NCBI RefSeq assembly: GCF_003569045.1 | Contig: NZ_BFCB01000004.1 | Location: 362,281 to 426,280, forward strand | Direction: 5' to 3' | Origin: Aggregatilinea lenta | Lineage (GTDB): Bacteria > Chloroflexota > Anaerolineae > Aggregatilineales > Aggregatilineaceae | Length of the DNA stretch: 64,000 nucleotides | In this document: piece after piece, positions 1 to 64,000 of the stretch | How the letters are laid out: every line of letters begins with the position of its first letter | Position numbering within the stretch: the stretch's first letter is position 1 | The notes under the pieces: model-generated | Told to the model about the DNA's origin: nothing | What the model saw: only the letters and a program-made list of their open reading frames with translations | Database searches by the model: none | Made by a program: the position numbers and the translations under genes

Positions 1-146
1 TGCGACTGGGGCCGGGCTTCGTGCTCGGATGGTCGGGGCGCGAAAGCATGGTGCTGGACCGCGACTACCTGTACGTTACGGATGGGGGCTATGCCGTCCC
101 GGATTACGCCCAAATTCAGCCCTGGATCGATCAGAACTTCGACTGA
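1..146 (+). CDS. C-terminal fragment of an unidentified protein (partial)
   Basis: An open frame enters from the left edge and ends at a TGA at 144-146, giving about 47 residues rich in Gly, Asp and aromatic residues, ending WIDQNFD. Nothing in this short tail identifies a family. It converges on the hypothetical gene that ends at 156, and no terminator hairpin is visible in the 9-base gap. It is called coding because the frame is open from the edge and has the same codon style as its neighbours. Confidence 0.5.
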   Translation, partial: RLGPGFVLGWSGRESMVLDRDYLYVTDGGYAVPDYAQIQPWIDQNFD

Positions 147-155
147 TCGATCTGG

Positions 156-587
156 CTATTTGCCCTCTTGGTTAAGGTCATCGATCAGTTGGTCGTAAGC
201 GCCCAGCCATTCGCTCGGCTTCCGGGTGAACTTGGTGATGGTGATGTCCGCGAAGTGCTCGACCATCGAGGCCAGAATCCCCGGCATGGTTTCCCATGCG
301 TCGCTGCGGATCATCGATTCGAGCCGCGCTGACGTCGAACCTACCCATCCCCAGCGCTGGCGAAGCTGCTCGGCTTTGATCCAGTAGTCGCGCTTTTCCC
401 ATGCCTCCGCCGACGTCTCGATCCCGTCGTCAATGCCGCGCAGGCAGAACACCAGCTCGGCGGCCATGTCCTTCACCTCGTCGTCCAGCGACGTTTTCTG
501 GCTGAGGTGGCGCAGCAGCTCCGCCGCGGTGCGCATATACTGGTTGCGAACTTTCCCTGGACTGTTGGTATTCACCACTCGGCTCAT
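156..587 (-). CDS. Hypothetical protein, about 143 aa
   Basis: Small soluble protein without signal peptide or membrane segment. It looks all-helical, with several Trp residues and a four-helix-like heptad pattern (RTAAELLRHL, MAAELVFCLRGID, WIKAEQLRQRW). This composition resembles the diversity-generating four-helix bundle and S23/IVP-type small proteins, but that is only an impression. I chose the ATG at 585-587. A GTG at 623 in frame would lie only about 11 bases from the predicted transcription start and has no Shine-Dalgarno, whereas GGAG lies 12 bases before the ATG. A good promoter lies just upstream at 641-669. No function is assigned. Confidence 0.6.
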   Translation of the reverse strand: MSRVVNTNSPGKVRNQYMRTAAELLRHLSQKTSLDDEVKDMAAELVFCLRGIDDGIETSAEAWEKRDYWIKAEQLRQRWGWVGSTSARLESMIRSDAWETMPGILASMVEHFADITITKFTRKPSEWLGAYDQLIDDLNQEGK

Positions 588-640
588 TGAGGTACGCAGC
601 TCCAATCCTGTCAATGAGGTCACCCGGCTACGGTCGCAGT

Positions 641-669
641 ACGATAGCGGCAGGTGAGATGAATGTCAA
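641..669 (-). promoter_or_regulatory. Predicted sigma70-type promoter for the hypothetical gene at 156-587
   Basis: On the minus strand TTGACA (664-669) is followed by a 17-base spacer and TATCGT (641-646). The -35 box is a perfect consensus and the -10 box matches 4 of 6. Transcription would start near 634, just before the hypothetical gene and just after the end of the kinase gene at 685, so the hypothetical gene probably has its own promoter. Confidence 0.5.
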
Positions 670-684
670 GAGGGTGTTCTGGTG

Positions 685-1746
685 TTACGCAGGCTCGGCG
701 CAGGGCAGCATAAGCTCAAGCTGGTAGCGATCGTCTCCCTTTGCCTGCAGCGTCAGCGTCCCATTCTGACGCTCGGCAAGCAAATTCGCCACGTAGAGCT
801 GCATGCGGTGCAGGTACGGACGCCCTTCGTAGCGCAGGTCGCGGCTGGTCAGGATCTCGAAAAGTGATGCCGCGTCGGCGATTTGCAGATTGGGCGCGTT
901 GTGCTTGATCAGGATATGCGCCGCCGATTCCGAGTAGAACAGGCTTAGCTCGACCGCGTCGGGTTCGGCGCTCTCGGCCATCGCGAACTCAACCAGAATG
1001 TGCAGAATCCGGTGCAGCGCCGACGGTGAGATGCTCGTCATCGGCTCCTCCGTGACGCCGTTGTGATATACCAATCGCCCGCCGGGGAAACGGTGGCGGG
1101 CGTCGGACATCCAATGTCCTACGAACTGGCTGAGCACCATTGGCTCGATCTCGAACTGCTGGAGATTTGCCTCTAGGTACATGATGTCGAGCGCGATTTG
1201 CGTGTACTGGTTCAACTCGTTCGCGTTCTTGATGATATGGTCCAGAAATTCCGTTTGCTCGTCGGACGACAGCGTGCCCTTGTTGTTGCGCAGCAGTTCC
1301 GCGAATCCCAAGATGGCGCTCAGAGGCGTGCGCAGATCGTGGGAGATAACGCTCAGAAACGACTGGTTCACCCGGTCGATGGGCGATGTGTTTGGTGGCG
1401 CTTTGATGACTAACAACACTCCGATTGAGTCTCCCAGGCTATAAAGCGGCACGCGATTCCACGTCAGCAGGCGCGCCGGATACTTCGGAACTCGCAAACT
1501 GCCCCATCGCGCCGTCTCGGCAGAGGTATCGTGACTGAACATCGACGCCAGGCCGGGGATCGGCGATTCCATGCTTGCGAGCAGTTCGTCGGTCGTTTCC
1601 GGCACGCGATCGAGCAGCAAGAACTCCTGCGCGGAAACGTTCATGAGATCGATCTGACCGGCGAGATCGACGACAATCACCCCGTCACTCGACGTATCGG
1701 CCCACGCCTGCAACGCAAGCGTATCGAGTGAATTTTGATCATTCAT
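685..1746 (-). CDS. PAS-like/HisKA sensor kinase with a degenerate ATPase domain
   Basis: This 353-residue cytoplasmic protein has a PAS-like N-terminus (about 10-115, DGVIVVDLAGQIDLMN) and a clear dimerisation/phosphoacceptor domain. Its H-box is SHDLRTPLSAILGF, with the phosphorylatable His at 136. The C-terminal region (about 215-345) has the length of a HATPase_c domain. However, the N-box position reads LHRILHILVEFAMAE with no Asn, and the G1 position reads LIKHNAPNL with no DxGxG. As seen, the H-box is intact and the ATP-binding motifs are lost. From family knowledge, such a protein could not autophosphorylate by itself; it may be a phosphotransfer partner, phosphatase or signalling scaffold. 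No response regulator is adjacent and no membrane segments are seen. Confidence 0.85.
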   Translation of the reverse strand: MNDQNSLDTLALQAWADTSSDGVIVVDLAGQIDLMNVSAQEFLLLDRVPETTDELLASMESPIPGLASMFSHDTSAETARWGSLRVPKYPARLLTWNRVPLYSLGDSIGVLLVIKAPPNTSPIDRVNQSFLSVISHDLRTPLSAILGFAELLRNNKGTLSSDEQTEFLDHIIKNANELNQYTQIALDIMYLEANLQQFEIEPMVLSQFVGHWMSDARHRFPGGRLVYHNGVTEEPMTSISPSALHRILHILVEFAMAESAEPDAVELSLFYSESAAHILIKHNAPNLQIADAASLFEILTSRDLRYEGRPYLHRMQLYVANLLAERQNGTLTLQAKGDDRYQLELMLPCAEPA

Positions 1747-1920
1747 TGGTCACTTGTATCGGCAATAGTTGCACTAGGATAACGTTAGTCCAGGTCCATT
1801 GAGAAAGCAACAAAAAACGCGTAAAAATCGCGTCTCACTTACCGTCGCCTGTATGGCAGCCACGTAGGCGAGCATGTTAGTTTTATAGTATTATGAGCTT
1901 ATTGCAAACTGGGGCAAGTC

Positions 1921-2592
1921 ATGACTGAGTTCCTGCTTATTCGTCACGCCACTAATACGTTCGTGAGTACGGGTCGTCTGGCCGGATGGACGCCGGGCGT
2001 CGAGCTGAACGAGGACGGACGGGTTCAAGCCGCAGCGCTCGGCGAGCGTCTTGCGGGCGTTAAGCTGGCGGCCATTTATGCCAGCCCACTGGAACGGACG
2101 GTTCAAACTGCGGAGGCCGTCGCCATCCACCACACCGGCCTGACGGTGGAACAGCTTGACGGCGTGGGCGAAGTTCGTTACGGCACCTGGCAGGGGGCCA
2201 AGCTCAGCAATCTGCGGCGCGACAAGCTTTGGGAGAACGTCCAGGTCTACCCGAGCCGGGTGCAGTTTCCCGGCGGCGAGACGATCCGCCAGGCCCAGGC
2301 CCGCGCGGTCGACGCCATCGAGCAGATCGCTCAACGCCACCCAGACGGGCGCGTTGCGGTTGTGTCGCACAGCGACATCATCAAGCTGATTGTAGCGCAT
2401 TTCCTGGGCGCTCATATCGACTTTTACCAGCGCATCGAGATTTCGCCCGCGTCGCTCACCATTCTGGCCCTGGGTTCGAGCCGCCCGTACATCGTGTGTG
2501 TCAACGATACAAGCCACCTTCCCCGGCGCGAGCCTCCACCCAGGCCAGTAAATGGACGGCGGCGATTTCTCAGGTTTTTCGGTGGTCACTAA
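1921..2592 (+). CDS. MSMEG_4193-type histidine phosphatase family protein
   Basis: 223 residues of the histidine phosphatase (phosphoglycerate mutase-like) superfamily. The phospho-His motif is LIRHATNTF near the N-terminus (RHA in place of the usual RHG), and the second catalytic His is in VSHSDIIKLIVAHFLG. The length and the sequence around TGRLAGWTPGVELNEDG fit the MSMEG_4193 subfamily. It starts the co-directional trio with the DUF3090 and SCO1664 proteins. These three are linked across Actinobacteria and Chloroflexi, but their shared role is unknown. Natural substrate unknown. The C-terminus ends in a basic stretch. Confidence 0.9.
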   Translation: MTEFLLIRHATNTFVSTGRLAGWTPGVELNEDGRVQAAALGERLAGVKLAAIYASPLERTVQTAEAVAIHHTGLTVEQLDGVGEVRYGTWQGAKLSNLRRDKLWENVQVYPSRVQFPGGETIRQAQARAVDAIEQIAQRHPDGRVAVVSHSDIIKLIVAHFLGAHIDFYQRIEISPASLTILALGSSRPYIVCVNDTSHLPRREPPPRPVNGRRRFLRFFGGH

Positions 2593-2687
2593 CCTATCCC
2601 TATCTCGTGTTGTCATCTGCACAGCCCAGCCATAAAATCGATGTAGAGTGGCAAGGTGTGCCATCATCCGATTTCTGAAAGGTGCTA

Positions 2688-3203
2688 ATGAGGATGCCTC
2701 CGACCGAGATCGAACTAGATCCTGTAGACTTTGTGACCACCGGGACCGTCGGCCCCAAGGGGAAACGCCTGTTTCACCTTCAGGGTGGCCAGGGCAGCGA
2801 TTTGGTCACACTCATACTCGAAAAAGAGCAGGCCCGCGCGCTGGCTGAATCGATCGCTGAAATGCTGGACGATCTGGCCGAACGGCTTCCCGACGCCACC
2901 GAGGAAGAAGTCAACCTGTCACAGTGGGACATGTCGCTGCGCGATCCGATCGAGCCGTTGTTCCGCATCGCGCAGATGGGTCTAGGCTACGAAGAAGCCC
3001 GCAACTTGGTCGTGCTGGTGGCGCAGGAACTGCTAGTAACCGATGAAGAAGAGGCGCTGCCTGCTCAACCGGAGCCGCAGGTCGTGCGCCTCTGGGGCAC
3101 GCGGGAACAGATGCGCGCTCTCAGCGAGCACACCCTTCAAGTCGTCAAGCAAGGCCGCGTCGATCCAAAAAGCAACGGACACTTAACCTACTACTGGATC
3201 TAA
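2688..3203 (+). CDS. DUF3090 family protein
   Basis: About 171 residues. The N-terminal half is mostly beta (IELDPVDFVTTGTVGPKGKR, FHLQGGQGSDLVTLILEK) and the C-terminal half ends with a conserved-looking HLTYYWI tail. This matches DUF3090, a family without assigned function. An AAAGG lies 6 bases before the ATG at 2688; a GTG six bases earlier is possible. Its stop overlaps the next start (TAATG at 3201-3205), so DUF3090 and the SCO1664-type kinase-like protein are probably translationally coupled. The order phosphatase, DUF3090, SCO1664 is the order seen in other phyla. Confidence 0.85.
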   Translation: MRMPPTEIELDPVDFVTTGTVGPKGKRLFHLQGGQGSDLVTLILEKEQARALAESIAEMLDDLAERLPDATEEEVNLSQWDMSLRDPIEPLFRIAQMGLGYEEARNLVVLVAQELLVTDEEEALPAQPEPQVVRLWGTREQMRALSEHTLQVVKQGRVDPKSNGHLTYYWI

Positions 3204-4000
3204 TGACTAACAAACTGCGTCCCCCTTCCGCCCTGCCCGATCCGGTTGATCCACCGCGCGACGGTGAAGACGCCCTCACTCTCTTCACGCAGCGCACGGA
3301 ACATCTGCTGCGTGAAGGGCGCCTCTCCAACACGCGTGGCATGATGCGATGGGGATCGAACTATGCCGCGCTGATCGCCATCAGCGACAGTGAATACGCC
3401 GCCACGGCGGTCTACAAGCCGCAGCGCGGCGAGCGTCCTTTGTGGGATTTTCCCGATGGCACGCTGTGCTACCGGGAAGTCGCCGCGTACCAGGTCTCCG
3501 AGGCGCTGGGCTGGCATCTTGTCCCGCCGACCGTGCTGCGGCAGGGGCCGCACGGCCTCGGCTCGCTGCAGTACTTTGTGGCGCACAACCCTGAAATCAC
3601 CTACTTCTCGCTCGGAACGGGCTACGCGCCGCAGCTTCAGAAATACGCGCTGTTCGACTACCTGATCAATAACGCCGACCGTAAGGGCGGCCATCTGCTG
3701 CTAGACGAGGGCGGCAAGCTGTGGGCCATCGATCACGGCCTGACTTTCCACACCACGCCTAAGCTGCGCACCGTGATCTGGGATTTTGCGGGAAAGTCCA
3801 TCGACGCCAGCTTGTTGTCAGCGGTCTGCAGGCTGGCCGACAGCCTCGCCGCCAGTGACAGCCCGCTACACACGGCGCTCGGCACGCTGCTCAGTCCTGC
3901 CGAGCTTCGCGCATTGGTCCACCGCGTTGGCCAAATCACGGACTGCAAGACGTATCCGCAGCCCGGCCCCGGTCCCAACTACCCCTGGCCGCCAATCTAG
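3203..4000 (+). CDS. SCO1664 family protein (PI3/4-kinase-like fold)
   Basis: 265 residues. The middle has the Lys of a nucleotide-binding strand (YAATAVYKPQRGERPLWDFP). The catalytic-loop-like segment is NNADRKGGHLL, followed by LWAIDHGLTFH, which matches the PI3/4-kinase-like C-terminal region typical of SCO1664 proteins. The start ATG overlaps the stop of DUF3090 by one base. The substrate is unknown; lipid or protein phosphorylation can only be guessed from the fold. The bidirectional terminator at 4027-4053 ends the trio. Confidence 0.87.
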   Translation: MTNKLRPPSALPDPVDPPRDGEDALTLFTQRTEHLLREGRLSNTRGMMRWGSNYAALIAISDSEYAATAVYKPQRGERPLWDFPDGTLCYREVAAYQVSEALGWHLVPPTVLRQGPHGLGSLQYFVAHNPEITYFSLGTGYAPQLQKYALFDYLINNADRKGGHLLLDEGGKLWAIDHGLTFHTTPKLRTVIWDFAGKSIDASLLSAVCRLADSLAASDSPLHTALGTLLSPAELRALVHRVGQITDCKTYPQPGPGPNYPWPPI

Positions 4001-4026
4001 GCCCGCCCGGCCCGTGGAGTGGAGAT

Positions 4027-4053
4027 AAAAAGACCGCCTGATGGCGGTCCTTT
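4027..4053. terminator. Bidirectional intrinsic terminator
   Basis: AAAAGACCGCC-TGAT-GGCGGTCCTTT forms a 7-bp GC stem with a 4-base loop, an A-tract on one side and a T-tract on the other. On the minus strand it ends in TTTTTAT. It serves both the SCO1664 gene (plus) and the TPR gene ending at 4080 (minus). Confidence 0.8.
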
Positions 4054-4079
4054 AGGTTGTTCCGGTAGAGTTGCGGAAG

Positions 4080-6452
4080 CTATGGAAGCTGGGGCGCAGG
4101 CCGGGACGTCGGCTCCGCCGTTTCGGTCGGGCGCGACGTTGGGCTTGGCGCAGGCGTTGGCGACGCGGAGGTCGCGGACCCTCCCGGCGTCACGGTCGGC
4201 GGCGGGGTTTGAGTCGCGCTCAGCCCCGCAGGCTCGGTCGGCTGCGCTGTGGCGGGCGAACCGTCTTCTTCGCCTCCGAGCGCGGCGAGCCGTTGTTCGA
4301 ACGCCGTATCGACAAATGGGTAGGCGTACAACGTATTCCAGTAGTCGAGCCAGCGGTACTCTTCGAGGGCCGCGCGGGTCTGCCCCAACGTCTCAAGTAT
4401 CAGGCCGCGATAGAAATGGTCGATAGGCGTTTCGCGCACGTCTAGCGCGCGATTAACATCGTTTAGCGCGTTCTGGTAGGTCGCATTCTGCTCCGCTGTG
4501 CTCAGCGACTCTGCACGGCGTTCGGCCAACCTGACCGCCGCTTGCGCCCGGTAGGAGTACGCGTCGGCGCGCTGGCGCGGTGTGCCCAGGCTTTCGATAA
4601 ACGTGTCGGACAGCAGGTCGGCCATGCCGTCATAATCGCAGTCCGTCACGTTTTCATAGAACGTGCAGACTTCCACCAGCATCTTCGCCTGAAGCAGTTG
4701 GTAGCTCGTATTGTCCGGGTTCGAGGCGACCAGCTGGTCGATGCGCTGCGCCGCGCTGCTGTAGTCGCCCATTGCCAGATCGAGATCGACCAGCTGCGCC
4801 ATCGCCTGCGGATCGTCGAAGGCGACCTCCTGCAAGTCGTCGCGGGCCGCCGCCAGTCGTCCGGCGCGGTAATACAGGTCGCCCCGCAGACGATACGCCG
4901 CCGCGATGACCGGCTCGGCGCTGTCGGGCAGTGCGTCTGCCGCGACGATGATGCGGCTCAGCGCTTCCTCGGCCAGATCGTCCTTCTCCTCGCCGATCCG
5001 GGCCTGGGCGAGATACAGGTACCCGCGCGGATCGCCGGGATAGTGCAGCAGCATCGTTTCGGAGCTAACCGCCGCCAGACCGAAGTACTCTTCCTGCGCC
5101 TGCCCCGACGCGCCGTCCGCCAGCCGCAAGTAGATGCGCGACTGAAGATCGAGCGCGTCCTGCAGCAGCGGATTCAGGTAAAGCGCCCGTCCGGCGTATT
5201 CCAACGCCGCCGAGGGTTGTCCTGCGTCCAACGTCAGCTCGGACGCCATCACCAACAGGTTCGCGTCATTCGGAGACTCGGTGAGCGCCTCGGACACAAC
5301 GCTGCGCGCCTGGTCGCTCTGCCCCGCCGCATGCAGCGCCCGCGCCTTTTCGACCAGGGCGACGACGAGTCGCGGATCATCCGCCAGCGCCTGGTCGGCC
5401 AGCTCGACGGCTTCATTCGTGCGGCCCTGTACGCGCCGGACGGCGGAAAGCCCGGCCAGCACCAGCGGCGCATCCTGGCACGAGCTGTACCGGACATCCG
5501 AAGGTTGGTAAGCCAGCGCATCTTCGAGCAGGTGTTCGGCGCGATTCACGTTCTGAGTGCCGCCCTGCCCCAGGTAGCTCATCGCCTCGTAATACACGAT
5601 TGGCGGGTAGCAGTGCGGGTTCGAGCTTTCACGCTCAACGTCCAGCGTGCCGACAGCATTCGGATAATCGCCCGCCGAATAGCGGTCGATCGCGCCTTCG
5701 ATGATACGGATGCTGGGATCCAATGCCGGATAGACCGGGGTCGCAGTCGAGCCATACACGCTGCCCTGCGGCACGCCACTGGGAACCTGCGTCGGAGGCA
5801 CGGCCATTTGCGCGCTGAACGGGGTCGGCGTCGCGCCTCCCGGCGTCGGCGAAGCGGTCGGTGTCGCCGTTGCAGGCGGCGCACTCGTAGAACGCACCGC
5901 CACTTCGGTGCCGGTCAGCAGCTCGCGGACACTGTCCCCCGCAACCACCAACGCGCCGGCGAGCGTCACTACGACGAGCGTCGCCACGCCAAACGCGACC
6001 ATCCGCAGCCGCTGCGCGCCGCGTTCGCCGTAGCGCCCACGCGTGCGGTGCGCCCACTGCGCGCGCGCGCTGGAGGGCGGCAGTGGCGTATAACGATGCA
6101 GGAACGTATCGATCTCGGACTGGAGCCGTGTGTATTTGTCGTCATCGAGAATGGGCACGCCAGGGCTGGCCGTCGGCTGGCTGGCCGCCGCAGGTTCCGC
6201 ACCCAGGGCACGCAGCCCCTTCAACGCGAACTCGTTTTCGGGGTTAACGGTGAGCAGCTGTCGCAGGCAAAACAGGCGCTCTTTGTCGTCGCGCGCCACA
6301 CTGCTGAGCCACAGCCACGTCGTCTCGTTTTGGGGATCGAGCCGGACCGCCTGCTGCAGCAAATCCCGCGCGCGCTCAGGACGCCCGCCACGCGCCGCGG
6401 CGATCCCTTGTTGGAGAAGTTGCCGAGCTTGTTCTGCTTGTTCGAAGGCCAT
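4080..6452 (-). CDS. Membrane-anchored tetratricopeptide repeat protein
   Basis: About 790 residues. The N-terminal cytosolic TPR-like part (AARGGRPERARDLLQQAVRLD, then CLRQLLTVNPENEFALKG) is followed by a basic linker and one membrane segment (VAFGVATLVVVTLAGALVVAG). Next come a Thr/Pro/Ser-rich linker and a long series of TPR-like helical pairs (ALADDPRLVVALVEKARALH, ALEYAGRALYLNPLLQDAL and others). The C-terminus is a low-complexity Thr/Pro/Ser tail. The topology suggests an extracytoplasmic TPR domain acting as a scaffold, but no partner is evident. I start at the ATG at 6452 because the TPR-like sequence begins there; 29 more codons are open upstream but look unlike protein. Confidence 0.8.
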   Translation of the reverse strand: MAFEQAEQARQLLQQGIAAARGGRPERARDLLQQAVRLDPQNETTWLWLSSVARDDKERLFCLRQLLTVNPENEFALKGLRALGAEPAAASQPTASPGVPILDDDKYTRLQSEIDTFLHRYTPLPPSSARAQWAHRTRGRYGERGAQRLRMVAFGVATLVVVTLAGALVVAGDSVRELLTGTEVAVRSTSAPPATATPTASPTPGGATPTPFSAQMAVPPTQVPSGVPQGSVYGSTATPVYPALDPSIRIIEGAIDRYSAGDYPNAVGTLDVERESSNPHCYPPIVYYEAMSYLGQGGTQNVNRAEHLLEDALAYQPSDVRYSSCQDAPLVLAGLSAVRRVQGRTNEAVELADQALADDPRLVVALVEKARALHAAGQSDQARSVVSEALTESPNDANLLVMASELTLDAGQPSAALEYAGRALYLNPLLQDALDLQSRIYLRLADGASGQAQEEYFGLAAVSSETMLLHYPGDPRGYLYLAQARIGEEKDDLAEEALSRIIVAADALPDSAEPVIAAAYRLRGDLYYRAGRLAAARDDLQEVAFDDPQAMAQLVDLDLAMGDYSSAAQRIDQLVASNPDNTSYQLLQAKMLVEVCTFYENVTDCDYDGMADLLSDTFIESLGTPRQRADAYSYRAQAAVRLAERRAESLSTAEQNATYQNALNDVNRALDVRETPIDHFYRGLILETLGQTRAALEEYRWLDYWNTLYAYPFVDTAFEQRLAALGGEEDGSPATAQPTEPAGLSATQTPPPTVTPGGSATSASPTPAPSPTSRPTETAEPTSRPAPQLP

Positions 6453-6625
6453 GCAGGGCTTAATTCTTCCTACACGATAGCGCTGCCGACATTGTACAAC
6501 AACATCCCTCTTGTCGATAGCACGCAAAAGTACTATCACATCCCCAACATAGCTCCATTTCCAGGCTGGACTATAATAGGGGCTCGATCAACCCGCATCA
6601 CCGCACCAACCCAAAAGGATCGATC

Positions 6626-7222
6626 ATGTCCTCAGATAAATGGCGTCTCTTCATCGCCATCGAACTTCCAGACTCCGTGCTCGACACACTCACCTATATT
6701 CAGTCCGGCCTCAAGCAGCGTGCCCCGGCGCACACGGTCCGCTGGGTAGCGCCCGGCAGTATACATCTGACGCTCAAATTTCTGGGCGACGTCCCCGTCG
6801 CACAGCTTGATGACATCCGTGCCGCGCTCGACCACGCGGCGCGCGGACATGGCCCGTTCGAGTTGTCAATCGGGTCACTGGGGTGCTTCCCCAATACTGC
6901 CCGTCCGCGCGTCATCTGGATCGGCCTGGAACGCAATCCCAGCGCCCTCGGCGCGCTGCGGGATGCCGTCGAAGCGCAGATCGCGCCGCTAGGCTATCCC
7001 ACTGAGGATCGCCCGTTCAGCCCGCACCTGACCCTGGGCCGCATCCGCCAGGAAGCGCCCCGCAACAGCGCCGCTGCTATGGGTAAGCTGATCGATGCGA
7101 CGCCCACCAGCACGCGCGACACGTGGACCGTGGGCCGGGTCAGCCTGATGCGCAGTGAGCTAGCACCGGGCGGCCCGATCTACACCGAAATCGGCAGCGC
7201 TGCACTGCACCCGCACGATTAA
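6626..7222 (+). CDS. thpR: RNA 2',3'-cyclic phosphodiesterase (ThpR/LigT)
   Basis: 198 residues, the normal length for the 2H phosphoesterase family. Both catalytic HxT motifs are present: HLTL at His47 (IHLTLKFLGDV) and HLTL at His134 (SPHLTLGRI). The family hydrolyses 2',3'-cyclic phosphate at RNA ends to a 2'-phosphate and can ligate tRNA halves in vitro. An AAAAGGAT sequence lies about 7 bases before the ATG. A TATAAT box at 6572-6577 could be its promoter, although no good -35 is seen. It is divergent from the TPR gene. Confidence 0.92.
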   Translation: MSSDKWRLFIAIELPDSVLDTLTYIQSGLKQRAPAHTVRWVAPGSIHLTLKFLGDVPVAQLDDIRAALDHAARGHGPFELSIGSLGCFPNTARPRVIWIGLERNPSALGALRDAVEAQIAPLGYPTEDRPFSPHLTLGRIRQEAPRNSAAAMGKLIDATPTSTRDTWTVGRVSLMRSELAPGGPIYTEIGSAALHPHD

Positions 7223-7298
7223 TCGGAGCATGGCAGCCCGCGTGAGGCGTGTTACAATTGGACAAAGGGAAGCTCACTAAATCTGGAGGATTGGACCC

Positions 7299-7646
7299 CT
7301 GGAAACGCTAGATCTCGCTCGTGTAGTTGTTGACCTCGCGTCTGACATCAAGGGCGAAAACATCGTCTTGATGGACATGCGGCAAGTCTCTCCTATTGCG
7401 GATTATTTCATTATCGTCACGGGTACGAGCGAACGCCAGCTCAAAGCCATCGTTAGTCACATCGCCGAAGAGGTCAAAAAGCAGTACCAGATCTCCGCGT
7501 GGCGGACCGAGGGCGAAGCTCAAAATGGCTGGGTGTTGATCGACTTCGCTGACATCGTGGTGCATGCTTTTCTACCCGAAAAACGCAGCTACTATGACCT
7601 CGAAGGCCTGTGGCGCGACGCGCCGATCATGGTCCGTATGCAGTAG
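7299..7646 (+). CDS. rsfS: Ribosomal silencing factor RsfS, apparent CTG start
   Basis: 115 residues of the RsfS/Iojap (DUF143) family. It binds ribosomal protein uL14 on the large subunit and blocks subunit joining during starvation. The core reads DYFIIVTGTSERQLKAI, then GWVLIDFADIVVHAFL and the end YYDLEGLWRDAP, all typical. The first ATG/TTG codons (7368-7371) would remove the conserved N-terminal helix. In frame upstream, CTG at 7299 gives ETLDLARVVVDLASD, the usual family N-terminus. It lies 8 bases after a perfect GGAGGA (7285-7290). No ATG, GTG or TTG exists in frame between that Shine-Dalgarno and 7368, so CTG initiation is the best reading. Confidence 0.92.
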   Translation: METLDLARVVVDLASDIKGENIVLMDMRQVSPIADYFIIVTGTSERQLKAIVSHIAEEVKKQYQISAWRTEGEAQNGWVLIDFADIVVHAFLPEKRSYYDLEGLWRDAPIMVRMQ

Positions 7647-7676
7647 CTGTTTCGGCCACAGCCCCCGCAAAAAGTA

Positions 7677-7709
7677 AACGCTGCGCCGGGACGAGCCATG
7701 CGCAGCGTT
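7677..7709 (-). terminator. Intrinsic terminator after ndk, shared with rsfS
   Basis: A perfect 10-bp inverted repeat (AACGCTGCGC at 7677-7686, GCGCAGCGTT at 7700-7709) with a 13-base loop sits between convergent rsfS and ndk. On the minus strand it is followed by TACTTTTTG, a T-tract that makes it a good terminator for ndk. It may also stop rsfS transcripts. Confidence 0.75.
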
Positions 7710-7738
7710 CGTGTTTCTGCAGATGCAGCAGACGGCGA

Positions 7739-8191
7739 TTAGCCCTCGAAGATCCAGGGATCCACGTCGCGCGTCCAGTCGTACAGTTCGCTGCCGTCGA
7801 AGAAAATGCCCAACTCACGCTCGGCGCTTTCGGGCTTGTCCGAGCCGTGCACCAGATTGCGCCCGACTTCCATACCGAAGTCGCCACGAATCGTGCCGGG
7901 AGCCGCCTCGATCGGCTTGGTCTTGCCGATCGTATTGCGCGCGATTGCGATGGCGTCCTTGCCTTCGAGCGCCATCACGACCACCGGTGCGGACGTAATA
8001 TAATCGATCAGCCCCTCGTAGAAGCCCTTTCCTTCGTGCTCGGCATAGTGGCGAGCGGCCACGTCGCGGGACACCTGCATGAACTTCATGCCTGCGATTC
8101 GCAAACCGCGATTTTCGAAGCGGCGGATAATTTCGCCGATCAGGCCGCGCTGCACGGCATCGGGCTTGACGATAATCAGTGTGCGTTCCAC
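7739..8191 (-). CDS. ndk: Nucleoside diphosphate kinase
   Basis: 150 residues, standard length. It transfers the gamma-phosphate of NTPs to NDPs through a phospho-His. The N-terminus RTLIIVKPDAVQRGLIGEII and the active-site segment RNLVHGSDKPESAEREL (catalytic His115) are diagnostic. It is the last gene of a minus-strand run with the two acidic TPR proteins and the HDAC-like gene, and is followed by a terminator. The 101-base gap to the upstream gene leaves room for its own promoter. Confidence 0.97.
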   Translation of the reverse strand: MERTLIIVKPDAVQRGLIGEIIRRFENRGLRIAGMKFMQVSRDVAARHYAEHEGKGFYEGLIDYITSAPVVVMALEGKDAIAIARNTIGKTKPIEAAPGTIRGDFGMEVGRNLVHGSDKPESAERELGIFFDGSELYDWTRDVDPWIFEG

Positions 8192-8292
8192 AAGTCCTCC
8201 AGAGAATCAAATTGCCAATGCGCTACCAACAGAAGTGGGCCGGATGCACTTCCCCGCCCACTCCCCTGTTTGCCTCTAGTTTACCCGCAATC

Positions 8293-10629
8293 CTACAGTT
8301 GTTCCAGGGCCGTCCGGTACGCGTCGAGCGCCTCCTGAAGCATGCCCCGCCGCATATACGTGTCGCCCCGCAGCCGGTGCACGCGCGGATTCTCTTGCTG
8401 CTGGCGGGCGAGGCTGTCCAGATCCTGGGTAACGTCCGGCAGCTCGGCGCTTGACTCGACCAGGACTTCGTAGTGGTCCAGGCTGCCCGCCACCTCCCCG
8501 CTGGACTGCAGCACGCGCGCCAGCGACAATCGGCTGACGTAATCCGCCGGATCGCGGTCGAGCTGCTCCCGGTACTGGTCGTACTGGTGGCCGGGCGGCA
8601 CACTCGCGCGATGGGCGGCAGGTGCCGGGGATTCCGGCGCTCGCTGAACGACCGGCGCCTCGTACCGCTCGGACGCGGCTGCGGCTTGGGCAGGCTCAGG
8701 CTGCGGCTCCGGCGCATCCAGCCACGACGGCGGCTCTTCGGGCGGCTCGGCGCTCTCACTGTCGGCCTCATCCTTCAGCCAATCCGGCAAATCGACGGGA
8801 ACGGCAGGTTGAAGCTCCGGCTCAGGCTCGACCCCCGCCACAGCCCCTTCGGCATCGGGGGCAGGTTCGCCCTCTTCACCCTCGCCCATCGCTTCCTGGT
8901 ACCAGTCCGGCTCCGACTCGTCCCCGGTCTGCCGCCGCTCGTATTCAGCGTCCAGCGCCTCAGCCAGTGCGTCCGGCCCCGCCGCGTACTGCTCGGATAG
9001 GAACGCATCGACCTCTGATGCGGACAATTCGACCGGGCTATCCAACGGTAACTCAGCGCTTGGCTCGTCGCTCCACAGGGCTTCCAGTTCAGCCCCAGCC
9101 CCACTCTCGGCTATGGGAGGAGCCGCCTCGGCCTGTGTCAGCCAGTCCGGCAGCCCTTCCAGCTCCACCGCAGCGAAGAGTTCCTCGTCCAGCGCCTCAA
9201 CCGCTTCGGCTTCGCCCTCGGTCCCTTCGCCGCGCATCTCCGCGAGCCACTCCGGCAGGGCGGCAGGCTCCGCCGCTTCCAGCTCATCGGACGCCTCGGA
9301 CTGCTCCGCCTCCATCTGGCGCGCTTCGGCCAGCTTTTCGGCCTGCCGCTGCAGCCACAGCAGTTCCTGCTCGCCGGTCAATTCGCCCGCCATCTGAAGC
9401 TCAAGGATCTCGTCGTCGGTCAGACCGGCCAGCAAATCGTCCGGCGCGGCCTCAGCCACTTCTGGTTCGGCGGCGAGTACGGCTGCCTGCGGCTCCTCGA
9501 AGCCTTGCGCGCCCAGGATATCGTGCTCAAGATCGAGCATCGCCGCGAAGTCGCCCAGGTCCGGCGCGCCCGTCAGGTCATCCATCCACGACAGCGACCC
9601 AGCCAGCTCCTCCTCCAGCACGTCGGGTGCATCCGAAGGTGTCGCCGGGGTCAAATCGGGCGCAGACTCTTCGGCGGGCGGCGTGTAGCCGTATTCTGCT
9701 TCGAGAAAATCGGCTGCTTCCGCTTCGGGAGCCGTCGGAGCTTCGTTCACCACGTCCGACTCGGATGCCAGCCGCCGGACCCATTCCGGCTCGCGGGTGC
9801 CGTCCGTCGCGTCGTAAGGCACATAGCCCGGCTCGTCGATCACCGTATCTTCCGGCATCTCAGGGATATCGACATCTGCCGAAGTCGTCAGTTCCTCGTT
9901 CGGCACGCCCTGACGCACCGCGAGGCTTTCGAGCCAGCGCATGGGATCGATGCCATCCAGGAACTCGTCATCGACCGCTTCAGTCTCCCCCTGATCGGCT
10001 GCGTTCTGCACGCTGAGCAGTTCGCCGAAGTCGATGTTGTCAATCGACGCCAGATCCTCGACGGCCTCAAGCGGCTCGTCCGCACGCGCCGGTTCGGGTT
10101 CCATTTCCGGCTGCGGCGGCTGTTCCGCGATGGCTTCGTCCGGTGGCTCAAACTCGCCGAGATCCAGTTCTGCGAGGTCGTCCGCCTCCAGGTCAAGCTC
10201 CAGATCACCGAACACCTCTTCGGAATGCGGCGTGAAGCTGTCCAGCCAGCGCATTGGATCGTCGGTCAGCCCTGACTCAACATCCTGCGGCGCTTCTGGT
10301 ACGGGCTGTTCTGCCACAACCGGAACCTCCGACATTGCTTCCACCGGCTCCGGTTCGGGCGCTGGCGGCTCGGCGGCGGCTTCTGGTGCAGGTGCCTCGT
10401 CACGAGGCGCCCTGGCCAGGCGCTCACGTTCGAAAAACGGCACGTAACCCGGCTCATCGATCACCGCGTCTTCTGGAACACCGATGTCCAAATCTGCGGC
10501 GGTGGTAAATTCCTCGTCTTTTGCGCCCTGGCGTCGGGCAAGGCTCTCGAGCCAAGCCATTTGTTCCTCAGGCGTCATCTTATCGAAGTCGGGGAACTCC
10601 ATCTCGGCGTTATCAGGCGGCGGGACCAT
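8293..10629 (-). CDS. Large acidic TPR protein with repeated Trp-Leu motifs
   Basis: About 778 residues, extremely rich in Glu, Asp, Ala and Pro, with a C-terminal TPR-like unit (YVSRLSLARVLQSSGEVAGSLDHYE, RLRGDTYMRRGMLQEALDAYRTALEQL). About ten short motifs of the type Pro/Asp-acidic-Trp-Leu are scattered through the disordered part: MAWLESLARRQ, MRWLESLAVRQ, LPEWLAEM, LPDWLTQ, LPDWLKD, PPSWLD and others. A module of about 50 residues near the N-terminus is repeated (VIDEPGYVPF and VIDEPGYVPY mark its end). The start is set by AGGAGG 6 bases before the ATG at 10627-10629. It lies 61 bases after the 1348-residue homologue-like gene, probably in the same transcript. Function unknown; a soluble scaffold is an inference. 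Confidence 0.8.
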   Translation of the reverse strand: MVPPPDNAEMEFPDFDKMTPEEQMAWLESLARRQGAKDEEFTTAADLDIGVPEDAVIDEPGYVPFFERERLARAPRDEAPAPEAAAEPPAPEPEPVEAMSEVPVVAEQPVPEAPQDVESGLTDDPMRWLDSFTPHSEEVFGDLELDLEADDLAELDLGEFEPPDEAIAEQPPQPEMEPEPARADEPLEAVEDLASIDNIDFGELLSVQNAADQGETEAVDDEFLDGIDPMRWLESLAVRQGVPNEELTTSADVDIPEMPEDTVIDEPGYVPYDATDGTREPEWVRRLASESDVVNEAPTAPEAEAADFLEAEYGYTPPAEESAPDLTPATPSDAPDVLEEELAGSLSWMDDLTGAPDLGDFAAMLDLEHDILGAQGFEEPQAAVLAAEPEVAEAAPDDLLAGLTDDEILELQMAGELTGEQELLWLQRQAEKLAEARQMEAEQSEASDELEAAEPAALPEWLAEMRGEGTEGEAEAVEALDEELFAAVELEGLPDWLTQAEAAPPIAESGAGAELEALWSDEPSAELPLDSPVELSASEVDAFLSEQYAAGPDALAEALDAEYERRQTGDESEPDWYQEAMGEGEEGEPAPDAEGAVAGVEPEPELQPAVPVDLPDWLKDEADSESAEPPEEPPSWLDAPEPQPEPAQAAAASERYEAPVVQRAPESPAPAAHRASVPPGHQYDQYREQLDRDPADYVSRLSLARVLQSSGEVAGSLDHYEVLVESSAELPDVTQDLDSLARQQQENPRVHRLRGDTYMRRGMLQEALDAYRTALEQL

Positions 10630-10690
10630 ACGATTCCTCCTAGACGCGTGTGACACTCAAAAACCGCACGCTCATCCTATGCAGCTAATG

Positions 10691-13600
10691 CTAATCTTCG
10701 TCAGGCGGGCGCAGCCACTCTGGGAGTCCTCTAACCGGGTTTGAGTCCTGACCGTGCCCACCCTGCCCACGGTTCCATGCGGGCAATTCATCGTCAAATG
10801 CGAAGTTGTCCGGCGGCACATAATTGTCCGCTTGCGCCGGAATGTCGCTAGTAGTATCCGGCAGATCCCAGGCGGGCGCAACCTCAACTCCCGGCTCAGC
10901 GCCTCGTGTAGCCGCGTCGGATTCGCCCACTCCTTGCAAGTCGAGATCCGCCAGAAAATCGTCTTCTTCGAAGTTCTGGTCTCCCGCAGGCGTTTCTTGC
11001 ACGTCCGGCAGCCAGTCCACCTGATCGAGCTGTTCCAGAAACGCGAGATCGTGCGCGCCATCCTCGGCGTCCGCCTCCGTGGGCAAACCGAAATCCTCTA
11101 GCTCCTCCGGTGCAACAGGCATCGCCGCCATTGGCTCTGCCGGTTGATGATCATCATCCTGCTCGGCCTGCCACGCGCCTTCGGTCAGACCGTAAAGATC
11201 GTCCTCAGTAATGTCGAGCTTGTTCGGAGCAGCGGGCGCGGCTGCGGCGGACTGATCCGGCGTGTCCAGATCCGCTTCGTCATCGTTCAGCCAGGTTATA
11301 TCCTCATCCAGGCCAAACATGGCATCGTCAGGCGTATCTGGCACACCGGGTGCCCCGAGTTCCGGGGCCAGCCCATCCTCTGGCGTTGGCTCGGACTCGA
11401 CCGCCTGGAACAGTTCGGCGTCCAGTTTTTTGCCTTCGGACGCAATCGCCGCGAGCCAGTCGGGCATGTAGTTCAGCTTAGTTTGCCGGGACGGCAGCGG
11501 CACGTAGATGCCCGGTTCGACCTCGCTGTCATCCGGTACAGCATTCAACGCTTCGGTCTCATCAAGCATGGCAGCAGAGGTGTCTTCAGCGAATGTATCG
11601 AGCGTCTCAGGGACCTTCACCTCAGACGGACGATCGTCGTCCAGGGACGCAAGCCAATCGGCTTCAGACTCCGGCATAATCACGCCGGTTCCCTGGATCG
11701 CCCTGTGGGTCAACGGTTGATCCGGATCAGCCTCGTCCAGATCAACAGGCAGCGCGTCCGGCGCGGGCGCTTCAACTTCCTCGTCGCTACCTAGAAAGGC
11801 TGTCATCCAGTCGGGCTGCTCGTTCGGCTGCAAGATGCCCGTTTCTTTCGTCGCTGCATAGGTCGGCACCTGATCCTCGCGCCCGCCTTCAAAGGGATCG
11901 TACGCTTCGGTCAGCAGCGCATCCAGGCCGGAGAACAGGGGCGATTCCTCCGCATTGGATGCGATATCCGTCAGCCAACCGGGCGCGCCGGATTCCTCTG
12001 CAGCGGGCATCCCCTCGCCAGCTTCGGCGACGACCTCAGTCTCATCGCTCGACGATCCATCCTCCAGCTCGAGCGCTGCCACGGCTTCGTCGGCCAGGGC
12101 TGGCATCTCAGCTTCACGCATGTCTTCAGCCGCATCTGCTTCATCCGGCAGTGGCACAAGCGCGGCTTCCTGCTCGTCCACTTCCGGGAGCGCTTCACGT
12201 TCGGCAGGCAACCACCCCACCGAGCCAGCTTCGGCAGAAACGGTGGATTCCGGCTCATCCAGCGACGGTGCGTCGGCGGCGGGCGTAACGTATGCCCCGA
12301 GCCAGTCGTCTGACACAGCGGGTGCGTCTACCCAGCTGCTGTCTTCTACGGGCGATTCCGCGGCAGTACCTTCCGGTTCGCCCGCATAGGGCATTGAGTC
12401 TTCGGGCGTGTCAAAGAACGCCAGAAGTTCCGCGTCAAGCTCCACCGTGCCGGGCAGCGCCGCCGACGACAACCCCAGCGCCTTGATCAAGTCGGAGTCG
12501 TCGTCACTCTCTGCTTCAGTCGCTTCCGGTGCAATCTCAGCCAGATCCTCAAACAGACTGGGCGCGATTTCACCCTGCGCTTCTGGCTCAAACGCGGTTT
12601 CGATCTCTTCAGGGGACAACTCGACCGCGGCGTTATCCAGCATCGCAGCGAACTCCGCGGACGACGAGGGATCCCACGTGTCACTGCTGTCTTCCGGTTC
12701 GTCAGCCGCCGGGGCTTCTTCTCCCGGTCCGAGCGACTGCAACCAGGACGGGATCTCCTCGGCAGGCACGGCCTCGGCATCCGCGTCCGTTGCACCGAAC
12801 AGCGTGTCGAGATCGAGGTCCTTTGGCGGCCTCGATGCACGGCGCAGCATTTCCAGCTCGTCATCCGTGATCGTTGGGCGGCTGCCCGATTCCCCGTCCT
12901 CAATCTCGGCAAGGCCGGCGTCTTCCGACATGCGTTCGAGCACGTCCCCGATCTCAGGCTCAGGCTGGTCCGGGGCCTCAGGCTGGGTCTCGCTGTCGAG
13001 CGACCCCGTGGACAAGCGCGCCAGCCAATCCTCGTCGCTCAGGGCAGCGTCTTCGTCGGATTCTCTGGTGTCACCCTCATCCGCCGCCACGGACGGCGAG
13101 CGCGACGCCATCACCGCGATCCAATCCTCGTCACTCAGCTCGGCTTCTGGCTCTTCCTCGCCCTCTTCCTCAGCTTCCGCTTCGACCAGCCCCTGGCTGG
13201 TAAGCCACTCTTCGATTGCCGGGTCGGTCGCTTCCACCACTGCCGCATCCTGTTCGGGCGGCGCGGAACCAAACAGATCCAGCCCCGGCACGGCTTCAGC
13301 CGTCTCCGGCGATTCCAGCTCATTCATCCAGTCCAGCGCATAGCCGCTGCCTGGCTCGCCAAGCGGAGCAATCGGCTCATCCAGCACGTCAAACTCAGTG
13401 CTGGGCGTCAATTCCCCCGTACCGCCGCGCGACGCCGCAATGTTTTGCAGAAAGCTGTCGAATTCCGGCATTTCTTCGCTGCCGCTATCCGGCTCGGCGT
13501 CCCCATAATCGATCTGCGGCTGGCGCTCGACGCTGGTCCAGTCATCTTGGTCGGAAAAGTCCGGGGCCGGAGCATTTCCTTGCACGTTGAGTGACTCCGC

Positions 13601-14737
13601 GAACCAATCCGGCACATCCGGCAGCGGGGCAGGCCCGGAAGTCTGCGCCGGAGCATAGGGTTCATCCCAAACATCGCCGGACAGGCCAGGGTCGGAATCC
13701 TCTTGAGGCCGGTCGGTCGCCTGAGCCTGCGCCCAGTCGTCTCGTTCCGGCTCATCTCCCATCCCGGCGAACACGGCGGCCCAGTCCGGCAGCCCTGCGG
13801 AAGGCGGTTGCTCGTGGAATGCGGGGCCGCTGTCGGGAACGATATCGGGCACGGGCGCTTCGAAGGGATTCGCGTACTGATCCGCCTCGTCCAGATCTTG
13901 AACCCATTCAGGCATTTCAGCCGTCAGCGATGCCGCCGCTTTGCTGGTGTAATCCAGGCGCGGCAGCGCAATGGCATCCGCGCCTTCGCCGTCCGCCTTC
14001 AAAACGCGAGCAGCCACGGCAGGATCGAGCGCTTCGAGCCGGGCCAGGAAGGGTTGCGCATCCGTTGGCCGCCGGTACTTGATCCACAGACTGGCCATGA
14101 TACGATTCGCACTCACGCAGTCCGGGCATTCGCGCAGAACGTACGCCGCAGCTTCACCCGCCTCGACCCAACGCCCGCTCCGCCACAGTGCTTCGGCTTC
14201 CAGCATGTGCAGATCCAGGCGTTCCGGCGTCACCTCCAGCACGTCGCGGATCTCGTTCAGCGCCTGGTCGTAGGCATCCGCCTTGAGATACTGCCGGACA
14301 AGCGTTACACGCGTGAGCGGGAGCTTCTCATCCACCGCCCCATGCACGCCGCGCTTCTCGTACAACTGGCGAATCGTGTCTTTGAGAACGCTGTTACCGG
14401 GCGTTTGCTCAGACGCGCGTTCGAAATGCCACAACGCTTCGTCGAGCGCCTCGCGCTGTTGGGCAATCTCGCCCAGGCCTAGATGCGCGACGTAATCGTC
14501 GGGCTGGGCGCTGAGCACCCGCCGGAAAATCTCCGCGGCTTCGTCAAAAAGCTGGGGCTGGACTTCGTTCTGTCCTTTTTGCAGCAATGCCTGGCCGAGC
14601 AACCGGTACACGGCGACATTTTTGGGAAAATGCTGCAATATATAACGACAATGACTAACGACCTCGGTGGGCGCCTCATTGTCGAGCATGAAGCTCAGCT
14701 CTCGCAGATACGCTTGAAGTGTTATGGTATTCGCCAT
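10691..14737 (-). CDS. Giant acidic TPR protein with about 20 Trp-Leu motifs
   Basis: About 1348 residues. The first 250 form TPR-like helical pairs (VVSHCRYILQHFPKNVAVYRLLGQALLQKG, AAEIFRRVLSAQPDDYVAHLGLGEIAQQ). The remaining 1100 residues are acidic, low-complexity and probably disordered, with roughly 20 evenly spread motifs such as MPEWVQDL, LPDWAAVF, VPDWFAE, DEDWIAVM, DEDWLARL, IPSWLQSL, QPDWMTAFL, ADWLASL, MPDWLAAI and LPEWLRP. The same motif fills the next gene, so the two are related in design. No signal peptide or membrane segment. I start at ATG 14735-14737; an in-frame TTG lies 18 bases upstream and neither has a strong Shine-Dalgarno. Role unknown. Confidence 0.8.
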   Translation of the reverse strand: MANTITLQAYLRELSFMLDNEAPTEVVSHCRYILQHFPKNVAVYRLLGQALLQKGQNEVQPQLFDEAAEIFRRVLSAQPDDYVAHLGLGEIAQQREALDEALWHFERASEQTPGNSVLKDTIRQLYEKRGVHGAVDEKLPLTRVTLVRQYLKADAYDQALNEIRDVLEVTPERLDLHMLEAEALWRSGRWVEAGEAAAYVLRECPDCVSANRIMASLWIKYRRPTDAQPFLARLEALDPAVAARVLKADGEGADAIALPRLDYTSKAAASLTAEMPEWVQDLDEADQYANPFEAPVPDIVPDSGPAFHEQPPSAGLPDWAAVFAGMGDEPERDDWAQAQATDRPQEDSDPGLSGDVWDEPYAPAQTSGPAPLPDVPDWFAESLNVQGNAPAPDFSDQDDWTSVERQPQIDYGDAEPDSGSEEMPEFDSFLQNIAASRGGTGELTPSTEFDVLDEPIAPLGEPGSGYALDWMNELESPETAEAVPGLDLFGSAPPEQDAAVVEATDPAIEEWLTSQGLVEAEAEEEGEEEPEAELSDEDWIAVMASRSPSVAADEGDTRESDEDAALSDEDWLARLSTGSLDSETQPEAPDQPEPEIGDVLERMSEDAGLAEIEDGESGSRPTITDDELEMLRRASRPPKDLDLDTLFGATDADAEAVPAEEIPSWLQSLGPGEEAPAADEPEDSSDTWDPSSSAEFAAMLDNAAVELSPEEIETAFEPEAQGEIAPSLFEDLAEIAPEATEAESDDDSDLIKALGLSSAALPGTVELDAELLAFFDTPEDSMPYAGEPEGTAAESPVEDSSWVDAPAVSDDWLGAYVTPAADAPSLDEPESTVSAEAGSVGWLPAEREALPEVDEQEAALVPLPDEADAAEDMREAEMPALADEAVAALELEDGSSSDETEVVAEAGEGMPAAEESGAPGWLTDIASNAEESPLFSGLDALLTEAYDPFEGGREDQVPTYAATKETGILQPNEQPDWMTAFLGSDEEVEAPAPDALPVDLDEADPDQPLTHRAIQGTGVIMPESEADWLASLDDDRPSEVKVPETLDTFAEDTSAAMLDETEALNAVPDDSEVEPGIYVPLPSRQTKLNYMPDWLAAIASEGKKLDAELFQAVESEPTPEDGLAPELGAPGVPDTPDDAMFGLDEDITWLNDDEADLDTPDQSAAAAPAAPNKLDITEDDLYGLTEGAWQAEQDDDHQPAEPMAAMPVAPEELEDFGLPTEADAEDGAHDLAFLEQLDQVDWLPDVQETPAGDQNFEEDDFLADLDLQGVGESDAATRGAEPGVEVAPAWDLPDTTSDIPAQADNYVPPDNFAFDDELPAWNRGQGGHGQDSNPVRGLPEWLRPPDED

Positions 14738-14821
14738 AGCCGACCCATTTCTCAAATCCGAATTCGGCTTTTACCGATTATGCAATAGCAGGAACCGATG
14801 GGCAAAACAGGTGCGACCGAA

Positions 14822-15850
14822 CTAGCCAAGCTGGTGGGCACGCCTGACTCGTGCCAGCGCCGGGGCAATGTCCGGCTCGCTGTAGGGTGCAGGGCCTAAA
14901 ATATCATCACCGATTGGATCGCCCAATAACGCCCGCGCCACGCCGGCCCAGGCATACCGTAAAACATTTAGATTATAGCCCCCTTCAAGGATGAACACGA
15001 TCCGCCCCTGGCAGACGGCCTGCGCCATACGAATCAGCTCGCGGTTCAGGTAGTCGTATCCCGCCAGCGAAAGCTGCATCTGCGCCAGCGGATCGCCCCA
15101 GTGGGCATCGAACCCGGCGGAGACCAATAACAGCTCCGGCTGAAAGCGTTCCGCCAGCGGCCACACGACGCGCTCAAAGACCGTCGCATAAGCTCGATCA
15201 CCCGTACCGGGCGGCAGCGGCACGTTCACCGTCGCCCCTTGCCCCGTGCCGCTCCCGGTTTCGGTCACGTCGCCCGTGCCGGGATAGAGCGGCGACTGGT
15301 GCGTCGAGATAAACAGCACGCCGGGATCGCCGTAGAAAATATCCTGCGTGCCATTGCCGTGGTGCACGTCGTAATCTACGATCAGCACACGCTCCATCCC
15401 AAACGTGCGCCGGGCATACTGCGCCCCCAACGCAATGTTGTTCAGCAGGCAAAAGCCCATCGCCTGTGAAGGCGTCGCGTGATGTCCCGGCGGGCGGACC
15501 GCTGCCAGCGCGTTGTCCAGCCGCCCATCCAACACGCCCTGGATCGCCGCCGTCACGCAGCCCACCGCCGTGCGGGCTGCCGCATAGGACTGCGGCGTCA
15601 CATACGTATCTGCGCCGAGCATACTGCTGTGATCGCGCGTCGTGGCATCGAGCCGCCGGAGATAGCCGGGTGTATGCGCAGCAAGCAGCAGATCGTCCGG
15701 GACAGGCTGCGCTGCAACAAACCCCAACCGGTCACGCAAGCCGTCCGTCCGCAGGCCCCGCTCGACCGCGTCCAGCCGCCGCGCATTCTCCGGGTGTTCC
15801 GGCAAGTTGTGCAGTGCGAAGCGGTCGTCGGTGCTGTATCCCGTTGGCAT
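14822..15850 (-). CDS. Histone deacetylase-like (AcuC/class II) zinc amidohydrolase
   Basis: 342 residues of the arginase/deacetylase fold. The catalytic His pair is in RPPGHHATPSQAMGFC (His123, His124). The metal ligands are in VDYDVHHGNGTQD (Asp161, His163) and SAGFDAHWGDPL (Asp248). The late glycine-rich motif is FILEGGYNLNVL. Bacterial members deacetylate acetyl-lysine on enzymes such as acetyl-CoA synthetase, or acetylpolyamines; which applies here cannot be read from the sequence. It is the first gene of the minus-strand run leading to the two acidic TPR proteins and ndk. Confidence 0.93.
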   Translation of the reverse strand: MPTGYSTDDRFALHNLPEHPENARRLDAVERGLRTDGLRDRLGFVAAQPVPDDLLLAAHTPGYLRRLDATTRDHSSMLGADTYVTPQSYAAARTAVGCVTAAIQGVLDGRLDNALAAVRPPGHHATPSQAMGFCLLNNIALGAQYARRTFGMERVLIVDYDVHHGNGTQDIFYGDPGVLFISTHQSPLYPGTGDVTETGSGTGQGATVNVPLPPGTGDRAYATVFERVVWPLAERFQPELLLVSAGFDAHWGDPLAQMQLSLAGYDYLNRELIRMAQAVCQGRIVFILEGGYNLNVLRYAWAGVARALLGDPIGDDILGPAPYSEPDIAPALARVRRAHQLG

Positions 15851-15934
15851 AAGGCTCCGTCCCGGTCGGCCCGATCGATGGCTCCCATTATAGAGCGCCT
15901 CTGCTCAGGCGGAAATCAACCTAAAGTCCCGCCT

Positions 15935-15978
15935 AAAAACAAGGCGACCCACCCCGCATCTCGCGAGATGGGCCGCCT
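15935..15978 (-). terminator. Intrinsic terminator after hppA
   Basis: On the minus strand AGGCGGCCCA (15969-15978) pairs with TGGGTCGCCT (15942-15951), a 10-bp stem with one G-U pair. Inside is the perfect palindrome CATCTCGCGAGATG (15957-15970 on the plus strand). TTGTTTTTA follows the stem. Position and T-tract fit termination of hppA. Confidence 0.75.
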
Positions 15979-16011
15979 GAAAAGTCTTATGCTGAGGTGG
16001 CGTCGAAGGCG

Positions 16012-18447
16012 TTAGTCGCCTGCGCCAACCGCTTCCGTGATACGTTCGCTTGCCACGTCGTCAGCTATTTCGATACGGCGGTCGCTGCGGCGCACGGCCC
16101 AGAGGATCAGCGCGATGGAAAGGACTCCGCCCGCGATTACACCCACGCCATACCCATTGTACTGGACGACGATCGGAGCGAGGATCAAGGACACCAGATT
16201 CATCACCTTGATCATCGGGTTGAGCGCAGGACCGGCTGTGTCCTTCAGCGGGTCGCCGACCGTATCGCCGACGACACTCGCCTTGTGATTTTCGCTGTTC
16301 TTGCCGCCAAAGTTGCCGTCTTCAATATACTTCTTGGCGTTATCCCACGCACCACCTGCATTCGACATAAACACCGCCAGCAGCTGGCCGGACATAATGA
16401 CGCCCGCCAGGAAGCCGCCCAGCGCCTGTTCCTTGAGCAGCAGACCAACGGCAATCGGGGCCAGCACGGCAATCACACCCAGCGGAACCAGTTCTTGCTG
16501 CGCAGACTGCGTCGAGATGGTCACGGCCTTGGCATAGTCCGGGGTCTTGGTACGATCCAGGATCTTGGGGTCACGCAGTTGGCGGCGCACTTCGGCCATG
16601 ATGAGGCCAGCAGCGCGGTTCACGGCCTTGATGAGCAAACCGCTGAACAGCAAAGGCAGCGAGCCACCGATGAGCAGGCCCACGAACACCGTCGGGTTAG
16701 CCAGATTGATCACTTCCTCGAAGTCCGGCTTCACGCGTTGAATATCTGCAAAGAAGCTGCCGAACAGCGACACTGCCGCGATCACTGCCGAACCAATCGC
16801 CACACCCTTGGTGATGGCTTTGGTCGTGTTTCCGGCTGCGTCGAGGTCGGCCATGATCTGACGTGCCTCAGGTCCCATACCCGCCAGCTCGCCGATGCCA
16901 TTCGCGTTGTCAGAAATCGGACCGAAAGTGTCCATGCTGACGTTGTTGCCCGTGTGTGACAGCATACCCACGCCGATCAGCGTGACGCCGAACAGAATGT
17001 AGCTGTAGCGATGGACTTCCGGAACCTCTTGCATGCTCACGAGGAACAGCGCCACAACCATAATCCACAGCGCGGAGAAGACGCCCCCGATTAGGTTCCC
17101 CTTACTGCGTCCACGGACAATCCCGTAGATCGAGAGGGCCACACCGGCCAACACGGCAAAGATCTCGTATTGGTCAGGAAAATCAAAGCTGTAGACCATG
17201 ATCGCGGCCAAAAGGCTCGCCACAATCACGAAGAGTGCCCAGACGCTGGAGAGATACCCCAGCGACAGACCTTCGAGAATAACCGACGCCGGACCGAACC
17301 GCGTCGAGGCAGAAATAACCTTGACGCGCTCGCTCTTGGCGCTGGTGGCATAGGAGGTCAATGGATTGAAAATCACCGCCAGAGCCACACCCACGGCAAC
17401 CAGTGTCGCCAGGGAAAGCTGACCGGCGTAGAGCCACGCCAGCAAGAAGGTCGAGGCAATCGTGATGAAGCTCGACACTTCGTAGCTCTTGAACATCGCT
17501 TCTTCAGCGTCGTCTACGTGCCACATGGACACAGCATAGGTTCCCACAATCGAGCTGACCACGCCGATGCCACGTACGAGGAGCGGAACAATGATCCAGT
17601 ACAGTTCGCCGTTAATGGCAGTGAGCGCCAGGCCGAGGATCAGGCTGGACACGATGGTCACTTCGTAGGATTCGAAGATATCCGCGGCCATACCGGCGCA
17701 GTCGCCAACGTTGTCGCCCACGAGGTCGGCGATCACGGCGGCGTTACGCGGATCGTCTTCTTCCATACCGGCTTCGACCTTACCCACCAGGTCTGCGCCG
17801 ACGTCTGCCGCCTTGGTATAGATACCGCCACCCACGCGCATGAACAGCGCCAGCAGCGTCCCACCGAAGCCGAAGCCCAGCAGCACGTCCGGGGACGCCT
17901 CACCGAAGATGATAAAGATCGTCGTACCACCGAGCAGGCCCAGGCCATCGGTCAGCATTCCGGTAATCGTGCCGGAACGATACGCGATTTTCAATGCTTC
18001 CTGGTAACCGCCCTTTTCGGCGGCTGCGGCGACGCGTACATTACCCTGTACGGCCATGTTCATGCCAAAGAAACCCACCATCGCCGAGAAGCTCGACCCC
18101 ATGATGAATGCAATCGCACGCGCGAAGGCAATCACGATCCGTGCCGTGTCTTCATCGTTGTCAAAGTAAGCACGAGCTTCGGGGGTGGGCTTGACCACAA
18201 AAACACTGAGGAACATGGCGACCGTCAACACAACGATCAAGATCGCCACGGTCTTCAGTTGGGTGCGGAGGTATGCGTTCGCGCCGTCACGGATATACCC
18301 CCAGATGCGCTGCATCTCGGAGTTGCCCTTGTCGGACGACATAATGTAGTTGCGTAACCATAACGCGTAGGCAAGCGCTACGCCAGCGATTGCAAGCACG
18401 ATGAACATCATGACTTGCTCGAAGGCTTTGATATCCATTTGGAACAT
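16012..18447 (-). CDS. hppA: Membrane H+-translocating pyrophosphatase, K+-independent type
   Basis: About 811 residues with many hydrophobic segments. It couples pyrophosphate hydrolysis to ion pumping across the cytoplasmic membrane. The family signature DVGADLVGKVE (about 215-225) and the catalytic segments DDPRNAAVIADLVGDNVGD and the late acidic SVVGDTVGDPLKDTAGPALN are intact. The subtype motif reads GNTTKAITKG with Lys543 and Thr546. The known rule is that Lys/Thr here marks K+-independent H+ pumps, and Ala marks K+-dependent enzymes. The start is chosen at ATG 18445-18447, 13 bases after GGAGG; a second ATG nine bases downstream is possible. A peptide-coding leader with a terminator lies upstream on the same strand. 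Confidence 0.95.
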   Translation of the reverse strand: MFQMDIKAFEQVMMFIVLAIAGVALAYALWLRNYIMSSDKGNSEMQRIWGYIRDGANAYLRTQLKTVAILIVVLTVAMFLSVFVVKPTPEARAYFDNDEDTARIVIAFARAIAFIMGSSFSAMVGFFGMNMAVQGNVRVAAAAEKGGYQEALKIAYRSGTITGMLTDGLGLLGGTTIFIIFGEASPDVLLGFGFGGTLLALFMRVGGGIYTKAADVGADLVGKVEAGMEEDDPRNAAVIADLVGDNVGDCAGMAADIFESYEVTIVSSLILGLALTAINGELYWIIVPLLVRGIGVVSSIVGTYAVSMWHVDDAEEAMFKSYEVSSFITIASTFLLAWLYAGQLSLATLVAVGVALAVIFNPLTSYATSAKSERVKVISASTRFGPASVILEGLSLGYLSSVWALFVIVASLLAAIMVYSFDFPDQYEIFAVLAGVALSIYGIVRGRSKGNLIGGVFSALWIMVVALFLVSMQEVPEVHRYSYILFGVTLIGVGMLSHTGNNVSMDTFGPISDNANGIGELAGMGPEARQIMADLDAAGNTTKAITKGVAIGSAVIAAVSLFGSFFADIQRVKPDFEEVINLANPTVFVGLLIGGSLPLLFSGLLIKAVNRAAGLIMAEVRRQLRDPKILDRTKTPDYAKAVTISTQSAQQELVPLGVIAVLAPIAVGLLLKEQALGGFLAGVIMSGQLLAVFMSNAGGAWDNAKKYIEDGNFGGKNSENHKASVVGDTVGDPLKDTAGPALNPMIKVMNLVSLILAPIVVQYNGYGVGVIAGGVLSIALILWAVRRSDRRIEIADDVASERITEAVGAGD

Positions 18448-18776
18448 GATGAACGATACCCCTCCTATATTCAAAAAAGATGTAGGTCTAAGAACGACCT
18501 GCGACGACCTGCAGGTATGATATGGCTGAATTGTTCAACGCCCATATTAATTAGGGTATTTCGATGCAGCGAGAACGATCCTAATCATTCCCCTAAATGA
18601 ATCAGGTGAGGGCGAGCCAAATCACGGGCTAAATAATACCCCGTTCACAAAATATGGACCACAGCGCCAAGCGCGAATAGAACTAGAGTTTAGGTTTGGA
18701 GGTCAAAAAGGTGAGTATTAGCATCCCAGCACTGCGAAGCCAGGCATGGAGGGTTGCAAGCCAGAGGCTCGAAATG
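18448..18776 (-). other. Non-coding stretch between the leader terminator and hppA
   Basis: About 330 bases with AT-rich patches and no convincing ORF. A GGAGGGG before the hppA start and a TATTAT box near 18640 without a good -35 partner are the only signals I can see. An independent hppA promoter may lie here but cannot be shown from the sequence. Confidence 0.4.
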
Positions 18777-18803
18777 AAAAGACCCCGACGAATCGGGGCC
18801 TTT
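18777..18803 (-). terminator. Intrinsic terminator at the end of the hppA leader
   Basis: The plus strand reads AAAAGACCCCGA-CGAA-TCGGGGCCTTT. On the minus strand this is a 6-8 bp GC-rich stem with a TTCG loop followed by TCTTTTC. It lies 25 bases after the stop codon of the 19-residue ORF and about 330 bases before hppA, both on the minus strand. Confidence 0.8.
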
Positions 18804-18816
18804 CCATTACTGTGTT

Positions 18817-18864
18817 GGCGCTGTGACACTAGCTCTCATCCGAGAGGAGGGGTGTCACAGCGCC
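18817..18864. repeat. 13-bp perfect inverted repeat overlapping the leader ORF
   Basis: GGCGCTGTGACAC (18817-18829) and GTGTCACAGCGCC (18852-18864) are perfect inverse complements separated by 22 bases. The spacer itself contains a shorter CTCTC/GAGAG pair. On the minus strand the first arm lies inside the 19-codon ORF and the second arm begins at its TAG, so translation would melt this hairpin. Confidence 0.85.
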
Positions 18865-18888
18865 ATACGTGCTACTACTATCATACAT
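18829..18888 (-). CDS. 19-residue leader peptide or small protein upstream of hppA
   Basis: The ORF ATG TAT GAT ... AGC TAG encodes MYDSSSTYGAVTPLLSDES. It is preceded, 6 bases upstream, by AAGGAGGTG (18895-18903), a perfect complement of the 16S anti-Shine-Dalgarno, and further upstream by a near-consensus promoter. The peptide is Ser/Tyr/Asp-rich with no membrane segment. A 13-bp inverted repeat straddles its 3' half and stop, and an intrinsic terminator follows. The design fits a translated leader controlling readthrough to hppA, or a free-standing small protein gene. No amino acid is strongly over-represented except Ser (6 of 19). Confidence 0.7.
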   Translation of the reverse strand: MYDSSSTYGAVTPLLSDES

Positions 18889-18954
18889 CGACACCACCTC
18901 CTTCTTTTTGGGATGGCAATTGGAGGCTCGACCACCGGGATGATCGATAGCGCG

Positions 18955-18983
18955 ATTATGCCATAGACCGCGTGTTCTGTCAA
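18955..18983 (-). promoter_or_regulatory. Near-consensus sigma70-type promoter of the hppA leader
   Basis: On the minus strand TTGACA (18978-18983), a 17-base spacer and CATAAT (18955-18960) match the consensus in 11 of 12 positions. The start would fall near 18948, giving an untranslated leader of about 60 bases before the 19-residue ORF. Confidence 0.8.
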
Positions 18984-19098
18984 TTACTCGAGATAAATAT
19001 TTGATGAATCTGATATTAGCCGCCCTGCTCCATAAAATCACATAAAAGCATGCATGGAAAACGACCTACCGCCTTTCTCGTTACCGTGGTAAGTACTT

Positions 19099-19155
19099 CT
19101 CCCTATCCTGCTCCCCTTCTCCCTGAGGGAAAAGCGGCCGGGGGACGAGGGTTCT
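19099..19155. repeat. REP-like C-rich/G-rich imperfect palindrome
   Basis: A run of CTCCCT/CTCCCC blocks ending in CTTCTCCCTGAGGGA is followed by GGCCGGGGGACGAGGGTT. It folds as an imperfect palindrome, and its plan (CCCT..CTCCC, short centre, GGG..GGGG.GAGGG) is shared with 24404-24452. It looks like a dispersed intergenic palindrome, upstream of the gene at 19256. Confidence 0.45.
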
Positions 19156-19255
19156 GTATATCTCCTGCATGTCTCCTGCGAGGTTTGCAGGACGCAGTGC
19201 ACATGGGTAAACTTAGCCGATTGCGTTCTGCCCAAGTCGACTCGAAGGATCGGCG

Positions 19256-20023
19256 ATGAAGCGGCTGGTGATGACGGTCTGTATGCTGGTTTGGCTGGGG
19301 GTGCAGCCCCTCTGCCTGCCGCGCATGGATGCCCAGGCGCAGGACAACGAGCTGGTCGCCGAGATCACATCGCCGGTCGAAGGCCAGCAGTTGTTCGGCA
19401 TGGTGAGCATTGCCGGCCGTGCCCGGCACCCCGGCGCGTTTGCCAGCTACACGCTGGAATACGATGATCTGAGTGACCCTGCCGAGCAGTGGATTCCGGT
19501 GCAGGAACGTGTCTCGCAGCAGGTTGCGGGCGGCGTGCTGGGGGTCTGGAACACGAATGCCGTCCCGGACGGCACGTACCAGCTCCGGCTGCGCGTCACC
19601 CTGACTACTGGCGATGCGGGCGAGTACAGTGTGCGCGGGCTGCGCGTGATCAACAGCGCGCCGACGCCCGTGCCGACCTTGCCGGGTAGCGTCCAGAATA
19701 GCACGCCGCAGGCGAGCACACCCGGTCCATCGCCCACGTCACCCGTCCAGCAGCCGCCGAGCAACAATCCGGGCAGCAGCGCCGGACCTGAAGCGGCCAT
19801 CGGTCAGCCGGACGATTCCAGCGCGCCGGTCGCCGACGAGGAACCGGCGGTGAAGACGACCGTCAACCTGGACCGCGTGCAGGATGCGTTTTGTGCCGGG
19901 GCGACGATCACCGGGGCACTGGCCGTGCTCGTGGCGGCCTACGTGGTGATCCGCCGCAGGGTTCGTCCGCGGACCCAGGAGGCCCCCTGGCCGCACCGCA
20001 ATCCGCCGCATCACCCAACCTGA
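19256..20023 (+). CDS. Secreted, membrane-anchored Ig-like domain protein
   Basis: 255 residues: an N-terminal signal peptide (LVMTVCMLVWLGVQPLCL, cleavage likely after AQAQ), and a beta-rich domain of about 110 residues (VAEITSPVEGQQLFGMVSIAG, GVWNTNAVPDGTYQLRLRV) of the type found in Ig-like surface modules. A Pro/Ser/Thr/Gln-rich linker and one C-terminal membrane segment (ATITGALAVLVAAYVVI) with a basic stop-transfer tail follow. It is therefore a surface-exposed, C-terminally anchored protein. Partner unknown. It precedes pth and mfd on the same strand. Confidence 0.75.
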   Translation: MKRLVMTVCMLVWLGVQPLCLPRMDAQAQDNELVAEITSPVEGQQLFGMVSIAGRARHPGAFASYTLEYDDLSDPAEQWIPVQERVSQQVAGGVLGVWNTNAVPDGTYQLRLRVTLTTGDAGEYSVRGLRVINSAPTPVPTLPGSVQNSTPQASTPGPSPTSPVQQPPSNNPGSSAGPEAAIGQPDDSSAPVADEEPAVKTTVNLDRVQDAFCAGATITGALAVLVAAYVVIRRRVRPRTQEAPWPHRNPPHHPT

Positions 20024-20066
20024 TTAGCAGCTATCCCAACCGTTACGAAGGCAACACGGACACACG

Positions 20067-20720
20067 ATGACCGAGCGATACTTGATCGTTGGGCTGGGCA
20101 ATCCCGGCAAGGAATACGGCAACACACGGCACAACGTCGGCTTTCGCTGCGTCGATGCGCTGGCAGAAGCGCACCATATCCCGTTCGAGCCGAAGAAGAA
20201 GTCGCATGCAAAAATCGCCGACGGCATCATCGCGGGACAGCGCGTCTTGCTGGCAAAGCCTCAAACCTACATGAACCTGAGCGGCAGCGCCACGCAGGGC
20301 CTGATGGCGTTCTACAAGATCCCGCCGGAGCGTCTGCTCGTCATCTTCGATGATCTGGATCTGCCGTTTGGCACGCTGCGCATCCGCCACAAGGGCGGCG
20401 CGGGTGGGCATAATGGACTGACCGATATCATCCGGCGGCTCGGCACGCAGGAGTTCCCGCGTATCCGCTTCGGCATCGGTCGCCCGCCTGGGCGCATGGA
20501 CCCGGCGGCCTACGTGCTGCGCCCGTTCGACGCCGAAGAAACCAACACGCTGAACATTGCCGTCGCGCGCGTGATCGACGCCGTAAACGAGTGGCTGACG
20601 AGCGGACTGGACGCGGCCATGAATCATTACAACGGATCGGTACAGGAGCCGGACGAACCCGACACGCCCGCCCGTCCGAAAACATCCCCTACCCCACCCA
20701 CCGGCTCACGCACCCAGTAG
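20067..20720 (+). CDS. pth: Peptidyl-tRNA hydrolase
   Basis: 217 residues. It releases peptides from stalled peptidyl-tRNA. The N-terminus LIVGLGNPGKEYGNTRHNVGF contains the catalytic His of the NTRHNVG motif, and KPQTYMNLSG and FDDLDLPFGTLRIRHKGGAGGHNGL are the other family signatures. The last 25 residues (Pro/Thr-rich) extend beyond the normal fold end. It precedes mfd by 16 bases, so co-transcription is likely. Confidence 0.96.
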   Translation: MTERYLIVGLGNPGKEYGNTRHNVGFRCVDALAEAHHIPFEPKKKSHAKIADGIIAGQRVLLAKPQTYMNLSGSATQGLMAFYKIPPERLLVIFDDLDLPFGTLRIRHKGGAGGHNGLTDIIRRLGTQEFPRIRFGIGRPPGRMDPAAYVLRPFDAEETNTLNIAVARVIDAVNEWLTSGLDAAMNHYNGSVQEPDEPDTPARPKTSPTPPTGSRTQ

Positions 20721-20736
20721 AACGGACACGAACTCT

Positions 20737-23700
20737 ATGCAGCTAAATGGGCTGTTGGAACTGCTGCGCCAGAGCGGCACATACCGGCAGTTAGTGGATG
20801 ATTTGCGCGCGCAGCGCCCCGTGACCGACCAGCAACTGCTGCGTGCGGCACGCCCGTTCGTCGCGGCAGCGCTGGCGGAAGATCTGCTGCGCCCGGTCGT
20901 GTTTCTCACGGGACGCGTCGATCGCGCGCACAATCTCGCCGAGCAGATGCCCGTCTGGCTCCCGGATCGCTCCGTCGAACGCTTCGCAGAGCCGAGCGCC
21001 AGCTTCTATGAGCGCTCACCCTGGACCGGCGTAACGATCCGCAGCCGCCTGAACACGTTGGCCCGCTTCGCCCCGCCGATCGGGGTCGCGCAGCCGCAGG
21101 CGGACGCGCCCGCTGTGGTAGTTGCCTCCGCGTACGCGCTGATGCAGAAAACGCTGCCCGTGCGCGAGTTCCGCGCCGGGTCGCGCATGCTCAAGGTCGG
21201 CGCCATAAATAATCCCGACAAGCTGCTGCGCACCTGGCTCCAGGTCGGCTACATGCCCGCGTCGATTGTGGTCGAGCCGGGCACGTTCAGCCGTCGCGGC
21301 GGCATTCTCGACATCTTCCCGGCCTCGGCCAGCCAGCCGGTGCGCATCGAGTTCTTCGGCGACGAGATCGAAAGCCTGCGCACGTTCAGCCCTTCGACGC
21401 AGCGCTCGTCAGACAGCACTGATCAGGTCGTCATCACGCCCGCCCGCGAGGCGCTGCCGCGATTCTCGCCCGCCGTCGCGGAGCAGTTGCGCGATTGGTT
21501 CGCGGCGCAACCCGATCCCACGGAAGACGTCGTTTCCATGCAGCCGGACGGCGAGCCGCTTGCCAACGGGGTCGCCTTCCCGTTCAGCGAGTTCTACCTG
21601 CCCTATCTGTACAGTTATCCCGCCAGCCTGCTCGGCTACACCCCGGACGATGCGCTGATTATTGTGGACGACTGGGGAAGCCTGGGCGACACGATGGCCG
21701 AAATGGAGGAGCAGGCGCTTGCCAACCGCGAAGACAAGGTGTCGTCCGGCCAGCTCCCGCCCGATTTCCCGCTGCCCTACTTCACCTGGGCAGAACTTCA
21801 GGACGAGGTCTCCACGCGGCAGACCCTGCACCTCGGCAGCAGCTATGAAACGCCGCCCGACAGCACACCGGTCCTGGGCGACCTGTTCTCGCCCGGTCAG
21901 CGCTACGGCGGCCAGCTCCGCTCCCTGCTGGACGATCTCGCCGGGCTGTACGACGAGTCGCGCCCGGTTATCATCGCCACGCAGCAGGCGCAGCGGCTGG
22001 CCGAGCTGTGGGGCGAGCAGGAAGACTACGTGCACCCCGTCACCGTGATTGATCGCCCCGACGGCTTGGGGCAAATCACGTTCGTCGAGGGCGCGCTGGC
22101 TGAAGGCTGGATACTGCGCAGCGACAGGGCAGAACTGCACCTGCTGACGGACGCGGAGATCTTCGGCTGGAAACGCCCGGAGCCGCGCCGTCGCATTCAG
22201 CCGCGCGCGCTGCCGCCCGAATCCCACTTCGCCGACCTGCAAAGCGGTGACTTCGTCGTGCACGTGGAATACGGCATCGGGCGCTTCGCTGGGCTGCGAA
22301 AACGCCAGATCGATGAGGCGGAGCGCGAATACCTCGTGATCGAATACGCGGGCAGCGACCTGCTGTACGTCCCGATCCACCAGGCGGACCGGCTCTCGCG
22401 TTACGTCGGCGCGGACGAGCGTCCCCCGCAGCTCAACCGGCTCGGCTCGCAGGACTGGTCGCGCACCAAAGCCAGCACGCAGGCCGCCGTGCAAGAAGTC
22501 GCGCGCGAGCTGCTCGAACTCTACGCTGCGCGCGAGGACGTGCAGGGCCACGCCTTCAGCCCCGACAGCCCCTGGCAGGCCGAGCTGGAGGCGTCCTTCC
22601 CCTACATCGAAACGGCAGATCAACTCCGCGCACTGGACGAGGTCAAAGCCGACATGGAACGCCCGCGCCCGATGGACCGCCTGATCTGCGGCGATGTGGG
22701 CTATGGGAAAACGGAAGTCGCGCTGCGCGCCGCGTTTAAAGCGGTCATGGATGGCAAGCAGGTCGCCATCCTCGTCCCGACAACAGTGCTCGCCCAGCAG
22801 CACTTCAACAACTTTTCGCGGCGCTTGCTGCCTTTCCCCGTTAAGGTGGAGATGCTGTCGCGCTTCCGAAGCCCTGCCGAGCAGCGCAAGATCATCTACG
22901 ATCTCGCCGAAGGCACGATCGATATCGTCATCGGCACGCACCGCCTGCTTCAACCGGACGTGAAGCTGAAGAACCTCGGCCTGCTGATCATCGACGAAGA
23001 GCAGCGCTTCGGCGTCACGCACAAGGAGCAGTTCAAGGAGCTGCGCACCGAGGTGGACGTGCTGACGCTGACTGCCACGCCGATCCCGCGCACGCTGTAC
23101 ATGAGCCTGACCGGCATCCGCGACATCAGCATGATTCAGACGCCGCCGGAAGAACGCCTGCCAATCATTACCCACGTAGGCGTCTACGACGACAAGCTGG
23201 TGCGGCAGGCCATCCTGCGTGAGATCGATCGCGGCGGGCAGGTCTTTTTCGTGCACAACCGCGTGCAGACCATCCAGGGCATCGCCGCGCGGCTGGCGCG
23301 CGCTGTGCCCGAAGCCAGCGGCATCATCGGGCACGGACAGATGGACGAGGATCGGCTCGAAGAAGTCATGACCGCCTTCGCGCGCGGCGACTACGATGTG
23401 CTGCTCTCCACGTCGATCATCGAGAGCGGGCTGGATATTCCCAACGCCAATACGCTGATCGTGGATCGCGCGGACTGGTTCGGGCTGGCCCAGCTTTACC
23501 AGCTGCGCGGGCGCGTCGGGCGCGGCGCGAACCAGGCCTACGCCTACTTCTTCCATCCACGGACCAGCCGTCTCACACCCGAGGCGCGCGCCCGCCTGGA
23601 CACCATCGGCGAGCAGACCGATCTGGGTTCAGCCATGAACATCGCCATGCGCGACCTGGAGATTCGCGGCGCGGGCGACCTGCTCGGCACGCGCCAGAGC

Positions 23701-24255
23701 GGGCATATCGCCGCTGTGGGATTCCACCTCTATACCCAACTGCTTGCCCAGGCGGTACGACACCTCAAGGGCGAAGGCGAAGCGCCGCGCCTGTCGATCA
23801 GCACGCCGACCGTCACGATCGACCTGCCCATCCCGGCCTATATTCCCACCAGCTATATCCCCGAAGCGGCGCTTCGTATCCAACTTTACCGGCGTCTGGC
23901 CGAAATGCGGGATATTGCGGCCATTGACGACATGCAGACCGAGCTAACCGACCGCTTCGGCGCTCTGCCCCGTACCGTGCACAACCTGATCTTCCAGATG
24001 CGGATCAAGCTGCTGGCCCAGCGCGCAAACGTGTCGGCCATCGCCAGCGAGAACGGGCAGATCAGCATTCGCCTGCCCTATCTGGCCGGGGTGGATCGCC
24101 CGGCGCTGCAAGAGGACTTGGGTCATAGCGTGCGCGTGAGCCGCACGGCGGTCTGGCTGCCGGAGGACGGCATCGAGGACCTGAAGTGGCAGACAAATCT
24201 ACTGGAGGTGTTGGCAAAGCTTCAGGTAAACTTGATTCAGGACGACGCCAACTGA
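20737..24255 (+). CDS. mfd: Transcription-repair coupling factor Mfd
   Basis: 1172 residues, the usual full length. It removes RNA polymerase stalled at lesions and recruits UvrA. Visible parts in order: the UvrB-like N-terminal region ([30 protein letters not shown]), the RNA-polymerase-interacting domain ([20 protein letters not shown]), the translocase with [14 protein letters not shown] (Walker A), DEEQRFGV (DEEQ box), [13 protein letters not shown] and the QLRGRVGRG motif VI, and the TRCF C-terminal domain. Nothing is missing. Confidence 0.97.
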
Positions 24256-24293
24256 CCTATCACACACATTAACCCACAAATCCCAAACGGAAT

Positions 24294-24338
24294 TCCAACA
24301 TATCCCACAAGAATGTGGGTTAAGTGGGATATGTTGGA
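24294..24338. repeat. 15-bp perfect inverted repeat after mfd
   Basis: TCCAACATATCCCAC and GTGGGATATGTTGGA flank a 15-base centre, which itself contains the TGTGGGTTAA half of another inverted repeat. No T-tract follows on either strand, so it is a structured or protein-binding repeat rather than an obvious intrinsic terminator. Confidence 0.75.
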
Positions 24339-24403
24339 TTGGAATCCTTTGAAATCAGGTGTGATAAACCATTTGAAACGTTACGTCGATTCGCGTTTGC
24401 CGC

Positions 24404-24452
24404 CACCCCTAACCCCTTCCCTCCTTCTGGGGGAAGGGCTGGGGATGGGGGT
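24404..24452. repeat. REP-like palindromic element
   Basis: ACCCCTAACCCCTTCCC followed by a short centre and GGGAAGGGCTGGGGATGGGG forms a long imperfect hairpin. The same layout appears at 19099-19155. Palindromes with this wording are dispersed in many bacterial genomes. Confidence 0.55.
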
Positions 24453-24531
24453 TCTCAAAAGGATTCTGACAAACCGTGGTGTCGTGGCTTTCCCGCACGA
24501 GTGCTGGATATGGGAAAATGGGATATCCCGA

Positions 24532-25392
24532 CTAATCGAGCAGCCCGCGCTCGACGATCAGGCCCAGCACGCCGGGACCGGTGTGCACGCCGATCGCCAT
24601 TCCCGCATGTCCCAAACGGATTTCGTCAGGCTTGAAGCGCCGTTTAGCCTCGTCATACAGGAACTGTGCTTCTCTTTCCGCGTTGCCGTGAATGACCGCG
24701 ATGCGGCGTATGGGATATTCACCGACGAACGTGGCCGTCTCCGCCAGGATACGCTCGATGGCGCGGCGGCGGGCGCGCACATTGTCTACCGACGCGACCA
24801 CGCCATCCTTGACCTGAAGCACGGGCTTGATGTTCAGCGCCGTGCCGATCAGCAGGCGCGCGTTGCCGATGCGTCCCCCGCGCCGCAGGTAATCCAGGTT
24901 CTCGACGGTGAACAGAATCTGCTGGCGGGTGGCCGCCTGCCGGATCACCTCCGCGATCTCCTCCGGCGTCGCCCCACCGTCCCGCGCCGCCGCGCCGGAC
25001 AGCATCGCATGGCCCAGCGCCCACGTCACCTGGCGCGTATCGACCACATGCACCGGGAAATCGACTATCGACTGCGCCTGGACCGCCGACGCATAGGTTC
25101 CGCTGAGCTGCTCCGAAATGACCGCACACACGATGGCGTCTGCGTTCTCGGCCTCTCTGGCTGCCATGAACGCCTCGACGAAATCCTGCGGAGATGCCTG
25201 CGACGTTTTAGGAATATCTTCAGATGCTTCGAGCATCCGGTAAAAATCGGGTGACTCGATGTCCACGCCATCGCGCATCGTCTCGTCGTTCCACAGAACG
25301 TAGAGCGGCACGATGTGGATATGCCGCTCGGCTGCCAGGTCGTGCGGTAGATCGCTGGTACTGTCCGTCACAAGTGCCGTACGTACTGTCAC
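24532..25392 (-). CDS. DegV family fatty-acid-binding protein
   Basis: 286 residues, standard for DegV/FakB-like proteins that bind a fatty acid and, in Firmicutes, present it to the kinase FakA. The N-terminal TALVTDSTSDLPHDLAAE and IVPLYVLWNDETMRDGVDI are typical, as are SQASPQDFVEAF, AVISEQLSGTYASA and the LDYLRRGGRIGNARLLIG segment. No FakA gene is in the window. It closes the minus-strand block that begins with folC, 37 bases after the lipoprotein gene. Confidence 0.9.
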   Translation of the reverse strand: MTVRTALVTDSTSDLPHDLAAERHIHIVPLYVLWNDETMRDGVDIESPDFYRMLEASEDIPKTSQASPQDFVEAFMAAREAENADAIVCAVISEQLSGTYASAVQAQSIVDFPVHVVDTRQVTWALGHAMLSGAAARDGGATPEEIAEVIRQAATRQQILFTVENLDYLRRGGRIGNARLLIGTALNIKPVLQVKDGVVASVDNVRARRRAIERILAETATFVGEYPIRRIAVIHGNAEREAQFLYDEAKRRFKPDEIRLGHAGMAIGVHTGPGVLGLIVERGLLD

Positions 25393-25429
25393 CTTGTTGT
25401 CCCCCTTGTGTCGTCACTCTGACAGTGCT

Positions 25430-27001
25430 CTACTGCTGCGGACCGACCCATCCCAACAGGCGAATCTCGCCGCGCAGGCTGCCCGTTTGGTTCTGGGCGC
25501 TGTAGCCGTTGGGCTGCCCGATGTACACATCCAGCCGCCCGTCGTCCACGCCGGCCACATACGTAATACCCGCGAATGCCAGCCAGCGCCCGTCCGGTGA
25601 ATAAGACGGATCGCAGACGCGCGGCGTTTGGGCCGGGCCGTAAACGATCTGCAAGTTGTCCTCGCCCGCGACGATCAGCCCATACGGGCACTGCCCGTTA
25701 TGCCCGCCAATCGCCACGTAGCGACCGTCCGGCGACCATGCCGCCGCAAAGCCATAGCGCGGGAACGTATAGTCGTCCAGTGAAGCAAGCCGGTTCCCCT
25801 GCCGGTCGCGCAGCACCACCTGCCCCGGATCGCTGGCCTCATAATACAGCACTTCGGTCCCCCCGGACGCCCACGCTGGCGCAAGATTGATGTCCTGATC
25901 ATCGCTCGAAATCTGCCGCACCGTGCCCGACGTCACATCCGCCAGATAGATGTGACTTTCACTGGCGAAGACATCCACCACGCCAGTGCTGAACGCCACC
26001 TGCGAATTGGTGATCCAGGTCGGCGGGCCGTCGACGACCACTTCCGACACCTGCCGGGTGTCGCCCGTCTCCACGTCTACCGTGTACAGCCGCCCGCTCA
26101 TGGGTGCGGTTGCGTCAATGGTCGCACACGAGCCGTCGTCGCCCGGAATCCAGCTTGGACAGGTTGCCCGGTCGGAGACGAACGCCAGATCCCGTCCATC
26201 GGGTGACCACGCGGGCCACAGGTCGAACGAACCGTTCGAAGTCACGTTGAGGAACGACGACCCATCCTCCGCAATCACATAGATGTCCACGTCATACTCG
26301 GTCGGCAGCGCGATCGCGAACCGCGAGCTATCCGGCGACCACACCGGGCGATGTTCGGGAATGCCACGCGGGCTGAGGCTCTCGATATTCAGCACGCGCA
26401 GGCTGATTCCCACCTGCAAATCGAGCAGGTACAGGCCGCCTACCTGCATCCCATTGCTGGCGATGGAAGGTTCCATGAAATACAACATCTTCATGCCGTC
26501 GGGCGACCAGTACACGCGGTCGCCTGTCGAGTACGGGAGGTCAATAATCCTGACCCGGTCCCCGGTTGACGGGTCGGCCAGGTAAATCGTCTCCGTCTCC
26601 GACGACGGGATCGGGGTAAGCAGGTTTTCCGTGGCGGCGCGCTCGTTGGCGTTGATGAACGCGAACCACGAACTGCTGATGCCGTCCGTCAGGGCCGGAT
26701 CGACCGTGACGGTTGTCCACTGATCGTTGGTGAACACCGCCGTTGCGACCGGGGTCGCGGAGGCCGTTGGCGTGATCGTCGGGGTCAGCGTATCTGTCGG
26801 TGTCAGTGACGGCTCAGGACTCGGTGTAATCGTCGGCGTTGAGGTCGCAGTCGGCTCCGGGCTGGGTGTATAAGTTGTGCTCGGCGTCAATGTCGCGGTT
26901 GGCTCCGGCGTCGGCGTCGTCACCGCAAAATTACAGGCGCCTAACAGAGCCGCGACAAAAAATAGCACAGGCCACGATTGGCGGTTAACGCGTTTCAGCA
27001 T
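25430..27001 (-). CDS. Lipoprotein with PD40/TolB-like beta-propeller
   Basis: 523 residues. The signal peptide ends in the lipobox ALLGAC (Cys23), followed by a Thr/Pro repeat linker of about 60 residues (TPTPEPTATLTPS and variants). The rest contains repeated WSPDG-type blades (YWSPDGMKMLYFM, VWSPDSSRFAIAL, AWSPDGRDLAFVS, AWSPDGRYVAIGG, SYSPDGRWLAFAG), i.e. a six-bladed PD40/WD40-like propeller. It is an outer-face lipoprotein, and the ligand is not evident. The motif with repeated WSPDG is shared with TolB-like proteins, but no Tol system is nearby. Confidence 0.85.
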   Translation of the reverse strand: MLKRVNRQSWPVLFFVAALLGACNFAVTTPTPEPTATLTPSTTYTPSPEPTATSTPTITPSPEPSLTPTDTLTPTITPTASATPVATAVFTNDQWTTVTVDPALTDGISSSWFAFINANERAATENLLTPIPSSETETIYLADPSTGDRVRIIDLPYSTGDRVYWSPDGMKMLYFMEPSIASNGMQVGGLYLLDLQVGISLRVLNIESLSPRGIPEHRPVWSPDSSRFAIALPTEYDVDIYVIAEDGSSFLNVTSNGSFDLWPAWSPDGRDLAFVSDRATCPSWIPGDDGSCATIDATAPMSGRLYTVDVETGDTRQVSEVVVDGPPTWITNSQVAFSTGVVDVFASESHIYLADVTSGTVRQISSDDQDINLAPAWASGGTEVLYYEASDPGQVVLRDRQGNRLASLDDYTFPRYGFAAAWSPDGRYVAIGGHNGQCPYGLIVAGEDNLQIVYGPAQTPRVCDPSYSPDGRWLAFAGITYVAGVDDGRLDVYIGQPNGYSAQNQTGSLRGEIRLLGWVGPQQ

Positions 27002-27066
27002 TGGCTTATCACAGCGCTTTCACTTGGTCCACTCAGGCGCGACATGCAACCGTGCGGCGCGCAGCA

Positions 27067-28479
27067 TCAGGACTGTCGCTTCAAGACGTAATAGGATCCC
27101 CGTTTTTCGCCCATCTTCACGAGGATGCCACGACTTACCAGATCCGCAAAATCCCGCCGCAGCGTTTCTGAATGCACGTCCGGGCACAGTTCTTGCAGGT
27201 CTTTGTTGGTAATGCGTGGGTTTTTCTGGTTGATCAAGAAGTCCAGCGCATATTCCTGCCGCCGGTTAATCGACTGGCCCCGGAACACGCCCCCGAACAA
27301 CTGCGGCTCGGCAGCATCGTCCTCCACCGCGCCGGGACGATTATACAGGCTGACGCGGAATCCGCCCGCCGTCTCGGTGAACACTGGGCGCGGCAAATGG
27401 TACTCGTTCACCAACGCCAGCACGCGGTCCACGCCGTAGCCCAGGCGCTCGATGAAGCCCATGTCCGACAGCACCTGCACGATGGCTGTATTGCGCGAGA
27501 AGCGCTCGTCCACGATGTTATCGATCGTGACCGGCCCCGGCAGCCCGCCCGGGCTTGTGATCTCCAGCCGGTCGCTGAACAGGTATAACCGGATGCCATC
27601 GCCGTGGATGCTGTAGTCGCGGTGTGCCACGGCATTGACCACCAGCTCGCGCACGGCCTGCAGCGGATACTCGAACTCCTCAGAGCGCGCCATGTTGCCG
27701 CTGAGCTGCACGCCCTTGCGCATGCTGTCGATCAGGAACGTCTCGACGCGCCGGATCTGCTGGGGCAGTGGACCGTTGATGTCCTGCCGCAGGAAGACGT
27801 CGCCCATTTCCTTGCCCGCAAAGCGTGCCGCCGTAATCTCCGAGCCGCGCAGGAACTGCTGCGGATCGCGCCCAAAAAGCAACATCCCGGCGTTGGTGGG
27901 ATACAGCTTACCCTCCTGGCGCACCAGGCAGCCGCGCTTGATCAGCGCCAGGTCGGGGGAGATGCCGCCCATGCCGGTCAGCATGGACGTATAAGCCACC
28001 ACCTGGTCCCAGTCCAGGTCCTCTTTGCGCGCGCCGCGCACCGGCAGCGACTCGAACGACACGTCGCCTCGCTCGAACAGTAAGCGGCGCATGGTCAGCG
28101 GGGCCAGCGGCTCGTTGCGCTCGCCGACGCGCGTCAGATAGCGGCCATCGACGGCGTAGACGTGCGGCATGCCGCGCGGCACTTGCACCGCCATCATCAC
28201 CGCGCCCTTCACTTTGATCACGTCGGGGAGCGGGATGATCAGCGGCGGCTGGATCGCCAGGGCAGCAGCCAGCACCCGGTCGGACACGCCTTCGGGATCG
28301 TCGATGCCACCGGGCTTGTTGGTGCGCGAGGTCACGCCCAGCACCAGGGTGCCACCGCGCGCATTCGCCATCGCCGCCATCGTCGTCGCGATCTCATCGA
28401 CCGGCGCACGTCCCGGCAGCCATTCGACCGTTTCCGAGCGCCCGCTTTCCAGCAGATCGAGTATCTCCTGCTCTTGCAT
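27067..28479 (-). CDS. AlbA_2 (Schlafen-like) domain transcriptional regulator
   Basis: About 470 residues. The N-terminal AlbA_2 domain (ESGRSETVEWLPGR, ANARGGTLVLGVTSR, RYLTRVGERNEPL) is followed by a middle region with a C-terminal ATPase-like fold (LQAVRELVVNAVAHRDYSIHG, DRLEITSPGGLP, MGFIERLGYGVDRVLALV). A winged-helix end (NKDLQELCPDVHSETLRRDFADLVSRGILV) gives it a DNA-binding look. It probably senses a nucleotide or stress signal and regulates transcription; targets are unknown. The start is the ATG at 28477-28479, just after the lon end, with GGGGGG 6 bases upstream. The frame is open much further upstream but that part overlaps lon and is not protein-like. Confidence 0.85.
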   Translation of the reverse strand: MQEQEILDLLESGRSETVEWLPGRAPVDEIATTMAAMANARGGTLVLGVTSRTNKPGGIDDPEGVSDRVLAAALAIQPPLIIPLPDVIKVKGAVMMAVQVPRGMPHVYAVDGRYLTRVGERNEPLAPLTMRRLLFERGDVSFESLPVRGARKEDLDWDQVVAYTSMLTGMGGISPDLALIKRGCLVRQEGKLYPTNAGMLLFGRDPQQFLRGSEITAARFAGKEMGDVFLRQDINGPLPQQIRRVETFLIDSMRKGVQLSGNMARSEEFEYPLQAVRELVVNAVAHRDYSIHGDGIRLYLFSDRLEITSPGGLPGPVTIDNIVDERFSRNTAIVQVLSDMGFIERLGYGVDRVLALVNEYHLPRPVFTETAGGFRVSLYNRPGAVEDDAAEPQLFGGVFRGQSINRRQEYALDFLINQKNPRITNKDLQELCPDVHSETLRRDFADLVSRGILVKMGEKRGSYYVLKRQS

Positions 28480-28511
28480 AACACGCCCCCCGTCCCAATA
28501 ACCGCACGGCC

Positions 28512-30887
28512 TTAAAAGGTGGGCGGCAGCAGCGCCTGCGCCAACACCTCGTCCATACGGTCGACCAGCATAATATTCAAGCCGCGTAAGGTGCGCTTGG
28601 GGATGTCGGCCAGATCTTTTTCGTTGCGCTTGGGCAGCAGCACCGTTTTGACGCCTGCCCGCCGCGCGGCCAGCAGCTTCTCGCGCAGGCCGCCGATAGG
28701 CAGGATGCGCCCGCGCAGCGTGATCTCGCCCGTCATCGCCACGTCGCGCCGGATGGGGCGCTGCGTGAAAGCCGAGATCATCGCGGTGGCGAGCGTAATG
28801 CCCGCCGACGGGCCGTCTTTGGGAATGGCTCCTTCGGGTAGATGCACGTGGATATCCACCCGGTCGAACTCGTCGGGATCGATATCCCACTGTACCGCCA
28901 GCACGCGGGTATAGCTCAACGCGGCCTGCGCCGATTCCTGCATCACCTCGCCGAGCTGCCCGGTGAGCTGAAGCGTGCCCTTGCCCGGCATCAGCGATAC
29001 CTCGATCGCCATGATGTCGCCGCCCGCTTCGGTCCAGGCCAGTCCGGTCGCCACGCCGACCTCGTCTTCTTCTTCGGCCAGCGGCGGGATATACTCCGGC
29101 GGACCGAGGTAACGCGTCAGGCTGGTGGGCACGATGCGCTTGGGGATCCGCTTCTCTTCGGCCACACGCCGCGCCAGCTTGCGGCACACCTGCGCGATCT
29201 CGCGTTCCAGGTTGCGCACACCCGCCTCATACGTGTACTCGCGGCAGATCAGGCGCAGGGTCTCGTCCTCGAAGCGAATCCCGCGCGACTCGAGGCCATG
29301 CTGCTCCAGCAGGCGCGGGATCAGGTACGCCTTGGCGATCTCCAGCTTTTCCTCTTCGACGTAGCCGGGGAACTCGATCAGCTCCATGCGGTCCAGCAGC
29401 GCGGGTGGGATCGGGTCCAGGTAGTTGGCTGTAGTGATGAAGAACACCTGCGACAGATCGTAATCGACTTCCAGGTAGTGGTCGGAATACTGCCCGTTCT
29501 GCTCCGGGTCGAGCACTTCCAGCAGTGCCGCCGCCGGGTCGCCCCGAAAGTCGATGCCCAGCTTATCGATCTCGTCCAGCATAAACACCGGATTCACGGT
29601 GCCCGCACGCCGCATCGTCTGCAAAATGCGCCCCGGCAGCGCACCGATGTACGTCCGGCGGTGGCCGCGAATCTCGGCCTCATCGCGCACTCCGCCCAGG
29701 CTGACGCGCACAAACTCGCGCCCCAGCGCCTTGGCGATGCTCTTGCCCAGCGATGTCTTGCCCGTACCGGGCGGTCCCACGAAGCACAGGATCGGGCTGC
29801 GCATTTTGTCCGGCGCGAGCTTGCGCACGGCCATGTGTTCGAGGATGCGGTCTTTGGCTTTGGGCAGGCCGTAATGCTCCTCGTCGAGCACTTTGGCGGC
29901 GTTGATCAGGTCGAGGTTATCCTCGGTCGCAGCGCTCCACGGCAGGTCGAGCAGCCAGTCCAGGTAGGTGCGGATCATGCCCACTTCCGGCGCGATCGGC
30001 GGCATCAGCGCCAGGCGTGCCAGTTCCTTGTCGGCTTTGCCGCGCACGGGGTCCGGCAGCGCTGCGTCGGTGATTCGTCCGCGCAGCTCGTCCAGTTCCT
30101 GCTGGTAAATGTCCGCCTCGCCCAGCTCGCTCTGTATCACGCGCATTTGCTCGCGCAGGAACATCTCGCGCTGCCCGCGATCGACTTCATCTCGTACCTG
30201 GGACTGGATACGTTCTTCCAGTTCCAGCACTTCCAGCTCGCGCCCCAGCAGCGCGCTCACCTGCCGCAGCCGCTCGATTGCATCGATCTGTTCGAGCAGC
30301 GTCTGGCGTTCCGCCACCGCCAGATCCAGCGTGGACGCGATCATGTCCGCCAGCCAGCCCGGTTCCTCGATATTCAGCGCATAGATGTACGCTTCTTCGG
30401 GCACGCGCGGGTTCAACTGGACGCACTTCTGGAAGAGATTCGTCGCGGCCCGCATCAGCGCGTCGCTTTGGTGCCCGGTATCTTCTTCGACCGGTATGGG
30501 CCGGGCGCGGGCGCGGAAATACGGCTCGGTCTGCACGAACTCGACCACCTCGACCCGCCGCCGCCCCTGGACCAGCACCGACGTGCCATCCTGCGGCAGG
30601 TGCAGCGTGCGTCCCAGCGCCATTTCGGTGCCGGTGCTGTACAGGTCGTCCGGCGTGATCTCTTCCCGGTCCGGGTCACGCAGCGCCACGCCGATCACGG
30701 TTCGGCCATCAGCCTGCGCCTCAGCGATCGCCTGCAAGTCCTGCTCGCGCTGAGCGAACAGCGGCGTGACCATGTTGGGATAGATCACGACGTTGATCAG
30801 CGGGATCACCGCCGCTTCGATCAGGCCATCGTCGTCAGGAACGGCATCCTGGATCGAGTAGAAGTCGTTTATTCCGTGTCCGAGCAT
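28512..30887 (-). CDS. lon: ATP-dependent protease Lon (LonA type)
   Basis: 791 residues. The N-terminal substrate-binding domain (IPLINVVIYPNMVTPLFAQRE) is followed by the AAA+ module with Walker A GPPGTGKTSLGKSIAKALG, Walker B VFMLDEIDKLG and the LGGVRDEAEIRGHRRTYIG segment. The protease domain has the catalytic Ser in PKDGPSAGITLAT and Lys in IGGLREKLLAARRAG. It degrades damaged and regulatory proteins in the cytosol. It lies between folC (38 bases upstream) and the AlbA_2 regulator (32 bases downstream), consistent with one transcript. Confidence 0.97.
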   Translation of the reverse strand: MLGHGINDFYSIQDAVPDDDGLIEAAVIPLINVVIYPNMVTPLFAQREQDLQAIAEAQADGRTVIGVALRDPDREEITPDDLYSTGTEMALGRTLHLPQDGTSVLVQGRRRVEVVEFVQTEPYFRARARPIPVEEDTGHQSDALMRAATNLFQKCVQLNPRVPEEAYIYALNIEEPGWLADMIASTLDLAVAERQTLLEQIDAIERLRQVSALLGRELEVLELEERIQSQVRDEVDRGQREMFLREQMRVIQSELGEADIYQQELDELRGRITDAALPDPVRGKADKELARLALMPPIAPEVGMIRTYLDWLLDLPWSAATEDNLDLINAAKVLDEEHYGLPKAKDRILEHMAVRKLAPDKMRSPILCFVGPPGTGKTSLGKSIAKALGREFVRVSLGGVRDEAEIRGHRRTYIGALPGRILQTMRRAGTVNPVFMLDEIDKLGIDFRGDPAAALLEVLDPEQNGQYSDHYLEVDYDLSQVFFITTANYLDPIPPALLDRMELIEFPGYVEEEKLEIAKAYLIPRLLEQHGLESRGIRFEDETLRLICREYTYEAGVRNLEREIAQVCRKLARRVAEEKRIPKRIVPTSLTRYLGPPEYIPPLAEEEDEVGVATGLAWTEAGGDIMAIEVSLMPGKGTLQLTGQLGEVMQESAQAALSYTRVLAVQWDIDPDEFDRVDIHVHLPEGAIPKDGPSAGITLATAMISAFTQRPIRRDVAMTGEITLRGRILPIGGLREKLLAARRAGVKTVLLPKRNEKDLADIPKRTLRGLNIMLVDRMDEVLAQALLPPTF

Positions 30888-30925
30888 CGATCTTCGCTTT
30901 CCAGCGCCAGCAGATTCAGAAGGAA

Positions 30926-32311
30926 CTAGACTTCAGGTGATGCCGGAGCGCACGGCACCCGGCTGGCGCGCGGCACATGCCCGGCAGGCAGGCCGTACAC
31001 CGAGCGCACTTCCCCGATAATGAACAGCGACCCCGTGGTGCAGATCATGCCGTCCTCGCCCACCAATTCGCTTGCGCGCTCCAACGCCACACGCGTGTCG
31101 GGGATAATCTCAATGGGCCGCCTATAGCCATGCGCCAAAGCGATATTACGGATCTCGTGCGGGTCAAGCGCGCGCGGATGCACCGCCTGGGAGACGATCA
31201 GGTAATCCGCGATCGGCAGCAGGTGGTCGAACATCCCGCTCACGTCCTTGTCAGCGGACGCCCCAAACACGAAGGCAATGGGCCGCTGGTCGAAGACGCC
31301 CGTCAGCGCCGCCGCCAACCGCTGTGCGGATTCGCCGTTATGCGCGGCATCCAGCACCAGCAGCGGCTTGCGCTCGACGACTTCCAACCGCCCCGGCCAG
31401 TCGACCCCCGCCAACCCGGCCTGAGTCCCTGCCTGCGTCGCGCCAACACCCGCCTGCTGCATCGTGTCCAGCGCGGCCAGCGCTACGGTCGCGTTGATCG
31501 CCTGGTGCTCGCCCGGCAGCCCGGTCGCATATTCTCGCATTGGCTCGCCTGCGCGCCCGGCGCGGAACGGCTGGCAGTACGGCGACAGCGCGCCCGGCTC
31601 GAACAGCCAGTCGCGCCCGACCAGCGTCAGCGGCGCGTGCTGTTCTGCCGCGATCCTGACCAGCACGTCGAGAGCTTCCTGTGGCTGCGGCGCGGAGATA
31701 ACCGGCACGCCCGGCTTGATGATGCCGCCCTTCTCGCCCGCGATCTCGGCCAGCGAGTTACCGAGCAGGTGCATATGATCGTAGCTGATGCTGGTGATCA
31801 CCGACGCGACCGGCGTCACGATGTTCGTCGCGTCGAGCCGTCCACCCAGCCCCACCTCGATTACCGCTGCGTCCACGCCTTCGCGTGCAAAATACAAAAA
31901 CGCCAGCGCGGTGGTCACTTCGAACCACGTGATATCGGGGATGGTGTCCAGCACCGAGCGCATGTCGTTGACCAGCAGCGTGAACTCGTCTTCGGGGATG
32001 AGCGCGTTGTTGATGCGGAACCGCTCGCGGAAGTCTTGCAGGTGCGGTGACGAGTACAGCCCGACCTTCAGCCCCGACGCCTGGAGCGCCGAGGCAACCA
32101 TCGCGCCCACGGAACCCTTCCCTTTCGTGCCGGTGATGTGCAGGATCGGGTACTGCTCGTGCGGGTTACCGAACGCCTCCATCACCCGGCGCGGACGGTC
32201 GAGCGTCATGACTTCCGGGGAATAGCGCACGTGCCGTTCGACTTCCCAGTTGACAAAGCTGTAGAGATATTCGAGTGCTTCAGAAAAGGTATAGATGCCA
32301 GATTGCGTCAT
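30926..32311 (-). CDS. folC: Bifunctional folylpolyglutamate/dihydrofolate synthase
   Basis: 461 residues of the Mur ligase family. The ATP P-loop is HITGTKGKGSVGAMVA (residues 58-73), followed by GLYSSPHLQDFRERFRIN, the strand EVGLGGRLDATN and the C-terminal VLDAAHNGESAQRLAAAL. It adds glutamates to reduced folates and may also make dihydrofolate. It is first in the minus-strand block with lon, the AlbA_2 regulator, the PD40 lipoprotein and the DegV-family gene. Upstream, between 32345 and 32405, are repeated TATCCCACA words. Confidence 0.95.
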   Translation of the reverse strand: MTQSGIYTFSEALEYLYSFVNWEVERHVRYSPEVMTLDRPRRVMEAFGNPHEQYPILHITGTKGKGSVGAMVASALQASGLKVGLYSSPHLQDFRERFRINNALIPEDEFTLLVNDMRSVLDTIPDITWFEVTTALAFLYFAREGVDAAVIEVGLGGRLDATNIVTPVASVITSISYDHMHLLGNSLAEIAGEKGGIIKPGVPVISAPQPQEALDVLVRIAAEQHAPLTLVGRDWLFEPGALSPYCQPFRAGRAGEPMREYATGLPGEHQAINATVALAALDTMQQAGVGATQAGTQAGLAGVDWPGRLEVVERKPLLVLDAAHNGESAQRLAAALTGVFDQRPIAFVFGASADKDVSGMFDHLLPIADYLIVSQAVHPRALDPHEIRNIALAHGYRRPIEIIPDTRVALERASELVGEDGMICTTGSLFIIGEVRSVYGLPAGHVPRASRVPCAPASPEV

Positions 32312-32578
32312 GATCGTCTCGACAGGGTTAAGGACAGAGCGATATACGGGCCACGTGGGATATTATGCACCATCTGCCACACCAATTATCCCACATATCC
32401 CACATACTACCGTTAAAAGACAGACCTTACAAGGGTTAACTTTCGAATGGCTCGGCAGGCGCGTTTGCGCCTGACCACCGCGCAGTCGGCGCTTGCCTCA
32501 CGCCGCCACCGCGTGGACTCGACCCTGGTAGAATTAAGCTGCACATGGCATAATCGCAGCGCGCCTGAGAGGAGAACA

Positions 32579-33964
32579 ATGGACTTTCCCAAGCTGCTCA
32601 CCGTTGTGATCGCCGTCGCGGCCCTGGCCGTAGTAGGCGTCGTCGGCTATGTCGTGCTGCGTCCGCCCGTTGCCCTGCTGAGCCACGCGGCGTTTGAAGC
32701 CGCGCAGATCTCGCCCAACGCCGACGGTGTGGACGACGTGACCACCATCACCTATTCTCTGGCGCGCCCGGCGCAGGTCAGTATCACACTGGAGAACGAA
32801 TCCGGCGAGCACTACGTCTTCCGCGATAGCGAGCGCCGCACCTCCGGCAATTACAGCGTGATGTTCAGCGGTATCGTGGGTGGCTATACGCTGGCGGGCG
32901 AAGACCTCCCCGGCGACGTGCAGACCCGCCTGATCCCGAACGACACCTACACCTGGACCATCCAGGCTGAGAACGACGACGAAACTGCGCAGGCGTCCGG
33001 CACGCTGGTTGTGACCAACGCCGACAGCCAGCTCCCGATCATTTCGAGCTTCAGCATCCACCCTGGCATGTTCACGCCTAACCAGGACGGCGTCAGCGAC
33101 CGCGTGGACATCAACGTCTACCTGGAAAAAGCCGCCGACCTGAGCGTCTACCTGGAAGACGACGCGGAGCAGCGCTATTACCTGGACGAGATTGAGCAGG
33201 GCCGCGAGCCGGGTGACATGGGCAACCACGAGTTCGACTACGATGGCGGCGTCGATCAAGGATTGGAACCTCCGGCGGACGGTGAATATACGGTCTACGC
33301 CATCGCACAGGACGACGAAGGCCAGCGCATCGTGCGTCAGGGCACGCTGGCGATTGAAAACGGCGGCCTGCCACAGGTCGAGATCGTGGCGCAGACAACC
33401 GGCACCGACGTGTACTTCGAGACGCAGGCCTACGACGAGGCCACGCTGACGACCGCCGGGAACCGGGGCGATCTGATTCCGATGCCCGACGGCGTCATGT
33501 CCGACCTGACCACGCTGGAAGTGGTGCAGGGTGATCTGCTGGTGTTCAAACTGACGGTGTGGAACTATGGCGACACGCCCGTACGCACCATCGGCCCCTT
33601 CCCCGGCACGGTGTACCAGTTCGACCAGCAGTACAGCACCCTCGGTGCGTACGTCGAGCCGGGCGCATGGCGCGTGGGTATCAACTGCGACACGGCTCTG
33701 AGCGACTTCCCCTGGCGCTGGGCCATCGCGCCGCTGGACCAGCTTGAACAGGTCTACGACGAGACACACGACGTCACCTATTATTATCTGCCGCCGGGCG
33801 CGCGCGCCGAGGTCTGGGGCGCGGTGCGGCTGACCGAGCTGGTGCCCGCCGTGAACCCGCAAGACTGCTGGGCCGGGCTGATCCACGAGCGCGTGGAGAC
33901 GCTGCAAACGCGGGTCGGCGCACGCGAAGTCCGCATCGCGCCGGGGCCGGACGACGCGGACTAG
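32579..33964 (+). CDS. Membrane-anchored protein with FlgD-like Ig domains
   Basis: 461 residues, starting at the ATG after AGAGGAGAACA. One N-terminal membrane anchor (LLTVVIAVAALAVVGVVGYVVL) is followed by two modules beginning QISPNADGVDDVTTITYSLA and MFTPNQDGVSDRVDINVYLE. These are the typical opening of FlgD/CHU_C-like Ig-fold domains that carry a calcium-binding-like NxDGxxD loop. The C-terminal 180 residues form a further domain (LEVVQGDLLVFKLTVWNYGDTPVRT) of DUF11/beta-sandwich style. It is likely displayed outside the membrane; ligand unknown. It precedes the lipoprotein gene at 34053. Confidence 0.8.
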   Translation: MDFPKLLTVVIAVAALAVVGVVGYVVLRPPVALLSHAAFEAAQISPNADGVDDVTTITYSLARPAQVSITLENESGEHYVFRDSERRTSGNYSVMFSGIVGGYTLAGEDLPGDVQTRLIPNDTYTWTIQAENDDETAQASGTLVVTNADSQLPIISSFSIHPGMFTPNQDGVSDRVDINVYLEKAADLSVYLEDDAEQRYYLDEIEQGREPGDMGNHEFDYDGGVDQGLEPPADGEYTVYAIAQDDEGQRIVRQGTLAIENGGLPQVEIVAQTTGTDVYFETQAYDEATLTTAGNRGDLIPMPDGVMSDLTTLEVVQGDLLVFKLTVWNYGDTPVRTIGPFPGTVYQFDQQYSTLGAYVEPGAWRVGINCDTALSDFPWRWAIAPLDQLEQVYDETHDVTYYYLPPGARAEVWGAVRLTELVPAVNPQDCWAGLIHERVETLQTRVGAREVRIAPGPDDAD

Positions 33965-34052
33965 CGCGCTGGCACGACCGGAGTAATCTTGCCCCTGCTG
34001 ACCGCGTGCTGTAGCATGAGGGCACGCGCGGTTACCGGGCAGGAGGTGTCCC

Positions 34053-35159
34053 ATTTCGCAGCAAACAATTCTCAAAGTGAGCATGACGCTCGCCGGGCTG
34101 GTGCTCAGCCTGAGCCTTGCCGCGTGCAGCGGCAGCGACGAACCCGTCGGGCGGCGCACGACTGCCGTCCCGGTGTCGCCGACGCCGCGCGCGACGCCCC
34201 TGCCGGATGTGTCGCCGGTTGCGCCGCTCGGCAGTGAGGGACGCCCGCTGACACTGATCTTCGTGCAACCCGGTGACACACTAACTACCGGCATCGCCGC
34301 CGTGCAGCAGGACGTGCAAGCGTATCTGCTCGATGAGCTGGGCCTATCGGTCGCAATTACGTTCGTCGAGAACGAGTCCGAGGCGCTGCGCGCCGTCTGC
34401 ATCGGGACCGAAGACGGTATGCCTGCCGCCGCGTGGATGAGCGCCTTCTCCGCAATGGTCGCCGAGCGCGACTGCGACGCGGAACCCGCCCTGGCCGTGG
34501 TGCGGGGCACAGGAACGCGTGCCGCGGTCGGCATGCCGGTCGAAATCGTTGGGCGCGGCGGCATCGCTGCGCTGGATGCCCTGCGCGGTCAGGCCATGTG
34601 CCGCGTCACTGGCGACGAAGATTTGGTCGCGTGGGTCTATCCCTCCCTGCTGCTGGCCGGGGCGGGCATCGATCCAATCACGGATATGCCCGCGCCGCTG
34701 GACTACGCGAGCGCCGAAGACGTGATCCGCGCGATTGCCGAGGGCGACTGTGCGGCGGCAGCGCTTGAGCCGGGCGCGTACGACGATGCCCTGGACGACC
34801 TGGAGAGCACCCTGCCCTGGAGCGGCGGCCCTGCGAATCGCGAAGAACTGGAAGCAGCCGTCACCGTGCTGCGTCCGGCGGGCGACGCGACGGCCCCGCG
34901 CGGCACGGCGTGGAGCGGCTACGCGGCCAACGTCGTGCCGTACGACGCGCTCGTTTTCCCGTCGTCCGGCGTGCTGTCCGCCGACCTGCGCGAGCAGATC
35001 GGCGCGGCACTGAGCGGTTTCGCCGACAGTCGGGATGGACAGGCCATGCTGCAGGACCTCCTGGATGCTTCCGGGCTGATCCCCGTCGACGCGGCGGATT
35101 ATGGAGCGTTTCGCTCCGTGATCAATCAGGCCCACTGGAATATGACGGCGGCGGGCTGA
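34053..35159 (+). CDS. Periplasmic-binding-type lipoprotein (PhnD-like), apparent ATT start
   Basis: About 368 residues. The signal peptide ends at lipobox LSLAAC (Cys25 from the chosen start). A mature domain of two lobes follows a Thr/Pro linker: EGRPLTLIFVQPGDTL, then a ligand-type region with LRGQAMCRVTGDEDLVAWVYPSLLLAGAGID. The layout resembles the phosphonate/phosphate-type ABC binding proteins (PhnD/PtxB), although no permease or ATPase is adjacent. AGGAGG at 34041-34046 is 6 bases before an ATT codon at 34053 in frame. The next GTG (34077) and ATG (34083) are 30 or more bases away and would lack any basic residue before the hydrophobic core. Confidence 0.7.
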   Translation: MSQQTILKVSMTLAGLVLSLSLAACSGSDEPVGRRTTAVPVSPTPRATPLPDVSPVAPLGSEGRPLTLIFVQPGDTLTTGIAAVQQDVQAYLLDELGLSVAITFVENESEALRAVCIGTEDGMPAAAWMSAFSAMVAERDCDAEPALAVVRGTGTRAAVGMPVEIVGRGGIAALDALRGQAMCRVTGDEDLVAWVYPSLLLAGAGIDPITDMPAPLDYASAEDVIRAIAEGDCAAAALEPGAYDDALDDLESTLPWSGGPANREELEAAVTVLRPAGDATAPRGTAWSGYAANVVPYDALVFPSSGVLSADLREQIGAALSGFADSRDGQAMLQDLLDASGLIPVDAADYGAFRSVINQAHWNMTAAG

Positions 35160-35227
35160 GCCGCCCCTATGCTGACCTGCCGCTGCGCAGCGTGCGTCTC
35201 GCCTGCTGCGTGGCTTGATTGGTGCTT

Positions 35228-36199
35228 ATGAACACCCCGCCTCCCGAACTGGCCGTGATCATCGTCTCGTGGAACACGCGTGACCTGACGCTGGACGCCC
35301 TGCGCACGCTGTTCGCCGACCTGGATGCGAACGGTCCGCAGGCCGAAGTGTGGGTGGTGGACAACGCTTCGACCGACGGCTCCGCCGACGCCATCCGCGG
35401 CCAGTTTCCCCAGGTGCATCTGGTCGCCTGCCAGGAAAACCTCGGCTTTGCGGGCGGCAACAACCACGCCCTGCGCCTGATGGGCTTCGATCCTGCCCAC
35501 CCTGCGCCCGACGACGCCCTGCCCCGCGCCGTCTACCTGCTCAATTCCGACACACGCACGCACGACGGCGCGACCCGTGTCCTGTACGATACGCTGCTGC
35601 GCGGGCCGCGCGCGGGTGTGGTTGGCGCGCGCCTGTTTTACGCGGATGGATCGCACCAGCACAGCGCGTTCCGCTTCCCTGGGCTGGCGCAGTTGGTGAT
35701 CGACCTGTTCCCCGTTCCGGCGCGCCTGTACGACAGCGCGCTCAACGGACGCTATCCGCTGGCTGCATACAAAGGTAGTGCGCCCTTCCCCGTCGATCAC
35801 ACGCTGGGCGCGACGATGATGCTGTGCCGCGAGGTCATCCGGCAGACGGGCCTGTTCGACGAGCGCTACTTCATGTACTGCGAGGAAATCGACTGGAGCT
35901 GGCGCATTCGCCGCACGGGCTGGGAAATCTACTGCGTGCCAACCGCGCACGTCACGCACCTAGCCGGACAAAGCACCGCGCAGGTCCGCCCGCAGAGCAT
36001 CGTCAACTTGTGGCGCAGCCGTCTGATGCTGTTCGAGGCGTACTATTCCCCGCTCTGGCGCGCGCTCGCGCGCCGGATCGTACGCGCGGGCATCGCCTCC
36101 AAGATCCGGCAAACCCGTGCCGCCGCCACACGTGGCGAACTGCCGGACAATCAGGCGGCACAGTTGATCGACGCGTACCGGACCGTGCAAACCCTGTGA
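35228..36199 (+). CDS. Family 2 glycosyltransferase
   Basis: 323 residues of the GT-A family 2 fold. It begins LAVIIVSWNTRDLTLDALRTLF, then VWVVDNASTDGSADAI, then the acceptor/metal segment YLLNSDTRTHDG. Further on are GATMMLCREVIRQTGLFDERYFMYCEEIDWSWRIRRTGWEIY, the signature of rhamnosyl- or dTDP-sugar-type enzymes. It probably makes cell-surface glycan from a nucleotide sugar. It is followed at once by a second GT2 gene. No membrane segment is visible. Confidence 0.9.
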   Translation: MNTPPPELAVIIVSWNTRDLTLDALRTLFADLDANGPQAEVWVVDNASTDGSADAIRGQFPQVHLVACQENLGFAGGNNHALRLMGFDPAHPAPDDALPRAVYLLNSDTRTHDGATRVLYDTLLRGPRAGVVGARLFYADGSHQHSAFRFPGLAQLVIDLFPVPARLYDSALNGRYPLAAYKGSAPFPVDHTLGATMMLCREVIRQTGLFDERYFMYCEEIDWSWRIRRTGWEIYCVPTAHVTHLAGQSTAQVRPQSIVNLWRSRLMLFEAYYSPLWRALARRIVRAGIASKIRQTRAAATRGELPDNQAAQLIDAYRTVQTL

Positions 36200-36208
36200 G
36201 GCATAACG

Positions 36209-36964
36209 ATGCCGGTTGAGCTGGCAGTAGTCATTCTGACCTACAACGAAGCGGACCATGTCGCGGCCTGCATCACGAGTGTAGGCTGGGCCGACCGCAT
36301 CGTCGTGTTCGATTCGTTCAGCCAGGACAATACCCCGGCGCTTGCGCAGGCCGCCGGAGCGGAGGTGATCCAGCACGCCTTTGAGGACTACGCCCGCCAA
36401 CGCGAGGCGGCGCTGCAGGCCGTGGATGCGGACTGGATTCTGTTCGTGGATGCCGACGAGCGATCCAGCCCGGAGCAAGCCGCCGAGATCCGCGACTTGA
36501 TCCGGCACGGCGAGCATAACGGCTACTGGATACCGCGCCACAACTACATTTTCGGCAAGCTGACGCGCCACTCCGGCTGGTATCCCGACTATCAGCTCCG
36601 TCTGCTGCGCCGTGCCAATGCGCATTACGACATGGAGCGGCAGGTGCACGAGCTGGTCAATCTGGAGGGCGAGCCGGGCTACCTCAAGACGCCGTTCGTT
36701 CACTACAACTACACCAGCTTCGCCCAGTTCCGCGCCAAGCAGCGCCGTTACGTCCAGTACGACGCGCGCATGCTCCAGCAGCAGGGCATTCACCCGAAAC
36801 CGCACAAGTTCATCACGCAGCCCTTGCGGCAGTTCATCTGGCGTTTCATCACGCTGCAAGGCTACCGTGACGGCTGGCACGGCCTGCGTTTGAGCCTGCT
36901 GATGGCGTGGTACGAGTTTCAGAAGTATGTACACCTGCGGCGGCTTTCCAGCGCCGACCGCTAG
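36209..36964 (+). CDS. Family 2 glycosyltransferase (WaaE/KdtX-like)
   Basis: 251 residues. The N-terminal Rossmann part reads LAVVILTYNEADHVAACITSVGWADRIVVFDSFS, and the DxD motif is FVDADERSSPE. The C-terminal half (TRHSGWYPDYQLRLLRRANAHYDMERQVHELV) resembles lipopolysaccharide-core beta-glucosyltransferase WaaE-type enzymes. It starts 9 bases after the previous glycosyltransferase, so the two are surely co-expressed. It overlaps the convergent gene on the minus strand by 4 bases. Confidence 0.9.
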   Translation: MPVELAVVILTYNEADHVAACITSVGWADRIVVFDSFSQDNTPALAQAAGAEVIQHAFEDYARQREAALQAVDADWILFVDADERSSPEQAAEIRDLIRHGEHNGYWIPRHNYIFGKLTRHSGWYPDYQLRLLRRANAHYDMERQVHELVNLEGEPGYLKTPFVHYNYTSFAQFRAKQRRYVQYDARMLQQQGIHPKPHKFITQPLRQFIWRFITLQGYRDGWHGLRLSLLMAWYEFQKYVHLRRLSSADR

Positions 36965-38076
36965 CGTCCCGCACGACGCGCCGCGACGGTCTCCGCCAGT
37001 AGCGCCAACCCGCCCGCCACGACGTTATGCCCACCCAGCAGCACCGGGATCGGCGCAGAGGCAGCCGCCTGCGTGAACGCCCGTAGCCAGTCGTCGCGCA
37101 CGGCATCCACCAGGAACAGATCCGACGCGAAGCGCTCCGCATCCGGCGCGTAGTGGCCGCTGGCCGCCATCAGCACGCGCGAGTCGAAAATCACGGCATC
37201 GACCACATCCCCCAGTGCCCGGAAGAACCCCGCCGGGCCGAGCGCCTCATAAAGCGGCAGCAGCAGTGAGCACACCTCGCCGCGTCTCAGCCGTTCGCTA
37301 GCGACCATGCCGCGTTCCTCGGCATAAGCGCGGATCCAGCACTGCGTCGCCCGGCTGAGCAGGGTCCACGCACCCGGCGACACGCGCCCGATCAGCGCGA
37401 TCCGGCTCCCGTCCCGCGCGGCGATGTCGATCACCTCGCGGACCGGCAACCGCGCCAGCAGCGGATCGTCAAGCACATGTGCCAGCATCGGTGAAACACG
37501 CCCCGACTGCGCCAGGATCGCGGCATCGGTGGGGGTGTCAATGTCCAGCGCGCTCGACGGCCTCAGATCCGCCAGGACTCGCACGTGGAATGCGCCGCTG
37601 TCGTGCAGCATCCACGCCAGGCTGTTATCGCGCTCCGCCTGCCGGATGACGGTCAGTGCCGCCGGACCGCACGCAATCGCGAGCCAGTCGCTCGAATGCA
37701 GGTTGTTCGTCATGACAGCGCGATCATCTCCGGCACGGCAGGCATTCACCAGATCGCGAATGCTCCCTACCCCCAGCAGCGGCGCACTGCCGCCGCCAAA
37801 GTACAGCGTGCCGCGCAAGCCGTACCGCTCGATTAATCCCGCAAGGCGCGCGCCGAAGTGGAACGGCTCCCGATCAACGTCGCGAATCGCGGGCATATCT
37901 TCTGGCAGCCAACCGAGATCGGGTCCAGCCACGATCACGGGCGACACACCCGCCGCATGCAGCGTACCAATCATGTCCAACGTAGATGCGCGTATCACGC
38001 GGGTCACGATCTGCTCTTGCGGTGTGTGGCCGCCCGGCCCTACCAGGATGACAGCGCCGACTGGATGTTCACTCAT
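36961..38076 (-). CDS. Nucleotidyltransferase-like protein of unknown function
   Basis: 371 residues without signal or membrane segment. The N-terminal 220 residues have the layout of a MobA/CofC-like nucleotidyltransferase: a hydrophobic strand and glycine loop (GAVILVGPGGHTPQEQI), a strand and helix (TLHAAGVSPVIVAG), an acceptor-like loop (GTLYFGGGSAPLLGVGS) and LDIDTPTDAAIL, which is typical of CofC/MobA types. The usual GGxGxRxG start of the family is altered to GPGGHTPQ. The C-terminal part is helical with a FFRALGDVVDAVIFDSR segment. I cannot name a substrate. The alternative is a nucleotide-sugar or cofactor guanylyltransferase-like pseudoenzyme. Confidence 0.55.
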   Translation of the reverse strand: MSEHPVGAVILVGPGGHTPQEQIVTRVIRASTLDMIGTLHAAGVSPVIVAGPDLGWLPEDMPAIRDVDREPFHFGARLAGLIERYGLRGTLYFGGGSAPLLGVGSIRDLVNACRAGDDRAVMTNNLHSSDWLAIACGPAALTVIRQAERDNSLAWMLHDSGAFHVRVLADLRPSSALDIDTPTDAAILAQSGRVSPMLAHVLDDPLLARLPVREVIDIAARDGSRIALIGRVSPGAWTLLSRATQCWIRAYAEERGMVASERLRRGEVCSLLLPLYEALGPAGFFRALGDVVDAVIFDSRVLMAASGHYAPDAERFASDLFLVDAVRDDWLRAFTQAAASAPIPVLLGGHNVVAGGLALLAETVAARRAGR

Positions 38077-38111
38077 TTATGCGATCCTGCTTTGAGAGCT
38101 TGGCTACGCGA

Positions 38112-38139
38112 AACAAAAAGGCCGGGGCTGCCCCCGGCC
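38112..38139 (-). terminator. Intrinsic terminator after hpf
   Basis: On the minus strand GGCCGGGG / CCCCGGCC forms an 8-bp GC stem (38120-38127 with 38132-38139), with a 4-base loop and then TTTTTGTTTC. It lies 22 bases after the hpf stop. Confidence 0.85.
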
Positions 38140-38160
38140 ATGCCACTGCCTGCCCAGAGT

Positions 38161-38739
38161 CTACCGGACGTCCGGTTCTAGCACGCCATAATTCCCGTCT
38201 TCGCGTCGGTACAGCACGCCGATGCGTGCCGTCGTCGCGTTGAGGAAGATAAAGAAGTCGTGGCCGAGCAGCTCCATCTGGTCGATCGCTTCTTCTTCCG
38301 TCATCGGATTCAACTCCACCCGCTTGCGGCGCACGATGTCCAGCTTCTCCTCGTCAGCTTCCGCTTCCTCTTCCAGCGGCACCGGCTCCGCCAAAGCCAG
38401 GGCTGCGTCGGCTTCGCCAAACTTGCCCCCACCGCGACGCTTACGCTTGCCCTTATAGCGCTCGATCTGGCGGTACATCTTGTCCAGCGCGCGATCGAGT
38501 GCCGCGTAAATGTCGCCTTCCTTCTTCTCTTCAGCGCGCAGGATCACCCCGCGCGAATTTCGCAGCGTGAGCTGCGCCACCGTCTGATCCTGCCCTTGCT
38601 TACGCCGCTCCATCGAGAGATCGACCCGCACCTCGTGGATATTGGGAAGGTACTTGTCCAGCTTGCTCACTTTTTTCTCAACATGTTCTTGCAGGCGCGG
38701 AGTGACCTCAACGTTGCGGGTATGAATCTTGAGTTCCAT
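38161..38739 (-). CDS. hpf: Ribosome hibernation promoting factor, long form
   Basis: 192 residues, long-form HPF. The N-terminal S30AE domain (about 1-105) starts ELKIHTRNVEVTPRLQEHVEKKVSKLDKY, and the C-terminal dimerising domain holds NPMTEEEAIDQMELLGHDFFIFLNATT and GVLYRREDGNYGVLEP. It pairs ribosomes into inactive 100S dimers in stationary phase. A Shine-Dalgarno AAGGAG is seen before the ATG. It follows comF by 72 bases and ends at a strong terminator. Confidence 0.96.
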   Translation of the reverse strand: MELKIHTRNVEVTPRLQEHVEKKVSKLDKYLPNIHEVRVDLSMERRKQGQDQTVAQLTLRNSRGVILRAEEKKEGDIYAALDRALDKMYRQIERYKGKRKRRGGGKFGEADAALALAEPVPLEEEAEADEEKLDIVRRKRVELNPMTEEEAIDQMELLGHDFFIFLNATTARIGVLYRREDGNYGVLEPDVR

Positions 38740-38811
38740 TGGTTTACTCTCCTTCAGCGTGCAGCAAGGAACATTGAGCGACTGCGCGGGATGCGCGTCG
38801 GGCTGTGCACC

Positions 38812-39486
38812 TTATCGGTCCGTGCCGTAACCGGCTCCTCCTATCGCCCCGCCAAACACCTGTGCCGCCCCGGCCATCCGCAGCGCTTCCGCGCAGGCGG
38901 ACATGGTCGAGCCGGTCGTCAAAACATCGTCAATCACCAGTATACGCTTGCCTCGAACCCGGCGGGCTTCTGCCGCAAACGCTCCCTTGACGTTCTCGCG
39001 GCGCTCGGCGGCGCTCAGGTCTACCTGGCTCGCTGTGGCTTTGATACGCGCCAGCGCATCGGGCACGTCCGCTACACCAAGCCGCTCCGCGACGCGCCGA
39101 GCGATGAGTGCCGCCTGGTTGTAGCCCCGTTCTTGCAGACGCCCGGCAGCCAGCGGCACACCGGCGATCACGTCGATGCACGGTCCCTGGCGACTGATCG
39201 CTTCAGCCAGCAAATCGCCAAGCGGTTCGGCGGCGCGCTGAACGCCGCCATACTTCAGCGCGTGCACGGCGTCGCGGATTGCGCCTTCGTATTTCCCGGC
39301 GATCCAGATATGGTCCAGCAGCGGGAAATCGCGCGGTTCCGAAGTGGAAATAGTCGTCAAACACCGGGGACAAATCAAGCTCCCGACACGCCCGCAGTAT
39401 ACACAATAGGGTGGGAAAACCAGATCCAACCCCGTGTACACAGCCTGACGCATCAGGAGCTTGAAATGATCGATCATCAATGGCAC
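38812..39486 (-). CDS. comF: ComF family phosphoribosyltransferase-like protein
   Basis: 224 residues. The N-terminal zinc-binding segment has CVYCGRVGSLICPRC (Cys28, 31, 39, 42). The PRPP-binding loop is RILVIDDVLTTGST (residues 181-194), with VPLAAGRLQERGYNQA typical of ComF. In naturally competent bacteria the ComF family has a role in DNA uptake; the general biochemical function is uncertain. It lies between the Tad pilus export block and hpf, which is a plausible but unproven link to surface appendages. Confidence 0.93.
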   Translation of the reverse strand: MPLMIDHFKLLMRQAVYTGLDLVFPPYCVYCGRVGSLICPRCLTTISTSEPRDFPLLDHIWIAGKYEGAIRDAVHALKYGGVQRAAEPLGDLLAEAISRQGPCIDVIAGVPLAAGRLQERGYNQAALIARRVAERLGVADVPDALARIKATASQVDLSAAERRENVKGAFAAEARRVRGKRILVIDDVLTTGSTMSACAEALRMAGAAQVFGGAIGGAGYGTDR

Positions 39487-39545
39487 GTCTCCAACGGGAC
39501 CGTGATGCCGTGCCGGTACGGGTGAGCTTGCGAGCCGTCTAGCGC

Positions 39546-40484
39546 CTATATTGCACCAAAAACGCCGCTTTCGAGCAGAATAATGGCCGCTGGTCCCAGC
39601 AACACGATATAGAGTGACGGGAAAATCAGCAGCACCATCGGGATCACCATCTTAACCGGGGCCTGCTGCGCCTTCTCCTGCGCGCGCTGGCGGCGCTTAA
39701 CGCGCATCTGGTCCGCCTGTATGCGTAAGATTTTAGCAATACTTACACCCAACTGCTCAGCCTGGATCAGCGCGGCGACAAAACTCGTCACGTCGGCTAC
39801 GTCCATCCGGTTGGACATGTCACGCAGGGCATCGCTGCGGCGCTTGCCAAGCTGAATCTCCTGCAAGACACGGCCAAACGCGATCGCCAGCTCGTCGTCC
39901 CACTTCTCGTAAACTTTGCCCATCGCCTGCTCGAAGCCGAGGCCCGCCTCAACGCAGATACACAGAAGGTCTAACGCATTGGGCAGCGCCCTGGTGATGC
40001 TGTCCTGTCGGCGGCGAATCTGGCTGCGAAGCTGCAGTACCGGCAGGTAGTAGCCGAGCAGTGCCGCGCAAATCGTACCCAGGAGACTCTTCGTCGGCCC
40101 CCAGTCGCTGACCAGGAAAAACAGGACAAAAGCGCCGACGCCAAACCCGATCGTGAGGGCAACGCGCTGGCCAAAGAAGGTGGTCGGTTCAATCGATTGT
40201 AACTTACCGGCCAGCTCAAGCTGGTGCCGGATGCTGTCGATCTGGTTTTCCGGCGTAAAACGCACGGCGAAGTTCGCCAGCGTCTTATACATCGGAACGA
40301 TCACGCGTTCCTGCAAGCTGAGCGAAAGCTCAAGTTCCTCCAGGGAGGTCGGTAGTTCCCGATCACCGTATTCGGCAAGGCGACGTTCCAGCGGATCGGC
40401 CCCGCTCTCGTTGCGCATGCCAACGACGACCAGCCCGGCCAACAAAAGGATACCTGCAACGATCAGGGCGACGATGCCGAGCAT
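39546..40484 (-). CDS. tadC: TadC, type II secretion F-domain protein of the Tad/Flp system
   Basis: 312 residues with an N-terminal membrane segment, then a cytosolic T2SSF domain (ALDLLCICVEAGLGFEQAMGKVYEKW, ALIQAEQLGVSIAKILRIQADQMR) and C-terminal hydrophobic segments (VKMVIPMVLLIFPSLYIVLLG). Inner-membrane platform protein for Flp-type pilus export, the partner of TadB. It is 30 bases after tadB, so the two are co-transcribed. Confidence 0.9.
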   Translation of the reverse strand: MLGIVALIVAGILLLAGLVVVGMRNESGADPLERRLAEYGDRELPTSLEELELSLSLQERVIVPMYKTLANFAVRFTPENQIDSIRHQLELAGKLQSIEPTTFFGQRVALTIGFGVGAFVLFFLVSDWGPTKSLLGTICAALLGYYLPVLQLRSQIRRRQDSITRALPNALDLLCICVEAGLGFEQAMGKVYEKWDDELAIAFGRVLQEIQLGKRRSDALRDMSNRMDVADVTSFVAALIQAEQLGVSIAKILRIQADQMRVKRRQRAQEKAQQAPVKMVIPMVLLIFPSLYIVLLGPAAIILLESGVFGAI

Positions 40485-40514
40485 AGGTGCAGCCCTCCCA
40501 TCCCGTTTCCGGGA

Positions 40515-41501
40515 CTAATACTCAATATTCACAATCTTCTGAATGATAGCCGCGCCGGACCCGATCAATCCCAATCCAATACCGATCATCGGCCAGCCGC
40601 ACAGCCGGTTTTCCACCAACTTCCCTGTATAGTCAGGACTGATGACGTAGAGAAAGATCGTCAGCAGGATCGGTAGGCCGGAGATGATCCAGCCGGTGGC
40701 GCGCCCCTGGGACGTCAGCACGCGAATCTCGCCCTTGAGCTTGATGCGCTCGCGGACGGTGTGGCCAATCGATTCCAGGATTTCGGCCAGATTGCCGCCG
40801 ACTTCACGCTGAATGTTCACAGCGGTGTTCACGAGGTCCATGTCTTCGCTGGGCAGGCGCACAAGCAGGTGCTCCAGCGCGGATTCCATCGGGATGCCAA
40901 GCTGCACTTCCTGCACGACGCGCTTGAACTCTGTCGAGGTCGGTTCCGGCGATTCGCGGCCAATGGCCTCCATCGCCTGCAGCACGGAATAACCCGACCG
41001 CAGCGCGTTCACCCACAGGCTCAACGTGTCGGGCAGCTGGCCTTCGAAGCCGCGCAGCCGCTGGCTTTGCTTGCGGGCAACGTAGAAACGTGGGAAGAAC
41101 AACCCGGCAAACCCGGCCACCGCGCCGCCAATCGGATTTCCGAAGATGAGAAACCAGCCGACGAAAAACGTCACGATACCGGCGATGATGTGCAGCGCAA
41201 AATACTCGCCGACAGTCAGCTTGAGGTCGGCGCGCGCCAATTGGGTTCGCCACTGTTTCGCGAATTCCTTGTTAGCAAGTGCCGTATCCAGCCGTTGGGC
41301 GATGGCGCTCGGCTCGTTCGCCAGGCGCTCGTCATTCGCCTCTTCAAACTGCTCCAGCAGGCTGCTATATTCGGAGGTATACCGGCCCAGGCGTTCCTCG
41401 ACGTTGGACTGCCGGTCCGAACGCAAGCTGACAACGCCAAAGATCAGGATGGCAACGGCCACAACCCCGGCGACACCGGCAATAATGAGTTCAGTACCCA
41501 T
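40515..41501 (-). CDS. tadB: TadB, type II secretion F-domain protein of the Tad/Flp system
   Basis: About 328 residues with an N-terminal membrane anchor (ELIIAGVAGVVAVAILIFGVVSL), mid-protein hydrophobic segments, and a T2SSF domain (QLPDTLSLWVNALRSGYSVLQAMEAIGRES, REVGGNLAEILESIGHTVRERIKLKGEI). The ATG at 41499-41501 is preceded by GGAGG at a 10-base spacing; an in-frame TTG sits three codons upstream. The cpaF-tadB gap is 141 bases, larger than elsewhere in the block. Confidence 0.9.
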   Translation of the reverse strand: MGTELIIAGVAGVVAVAILIFGVVSLRSDRQSNVEERLGRYTSEYSSLLEQFEEANDERLANEPSAIAQRLDTALANKEFAKQWRTQLARADLKLTVGEYFALHIIAGIVTFFVGWFLIFGNPIGGAVAGFAGLFFPRFYVARKQSQRLRGFEGQLPDTLSLWVNALRSGYSVLQAMEAIGRESPEPTSTEFKRVVQEVQLGIPMESALEHLLVRLPSEDMDLVNTAVNIQREVGGNLAEILESIGHTVRERIKLKGEIRVLTSQGRATGWIISGLPILLTIFLYVISPDYTGKLVENRLCGWPMIGIGLGLIGSGAAIIQKIVNIEY

Positions 41502-41642
41502 GAAACTCAAGCCTCCAAATCACGCTTTTCGCAAGCTTTCCTTTATTGTAGCAGGAAATCTCACGTCGCAACTCCCCCTCAGGTCCTGGTGAGAGACGAC
41601 TCAGGGTCACGTTCCGCGCACGGCCCTGCCCTCCCGGTAATG

Positions 41643-43037
41643 CTAGTACCGCGCCATCCCAATCCCAAACACAGCCGGAGGCAGGTGAATGCCCGCCGAT
41701 TCGATCTTGTCGATGAACTTGGGGCGCAACCCGGTCGGACGGATACGTCCGATCACCTTTCCGGCTTCGATGCCAGTCTGTTCGAATTCGAAGATGTCCG
41801 ACATGGTGATGACGTCACCTTCCATGCCCTGCACGTCGGTGATCTTCACGATGCGGCGTGTCCCATCGCGCAACCGCTCCTGGTGTACGATCAGGTCCAG
41901 CGCGGAGGCGACCTGCTCGCGGATCGCGCGGATCGGCAGGTCCATGCCCGCCATGAGGCACATCACTTCCAGACGAGACAGCGTGTCGCGCGGGCTGTTG
42001 GAGTGCAGCGTCGTCAGCGATCCTTCGTGACCGGTGTTCATCGCCTGGAGCATGTCCAGCGCCTCACCCGAACGGCACTCACCGACCACGATCCGGTCGG
42101 GCCGCATACGGAGCGAGTTCACCACAAGGTCGCGAATGCTCACCTCACCGCGCCCCTCGATATTGGACGGGCGGCTTTCCAGCGTCACGACGTGCTCCTG
42201 GCGGAGCTGAAGTTCGGCGGCGTTCTCGATCGTGATAATGCGCTCGTCGTTTGGAATGAAGCTCGACAGCACATTCAGCAGCGTTGTCTTCCCGGAGCCG
42301 GTGCCGCCGGACACCACCATGTTCAGCTTACCGATTACGCACGCCCGCAGGAATTCCGCGATTTCGGGCGTCATCGAGCCGAACCGGATCAGGTCTTCCA
42401 CGGTAAAGGGGCGTTTGGAGAACTTACGGATGGTGATCGTGGGACCGCACAGCGCAATGGGGCGGATGACGGCGTTCACACGCGAACCATCGGGCAAACG
42501 CGCGTCCACAGTGGGCGAGCTTTCGTCAATGCGGCGGCCCAGCGGCGCGACGATACGGTCCAGCACACGCAGGACGTGTTCCTCGTCCTCGAACGCCACG
42601 TTCGAGCGCGTCAGGTTACCTGCCCGCTCGATATACACATTCTTGGGGCCATTGACCATAATTTCGGTCACGCTATCCTCGGCCAGCAGCGGCTCCAGCG
42701 GGCCAAAGCCCAGGATCTCCGCTACGATCGCTTCGAACAGGCGCTGGCGCTCGGCCCGCCCCAGGACGATGCTTTCCTCGGCCAAAATCGTCGCGAAAAG
42801 CTCCTCGATCGTCGTACGCACTTCGGGCGAGTGGGGGTCAACGCTGGTGTCCAGTTCGGCCAGCAGCTTGTTCTGGACGCGGCTCTTCAGGTCAAGATAG
42901 GTGTTGTTATCGGTCCGAGCGGCCATGCTTCCGCCCGCAGGGGGAACTGCCGTCCGCCGGCGCATTTGCGATAGCTTGGAATCCTCTGGCGGCTCTTCAT
43001 CCTGTCCACCGCGATCAATCCGTCTCAATAACGACAT
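41643..43037 (-). CDS. cpaF: CpaF/TadA, Tad pilus assembly ATPase
   Basis: 464 residues, type II/IV secretion ATPase. The N-terminal helical domain (NKLLAELDTSVDPHSPEVRTTIEEL) precedes the catalytic part, with FGPLEPLLAEDSVTEIMVNGP, a P-loop GGTGSGKTTLLNVLSSFIP, an Asp box (IITIENAAELQLRQEHVVTLE) and the His box (MNTGHEGSLTTLHSNSPRDTLSRLE). It powers Flp pilus extension. It is 57 bases after cpaE. Confidence 0.95.
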   Translation of the reverse strand: MSLLRRIDRGGQDEEPPEDSKLSQMRRRTAVPPAGGSMAARTDNNTYLDLKSRVQNKLLAELDTSVDPHSPEVRTTIEELFATILAEESIVLGRAERQRLFEAIVAEILGFGPLEPLLAEDSVTEIMVNGPKNVYIERAGNLTRSNVAFEDEEHVLRVLDRIVAPLGRRIDESSPTVDARLPDGSRVNAVIRPIALCGPTITIRKFSKRPFTVEDLIRFGSMTPEIAEFLRACVIGKLNMVVSGGTGSGKTTLLNVLSSFIPNDERIITIENAAELQLRQEHVVTLESRPSNIEGRGEVSIRDLVVNSLRMRPDRIVVGECRSGEALDMLQAMNTGHEGSLTTLHSNSPRDTLSRLEVMCLMAGMDLPIRAIREQVASALDLIVHQERLRDGTRRIVKITDVQGMEGDVITMSDIFEFEQTGIEAGKVIGRIRPTGLRPKFIDKIESAGIHLPPAVFGIGMARY

Positions 43038-43094
43038 CGTGCTTCCTCCACAAACAAGCCTCGACTATAGGCACGTCCTGGGTTCGTTCTGGGA

Positions 43095-44408
43095 CTATCC
43101 CGATCCACCGAATATTGCGCGCAGCCCGCTCTTGGTCCGTTCGGCGGGCTTTTCCTCGATGGCTTCGTCTTCACTTTCCACGGACCGGCGCACTGCGTCC
43201 GCCAGCCCCATCAGTTCCCGTCCCGGCGAGCGCGACTTGAGCTTGGCCACCAGTGGCACGCCCTGGTTCACCGACGTCAGCACCGCGCGGTCGTCCTGCG
43301 GGATCGTCGCCGTGACTTTGCGCTTGATGTGATTCTCAATCGACGCCACCGGCACCGTACCGTGACCCCGATCCTTTTCGTTTGCCACCCGGTTCAGCAC
43401 AAAGATGACCTTTTCCGACAGCCGCGTGGGCTGCTCGATCGCGTCGAGAATGTCGATCATCTTGCGGCAGTTGCGGATCGCCGGGATCGTCGGGTTGGCG
43501 ATCATCACGATGCGCTCGGCGATCTCGAACAGCTTCAGCGTCAGATCGTCGTATTGGGTCGGCGTATCGATGATGATGTAGTCGTAGAGCGTGCCCAACA
43601 TGAGGATCAGATCTTTGACTTCGCTGGACGTAATGTCATACGCCTGCTCCGGGTGCGATGGCGCGGTGATCACCTTGAGGCCGCTGCCATGCGTGATCAC
43701 GACGTTCTCGATTACGTCCGGATCCAGGTCATTCACCGATTGGGTCAGTTTGGAGATGTTGGCTGCCGACTGCAGGTTGAGGAATGCGTCGACGTCGCCA
43801 AACTGAAGCGCGCAGTCCACCAGCAGCACGCGTGTGTCTGCCCGCATCAGCCCAGACGCCAGATTGGTGGCGATGGTCGTCGTCCCCACCCCGCCCTGGG
43901 GGCTGTACACGACGATGATGTGGCCCGCAGCGCGCGACATCGAGATGGCCTTCTTCGGCATATCGCCTTTGGTCGTCCGTGCGTCGGCCATCAGAGCTTC
44001 TTGCTGGCGAACCGGCTCGTTGCGCTCGTACACGCGCCGGATCGTGGTATACAACTCTTCACTGGCAATGGGCTTGGTCAAGAAGTCGCGGGCACCGGCC
44101 AGCATCGCCTGGCGCAAGTAGCCCGGCTCGCTCTGAACCGACACGATAACCACCGCCGCGGTACGCACCGCGGTGCTGATGGACTTGGTCGCCGTGATGC
44201 CATCCATGTCGGGCATATTGATGTCCATCAGCACGACATCGGGCCGCATCTCGGTCGCGATCTGGATGGCCTCGCGTCCGGTCCCGGCAGCTCCAACGAC
44301 CTCGATATCCGGTTCGAAGGCCAGCAGCTTGCGGAGGTTATCGCGCACATCCGGGATATCATCGACGATGAGAACTTTGATCATCTGCTTCTGCGGTCCG
44401 CTCGTCAT
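43095..44408 (-). CDS. cpaE: CpaE/TadZ-like protein with N-terminal receiver domain
   Basis: 437 residues. The N-terminal response-regulator receiver (KVLIVDDIPDVRDNLRKLL, phospho-acceptor Asp62 in VLMDINMPDMDG, Lys in FLTKPIASEEL) is followed by a ParA/MinD-like domain whose P-loop reads SPQGGVGTTTIATNLASGLM, lacking both conserved lysines (many CpaE proteins have the same GTTT). Known role: positioning Tad machinery at the pole. The receiver suggests regulation by phosphorylation. A hairpin with 12-bp arms lies upstream, after cpaB. Confidence 0.92.
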   Translation of the reverse strand: MTSGPQKQMIKVLIVDDIPDVRDNLRKLLAFEPDIEVVGAAGTGREAIQIATEMRPDVVLMDINMPDMDGITATKSISTAVRTAAVVIVSVQSEPGYLRQAMLAGARDFLTKPIASEELYTTIRRVYERNEPVRQQEALMADARTTKGDMPKKAISMSRAAGHIIVVYSPQGGVGTTTIATNLASGLMRADTRVLLVDCALQFGDVDAFLNLQSAANISKLTQSVNDLDPDVIENVVITHGSGLKVITAPSHPEQAYDITSSEVKDLILMLGTLYDYIIIDTPTQYDDLTLKLFEIAERIVMIANPTIPAIRNCRKMIDILDAIEQPTRLSEKVIFVLNRVANEKDRGHGTVPVASIENHIKRKVTATIPQDDRAVLTSVNQGVPLVAKLKSRSPGRELMGLADAVRRSVESEDEAIEEKPAERTKSGLRAIFGGSG

Positions 44409-44452
44409 ACAGGCCTCGCAATGATAACAATCATCTCTACAACCAGTAGGTG

Positions 44453-44489
44453 AAAGCGCGACCTAAGCTACACGTTCAGGTCGCGCTTT
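44453..44489. terminator. 12-bp perfect inverted repeat between cpaB and cpaE
   Basis: AAAGCGCGACCT (44453-44464) and AGGTCGCGCTTT (44478-44489) with a 13-base loop, about 50 bases after the cpaB stop and 45 before the cpaE start. On the minus strand it ends TTTC, a short T-tract. It could be a partial terminator that lowers expression of the later Tad genes relative to cpaB. Confidence 0.55.
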
Positions 44490-44537
44490 GGACTCATAGG
44501 GACTCAAACGCCATCGATCATGGTCGTTCGCGCAACG

Positions 44538-45719
44538 TTACTGCCCTGTAGTGTCGGTCGCGGTTACACTATCGGTCAGGAAGCTGAATACCGTGCCCAG
44601 GTCAAAACGACGAACGCTGGTAATCGGCGGTTCCAACGCGAACGGCAGGCTATCCGGCTGGGTGATGTTAAAGTTCTGGATCATGTACTGCAAGGTCACG
44701 GACTGGGTCGGCGATGTGCTCAGGTCGCCCGCCGGGCGCAGCGCCAGCGTGATCGGGATCTGCGAGTCGACGGCCCAGGTGAGCACCAGCGCGTCCTGAG
44801 GCGACACACCCAGCGTAATAATGCTCGGCGTGTAGGCCGTCGCGGTCGGCTGTGGCGTCGTGTTCGTCGTCGTTTCTTCGCCAGCGGCTTCCGGCGGCGC
44901 TGCGACTGGCAGCGCGGTCGGCGTCGAGCCGATGAACTCACCGCCCGCCGGGAAGTGCCCCACGTGTAGCACGAACGCGTTTTCGACCGTCATCTGGGTT
45001 ACCAGACGCGGGCGCTGGCTTTGCTCGCTGGGGCTGATCAATACGCCCTGCGGCGAGAGCGGGCTGGGTTCCTGGCGACCCTGTCGCGGCGCGCCGATGA
45101 CCAGCTCACCGGTTTCCAGGGTGGTGATAATCGAGATGTTGTTCGGCAGGCGCGTCTGGAATTCTTCGTCGACGTCGATAAACAGGAACGACAGGATCAC
45201 GTCGACGTAGTCGCCATCCTGAATGCCATAGGCCACCGAGCCGATGCCCGACAGGTCAAGCGGCACCGAGACGGCGCGTGTACCCGGCTCGAGCATCGCG
45301 GCAGCATCGGAGCCGGTCGCGGCGATGTCGCGCAGGTCCTCGACCAGTTGCCGCCGCAACACCGGCGCCCCCCGGAAGAGATCCGTCCGTGCGATCATGC
45401 CCACGACGTCGCTGGTGTTGGTGAAGTAGCTGCCTTCTTCCGGCAGTGCCCGTTCCGGCCAGGGTTGGAGGCTAACACCATCTTCAGGAATCTTCAAGCC
45501 GCGTGGCAGGTCCTGAACGGCGATGACGATATCCACCATCGGCTCGATCTGCGCCACGGGAACTGGTGTGCCCTCATCGTTGATCTGGGCGAGGTCGCCA
45601 ACAGCCTGTGTCGAGACCGCGTCAGTACCGCCGTCGTCCTGGCGGAACATAAGCAGGGCAACCAATACCACGCCAAGCAGGATAATGGCGCCTATAAGGA
45701 TAAGCACTCGACCTCGCAT
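44538..45719 (-). CDS. cpaB: CpaB/RcpC-like Flp pilus assembly protein
   Basis: About 393 residues. A single N-terminal membrane anchor (VLILIGAIILLGVVLVALLMF) is followed by a SAF-like domain (IVIAVQDLPRGLKIPEDGVSLQPWPE, RGAPVLRRQLVEDLRDIA, RAVSVPLDLSGIGSVAYGIQDGDYVDVILS) typical of CpaB/RcpC, and a C-terminal Thr/Pro-rich stretch and tail. GGAGG lies 6 bases before the ATG at 45717-45719. Outer-face component of the Tad pilus. Confidence 0.88.
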   Translation of the reverse strand: MRGRVLILIGAIILLGVVLVALLMFRQDDGGTDAVSTQAVGDLAQINDEGTPVPVAQIEPMVDIVIAVQDLPRGLKIPEDGVSLQPWPERALPEEGSYFTNTSDVVGMIARTDLFRGAPVLRRQLVEDLRDIAATGSDAAAMLEPGTRAVSVPLDLSGIGSVAYGIQDGDYVDVILSFLFIDVDEEFQTRLPNNISIITTLETGELVIGAPRQGRQEPSPLSPQGVLISPSEQSQRPRLVTQMTVENAFVLHVGHFPAGGEFIGSTPTALPVAAPPEAAGEETTTNTTPQPTATAYTPSIITLGVSPQDALVLTWAVDSQIPITLALRPAGDLSTSPTQSVTLQYMIQNFNITQPDSLPFALEPPITSVRRFDLGTVFSFLTDSVTATDTTGQ

Positions 45720-45923
45720 GAACACCCTCCCCCAGAGACGGAATAATGCCCCAGCCTCAATAAACTGTTAATTGATTAAGAAGAGATTGACGCTCGATAC
45801 CTTCAGTGTATCCAGATGCTAATTTTACGCAAACAGTAGGAAAGTCCTACCATACCCGATCCGGCACACAAGGCCGAGCAGCCGCAGAGCAGAATAGGAG
45901 ACAGGCCGGGCGCTCGTGCCCGG

Positions 45924-47003
45924 TTACGTTGCGGGGAGCAGAATCACGAAGCGGTTAAGCCCCTCTTCTGCGCTGGTCACGTCGAGCCGTCCCCCCACTA
46001 ACTCGACGCGTTCTTTCAACGTGCGCAAGCCAAACATATTCTCGTCGTGTGTTTCAGACAGTGCCTGCACCGGGTCGAAGCCGCGCCCATCGGTATCGAT
46101 CGTCGATTTGGCCCACTCCGGCCCCATGTCGAGCACAATGTTCACGTTCTTGGCGCTCAGGCTGTCGCGCGCGTGGCCCATAATTTCCTGAATGGAGCGG
46201 AACATCATCACTTCAATATGGCCCGGCAGGCGGCGTTCGTCGCCCAGCACGTTGAGCTGCGTATTGATTTCGGTCTTTTCCTGGTAGGCTTCGACGTAGC
46301 GCCGGATCGTAGGCACCAGACCCAGATCGTCCAGCATCATCGGGCGCAGGTCGAAGATAAAGTCGCGCACTTTCTGGAACGTCCCGCTGGCAACCACCTT
46401 CAGTTGATCCAGCTCGTCCCGTGCGCGATCGGGGTTGCGGTCGAACAGGCGCTGGCAGATTTCCGCTTGCAGAATGAAGTTGGTCAGCGACTGTGCGGGC
46501 CCGTCGTGCATCTGGCGCGCGAGGCGCTGTCGTTCGGTCTCCTGCGCCTCGACAATACGGATGACGACCTGATTGGACAGGCCAGCTTCAGCCGCCGCGG
46601 ACGATCCGCTGGGCATATACCCTGTCGGGGACGACATGTGATCGGGCAGGACGCCTTCCATCAGCGCCACGACGCGGGTGAAAGTCTCCTCAAACAACTG
46701 CAGCTCTTCCTGCGTCCCTCTGAGCTTTTCGAGCTGGCCCTGCATGGTCAGCAAGCGCGTTTTGGCGTCGAGCGCGTCGTCGTATGCCGACTTAATGTCC
46801 GCGCGCGGAATCGTGTCGAAGTTCCCTTCGATGCGCCGCAGCTGCGAGCTGACCGCCACGTTCTTCTCGCGCAGCCGGTCGACTTCCAACTGGCTCTGTT
46901 CGATGAGCTGCTGATTCTCACGGATTCGCCTGCGTAGCCGGTCGTGCTCGCTGCGAAATTCCGCCAATACTTCATCTCGTGATGCCATCGCGCTCTGGGC
47001 CAT
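45924..47003 (-). CDS. NarL-type (DegS-like) sensor histidine kinase, no membrane segment
   Basis: 359 residues. The long N-terminal coiled coil (about 10-115, e.g. LRRRIRENQQLIEQSQLEVDRLREK) is followed by a HisKA_3 domain (ERQRLARQMHDGPAQSLTNF, phospho-His166) and a HATPase_c domain. The N-box position reads SIQEIMGHARDSLSA, with His where the family has Asn, and the next glycine loop is DTDGRGFDP. It is soluble, so input must be cytosolic or via the coiled coil. The gene is 37 bases after the response regulator, and both precede the Tad block. Confidence 0.9.
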   Translation of the reverse strand: MAQSAMASRDEVLAEFRSEHDRLRRRIRENQQLIEQSQLEVDRLREKNVAVSSQLRRIEGNFDTIPRADIKSAYDDALDAKTRLLTMQGQLEKLRGTQEELQLFEETFTRVVALMEGVLPDHMSSPTGYMPSGSSAAAEAGLSNQVVIRIVEAQETERQRLARQMHDGPAQSLTNFILQAEICQRLFDRNPDRARDELDQLKVVASGTFQKVRDFIFDLRPMMLDDLGLVPTIRRYVEAYQEKTEINTQLNVLGDERRLPGHIEVMMFRSIQEIMGHARDSLSAKNVNIVLDMGPEWAKSTIDTDGRGFDPVQALSETHDENMFGLRTLKERVELVGGRLDVTSAEEGLNRFVILLPAT

Positions 47004-47040
47004 GCTGTCTACCTTTTGACTTCCATTTTTGGGTGAGGCC

Positions 47041-47778
47041 TCACCAATCGCGCTTCAAGTCCGGGTCGGCTTCCCTGGGCCGGACCCAGCCCCGTTTTAA
47101 TGCATAGACCGCTGCTTGCGTCCGGTCCCGGACGTCCAGTTTCTTCAGAATCGACGTCATATGGTTCTTGACGGTCTGGTGGCTGATACCCAGCGACTGT
47201 GCAATCTCTTTGTTGCTCTTGCCTTGTGTCACGTACTGGAGAATCTCCATCTCGCGCGGGCTGAGTGGCACAAAATGCTCGCCGGGATCGATCATGTACG
47301 GACCGGTTGCCGCTTCGACGCCTGCATCTAGCCACATCCGCAGCGTTTCTTCGTCGAAGGTATGGTTATCCACCACGTACAGGCCGTTCGCGACGCGGCG
47401 CACGATGTCTACCAGCAGTTCCGGCTCGATGTCCTTCGGGCAGTACGCCGACGCGCCCGATCGCATAGCGTGCAAAACCTGCTCGCGGTCGTCATAGGCC
47501 GTCAGCAGCACGACGCGTGTATTCAGGTGCCCTGCCTTCAAGCGACTCGTCACTTGAAGCCCGTTCATGTTTGGAAGATTGATGTCGAGAACAACAACAT
47601 CCGGCTGAAGGTGGTGAACCAGTTCCAGCGCCTCTTCCCCACTCGCGCCTTCACCTATCACCTCAATGCCCTCTTCAACCTCGAAGAGGTTCCGAACGCC
47701 CTGGCGAAACACAGGATGATCGTCCACAATCACGAGGCGGAGAGTGCGCAGATCGTCACCCACTTGGCTATCACTCAT
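47041..47778 (-). CDS. NarL/FixJ-family response regulator
   Basis: 245 residues. The receiver (LRLVIVDDHPVFRQGVRNLF; phospho-acceptor Asp65 in VVVLDINLPNMNG; Lys in AYCPKDIEPELLVDI) is followed by a LuxR-type HTH (PLSPREMEILQYVTQGKSNKEIAQSLGISHQTVKNHM). It pairs with the DegS-like kinase downstream. The genes right after are the Tad pilus genes, which are the likely but unproven target. A candidate promoter lies at 47845-47874. Confidence 0.93.
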   Translation of the reverse strand: MSDSQVGDDLRTLRLVIVDDHPVFRQGVRNLFEVEEGIEVIGEGASGEEALELVHHLQPDVVVLDINLPNMNGLQVTSRLKAGHLNTRVVLLTAYDDREQVLHAMRSGASAYCPKDIEPELLVDIVRRVANGLYVVDNHTFDEETLRMWLDAGVEAATGPYMIDPGEHFVPLSPREMEILQYVTQGKSNKEIAQSLGISHQTVKNHMTSILKKLDVRDRTQAAVYALKRGWVRPREADPDLKRDW

Positions 47779-47844
47779 TCGGGAACGTGGCCCCTCACAT
47801 TTACAATGATCCTAAATTCTCGATCCTATATTTACGTTTCCGCG

Positions 47845-47874
47845 AGTATACCATAGACCAAAATCAGCGCACAA
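47845..47874 (-). promoter_or_regulatory. Candidate promoter for the two-component/Tad run
   Basis: On the minus strand TTGTGC (47869-47874), an 18-base spacer and TATACT (47845-47850) lie about 70 bases before the response regulator. The -10 box matches 5 of 6, while the -35 box is moderate. Confidence 0.35.
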
Positions 47875-47931
47875 GCTACCACACTGGAAGGTAGCAAGGC
47901 AGCGCAAGGTAGCCTCGCAACCGTGCGGCCC

Positions 47932-49512
47932 TTACGGGCGTCCCAACTCACCCGCCCCACAGGCTGCGGGCCAGTGCAACGCATAAACGGCCATGTTCCC
48001 CTGCCCTTCGGCACGCGCGTAAGGTGCGTCCGTGACGAATACAGGCGCGTCGCCCAGGCGCGGATCGTCCGGGTCAGCGGGGATCTGGCTCGGCAGCGCG
48101 ACCAGATAGCGCGCATCGCGCGTGCACATCAGATCCATCAGCGCCGCGTCATCGCGGATGATCGGCACCACATCCGGCGTCACCAGCCCGGCGAGGTCCA
48201 CGAGCGGATGGGGGGCATAGTAGCCCAGTGCGCCGATGTCGTGCGCGGCCAGCGTGACGTCCGGCGGAATATTCGCCTCCACCCATTTCGCCGTCGCGAC
48301 CATTTCGCTCTGGATGATCCGCACGTCCCGGCCATATGCCTGCGCGCCGACCACCCAGAACACCCCGAACAGCGCCGCGACAGACACGGCAAGGCTGCGG
48401 CTGAGCACGCGGCGGGCCATCGTGCGCCGCGATCCGCGCACGATCATCAGCGTGCCCGCCACCCCATACAATACCAGCGGCGGCAGCGCCGGAATCACGT
48501 AGCGGCCATGCTGGTAACTGGCGGGCAGGCGCAGCGCGTATGCCGAGAGATCGAGCACCGTCCAGGCCAGCGGCAGCAGCAGGAGTGCCTCCGCGCGTGA
48601 GGCATGCAGCCGCCGTATCACGGCGACAACCGCCACAACAATTCCCGGCAGCAGCATCAACTGCGCACCCGCCAGAATCGGCGTCAGCAGCCGCGCGTAG
48701 CGCTCAGCAATCGACAGGTCCAGCAGCGGCGCATATTCGGCCTGCTTCGCGGAGGCGGTATCCGGCAGCACCGATCCGGCGATATCCAGGTTCAGCAGCG
48801 CATACGGCAGCATGCCAAGCAGCCAGCCCGCCACGAGGCCCGCGCCCCATGCCGTCAAATCGATCCACCCGTCCCGGTTGCGCGGCCAGACAGCGGCTGC
48901 GGCCAGCCCCACCAGGGACACCAGTCCCGCGCCTTCGGGCCGGGTGGCAGTTAGGGCTGCGCCCGCCAATCCGGCTGCGCCGCCGCTCAGCGCCCGCAGG
49001 GATCGCGGCATCGGATGAGCCGCCTCATCGATCCCCCGCACGCCCAGCAGCGTCACGCCAAGCAGCAGCGCACAAAACAGGCTTGTCTCCATGCCAGATG
49101 CCGCCGCCCAGACCAGATGCCACGTCAGCACGGTCGCCAGCCCGGTCCACAGCCCAATCTGCTTGAGCGCCGGGAAGAACCGTTCCGCCAGCCGCGCCGC
49201 GAACCATCCGCATGCGGACAACGTCACCGCGCCGAGCGCAAACGTCCATACGAAGATCGGCACGCCGAGCCAGTGTCCCGCCGCCAGCAGTAGCGTGTAC
49301 AGGGGCGAGGTCGCCGCCGCGCTGGCGTGCCCGGCCAGGAACGCCCATTCACCATGCGCCGCGAGATTGCGCGCGTACGCCTGGTGAATCCACGCATCAT
49401 CGAGCGCGAAACCCACCTCGTACGTCGCCGCCGACACCGCGACGTAAACCACCACGCCCAGTGTCGCCACCAGCGCGATCAGCGCATCCCGTTGAGTCAC
49501 CCGCCGCCGCAT
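47932..49512 (-). CDS. Multi-pass membrane protein, GT-C glycosyltransferase-like
   Basis: About 526 residues with roughly ten hydrophobic segments and a C-terminal extracytoplasmic domain. The first loop holds EVGFALDDAWIHQAYARNLAAHGEWAFLAG, with the paired acidic residues (DD) typical of GT-C enzymes using polyprenyl-phosphate sugars. A similar Chloroflexi-type membrane protein is upstream, and the stop of that gene (TGA) ends one base before this ATG, so the two are coupled. Substrate not known. Confidence 0.7.
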   Translation of the reverse strand: MRRRVTQRDALIALVATLGVVVYVAVSAATYEVGFALDDAWIHQAYARNLAAHGEWAFLAGHASAAATSPLYTLLLAAGHWLGVPIFVWTFALGAVTLSACGWFAARLAERFFPALKQIGLWTGLATVLTWHLVWAAASGMETSLFCALLLGVTLLGVRGIDEAAHPMPRSLRALSGGAAGLAGAALTATRPEGAGLVSLVGLAAAAVWPRNRDGWIDLTAWGAGLVAGWLLGMLPYALLNLDIAGSVLPDTASAKQAEYAPLLDLSIAERYARLLTPILAGAQLMLLPGIVVAVVAVIRRLHASRAEALLLLPLAWTVLDLSAYALRLPASYQHGRYVIPALPPLVLYGVAGTLMIVRGSRRTMARRVLSRSLAVSVAALFGVFWVVGAQAYGRDVRIIQSEMVATAKWVEANIPPDVTLAAHDIGALGYYAPHPLVDLAGLVTPDVVPIIRDDAALMDLMCTRDARYLVALPSQIPADPDDPRLGDAPVFVTDAPYARAEGQGNMAVYALHWPAACGAGELGRP

Positions 49513-49513
49513 G

Positions 49514-51079
49514 TCACTTCCCATCGCCGCTCACGATCTCGAACAGGCGTAGATCGTCGCCAGGGTCTGCCGTTCCCTGGTCATAGACCCGACGTTCGCG
49601 CAAGAATGAGACATGCGACCGGCCTAAATAAAGGTCGTCAAATGGGCGTGTGCGGTCGGCATCCAACACGAGATGCGTCACGCCATACTGCGCCGCGATT
49701 TCCGTCACAGCGCTGGGGTCCGCGTTGGGCAGCACCACGCCGCCCAGCCCGGTATGGTAGTAGAGGCTCGCCGGATTATTGATCATCACTACGGCGTCCG
49801 CAGGCAGGTCCGCAGGCAGCGCTTCGTAGGCTTTGTCCGCCGTATTCCATGCATCGCGGCGTCCCAGGAGCAGGCCCAGGCTCAGCGCCACCGCCAGCGC
49901 CACCAGCGCGCTCGAAAAGACGCGCTGCGCCTGCCGTCGTTTCCAGCCCCGGCGCACTGCCGCCCACGCGATCGCGTCGTCCAGCCCGGCCAACCCAAAC
50001 GCCGCCCAGAAGGGCAGCAATGCCGAGGAGGAGTGGAACAGTCCGCCCCGGTAGCCCGGATAGGCGAACACGAACGTCATCGCCAAATGCAGCCCAATCG
50101 CGTACAGCGTCACGCCGGGCGCCCACGGATGCCGCCGCCGCGTGATCAAGCCGAGCAGCACGAAAGGGCCCAGTACGATCCACGTTTCGACGGCGACGAA
50201 CGTGCCCACGTTGTTCTGGAATGCCACCCACCGCGACTCGATGATGTTCCCGGCGCCCCAGTGCAGGAAGTCGTTCAGTGTCACGCCCGGCGGATAGTTG
50301 ACGAGATCCTCGTAGCCGCGCAGCCACACGGTTTGCATACCACCCACCGGCAGCGGCGTGCCGATCACCGACAGGTTGCGTACAAACCACGGCAGCATCA
50401 CGATCAGGTAGGCGATCAGCACCACAGCGGCCCGCAGGATGCGCTGCTTCGCGGACGCTGCCCCATTCGGCCACAGGGCGACGAGCAGCGCGACTAACAG
50501 CACCAGCAGGCCATCGGCGCGCGTCAGGTGTGCGAGTGCGCTGCAGGCGCCTGCCAGCGCGAACCACCGCCACGATCCCTGCGCGCGCCCCTGTCCCATG
50601 GCGGCCAGCGCACCCCCGCCAACCAGTCCATACAGCGCAAAGGTGTCCGTCCCGGTCCAGTACGGCGCGAAGAATCCACCGAACAGCACCAGCAGTGCGC
50701 CCACGATCGCATGGCGTTGCGTCTGCCCCACCTGCCACCCGATCCACGCAGCCAGCGTCACCAGTCCTGCCAGGCACAGCGCCGACGATACTTGGGCCGC
50801 GCCGAACGACACGCCCAGCAGAGCCGCACTCCCTGCGATCACCAGCGATTCGAGCGGCATCCAATACGTATGGCTCGGTCCCGGCAGATGATCGGGCGCG
50901 TTCAGGTAGATCCACAGGTACGGATCGGTCAGCCCATCGCCGTCCGCCAGACGCGCTCCGGCATTGTAATAGTAGTAGGCATCGGTGTAGCCCGGTTGGG
51001 AAATGAGCGTGGCATAGCCTCCGGCGACAACCAGCGCTACCACGAACACAGAGACGTAAAACCGGCGCGAGAGCATCAT
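49514..51079 (-). CDS. Multi-pass membrane protein, GT-C-like
   Basis: 521 residues, about ten hydrophobic segments. The first loop reads QPGYTDAYYYYNAGARLADGDGLTDPYLW and is followed by PSHTYWMPLESLVIAGSAALLG, the early luminal loop of GT-C-type proteins. The C-terminal domain (DAVVMINNPASLYYHTGLGGVVLPN) is soluble. It lies between two other GT-C-like genes on the same strand, 39 bases after the gene at 51119. These may assemble a surface polymer, which is an inference. Confidence 0.7.
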   Translation of the reverse strand: MMLSRRFYVSVFVVALVVAGGYATLISQPGYTDAYYYYNAGARLADGDGLTDPYLWIYLNAPDHLPGPSHTYWMPLESLVIAGSAALLGVSFGAAQVSSALCLAGLVTLAAWIGWQVGQTQRHAIVGALLVLFGGFFAPYWTGTDTFALYGLVGGGALAAMGQGRAQGSWRWFALAGACSALAHLTRADGLLVLLVALLVALWPNGAASAKQRILRAAVVLIAYLIVMLPWFVRNLSVIGTPLPVGGMQTVWLRGYEDLVNYPPGVTLNDFLHWGAGNIIESRWVAFQNNVGTFVAVETWIVLGPFVLLGLITRRRHPWAPGVTLYAIGLHLAMTFVFAYPGYRGGLFHSSSALLPFWAAFGLAGLDDAIAWAAVRRGWKRRQAQRVFSSALVALAVALSLGLLLGRRDAWNTADKAYEALPADLPADAVVMINNPASLYYHTGLGGVVLPNADPSAVTEIAAQYGVTHLVLDADRTRPFDDLYLGRSHVSFLRERRVYDQGTADPGDDLRLFEIVSGDGK

Positions 51080-51118
51080 GGCGCTGCCGCCCCGGCAAAA
51101 AAACCAAACGCCACGACC

Positions 51119-52615
51119 CTACCCCTCCTGCCGCACAAAGATCACGGACCGGCCATCGTCAAACTGCTGTTCCTGCCACGTATCAGCGTGGTCGCGCAAC
51201 CCGCTGGCAAGCACGCTGTCCGCCTCGATGACCACGAAGCCAATGCTCTGTTCTTTAAGCCGATCCAGCCAATTGTCCTGCAGATAGGTAGTCTTCAGAT
51301 ACTCGCGCAGGAAGGCGTCGTCGTACAGGTCCGTGCGCCCGTCAACGTACACCGGCACGTCCGGCGCGGCGAACATCAGGTAGCCGCCCCAGTTGTACGC
51401 GTTGAACATCGCGCCGGGCGGTGGGGTATCATGCAAATAGGCCGCCGCCTCAACCGGCAGATTGGCACGCTGGACCTTTTCCATATCCGCCGAGTTCAGC
51501 GTGAGGACGATCTGCGCCAGGGCAGCCAGCGTGATGACGGCCAGCAGCAGCCAGTTGATCGCCAGCCGCGCGCCACGCGCGCGCCGCGCCGGGACGATTT
51601 GCCAACCCCGATCGGTCAGCCAGCCATCGATTGCGCGCGTCAGCACCGGGGTCGCGACGATAGCGAACACGGCGATGTTGCGCGCCGACGACAGTGCCAT
51701 GAAACCCGTACCGGCCACCAGCGCCAGATCCGTCCAATCGATCCGCCGCGTGTCCAGGCCCTGCGCGGCCAGCACACCGAGCAGCAGCAGCGCAAATGCC
51801 CAGGTCGTTGGGTCGTGGAAGTTCGGCGAGGCCCATTCCTGAATGTAGTCCTGCAGCACGCCGATCTGGACCGTACGCAGCGGATAAGCCAGCATCGTCA
51901 GGCCGTAGGGATTCAGCACCACAGCCGGCACGGATACGACAAGCACGAGCGCCTGCTTACGCAACCGCCCCCAGCGCACGACACGCTCGTCTTCGGGGTT
52001 GAACAGGTTACCCAATACCTCCCCCGCCAGCGCGCCAACCATGAAGATGAACCCGATCGCGAAGCCGCCGTGCAGGTTGGACCACACCGCCATCAGCAGT
52101 GGAATCAACCACAGGCGGTCGATACCGCGCCGCTTGTAGAGGTGCAGCAGATAGAGCACGACCGCGCCGAGCACAAACGAGAACATCTGGGGGCGTGGCG
52201 ACCAGAACACCGCTGCCGCCGCCGCGCCCAACACCACCGCAAACGCGCGCAAATAGGCGTTGCCCGCACACATCAGGTACACCGGCGCCATGCCTGCTGT
52301 CGCCAGTGCCGCCGTCAGCAGCGCCAGGCCGATATTGCCCGCGTCACCAGGTTCAGTGCCGCCGCCGAACAGATCGTAGGCAGTGTACAGGATCATCTGC
52401 GATCCCCAACTGTGATCGATCCACTCGTGACTGAGCCGCGTATGCGAAAACGGGTCCGTGTGGGGGATTTGGCCCGTTTCGACGATCCGCTCTCCGCTCC
52501 GCAGATGCCACCACGTATCGGTATCCACCGGGACACGTACTGCGATGGCAAACAGCATGACGAACAAGATCGCGACGGCCAGCCGCTCGGTCGTCAGTTT
52601 GCGCACAAAGGCCAT
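51119..52615 (-). CDS. Multi-pass membrane protein with DTWWHL motif, GT-C-like
   Basis: 498 residues. The first extracytoplasmic loop is VPVDTDTWWHLRSGERIVETGQIP followed by DPFSHTRLSHEWIDHSWGSQ, a pattern seen in a widespread family of GT-C-like proteins that start with a DTWWHLxxG motif. About ten hydrophobic segments and a soluble end (DVPVYVDGRTDLYDDAFLREYL) follow. Function unknown; surface polysaccharide assembly is a reasonable guess from the fold and two similar neighbours. It is 24 bases after the DUF389 protein. Confidence 0.72.
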   Translation of the reverse strand: MAFVRKLTTERLAVAILFVMLFAIAVRVPVDTDTWWHLRSGERIVETGQIPHTDPFSHTRLSHEWIDHSWGSQMILYTAYDLFGGGTEPGDAGNIGLALLTAALATAGMAPVYLMCAGNAYLRAFAVVLGAAAAAVFWSPRPQMFSFVLGAVVLYLLHLYKRRGIDRLWLIPLLMAVWSNLHGGFAIGFIFMVGALAGEVLGNLFNPEDERVVRWGRLRKQALVLVVSVPAVVLNPYGLTMLAYPLRTVQIGVLQDYIQEWASPNFHDPTTWAFALLLLGVLAAQGLDTRRIDWTDLALVAGTGFMALSSARNIAVFAIVATPVLTRAIDGWLTDRGWQIVPARRARGARLAINWLLLAVITLAALAQIVLTLNSADMEKVQRANLPVEAAAYLHDTPPPGAMFNAYNWGGYLMFAAPDVPVYVDGRTDLYDDAFLREYLKTTYLQDNWLDRLKEQSIGFVVIEADSVLASGLRDHADTWQEQQFDDGRSVIFVRQEG

Positions 52616-52639
52616 AAACTCGCCCTGCCTCTTGCCCTA

Positions 52640-54487
52640 TCAGGGCCGGATTCCCGGATCGGACGGCTCCGCCTGCTGCGGCGTGATCGCGCGCCAGTTG
52701 GTCACCGTCAGTTTCACGTCCTCGTCGAACTCGTCGGTTAGCGCGTTCTGCGCCGCATACACCGCGACCGATGACACCCAATCGGAACTGAGTACTGTCG
52801 CCGTCACGAGCAATGGATCCCCAGTCGTCAGCTTCACTTCAAGCACGTCAGCGTCGGGCAGCTCTGCTTCCAGGATCGAGCGCGCCGCGTCGGTCTGGCG
52901 CTCCATGCGCACCGCGTTCAGAAACGCGCTGCCCAACGGCACGGTCAGCAGCAGCAGCAGGCCCAGCGACAGCCCCCAGCCAAAGCGCATGCGCAGTTGC
53001 TCGCCGGGACGCACGCCCAGCCACATGAACACGACCGCCCCGGCCAGACTGATGCTGACGATGTTGGTCAGGAACAACAGGCCCGCACCGGACGCCAGCA
53101 TGCTGTCCCCAAACGCCAGCGCAAGACCACCCGTACACAGCGGCGGCACCAGGGCAGCCGCGATCGCCACACCCGCCAGCGCCGAGGGGATGTCCTTGCG
53201 CGCCAGGGCATACGCGCCCGCCGCGCCGGACGCCAGCGCCACACCCATATCGATCAGCGACGGTTGGCCGCGTGCCAGCATTTCCGCCGTCGAAAAGTTG
53301 ACCGGCATTGACACGCCGACCAGGATCGCCACCAGCAGCGCGATCAACACGCCGATGCCGGTGGTCAGCGCCGACCGCCGCAGCAGCGCGGGCTGCCCCC
53401 GGATCAGCCCGACTGAAAACGACATCAGCGGCGACATTAACGGGGCGACGAGCATCGCGCCGATGATCACCGCCGAGCTGTTTTGCAGCAGCCCGAAGCT
53501 CGCCAGCACCGACGACAGCAGCATCAGCACCACAAAATTGATGCTGACGTGGCTCGTTTCCAGCGCAACGCGCTCGACCTCGCTGCGTTCGTATGGTGTC
53601 AGCGTCGGCGAAAAACGCGCCAGCAGCAGCCGCCCCGCGCGCTCCAGGGCGGGCAGATCGTCGCGCATGGCGCGTTTGACCACCAGCACCGGCCCAGACG
53701 CCTGCGCCAGCACACGCTGCGTGACCGTGCCGTAGATCCAGCGGTCGAGCGAGCTGCGCTCTGAAAACGCGAGCACAATCAGATCGTCGGGATCGCTGCG
53801 CGAGAGGATACCCGCCGCAATGTCACCGGCCTGAACCACTTGGCGCTGCACCTGGCGTGCGTCCGGCACGTCCTGCAGCGACGCTTCGATCCGCCCCAGC
53901 CCGTACCAGCTCGGCATGTTCGGCGTCGTCTGCACGTGCACAGCAGACGCCTGCACGCCCATCGATCCCGCCAGAAACACGCCGAACCGCGCCGCAATCT
54001 GCGAATGCTCGCGGCCATCCAGCGGCAGGATGATACGGTCGATATCTTCGAGCACGTGGCGCACATGTGGCGGAGTGCGGAAGACGAGCAAGTCGCAGGG
54101 CGTGGTACGCGCCACGGCGTCCACCACCGGGCCGAGTTCGACCTTGCCCTTCGACTGCGCCTCGAAGCCCATCAACAGCAGCGTTGCGCCCTGCTCCCGC
54201 GCCGAGTCGAGGATACCGCGCGCGACACTCGTCGCGCTGCGCGTCAGCAGCTCAACCGGCGAGCCGGACGCGTGCTCCTTCTCGACGATCTCTTGAAGCT
54301 CTTCCAGCGGTTCGCTGTCGTCTTCGCCCGAACCGAGCACCACGTACAGCGCCCACACGTCGCCCTTCTGCGGCGTTGCCAGCTTGCACGCCAGCCGGAT
54401 CAGGTCCGGCGCGGTGGCCGGATTGGCGACCGGCACCAACACCCGCCGGGTGTCTACCAACGTCTGATTTGTCTTATCGTCGCCCAT
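52640..54487 (-). CDS. Universal stress protein-DUF389 fusion membrane protein
   Basis: 615 residues. Two universal-stress (UspA-like) domains fill the first 290 residues (RRVLVPVANPATAPDLIRLACKLA; IILPLDGREHSQIAARFGVFLAGSM; GPVLVVKRAM). They are followed by a DUF389 membrane domain with about six segments (NSSAVIIGAMLVAPLMSPLMSF, IDMGVALASGAAGAYAL, VAIAAALVPPLCTGGLALAFG) and a C-terminal soluble end. The DUF389 family has been linked to ion or drug transport but is not functionally defined. It could be a nucleotide-sensitive transporter. Start: MGDDKTNQ; divergent from the HEGTH gene. Confidence 0.87.
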   Translation of the reverse strand: MGDDKTNQTLVDTRRVLVPVANPATAPDLIRLACKLATPQKGDVWALYVVLGSGEDDSEPLEELQEIVEKEHASGSPVELLTRSATSVARGILDSAREQGATLLLMGFEAQSKGKVELGPVVDAVARTTPCDLLVFRTPPHVRHVLEDIDRIILPLDGREHSQIAARFGVFLAGSMGVQASAVHVQTTPNMPSWYGLGRIEASLQDVPDARQVQRQVVQAGDIAAGILSRSDPDDLIVLAFSERSSLDRWIYGTVTQRVLAQASGPVLVVKRAMRDDLPALERAGRLLLARFSPTLTPYERSEVERVALETSHVSINFVVLMLLSSVLASFGLLQNSSAVIIGAMLVAPLMSPLMSFSVGLIRGQPALLRRSALTTGIGVLIALLVAILVGVSMPVNFSTAEMLARGQPSLIDMGVALASGAAGAYALARKDIPSALAGVAIAAALVPPLCTGGLALAFGDSMLASGAGLLFLTNIVSISLAGAVVFMWLGVRPGEQLRMRFGWGLSLGLLLLLTVPLGSAFLNAVRMERQTDAARSILEAELPDADVLEVKLTTGDPLLVTATVLSSDWVSSVAVYAAQNALTDEFDEDVKLTVTNWRAITPQQAEPSDPGIRP

Positions 54488-54634
54488 AGGATTTGATGTC
54501 GGGGTCCCTTAGTTGGCTTAGGACAAAAGCAGCATTGAGATCATACCCAGCAAAATCATACACTCCAATTCGGCATGGCGAAACCTATCGGAACACCGTA
54601 AGATATCGCCAGTGATTGACGGGAAGGATGAACG

Positions 54635-55408
54635 ATGAGCAAACAAGGCGGCCTGTGGGACATGTTCCGGCGGCTTTCCGGCGACGAGCGGATCAATCGT
54701 GAAGCGCTGGCGCATGCCGAAGCGATTGGCGCTATCGCCACCACGTACGGCCTGCGCATTCTCGAAAACACGCCCGACCAGGGCGCGCGTCCCTGGCGTT
54801 TGGCCGAACTGCGTCTCATCAACGAAACGCTCGGTCTGCTCGGCCCTGCTTTCTACAGCCCCTTTCTCACCCGCCCGTTCGACGTTTGGATCGACCGCAC
54901 GCCGGGCGGAGGCGGCTACGGCAACGGCACACTGCGCATCGGCGATCCCGGTCACGATCCGTCGCTGCTCTACCGCGTGTTCCTGCACGAGGGCACACAT
55001 GCCAGCAACGAGTATCGCGGCTGGCCCTACGAGCGCCAATACTGCATGCGCCCCGGCTTTGACTGGCGGCAGGACGGCAGGAATTGGGTCCATCCGCGCC
55101 AGCAGGGTCGCGCGCCGGAACCCGGCGAGTGGGAAACGCTGCCGGTCGATTCGCGCGATGTCAGCGTCGCGCCCGGCGAGGACCTTGCCGAGATGGTGCG
55201 CTACTTCGTGCATTCCGTGCGTGACGAGCGCGCGTACCTGTGGCCGCTCGACCAGTCCCTGCCCGCGACCTACCTGTGGGACACCTCCCCCACCCGGTTC
55301 ATCTTCGTGCGCGATGTCTTCCTGGCCGTGCCTGATACGCATCCCTGGTACCGGACGCTGGATCCGGACGTCGAGGAGCGCGTCGCACAGGTTTTGCGCA
55401 CCTCATAG
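54635..55408 (+). CDS. Putative zinc metallopeptidase (HExxH) of unknown family
   Basis: 257 residues, soluble, no signal peptide. The segment YRVFLHEGTHASNEY has the HExxH zinc-binding consensus (His118, Glu119, His122). A later PGEDLAEMVRYFVHS offers Glu182 or Glu186 as a third ligand, the spacing expected of a gluzincin-like fold. The remainder (LAELRLINETLGLLGP, FDVWIDRTPGGGGYGNGT) does not resemble a family I can name. It lies 33 bases before a P-type ATPase gene and is divergent from the DUF389 fusion. Called from motif only. Confidence 0.7.
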   Translation: MSKQGGLWDMFRRLSGDERINREALAHAEAIGAIATTYGLRILENTPDQGARPWRLAELRLINETLGLLGPAFYSPFLTRPFDVWIDRTPGGGGYGNGTLRIGDPGHDPSLLYRVFLHEGTHASNEYRGWPYERQYCMRPGFDWRQDGRNWVHPRQQGRAPEPGEWETLPVDSRDVSVAPGEDLAEMVRYFVHSVRDERAYLWPLDQSLPATYLWDTSPTRFIFVRDVFLAVPDTHPWYRTLDPDVEERVAQVLRTS

Positions 55409-55441
55409 AGTGATCATCTGATCCGCTGCGGAGACGCCTTC

Positions 55442-57871
55442 ATGTCCGATCCTGCTAGCACAACTACTCAAGCGCCGCCCGCGATCCGGGGATTGACCGG
55501 CGCGGAAGTTCAGGAACGCCTCCGGCAAGGGCAGCGCAACGTCATGCCCGTCAAGACCAGCCGGACTCTGCCCCAGATCTTCAGTGAGAATTTCTTCTCG
55601 CTGACCAACGTCATCCTGTTCGGCATCATGATCGTGCTGGTCATTATCGGCGAGCCGGGAGACGCCTTCGTGACGGGCGGCGTCGTGCTGATCAACGTCG
55701 TCATCGGCGTGTTTCAGGAGCTGCGCGCCAAGCGCCAGCTTGACCGCATCGCCCTGCTCACCCGCCCCAGAGTCGTCGTCATCCGCGATGGGCAGGAGCA
55801 CCAGATCGATCCCGGCGACGTGGTCCTGGGCGACGCGCTGGTTCTGCATCCCGGCGACCAGATCGTCGTGGACGGCAAGCTGCTCACCGCGCGGCGCATC
55901 GACGTCAACGAGTCGCTGCTGACGGGTGAATCGGACTTCGTGCCCAAAGCACAGGGTGACGAGCTGCTCTCCGGCAGTTTTTGCGTGACGGGCAGCGGCA
56001 TTTACAGCGCGGAGCGCGTCGGCGCAGACAGCTTCGCCAACAAGTTGACAGCAGGCGCGCGCGAATATCGCCGCGTGCAGACCCCACTCCAGCACCAGAT
56101 CAGCATCCTGGTGCGCGCGTTGGTCACGCTCGCCATCCTGCTCTCGATCCTGCTGTTCCTGTCTTACGCCGTCAAGGACGAGCCGTTCCGCAACGGCGTC
56201 GAATCGGCGGCGGTGGTCATCTCGCTGGTTCCGCAGGGTTTGCTGCTCATGATCACGGTCGCCTACGCACTCGGGGCAGTGCGCATCGCCGGACGCGGGG
56301 CGCTGGTCCAGCAGATCAACGCCGTCGAGTCGCTCAGTAACGTGGATGTGCTCTGCCTGGACAAAACCGGCACGCTGACCACCAACCGCATCGCGCTGCG
56401 CGAGATCATCCCCATCCATTGTACCGAAGCGGATCTGCGGCACCTGCTCGGCGATTTCGCGGCCAGCACCGGGCGCGTGAACCGCACGGCGGAAGCCATC
56501 GCGGACGCCTGCCCCGGCATGGCGCGGCCCATCGCGGCGGAAGTGCCATTTTCCTCCGAATACAAGTGGAGCGGCGCAACGCTCGGCGCGGACGGATTGC
56601 AGGACACGCTGATCCTGGGCGCGCCGGAGGTGCTGCTGCACTACGTAACGGATGGCACGGTCCTGGCGAGTCAGATCGAAGCCTGGGCGGACGAAGGGCT
56701 GCGCGTGCTGCTGTTCACCCGCGCAGCCGCTCCGCTCGACGGCGCGGCGCGGCAGGGGCCGCCGGCCCTGCCCGCCGACCTGGATCCGCTCGGCTGGTTG
56801 ACCTTCTCCGACGAACTGCGCCCGGATGTGCAGAGCGTGCTGGATCAGTTCCGCGAGGCGGGGGTCGCGCTGAAACTGATCTCCGGCGACAACCCGCAGA
56901 CGGTCGCCGCGCTGGCCGGGATGGCCGGGTTCAGCCGCGACGTGAGCGTCGTCTCCGGCCTGGACTTGGCCGAGATGACCGAGGGCCAGTTCACGGAGAC
57001 CATCAACGAGGCAACCGTCTTCGGGCGCATCACGCCAGAGCAGAAGCAGCGCATCGTGCAGGCCTTGCGCGCTGACGGGCATTATGTGGCGATGATTGGC
57101 GACGGCGTCAACGACGTGCTCTCGCTCAAGCACGCGCAGATGGGCATCGCGATGGAAAGCGGCAGCCAGGCGACGCGCAGCGTAGCGGATATGGTGCTGC
57201 TCGGCGACCGCTTCGGCGTGCTGCCGGAGGCGATCAAAGAGGGTCAGCGCATCCTCAACGGCATGCAGGACGTGATGCGCCTGTTCCTGACGCGCACCAT
57301 TTACGCCGCCCTGCTGATCATCGTCGCGGGCTTCATCGGTGCGACCTTCCCCTTCACCCCGCGCCACAACGCCCTGCTGACCACCCTGCCGGTGGGCATC
57401 CCCGCCGTCATCCTGACCGTGTGGGCGTCGTCCGGCCAGACCGACAAGCGCAACCTGCTGGCGGTCGTGGGTGAGTTCGCGCTGCCCGCCGGGTTCAGCA
57501 TCGCGCTGACCACACTGGCCGTTTTCCTGCTGTACCGCGATCACAGCGTCGAGATGCAGCGCACCGTGCTGACCACCACGGCGCTGTTCTGCGGTCTGTG
57601 GCTGATCATCCTGGCCGAGCACCCGGTCGAGGTGTGGAAAAGCGGCAGGCCACACGCCCATAGTCCGCGTCGCCGCTGGCTGGCGCTGGCGATGCTGAGC
57701 GCATACGGCGTGGTGTACGCCATCCCGCCCCTGCGCGACTTCTTCGAGCTTTCGGTCATGGGCTGGCAAGACTACGCCGTCGCGATCGCGGCAGTGGCGA
57801 TCTGGGCCATCGTCGTGCAGCTTCTGTGGCGCTTTGACGTGTTCAAGCGCGTGCTGATTCCAGGGGAGTGA
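55442..57871 (+). CDS. Cation-transporting P-type ATPase (CtpE-like)
   Basis: 809 residues with the full P-type layout: actuator loop (LLTGESDFVPKAQGDELLSG), the M4 motif SLVPQGLLLM, the phosphorylated Asp307 in CLDKTGTLT, nucleotide-binding domain, the hinge GDGVNDVLSLKHAQMGIAM and about eight hydrophobic segments. The PQGL at M4 and the length resemble the mycobacterial CtpE-type branch, which takes up calcium, rather than copper or potassium pumps. Ion not certain. The metal-sensing CxxC N-terminal domain of heavy-metal pumps is absent. The small protein at 57876 follows after 4 bases. Confidence 0.9.
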   Translation: MSDPASTTTQAPPAIRGLTGAEVQERLRQGQRNVMPVKTSRTLPQIFSENFFSLTNVILFGIMIVLVIIGEPGDAFVTGGVVLINVVIGVFQELRAKRQLDRIALLTRPRVVVIRDGQEHQIDPGDVVLGDALVLHPGDQIVVDGKLLTARRIDVNESLLTGESDFVPKAQGDELLSGSFCVTGSGIYSAERVGADSFANKLTAGAREYRRVQTPLQHQISILVRALVTLAILLSILLFLSYAVKDEPFRNGVESAAVVISLVPQGLLLMITVAYALGAVRIAGRGALVQQINAVESLSNVDVLCLDKTGTLTTNRIALREIIPIHCTEADLRHLLGDFAASTGRVNRTAEAIADACPGMARPIAAEVPFSSEYKWSGATLGADGLQDTLILGAPEVLLHYVTDGTVLASQIEAWADEGLRVLLFTRAAAPLDGAARQGPPALPADLDPLGWLTFSDELRPDVQSVLDQFREAGVALKLISGDNPQTVAALAGMAGFSRDVSVVSGLDLAEMTEGQFTETINEATVFGRITPEQKQRIVQALRADGHYVAMIGDGVNDVLSLKHAQMGIAMESGSQATRSVADMVLLGDRFGVLPEAIKEGQRILNGMQDVMRLFLTRTIYAALLIIVAGFIGATFPFTPRHNALLTTLPVGIPAVILTVWASSGQTDKRNLLAVVGEFALPAGFSIALTTLAVFLLYRDHSVEMQRTVLTTTALFCGLWLIILAEHPVEVWKSGRPHAHSPRRRWLALAMLSAYGVVYAIPPLRDFFELSVMGWQDYAVAIAAVAIWAIVVQLLWRFDVFKRVLIPGE

Positions 57872-57875
57872 TGCC

Positions 57876-58214
57876 GTGAGCGACCAGCCCGAACCGGCCT
57901 ACATCGTCATCGCGGATGACGGGCACATCACGCTGTTCTGGGGCGACGGCGCCGACCCGGAGCCGCCCGTGATCTGGCGCGGGCCGCGCGCCGAAGATGG
58001 CCCGCAGATCGCGCAAGTGATCGAGGAACTGGCGCAATGGGCGACAGAAAACGGCTACGCGGTCGTGCTGCCGCCCTACGACCTCCAGCCGGAAGGCGTT
58101 GAGCTGGAACCGCTCGCGCGCGATCTGGAAGTCGCCGACGCGGATGAGATCGATGAGATACTTGACGACCTCTATTTTTCGTCGGATAATGAGTCTTCCG
58201 AGCAAATTCTCTAG
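57876..58214 (+). CDS. Small acidic hypothetical protein
   Basis: 112 residues starting at a GTG four bases after the ATPase stop, so translated from the same message. Acidic with a beta-like N-terminus (AYIVIADDGHITLFWGDG) and a helical, very acidic C-terminus (VADADEIDEILDDLYFSSDNESS). No family recognised. Position suggests a cytosolic partner or regulator of the pump. An intrinsic terminator follows at 58231. Confidence 0.75.
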   Translation: MSDQPEPAYIVIADDGHITLFWGDGADPEPPVIWRGPRAEDGPQIAQVIEELAQWATENGYAVVLPPYDLQPEGVELEPLARDLEVADADEIDEILDDLYFSSDNESSEQIL

Positions 58215-58230
58215 ACTTCAGCAGTCACCT

Positions 58231-58260
58231 GACCGCGCCACATTTTTGGGCGCGGTCTTT
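58231..58260 (+). terminator. Intrinsic terminator
   Basis: GACCGCGCC (58231-58239) and GGCGCGGTC (58249-58257) pair perfectly over 9 bp with a 9-base loop, followed by TTTCG. It ends the ATPase transcript before the MFS gene. Confidence 0.8.
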
Positions 58261-58337
58261 CGTATAACAGCTAGAGGATCGGCCATTCGCCGCACATCCC
58301 GCCCTCTTTGTCGCCAACTGTTAGATAAGGACTTGAC

Positions 58338-59780
58338 ATGATGCGCCGCATTTTGTCTGGACCGGCTGTTGCTCTGCGCCGGTTAGGGGCAACCCTCTTT
58401 TATCGGGACGGAACCAGCCTGTTCCACGTCCTGGCCGTGCCCGACTTCCGCAACCTGTGGACCGGGCAGATGATTTCGATGCTGGGTGACGCCGTGGCCT
58501 ACAACACCATGCTGTTCGCCATCATCCGCATGGCCGACGACGCGGGCAAAAGCTCCGGCGAAGTGCTGGGTATGCTGGCCGTCATCGGCGCAATCCCGAC
58601 GCTCATCCTGGGGCTGGTCGCCGGGACGGTCGCCGACCGCGCCGACCGCAAGCACGTCATGATCGCCGCCGACCTGCTGCGCGGGGTCCTGACGTTGTCG
58701 TACCTGTTCGTGGATCGCTGGAGCGAACTCTGGATCTTCTTCGTCGCGTCGGTCCTGTCGAGCGTGATCAGCACCTTCTTCTACCCGGCGCGCACGGCGC
58801 TCGTCCCGATGATCCTGAGCAAGAAGGAACTGCTTGCGGCCAACGCCTTCGGGCAGCTCACGCATACGCTGTCGTTTGTGGTCGGTGCTGCGCTGGCGGG
58901 CGTGCTGGTTGGCCTTGCCGACGCCACCGCCCCCGCTTTCATCATCGACAGCCTGTCGTTTTTTGTGTCGGCCTATTTCATCCTGCGCATCCGCACGTCG
59001 GGCCGCGTCCCGCGCGACGCGCTGGTCCAGGCCGCCGCGCCGGTCCTCCGTTCCGTGGCCGGGACGCTGCGCAGCGCCGCCTTCACGACGCGCGCGATGG
59101 CGGGCGAGCTGGTCGTCGGCGTGCGCTACACGCTCACCGACCCGATCATGCGCGGTGTGCTGATCAGCTTCCTGGCGATGATGCTCGGCCTCGGCGCGGC
59201 GAACGTCACATTCGTGCCGCTGCTGATCGACGAGCTGGGTATGAACGAGGCGGGCATCGGCCCAATCCGCTTCGCGCAAACAGCGGGCATCATCCTGAGC
59301 AGCACGGCGATCTCCGCACTGGCCGCCCGCTACCGCGCCCGCAACCTGATCGGCCTGGGCATGCTGGCCTTCGGCGTCACGACCGTCATGGTCGCCGTCA
59401 CAGAGAACTTCTGGGTGATGCTCGGCGTGATGTTCCTGGTCGGGCTGGCGATCTCCCCGCCCCAGATCATCGCCGCAACGCTGATGCAGCAGCACGTCCC
59501 GCAGGAAAAGCTCGGACGTGCGTCCGGCGCGCAGAACACCATCGTCAACGTGGCGAACATCGCCTCAATGGGCGCGGCAGGCTATCTGATGGACCGCATC
59601 GGCGCGCGCAGCGTGTTCGCCTCGGCGGGCCTCGTGATCTTCCTGGCAGGAATCGTGTCGTGGTGGGCGCTGCGCGGCGTGGAGGATGCACCGCCCGTAG
59701 CCGAACGAGCTGAGGGCGAGCCGGAGGATTTGCTCGTGCCGGAGCCGGTAGATGCACCGGAGCTGTTGGTCGTGGAATAA
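58338..59780 (+). CDS. MFS transporter (MFS_3/EntS-like)
   Basis: 480 residues with about 12 hydrophobic segments. It begins with a cytosolic N-terminal stretch (about 30 residues) and then VPDFRNLWTGQMISMLGDAVAY, followed by AGTVADRADRKHVMIAADLLRG, the typical loop between TM2 and TM3, and ends in an acidic cytosolic tail (EPEDLLVPEPVDAPE). Family members export siderophores or macrolides. Substrate unknown. The gene is monocistronic, bounded by terminators. Confidence 0.87.
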   Translation: MMRRILSGPAVALRRLGATLFYRDGTSLFHVLAVPDFRNLWTGQMISMLGDAVAYNTMLFAIIRMADDAGKSSGEVLGMLAVIGAIPTLILGLVAGTVADRADRKHVMIAADLLRGVLTLSYLFVDRWSELWIFFVASVLSSVISTFFYPARTALVPMILSKKELLAANAFGQLTHTLSFVVGAALAGVLVGLADATAPAFIIDSLSFFVSAYFILRIRTSGRVPRDALVQAAAPVLRSVAGTLRSAAFTTRAMAGELVVGVRYTLTDPIMRGVLISFLAMMLGLGAANVTFVPLLIDELGMNEAGIGPIRFAQTAGIILSSTAISALAARYRARNLIGLGMLAFGVTTVMVAVTENFWVMLGVMFLVGLAISPPQIIAATLMQQHVPQEKLGRASGAQNTIVNVANIASMGAAGYLMDRIGARSVFASAGLVIFLAGIVSWWALRGVEDAPPVAERAEGEPEDLLVPEPVDAPELLVVE

Positions 59781-59790
59781 CCCATCAGTC

Positions 59791-59818
59791 GGGGCGGACG
59801 ATTCGCTGTGTCCGCCCC
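59791..59818. terminator. Hairpin between convergent MFS and tdh genes
   Basis: GGGGCGGAC (59791-59799) and GTCCGCCCC (59810-59818) form a perfect 9-bp stem with a 10-base loop between two converging genes. No T-tract follows on either side, so termination would be weak or Rho-assisted. Confidence 0.5.
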
Positions 59819-59831
59819 AGCACAATGTTGC

Positions 59832-60884
59832 CTACAAGTGGAACATGATCTTGCCGCTCTCGCCGCTCATGAAGATGTGGTAGGCGGCGTCGAACTCGTC
59901 CAACGCGAACTCATGCGTGACGACGTGGCTCAAATCCACCGCGCCCGATTCGAGCAGGCCGCGCGTCTGGTACCACGTCTCCCACAGTCGCCGCCCGACG
60001 ATCCCGCGCACGATCGCACCCTTGAACACGATGTGTTGGTTCAGGTCGAAGGTGAACGGTCCCGGCGCAAGGCCCAGCAGCGCGACCTCGCCACCTTCCT
60101 TGAGCAGCGTGAAGCCCTGATCGATTGCGCTCGGCGCACCGGACATCTCCAGCAGCACGTCGACGCCCTCGTCGCAGGTTTCCTTAAGCAATGTGGCGAC
60201 CACATCCTCTTCCAGCACATTCACCGTGACGTCCGCGCCCATCTGGCGCGCCATCGCGAGCCGGTATTCGCTGATGTCCGTGGCAAACACGCGCCGCGCC
60301 CCCGCTGCTTTCGCCACCGCGATCGCCATAATCCCGACCGGGCCGCAGCCCGTCACTAGCACGTACTTGGCGGACACGTCCTGCGCCATCGCCGTGTGCA
60401 CCGCGTTCCCGAAATTCTCCTCGATCACGGCGATACGCAGCGGCAAGTCGCGCGGATTCTTCCAGGCATTTTGAGCCGGAACCGCCACGTATTCGGCGAA
60501 GCCCCCGTCACGATCCACGCCTAGAATCTTGGTATTCTCGCAGATGTACTCGCGCCCCGTGCGGCAGTAGAAGCACTCGTTGCACACGACGTGGCTTTCG
60601 AGCGAGACGTAGTCGCCCACGCCCACGCGCGTCACGCCCTCGCCCACCCGGACGATGTCCCCCGCGATCTCATGGCCGACCACGAACGGTGGCTTGAGCC
60701 GGTTCTGCGCCCATTCATCCCACTTATAGATATGAAGGTCCGTTCCACAAATCGACGCGGCACGGACCTTCACCAACACTTCTCCGGGGCCAATTTCCGG
60801 CACAGGCCATTCAGTCAGCTCAAGGCCGGGCGCGCGCTGTGACTTGACCACGGCTTTCATCATCTTCGGTAGGGTATCCGTCAT
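59832..60884 (-). CDS. tdh: L-threonine 3-dehydrogenase (zinc alcohol dehydrogenase family)
   Basis: 350 residues. Catalytic zinc ligands are in CGTDLHIYKWDEW (Cys46) and GHEIAG (His71, Glu72). The structural zinc Cys residues are 101, 104, 107 and 115 (CNECFYCRTGREYIC), and the NAD Rossmann motif is VTGCGPVGIMAI. The CGTDLHIYKWDEWA and ENFGNAVHTAM segments are typical of threonine dehydrogenases, which oxidise threonine to 2-amino-3-oxobutyrate. A downstream 2-amino-3-ketobutyrate ligase (kbl) is not in the window. Confidence 0.93.
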   Translation of the reverse strand: MTDTLPKMMKAVVKSQRAPGLELTEWPVPEIGPGEVLVKVRAASICGTDLHIYKWDEWAQNRLKPPFVVGHEIAGDIVRVGEGVTRVGVGDYVSLESHVVCNECFYCRTGREYICENTKILGVDRDGGFAEYVAVPAQNAWKNPRDLPLRIAVIEENFGNAVHTAMAQDVSAKYVLVTGCGPVGIMAIAVAKAAGARRVFATDISEYRLAMARQMGADVTVNVLEEDVVATLLKETCDEGVDVLLEMSGAPSAIDQGFTLLKEGGEVALLGLAPGPFTFDLNQHIVFKGAIVRGIVGRRLWETWYQTRGLLESGAVDLSHVVTHEFALDEFDAAYHIFMSGESGKIMFHL

Positions 60885-60969
60885 TTAGGTGGCATCCTGT
60901 GGCAGTGAAATGACAAGAAGCTCTCACGTGCGCCTGATTCTAGCCCCCATATCACAACGCAACAAGTGC

Positions 60970-61004
60970 AAAAAACAGGGGCAAACAGCGCGCTGCTCGC
61001 CCCC
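60970..61004 (-). terminator. Intrinsic terminator after the secreted barrel gene
   Basis: On the minus strand GGGGGC (60999-61004) pairs with GCCCCT (60977-60982), with a nested CAGCGCGCTG palindrome inside. TGTTTTTT follows. It is 25 bases after the stop of the gene at 61030. Confidence 0.7.
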
Positions 61005-61029
61005 ATTTGAGTTGCGACTGAATCTCGAG

Positions 61030-61974
61030 CTATTCCGCTTCCGGCACGGGCGCCCAGGCGGTCAGCACGACGCCTTCTAGCGCGGGGACCACGGCCACCG
61101 TCGCCAGGATGTTGGCGTCCGGCGCGGCAGTCTGGTAGCCAAATGAGCCATCGTCGTTCTGCAGACTCAGCAGAAAGTCCTGCGGATTGTTCCAGTCGGC
61201 CAGGTCTTCGCCCGCCGCCAGCAGCGCCTGCGTCACCAGCGCGGTGGAGTTGGAATCGCTGTCCGTGCCGTAGTCGCTCGGGCTTTGGTACGGCCAGCCG
61301 CCGTCGTCGTTCTGGATGGATTCAAGGTAGGCCAACGCCGCGTCCACTGCGTCGGCCTGATCGGTCGCGGCCAGCGCCTGCACGCAGATCGACGTCGTGT
61401 TCGTGTCGGATGCCTGATCGGCGGCGAAGCCCCAACCGCCGTCTTCCGCCTGCGCGGTCACGGCAGCATCGACTGCGCCGGTGGGCAGTTCTACGCCCGC
61501 GTTCTCCAGCGCGACCAGCGACAGGCAGTGATCGAACGCGCCCGAACCGAACATGCCGCTGTCGTCTTGCAACGCGAGCAGATCGTCGACGAGGTTATGC
61601 CCGCCGAACGCGGTCACGTCCTTGCCGCCCGCGACGACCGCTGTGGCGATTTTTGCCAGCTGCCCGGCAGCGACTACATTACCGGCTTCGACCTGCTGGC
61701 CGAGGAAGTAGTACGGGTTCGCCATGTCGGGCGAGAGCACCGCATTGGGATCTTCGCCCGCCGCCACGAATGCCACGATCGCGTCTGCCGTCGTCGCCAG
61801 ATCGCTCTCCGGCGCGTAACCCGACGGGAAACCGCCGTCCGCGTTCTGGATCGTTTCCAGGTAGGCCAGCGCGTCGAGCGCCGGATCGGCGTCGTCTTGC
61901 GCAAACACGGGCGCCATCAGCGCCACGGAGAGCAGCAGAGCCAGGGTGATGCCAAATACATGAGACCGTTTCAT
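61030..61974 (-). CDS. Secreted prenyltransferase-repeat protein under cobalamin riboswitch control
   Basis: 314 residues. The signal peptide MKRSHVFGITLALLLSVALM ends near APVFAQDD. The mature part is built of helical pairs with five loop motifs of the type Q-x-x-D-G-x-[FW] (QNADGGF, QDDSGMF, QAEDGGW, QNDDGGW, QNDDGSF at about 43, 136, 175, 221 and 272), the repeat of the squalene cyclase/prenyltransferase alpha/alpha toroid. SDTNTT and SDSNST segments resemble other secreted members. No class II cyclase DxDD motif is visible, so catalysis is unlikely. The same fold forms the alpha/alpha barrel of animal intrinsic factor and transcobalamin. With a cobalamin riboswitch directly upstream, a corrinoid-binding role is a strong inference. 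It has no lipobox, anchor or beta domain. Confidence 0.85.
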   Translation of the reverse strand: MKRSHVFGITLALLLSVALMAPVFAQDDADPALDALAYLETIQNADGGFPSGYAPESDLATTADAIVAFVAAGEDPNAVLSPDMANPYYFLGQQVEAGNVVAAGQLAKIATAVVAGGKDVTAFGGHNLVDDLLALQDDSGMFGSGAFDHCLSLVALENAGVELPTGAVDAAVTAQAEDGGWGFAADQASDTNTTSICVQALAATDQADAVDAALAYLESIQNDDGGWPYQSPSDYGTDSDSNSTALVTQALLAAGEDLADWNNPQDFLLSLQNDDGSFGYQTAAPDANILATVAVVPALEGVVLTAWAPVPEAE

Positions 61975-62036
61975 TACCGTTGTGCTCCTTCAAGGGGATC
62001 CAATGACAAAAACAGGGGGAAACGCGCTCTACAAAC

Positions 62037-62073
62037 AACAGCGCCTTTCCCAACGGTTGAGAAAGGCGCTGTT
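62037..62073 (-). terminator. Riboswitch-associated terminator hairpin
   Basis: AACAGCGCCTTTC (62037-62049) and GAAAGGCGCTGTT (62061-62073) form a perfect 13-bp stem with an 11-base loop on the minus strand, followed by GTTTGTAG. It lies between the riboswitch and the secreted barrel gene and starts right at the stop codon of the mini-ORF (62074). This is the place where a riboswitch terminator is expected. Confidence 0.7.
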
Positions 62074-62094
62074 CTAAGTCGCAGCGAACAGCAT
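62074..62094 (-). CDS. Mini-ORF (6 residues) between riboswitch and terminator
   Basis: ATG CTG TTC GCT GCG ACT TAG encodes MLFAAT. GGAGG (62101-62105) lies 6 bases before the ATG, a spacing that would give good initiation. The stop codon abuts the terminator stem. It may be a spurious ORF or a short upstream ORF that lets ribosomes influence the hairpin. No homology can be expected from such a short peptide. Confidence 0.4.
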   Translation of the reverse strand: MLFAAT

Positions 62095-62136
62095 GAGTCA
62101 CCTCCGATCCGCGAGAGATGCGTACTTTATATTTCC

Positions 62137-62258
62137 GTCCAGGCGGGTAGTCTGGCTTTGCGGGCAATAAGCGCCCACACTACAGCTGCGGGTCAGCGCC
62201 GGACTCGGACCGGCTTCCCCCATTTTGACCAGCGCTTCCGGGCGTTGGTCACCTGGAC
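62137..62258 (-). ncRNA. Cobalamin riboswitch
   Basis: On the minus strand the closing stem GTCCAGGTG (62250-62258) / CGCCTGGAC (62137-62145) encloses AAAATGGGGGAAG and the conserved core GTCCGAGTCCGGCGCTGACC then CGCAGCTGTA, matching the usual AATCCGGCGCTGCCCCGCAACTGTA. The B12 box is AGCCAGACTACCCGCC (62142-62157). A GACCA/TGGTC arm is also visible near the 5' end. It sits just downstream of a promoter at 62283-62311 and upstream of a hairpin, so it very probably controls the secreted protein gene by attenuation. Confidence 0.93.
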
Positions 62259-62282
62259 TTCCATAATTGTAAGGTCGGGCGA

Positions 62283-62311
62283 AGTATAGCGCGTGCGGCG
62301 CGCGGTGACAA
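62283..62311 (-). promoter_or_regulatory. Predicted promoter of the cobalamin riboswitch
   Basis: On the minus strand TTGTCA (62306-62311), a 17-base spacer and TATACT (62283-62288) match the consensus in 5 of 6 positions at each box. It lies directly after the acpS stop, starting transcription near 62276, 18 bases before the riboswitch closing stem. Confidence 0.7.
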
Positions 62312-62701
62312 TTACTCGGCGGGGTCGGGCACAGCGCCGTCACCCATCGCAACGACGAACGCAATCGCGTGATCCTGCGTGTGGCTGAGGCTGATCTGCC
62401 ACTCGTTCAGCCCCAGTTCCTGCGCCAGTACCGAGGCAGCCGCGTGCAAGCACAGACTCGGTGCACCCCGTGCATCCAACCGCACCTCGATGTCTATCCA
62501 GCGCACGTCGCCGATGCCCGTGCCCAGCGCCTTCGCTACCGCTTCCTTGGCCGCGATACGCGCCGCCAGCCGGGTTGGAAGGTCCTTGCACTGCTCGCGC
62601 TCGGCAGGCGTGAAGAAGCGCGTGAAGAAGCGCTCGCCGTAACGCGCCCTGACGCGCTCGATGCGCTCGACTTCGATCAGGTCTACGCCTACGCGCAGCA
62701 T
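62312..62701 (-). CDS. acpS: Holo-[acyl-carrier-protein] synthase
   Basis: 129 residues, normal AcpS length. It transfers 4'-phosphopantetheine from CoA to the carrier protein. The metal site is VGVDLIEVERI (Asp7) and the second acidic residue is in RIAAKEAVAKALGTG (Glu53). HTQDHAIAFVVA near the end is the family pattern. Its ATG overlaps the TGA of the upstream M16 gene by one base, so the two are coupled. Confidence 0.95.
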   Translation of the reverse strand: MLRVGVDLIEVERIERVRARYGERFFTRFFTPAEREQCKDLPTRLAARIAAKEAVAKALGTGIGDVRWIDIEVRLDARGAPSLCLHAAASVLAQELGLNEWQISLSHTQDHAIAFVVAMGDGAVPDPAE

Positions 62702-64000
62702 CAGACCTCCGCCTCCGCCGCACCCGGCGCATCGGTCAGTTCCGGCCCTGCGATTGCCAGCGCGTATACGTCCGGGTCGAGGTAATGCTGTGCAGCGGCG
62801 AGGGCCGCTTCCGGTGTCACGGCGGACACGAGCGTCGGGTAGCGACGCAGGTAATCCAGCCCCAGCCCATAGCGCTCCATCGACAGGATCGACCCGGCCA
62901 CGCCCTCGTTCGTTTCGAGCTGAAGTGGCAGCCGTCCGATGAAGTTCGCCTTCACGTCGGCCAGCTCAACCTCCCCCACCGGCTCGCTGACGATGCGCCG
63001 GATCTCGCCGCGAATGGCGTCCAGCGCGCGCTCGACGTTGGCGGGATTCACCCCGGCGATCACACGCCACGGTCCCGGCCCCATGCCGCCGTCGACACGG
63101 CTGTAACTGTAATACGCCAGCCCGCGCTTCTCGCGGACTTCTGCGCCGATGCGCCCGTACATGCCGAACACGCCCAGCACGGCGTTCGCCAGCGTCGCAG
63201 CCTGCCAGTCCTCCGCGCGCCGCGACGGCCCCGGCACGCCCAGCACCAGATCGACCTGGCTCTTGCCCGGCAGTGCGACCATTTGCGTGCGCGTGCTGTC
63301 CAGCGCCACGCCGTCCGGCGACAACGGCAGATCCGGTTGATCGGGCGCCGACCAGTCCGCAAAGCACTGCTCCATGAGCGAAATGACGCGCTCCGCAGTC
63401 ACCGCACCGACGACGATTACGAGCATGCCGCGCGGCCCGTAGTGTCTGGCGTGGAACGCCGCCAACTGCTCGCGAAGCAGCGCCGCCAGCGTGTCGAGGC
63501 GGCCTTCCGGCAGGCGGCTGTACGGGTGCGAGGGCGGATATGCCAGCTCGCGGAAGGTACGACCCGCCATGTAGCGCGTGTCCTGCTCGCGGATCTTGAA
63601 CCCGGTGACGAGCTGGCCGCGCAACCGCTCGACCTGCTCCGCCGGGAACGCAGGGTGCCGCAGCGCGTCCGACAGCAGATCCAGCAGCATGGGCAGGTCT
63701 TCGGCCAGCCCCTTGCCCGAAAACCCGACCGTGTGCAATCCGGCGCTGATCGACAGGCTTGCGCCGTTGCTTTCCAGCGTCTCGTGGATCGCGGCGAAGT
63801 CACGCGTTTCCGTGCCGCGCAGCAGGGACGCTGCCGTGAACGCCGCGAGGCCCTCGCTGCCCGCCGGATCGAACACTGCGCCCGCGTTCAGCGACCCGGC
63901 CATCACCACCGAACGCGCGTTGAAGTTTTCGCGCACGAGCACCACGATGCCGTTCGGCAGTTCGCGGCGTACGATGTCGTCCGGGCCGGGCAAGGATTCA
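62701..64000 (-). CDS. M16 peptidase family, non-catalytic type (5' end beyond the window)
   Basis: More than 430 residues. It begins within the window frame at residues PGPDDIVRRELPNGIVVLVREN, which looks like the normal start of an M16 N-domain, but the frame is open to the right edge. The expected HxxEH zinc motif is replaced by GLAAFTAASLLRGT, so zinc is not bound. The second domain keeps the R/Y pair in GAEVREKRGLAYYSYS. From family knowledge (M16B heterodimers) this is the non-catalytic partner of a catalytic subunit, probably just upstream outside the window. Its stop overlaps acpS. Confidence 0.85.
   Translation of the reverse strand, partial: ESLPGPDDIVRRELPNGIVVLVRENFNARSVVMAGSLNAGAVFDPAGSEGLAAFTAASLLRGTETRDFAAIHETLESNGASLSISAGLHTVGFSGKGLAEDLPMLLDLLSDALRHPAFPAEQVERLRGQLVTGFKIREQDTRYMAGRTFRELAYPPSHPYSRLPEGRLDTLAALLREQLAAFHARHYGPRGMLVIVVGAVTAERVISLMEQCFADWSAPDQPDLPLSPDGVALDSTRTQMVALPGKSQVDLVLGVPGPSRRAEDWQAATLANAVLGVFGMYGRIGAEVREKRGLAYYSYSRVDGGMGPGPWRVIAGVNPANVERALDAIRGEIRRIVSEPVGEVELADVKANFIGRLPLQLETNEGVAGSILSMERYGLGLDYLRRYPTLVSAVTPEAALAAAQHYLDPDVYALAIAGPELTDAPGAAEAEV

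Follow-up and report, generated by a model that had tools for sequence, protein, structure and literature searches.

Here, we report a small RNA gene, previously undescribed and unannotated, on the minus strand of a contig of Aggregatilinea lenta; by the window we mean the whole stretch of 64,000 nucleotides that was analysed. Comparison of its sequence with those of relatives suggests, with a probability that we put at roughly 0.55, that this is a free-standing gene of about 170 nt, of which much of the phylum Chloroflexota has roughly one copy per genome, and that its product would be a translated riboregulator, with a fold that depends on the access of ribosomes. In its architecture, it would best be explained as an RNA that serves at once as a tiny mRNA and as a structural switch, which may either conceal its ribosome-binding site or lay it open.

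All parts of the gene are encoded on the minus strand. It begins with a promoter, TTGACA-17-CATAAT (18,955-18,983, with TTGACA at 18,983-18,978 and CATAAT at 18,960-18,955), which has 11 of 12 consensus matches and is the one promoter-like site on this strand between 15,900 and 20,100. A 5' stem-loop follows in the predicted fold (TCGATCATCCCGGTGGTCGA, 18,928-18,947), the sequence of which differs among genomes, relatives carrying other 5' stems. The motif GCCATCC (element 0, 18,911-18,917), near-invariant across the class and at a near-fixed distance from the Shine-Dalgarno sequence (SD), is the partner of the latter in helix 0:1. The SD region (element 1, GAAGGAGGTGGTGTC, 18,890-18,904), in which GGAGGTGxTG is near-invariant in 78 aligned sequences, includes an SD that is perfect by sequence (GAAGGAGGTG, 18,904-18,895), such sites being complementary to the 3' end of 16S rRNA, known as the anti-SD sequence. 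The 19-codon ORF MYDSSSTYGAVTPLLSDES (18,829-18,888) runs from an ATG at 18,888 to a TAG stop codon at 18,831-18,829 and includes the 5' arm of the hairpin (element 2, GGCGCTGTGACAC, 18,852-18,864), which is one half of a 13-bp inverted repeat. Part of element 2 is an anti-SD, GACACCCCTCCTC (18,844-18,856), that covers hairpin arm and loop and is complementary to the SD region, while the 3' arm (element 3, GTGTCACAGCGCC, 18,817-18,829) has as its first base the last base of the stop codon. An intrinsic terminator, recognized by its sequence and predicted fold (AAAGGCCCCGATTCGTCGGGGTCTTTT, 18,777-18,803), completes the gene, and relatives have another sequence in the same place. The predicted fold of the window RNA reaches -77.3 kcal/mol (z = -6.5), with none of 200 shuffles equally good. 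Promoter, SD, 19-codon ORF, 13-bp inverted repeat and terminator had been listed in an earlier note on this DNA, and sequence, fold and relatives all bear this anatomy out; the SD-pairing GCCATCC (18,917-18,911) and the anti-SD in the hairpin arm and loop (18,856-18,844) are additions to that list.

A blast search with the leader located the element in 16 of the 18 genomes of the window's family, the window's own included, and in this family peptide, SD, hairpin and terminator are all retained, the terminator being variable in sequence and the hairpin showing compensatory changes. A first covariance model, built from the 16 sequences of the family, had a match in 160 of 396 Anaerolineae genomes, a single one in each, and none outside this class. 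A second model, built from 78 Anaerolineae sequences, matched 134 of 200 sampled Anaerolineae genomes, once in each, and matched other classes weakly. Reading of these weak matches yielded a second architecture and, from it, a third model, which detected the RNA in 111 of 120 Chloroflexia genomes (83 of the 86 of good quality), mostly as a single copy, and in 90 of 251 genomes across the phylum. A few Chloroflexia genomes, such as G783 and G909, carry two copies, which lie on different contigs. Copies occur in Bellilinea caldifistulae GOMI-1, Thermoflexus, Litorilinea and many Anaerolineae bins, and most of those read by eye in further Chloroflexota families retain SD, short ORF and terminator, L401 and L410 being doubtful. 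Against the reading as a conserved riboregulator stand some relatives with poor hairpins (for example L401) or an ORF that is short (L166), as does the lack of a match in a large part of the order to which the window belongs (families f2, f3 and f8). A specific pattern scan of 84,980 named genomes returned at least 120 records, and among the matches listed all but two are, to judge by their titles, from Chloroflexota. A match in Ensifer was rejected, as the surrounding features are absent and it looks like chance, and one in a Phycisphaerales bin (L287) is a true copy, probably on a mis-binned Anaerolineae contig. The proposal of the earlier note that the element is functional is supported by its conservation across genera, families and classes, and the comparison of relatives that it called for found both peptide and hairpin kept in 16 of 18 genomes of the family.

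The promoter is likewise recognizable in relatives. Among 111 Anaerolineae loci at least 10 of 12 consensus positions are matched in 95, TTGACA is present in 88 and the spacing is 17 in 95, and in Chloroflexia 31 of 36 loci have 10-11 of 12 matches. The ORF encodes 13-22 amino acids across the Chloroflexota copies. In 111 of 113 Anaerolineae loci its AUG lies 7-12 nt after GGAGG (at 8 nt in 72 of them) and 15-20 codons follow, with the stop codon in the hairpin loop (95 loci) or the 3' arm (16) and never before or after the hairpin, and in Chloroflexia the ORF has 14-16 codons in 35 of 36 loci. Where the alignment of its N-terminal half has gaps, their lengths are almost without exception divisible by three. 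Of 260 serines encoded before the hairpin at the 111 Anaerolineae loci, 245 have AGY codons, which is more than coding seems to need. The short ORF and its strong ribosome site, perfect SD, kept start, frame and stop together suggest that the leader is translated by design, as had been proposed from the window, and as far as these sequences tell, start, frame and stop position are what is kept, the amino acids appearing weakly constrained.

Three conserved helices compete with each other and are mutually exclusive: 0:1 joins the motif and the SD, 1:2 the SD and the anti-SD in the ORF, and 2:3 the anti-SD arm and the 3' arm. Covariation is massive in helix 2:3: 96.8% of cells are paired, double changes occur in 10 of 11 pairs, and there are 138 double-changed cells versus 29 in shuffles; its native duplexes reach -24.1 kcal/mol versus -13.1 kcal/mol with arms exchanged between genomes, a loss of 11 kcal/mol. 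Helix 1:2 is paired in 94.0% of cells and shows AU-to-GC covariation in 21 sequences, and its native duplexes surpass swapped ones in 81% of comparisons and fall short of them in 14%. In helix 0:1 the paired share is 92.9%, and changes of the partner are mainly C/U opposite G. In Chloroflexia, the SD region (AGGUGAUGCCC) recurs as element 3 (CGGUGAUGCCC), with GGUGAUGCCC as the shared repeat, and each of the two is complementary to element 2 (GGGCAUCACC). Of 411 loci, 296 have the combination of SD, ORF of 13-21 codons and hairpin exactly once each, and shuffling of the same DNA never produced it. Chance or a DNA-level artefact was rejected on account of the helix covariation and the zero matches in shuffled DNA, and so was a DNA operator, since the arms covary and the spacing varies.

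Predicted folding of RNAs of increasing length indicates how these helices may succeed each other. With the leader only, the SD pairs with the motif (0.57) or the 5'UTR (0.24), in the nascent RNA it pairs with element 2 (0.83), and once the RNA extends through the hairpin it pairs again with the motif (0.49) or the 5'UTR (0.27), element 2 being left with 0.04; in the full-length fold it stays in 0:1, the weaker helix, which is a point against the preferred reading. According to these predictions, the SD would pair first with element 0 during synthesis, element 2 would capture it once transcribed, and element 3 would then draw element 2 off, so that the SD would return to element 0. The hairpin starts 17-31 nt after the AUG (mode 22), and 22 nt is just past the expected footprint of an initiating ribosome. 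As the hairpin begins just beyond that footprint, a ribosome sitting on the SD should block 1:2 and an elongating ribosome should melt 2:3, and the fold would thus report whether ribosomes start on the RNA. The role that we infer is that of a translation-coupled riboregulator which would read the initiation capacity of the cell and act in trans or through its own stability, the peptide sequence being probably secondary to the act of translation. To our knowledge, no stand-alone, translated SD/anti-SD switch of such type has been known. As a tentative extension, which we regard as conjectural, the RNA might be a near-universal core Chloroflexota RNA that senses translation-initiation capacity globally, with an anti-SD inside the ORF that mimics that of 16S rRNA and would compete with ribosomes for the SD, and with a readout in trans. 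RNAs that are near-universal and single-copy throughout bacterial classes are few, and the known ones, RNase P, SRP, tmRNA and 6S, have core jobs.

The neighbourhood of the gene bears directly on the question of a target in cis. In the window, hppA, the gene of a membrane pyrophosphatase (16,012-18,447, minus strand; PF03030, E 2.6e-227), is a neighbour that lies outside the RNA gene, and the earlier note had considered the leader as an attenuator for it. In the window's family, an AIR-synthase-like gene (AIRS) usually comes directly after the terminator and hppA second; its product of about 334 aa (L003, L012 and relatives) contains PF00586 and PF02769 and is HypE/SelD/ThiL-like, below the NCBIfam cut-offs. 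Accordingly, a ribosome-mediated transcription attenuator for AIRS and hppA, in which a ribosome on the short ORF would set terminator read-through, has to be weighed. Within this family the RNA is always 5' of AIRS and/or hppA, whereas the upstream genes vary, and the AIRS start is often about 14-70 nt past the terminator, with scant room for another promoter; moreover, 17 loci, some of them in other families, have AIRS downstream in the same direction, which is perhaps an old arrangement, and this adjacency in some lineages leaves room for a cis role. On the other hand, AIRS has been lost from the window's genome and several other genomes of the family and the RNA upstream of hppA has been kept, and of two genomes that belong to further families of the order and carry the RNA upstream of AIRS, one (G153) has a convergent gene, not hppA, after AIRS. 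Outside the window's family the orientation of the downstream gene is random: of 113 Anaerolineae loci, 55 have the nearest one co-directional and 54 have it convergent, and in Chloroflexia the figures are 15 and 20; a consistently co-directional downstream gene is a trait of the window's family and some others. AIRS excepted, neighbour genes cluster solely within families. On inspection, we saw neither element 3 nor the ORF form an alternative pairing with the terminator, which folds independently in the predicted structure. Ribosome-mediated attenuators of the trp, his and erm type resemble the RNA in having their own promoter, a short translated ORF, exclusive helices and an intrinsic terminator; unlike them, the Chloroflexota RNA is without a fixed downstream gene, and its switch pairs the SD itself (0:1, 1:2, 2:3), the last helix not being a terminator. 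We therefore consider the attenuator unlikely as a general account, although in the window's family read-through may affect AIRS/hppA in view of the sequence arrangement: AIRS closely follows the terminator, and the window showed no further promoter-like site on the minus strand between RNA and hppA. A leader specific to hppA, as the earlier note had proposed, was not borne out, the genes next to the same RNA being unrelated, and in many cases convergent, in most Chloroflexota, and an hppA-only leader was rejected on this ground and on that of G153. The search for the same peptide apart from hppA, which the note had suggested, was successful, such loci being common outside the window's family, and its outcome counts against an hppA-specific leader. 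Since neighbours vary and the next gene is convergent as often as co-directional, the RNA gene is free-standing, a transcription unit with its own promoter and terminator by sequence, and its wide single-copy distribution together with the switching of its own SD makes it probably a stand-alone regulator and not a pyrophosphatase switch.

Of the other option in the earlier note, a free-standing small protein, the free-standing part is nearer the truth. That the gene serves a functional small protein, RNA structure controlling just its translation, would agree with the retention of start, frame, length and stop in 111 of 113 and 36 of 36 loci, with peptides that are alike within families (MSSKRMGVTAGEAR, MDSSIKPSAVASLLK) and with synonymous changes somewhat above the uniform expectation (0.249 versus 0.170). 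However, differences are near-equal at codon positions 1, 2 and 3 (763, 779 and 904 in Anaerolineae; 380, 390 and 384 in Chloroflexia), the anti-SD and the hairpin dictate the conserved AVAS/VTP part, and the anti-SD is read in another frame in L135/L155 and in L141/L143/L158, so that this account seems to us improbable. Type I toxin mRNAs carry SD-sequestering metastable helices, and the competing helices found here resemble those that conceal the SD of hok and aapA1 during transcription; an mRNA of this kind for a short peptide, its SD concealed until processing, is nevertheless very improbable, given that the peptides are Ser/Lys/Arg-rich in composition and not of the hydrophobic membrane type, that there is about one copy per genome, conserved class-wide, and that a casual look noticed no antisense partner. 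It might also be supposed that the loop-exposed CACCUCC, a mimic of the 16S anti-SD, blocks the SDs of other mRNAs in trans, the ORF tuning its exposure. Its place where the arm and the loop of a very stable hairpin meet would suit such an antisense RNA, but the anti-SD letters covary with the SD extension of the RNA itself because of cis pairing, and we hold action of this kind to be doubtful. The dual-function small RNAs SgrS/SgrT, RNAIII/delta-haemolysin and SR1/SR1P, likewise free-standing with a short ORF and their own promoter and terminator, are the nearest known systems; in contrast to their constrained peptides, the Chloroflexota peptide varies, the ORF enters the regulatory hairpin and the RNA covers much of a phylum. 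The translated riboregulator that we prefer would operate in the manner of an attenuator, with no fixed target gene, and lacks one of the features by which attenuators are defined.

No Rfam family reached its gathering score over the RNA of the window or of the relatives tested. RF01772 (rnk_pseudo) matched one Chloroflexia copy, most strongly at the terminator, with a sub-threshold score of 36.4 bits (cut-off 55). The Rfam motif RF01698 (Chloroflexi-1) has been listed for Chloroflexus aggregans (PMC2864571). RF01698 did not match the copies tested, and identity with an Rfam family was rejected, as no tested copy reached the gathering score. A literature search that covered few of the subscription journals found no description of the RNA, in agreement with the view of the earlier note that no such leader was known for hppA. 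Neither Rfam nor the papers searched thus contain the RNA, though it is apparently present in the cultured models Chloroflexus and Roseiflexus, and its anatomy couples its fold directly to ribosome binding. Among our coded genomes, we take G659 to be Roseiflexus sp. RS-1, its class presumably being Chloroflexia, G617 to be Chloroflexus aurantiacus J-10-fl, G722 Chloroflexus aggregans, G610 Herpetosiphon aurantiacus and G815 Sphaerobacter thermophilus.

Several further elements were observed at these loci. A 6S RNA (L048, 212-390, minus strand) lies downstream of the AIRS that follows the RNA in G038, and a selenocysteine tRNA gene (L155, 2,567-2,661, plus strand) is near the RNA in one Anaerolineae genome. 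In the window, a small hairpin followed by six T (18,484-18,500, minus strand), just 5' of the hppA ribosome site, is a possible second terminator-like element, and a cobalamin riboswitch (RF00174, 63.8 bits) is present at 62,125-62,271 on the minus strand.
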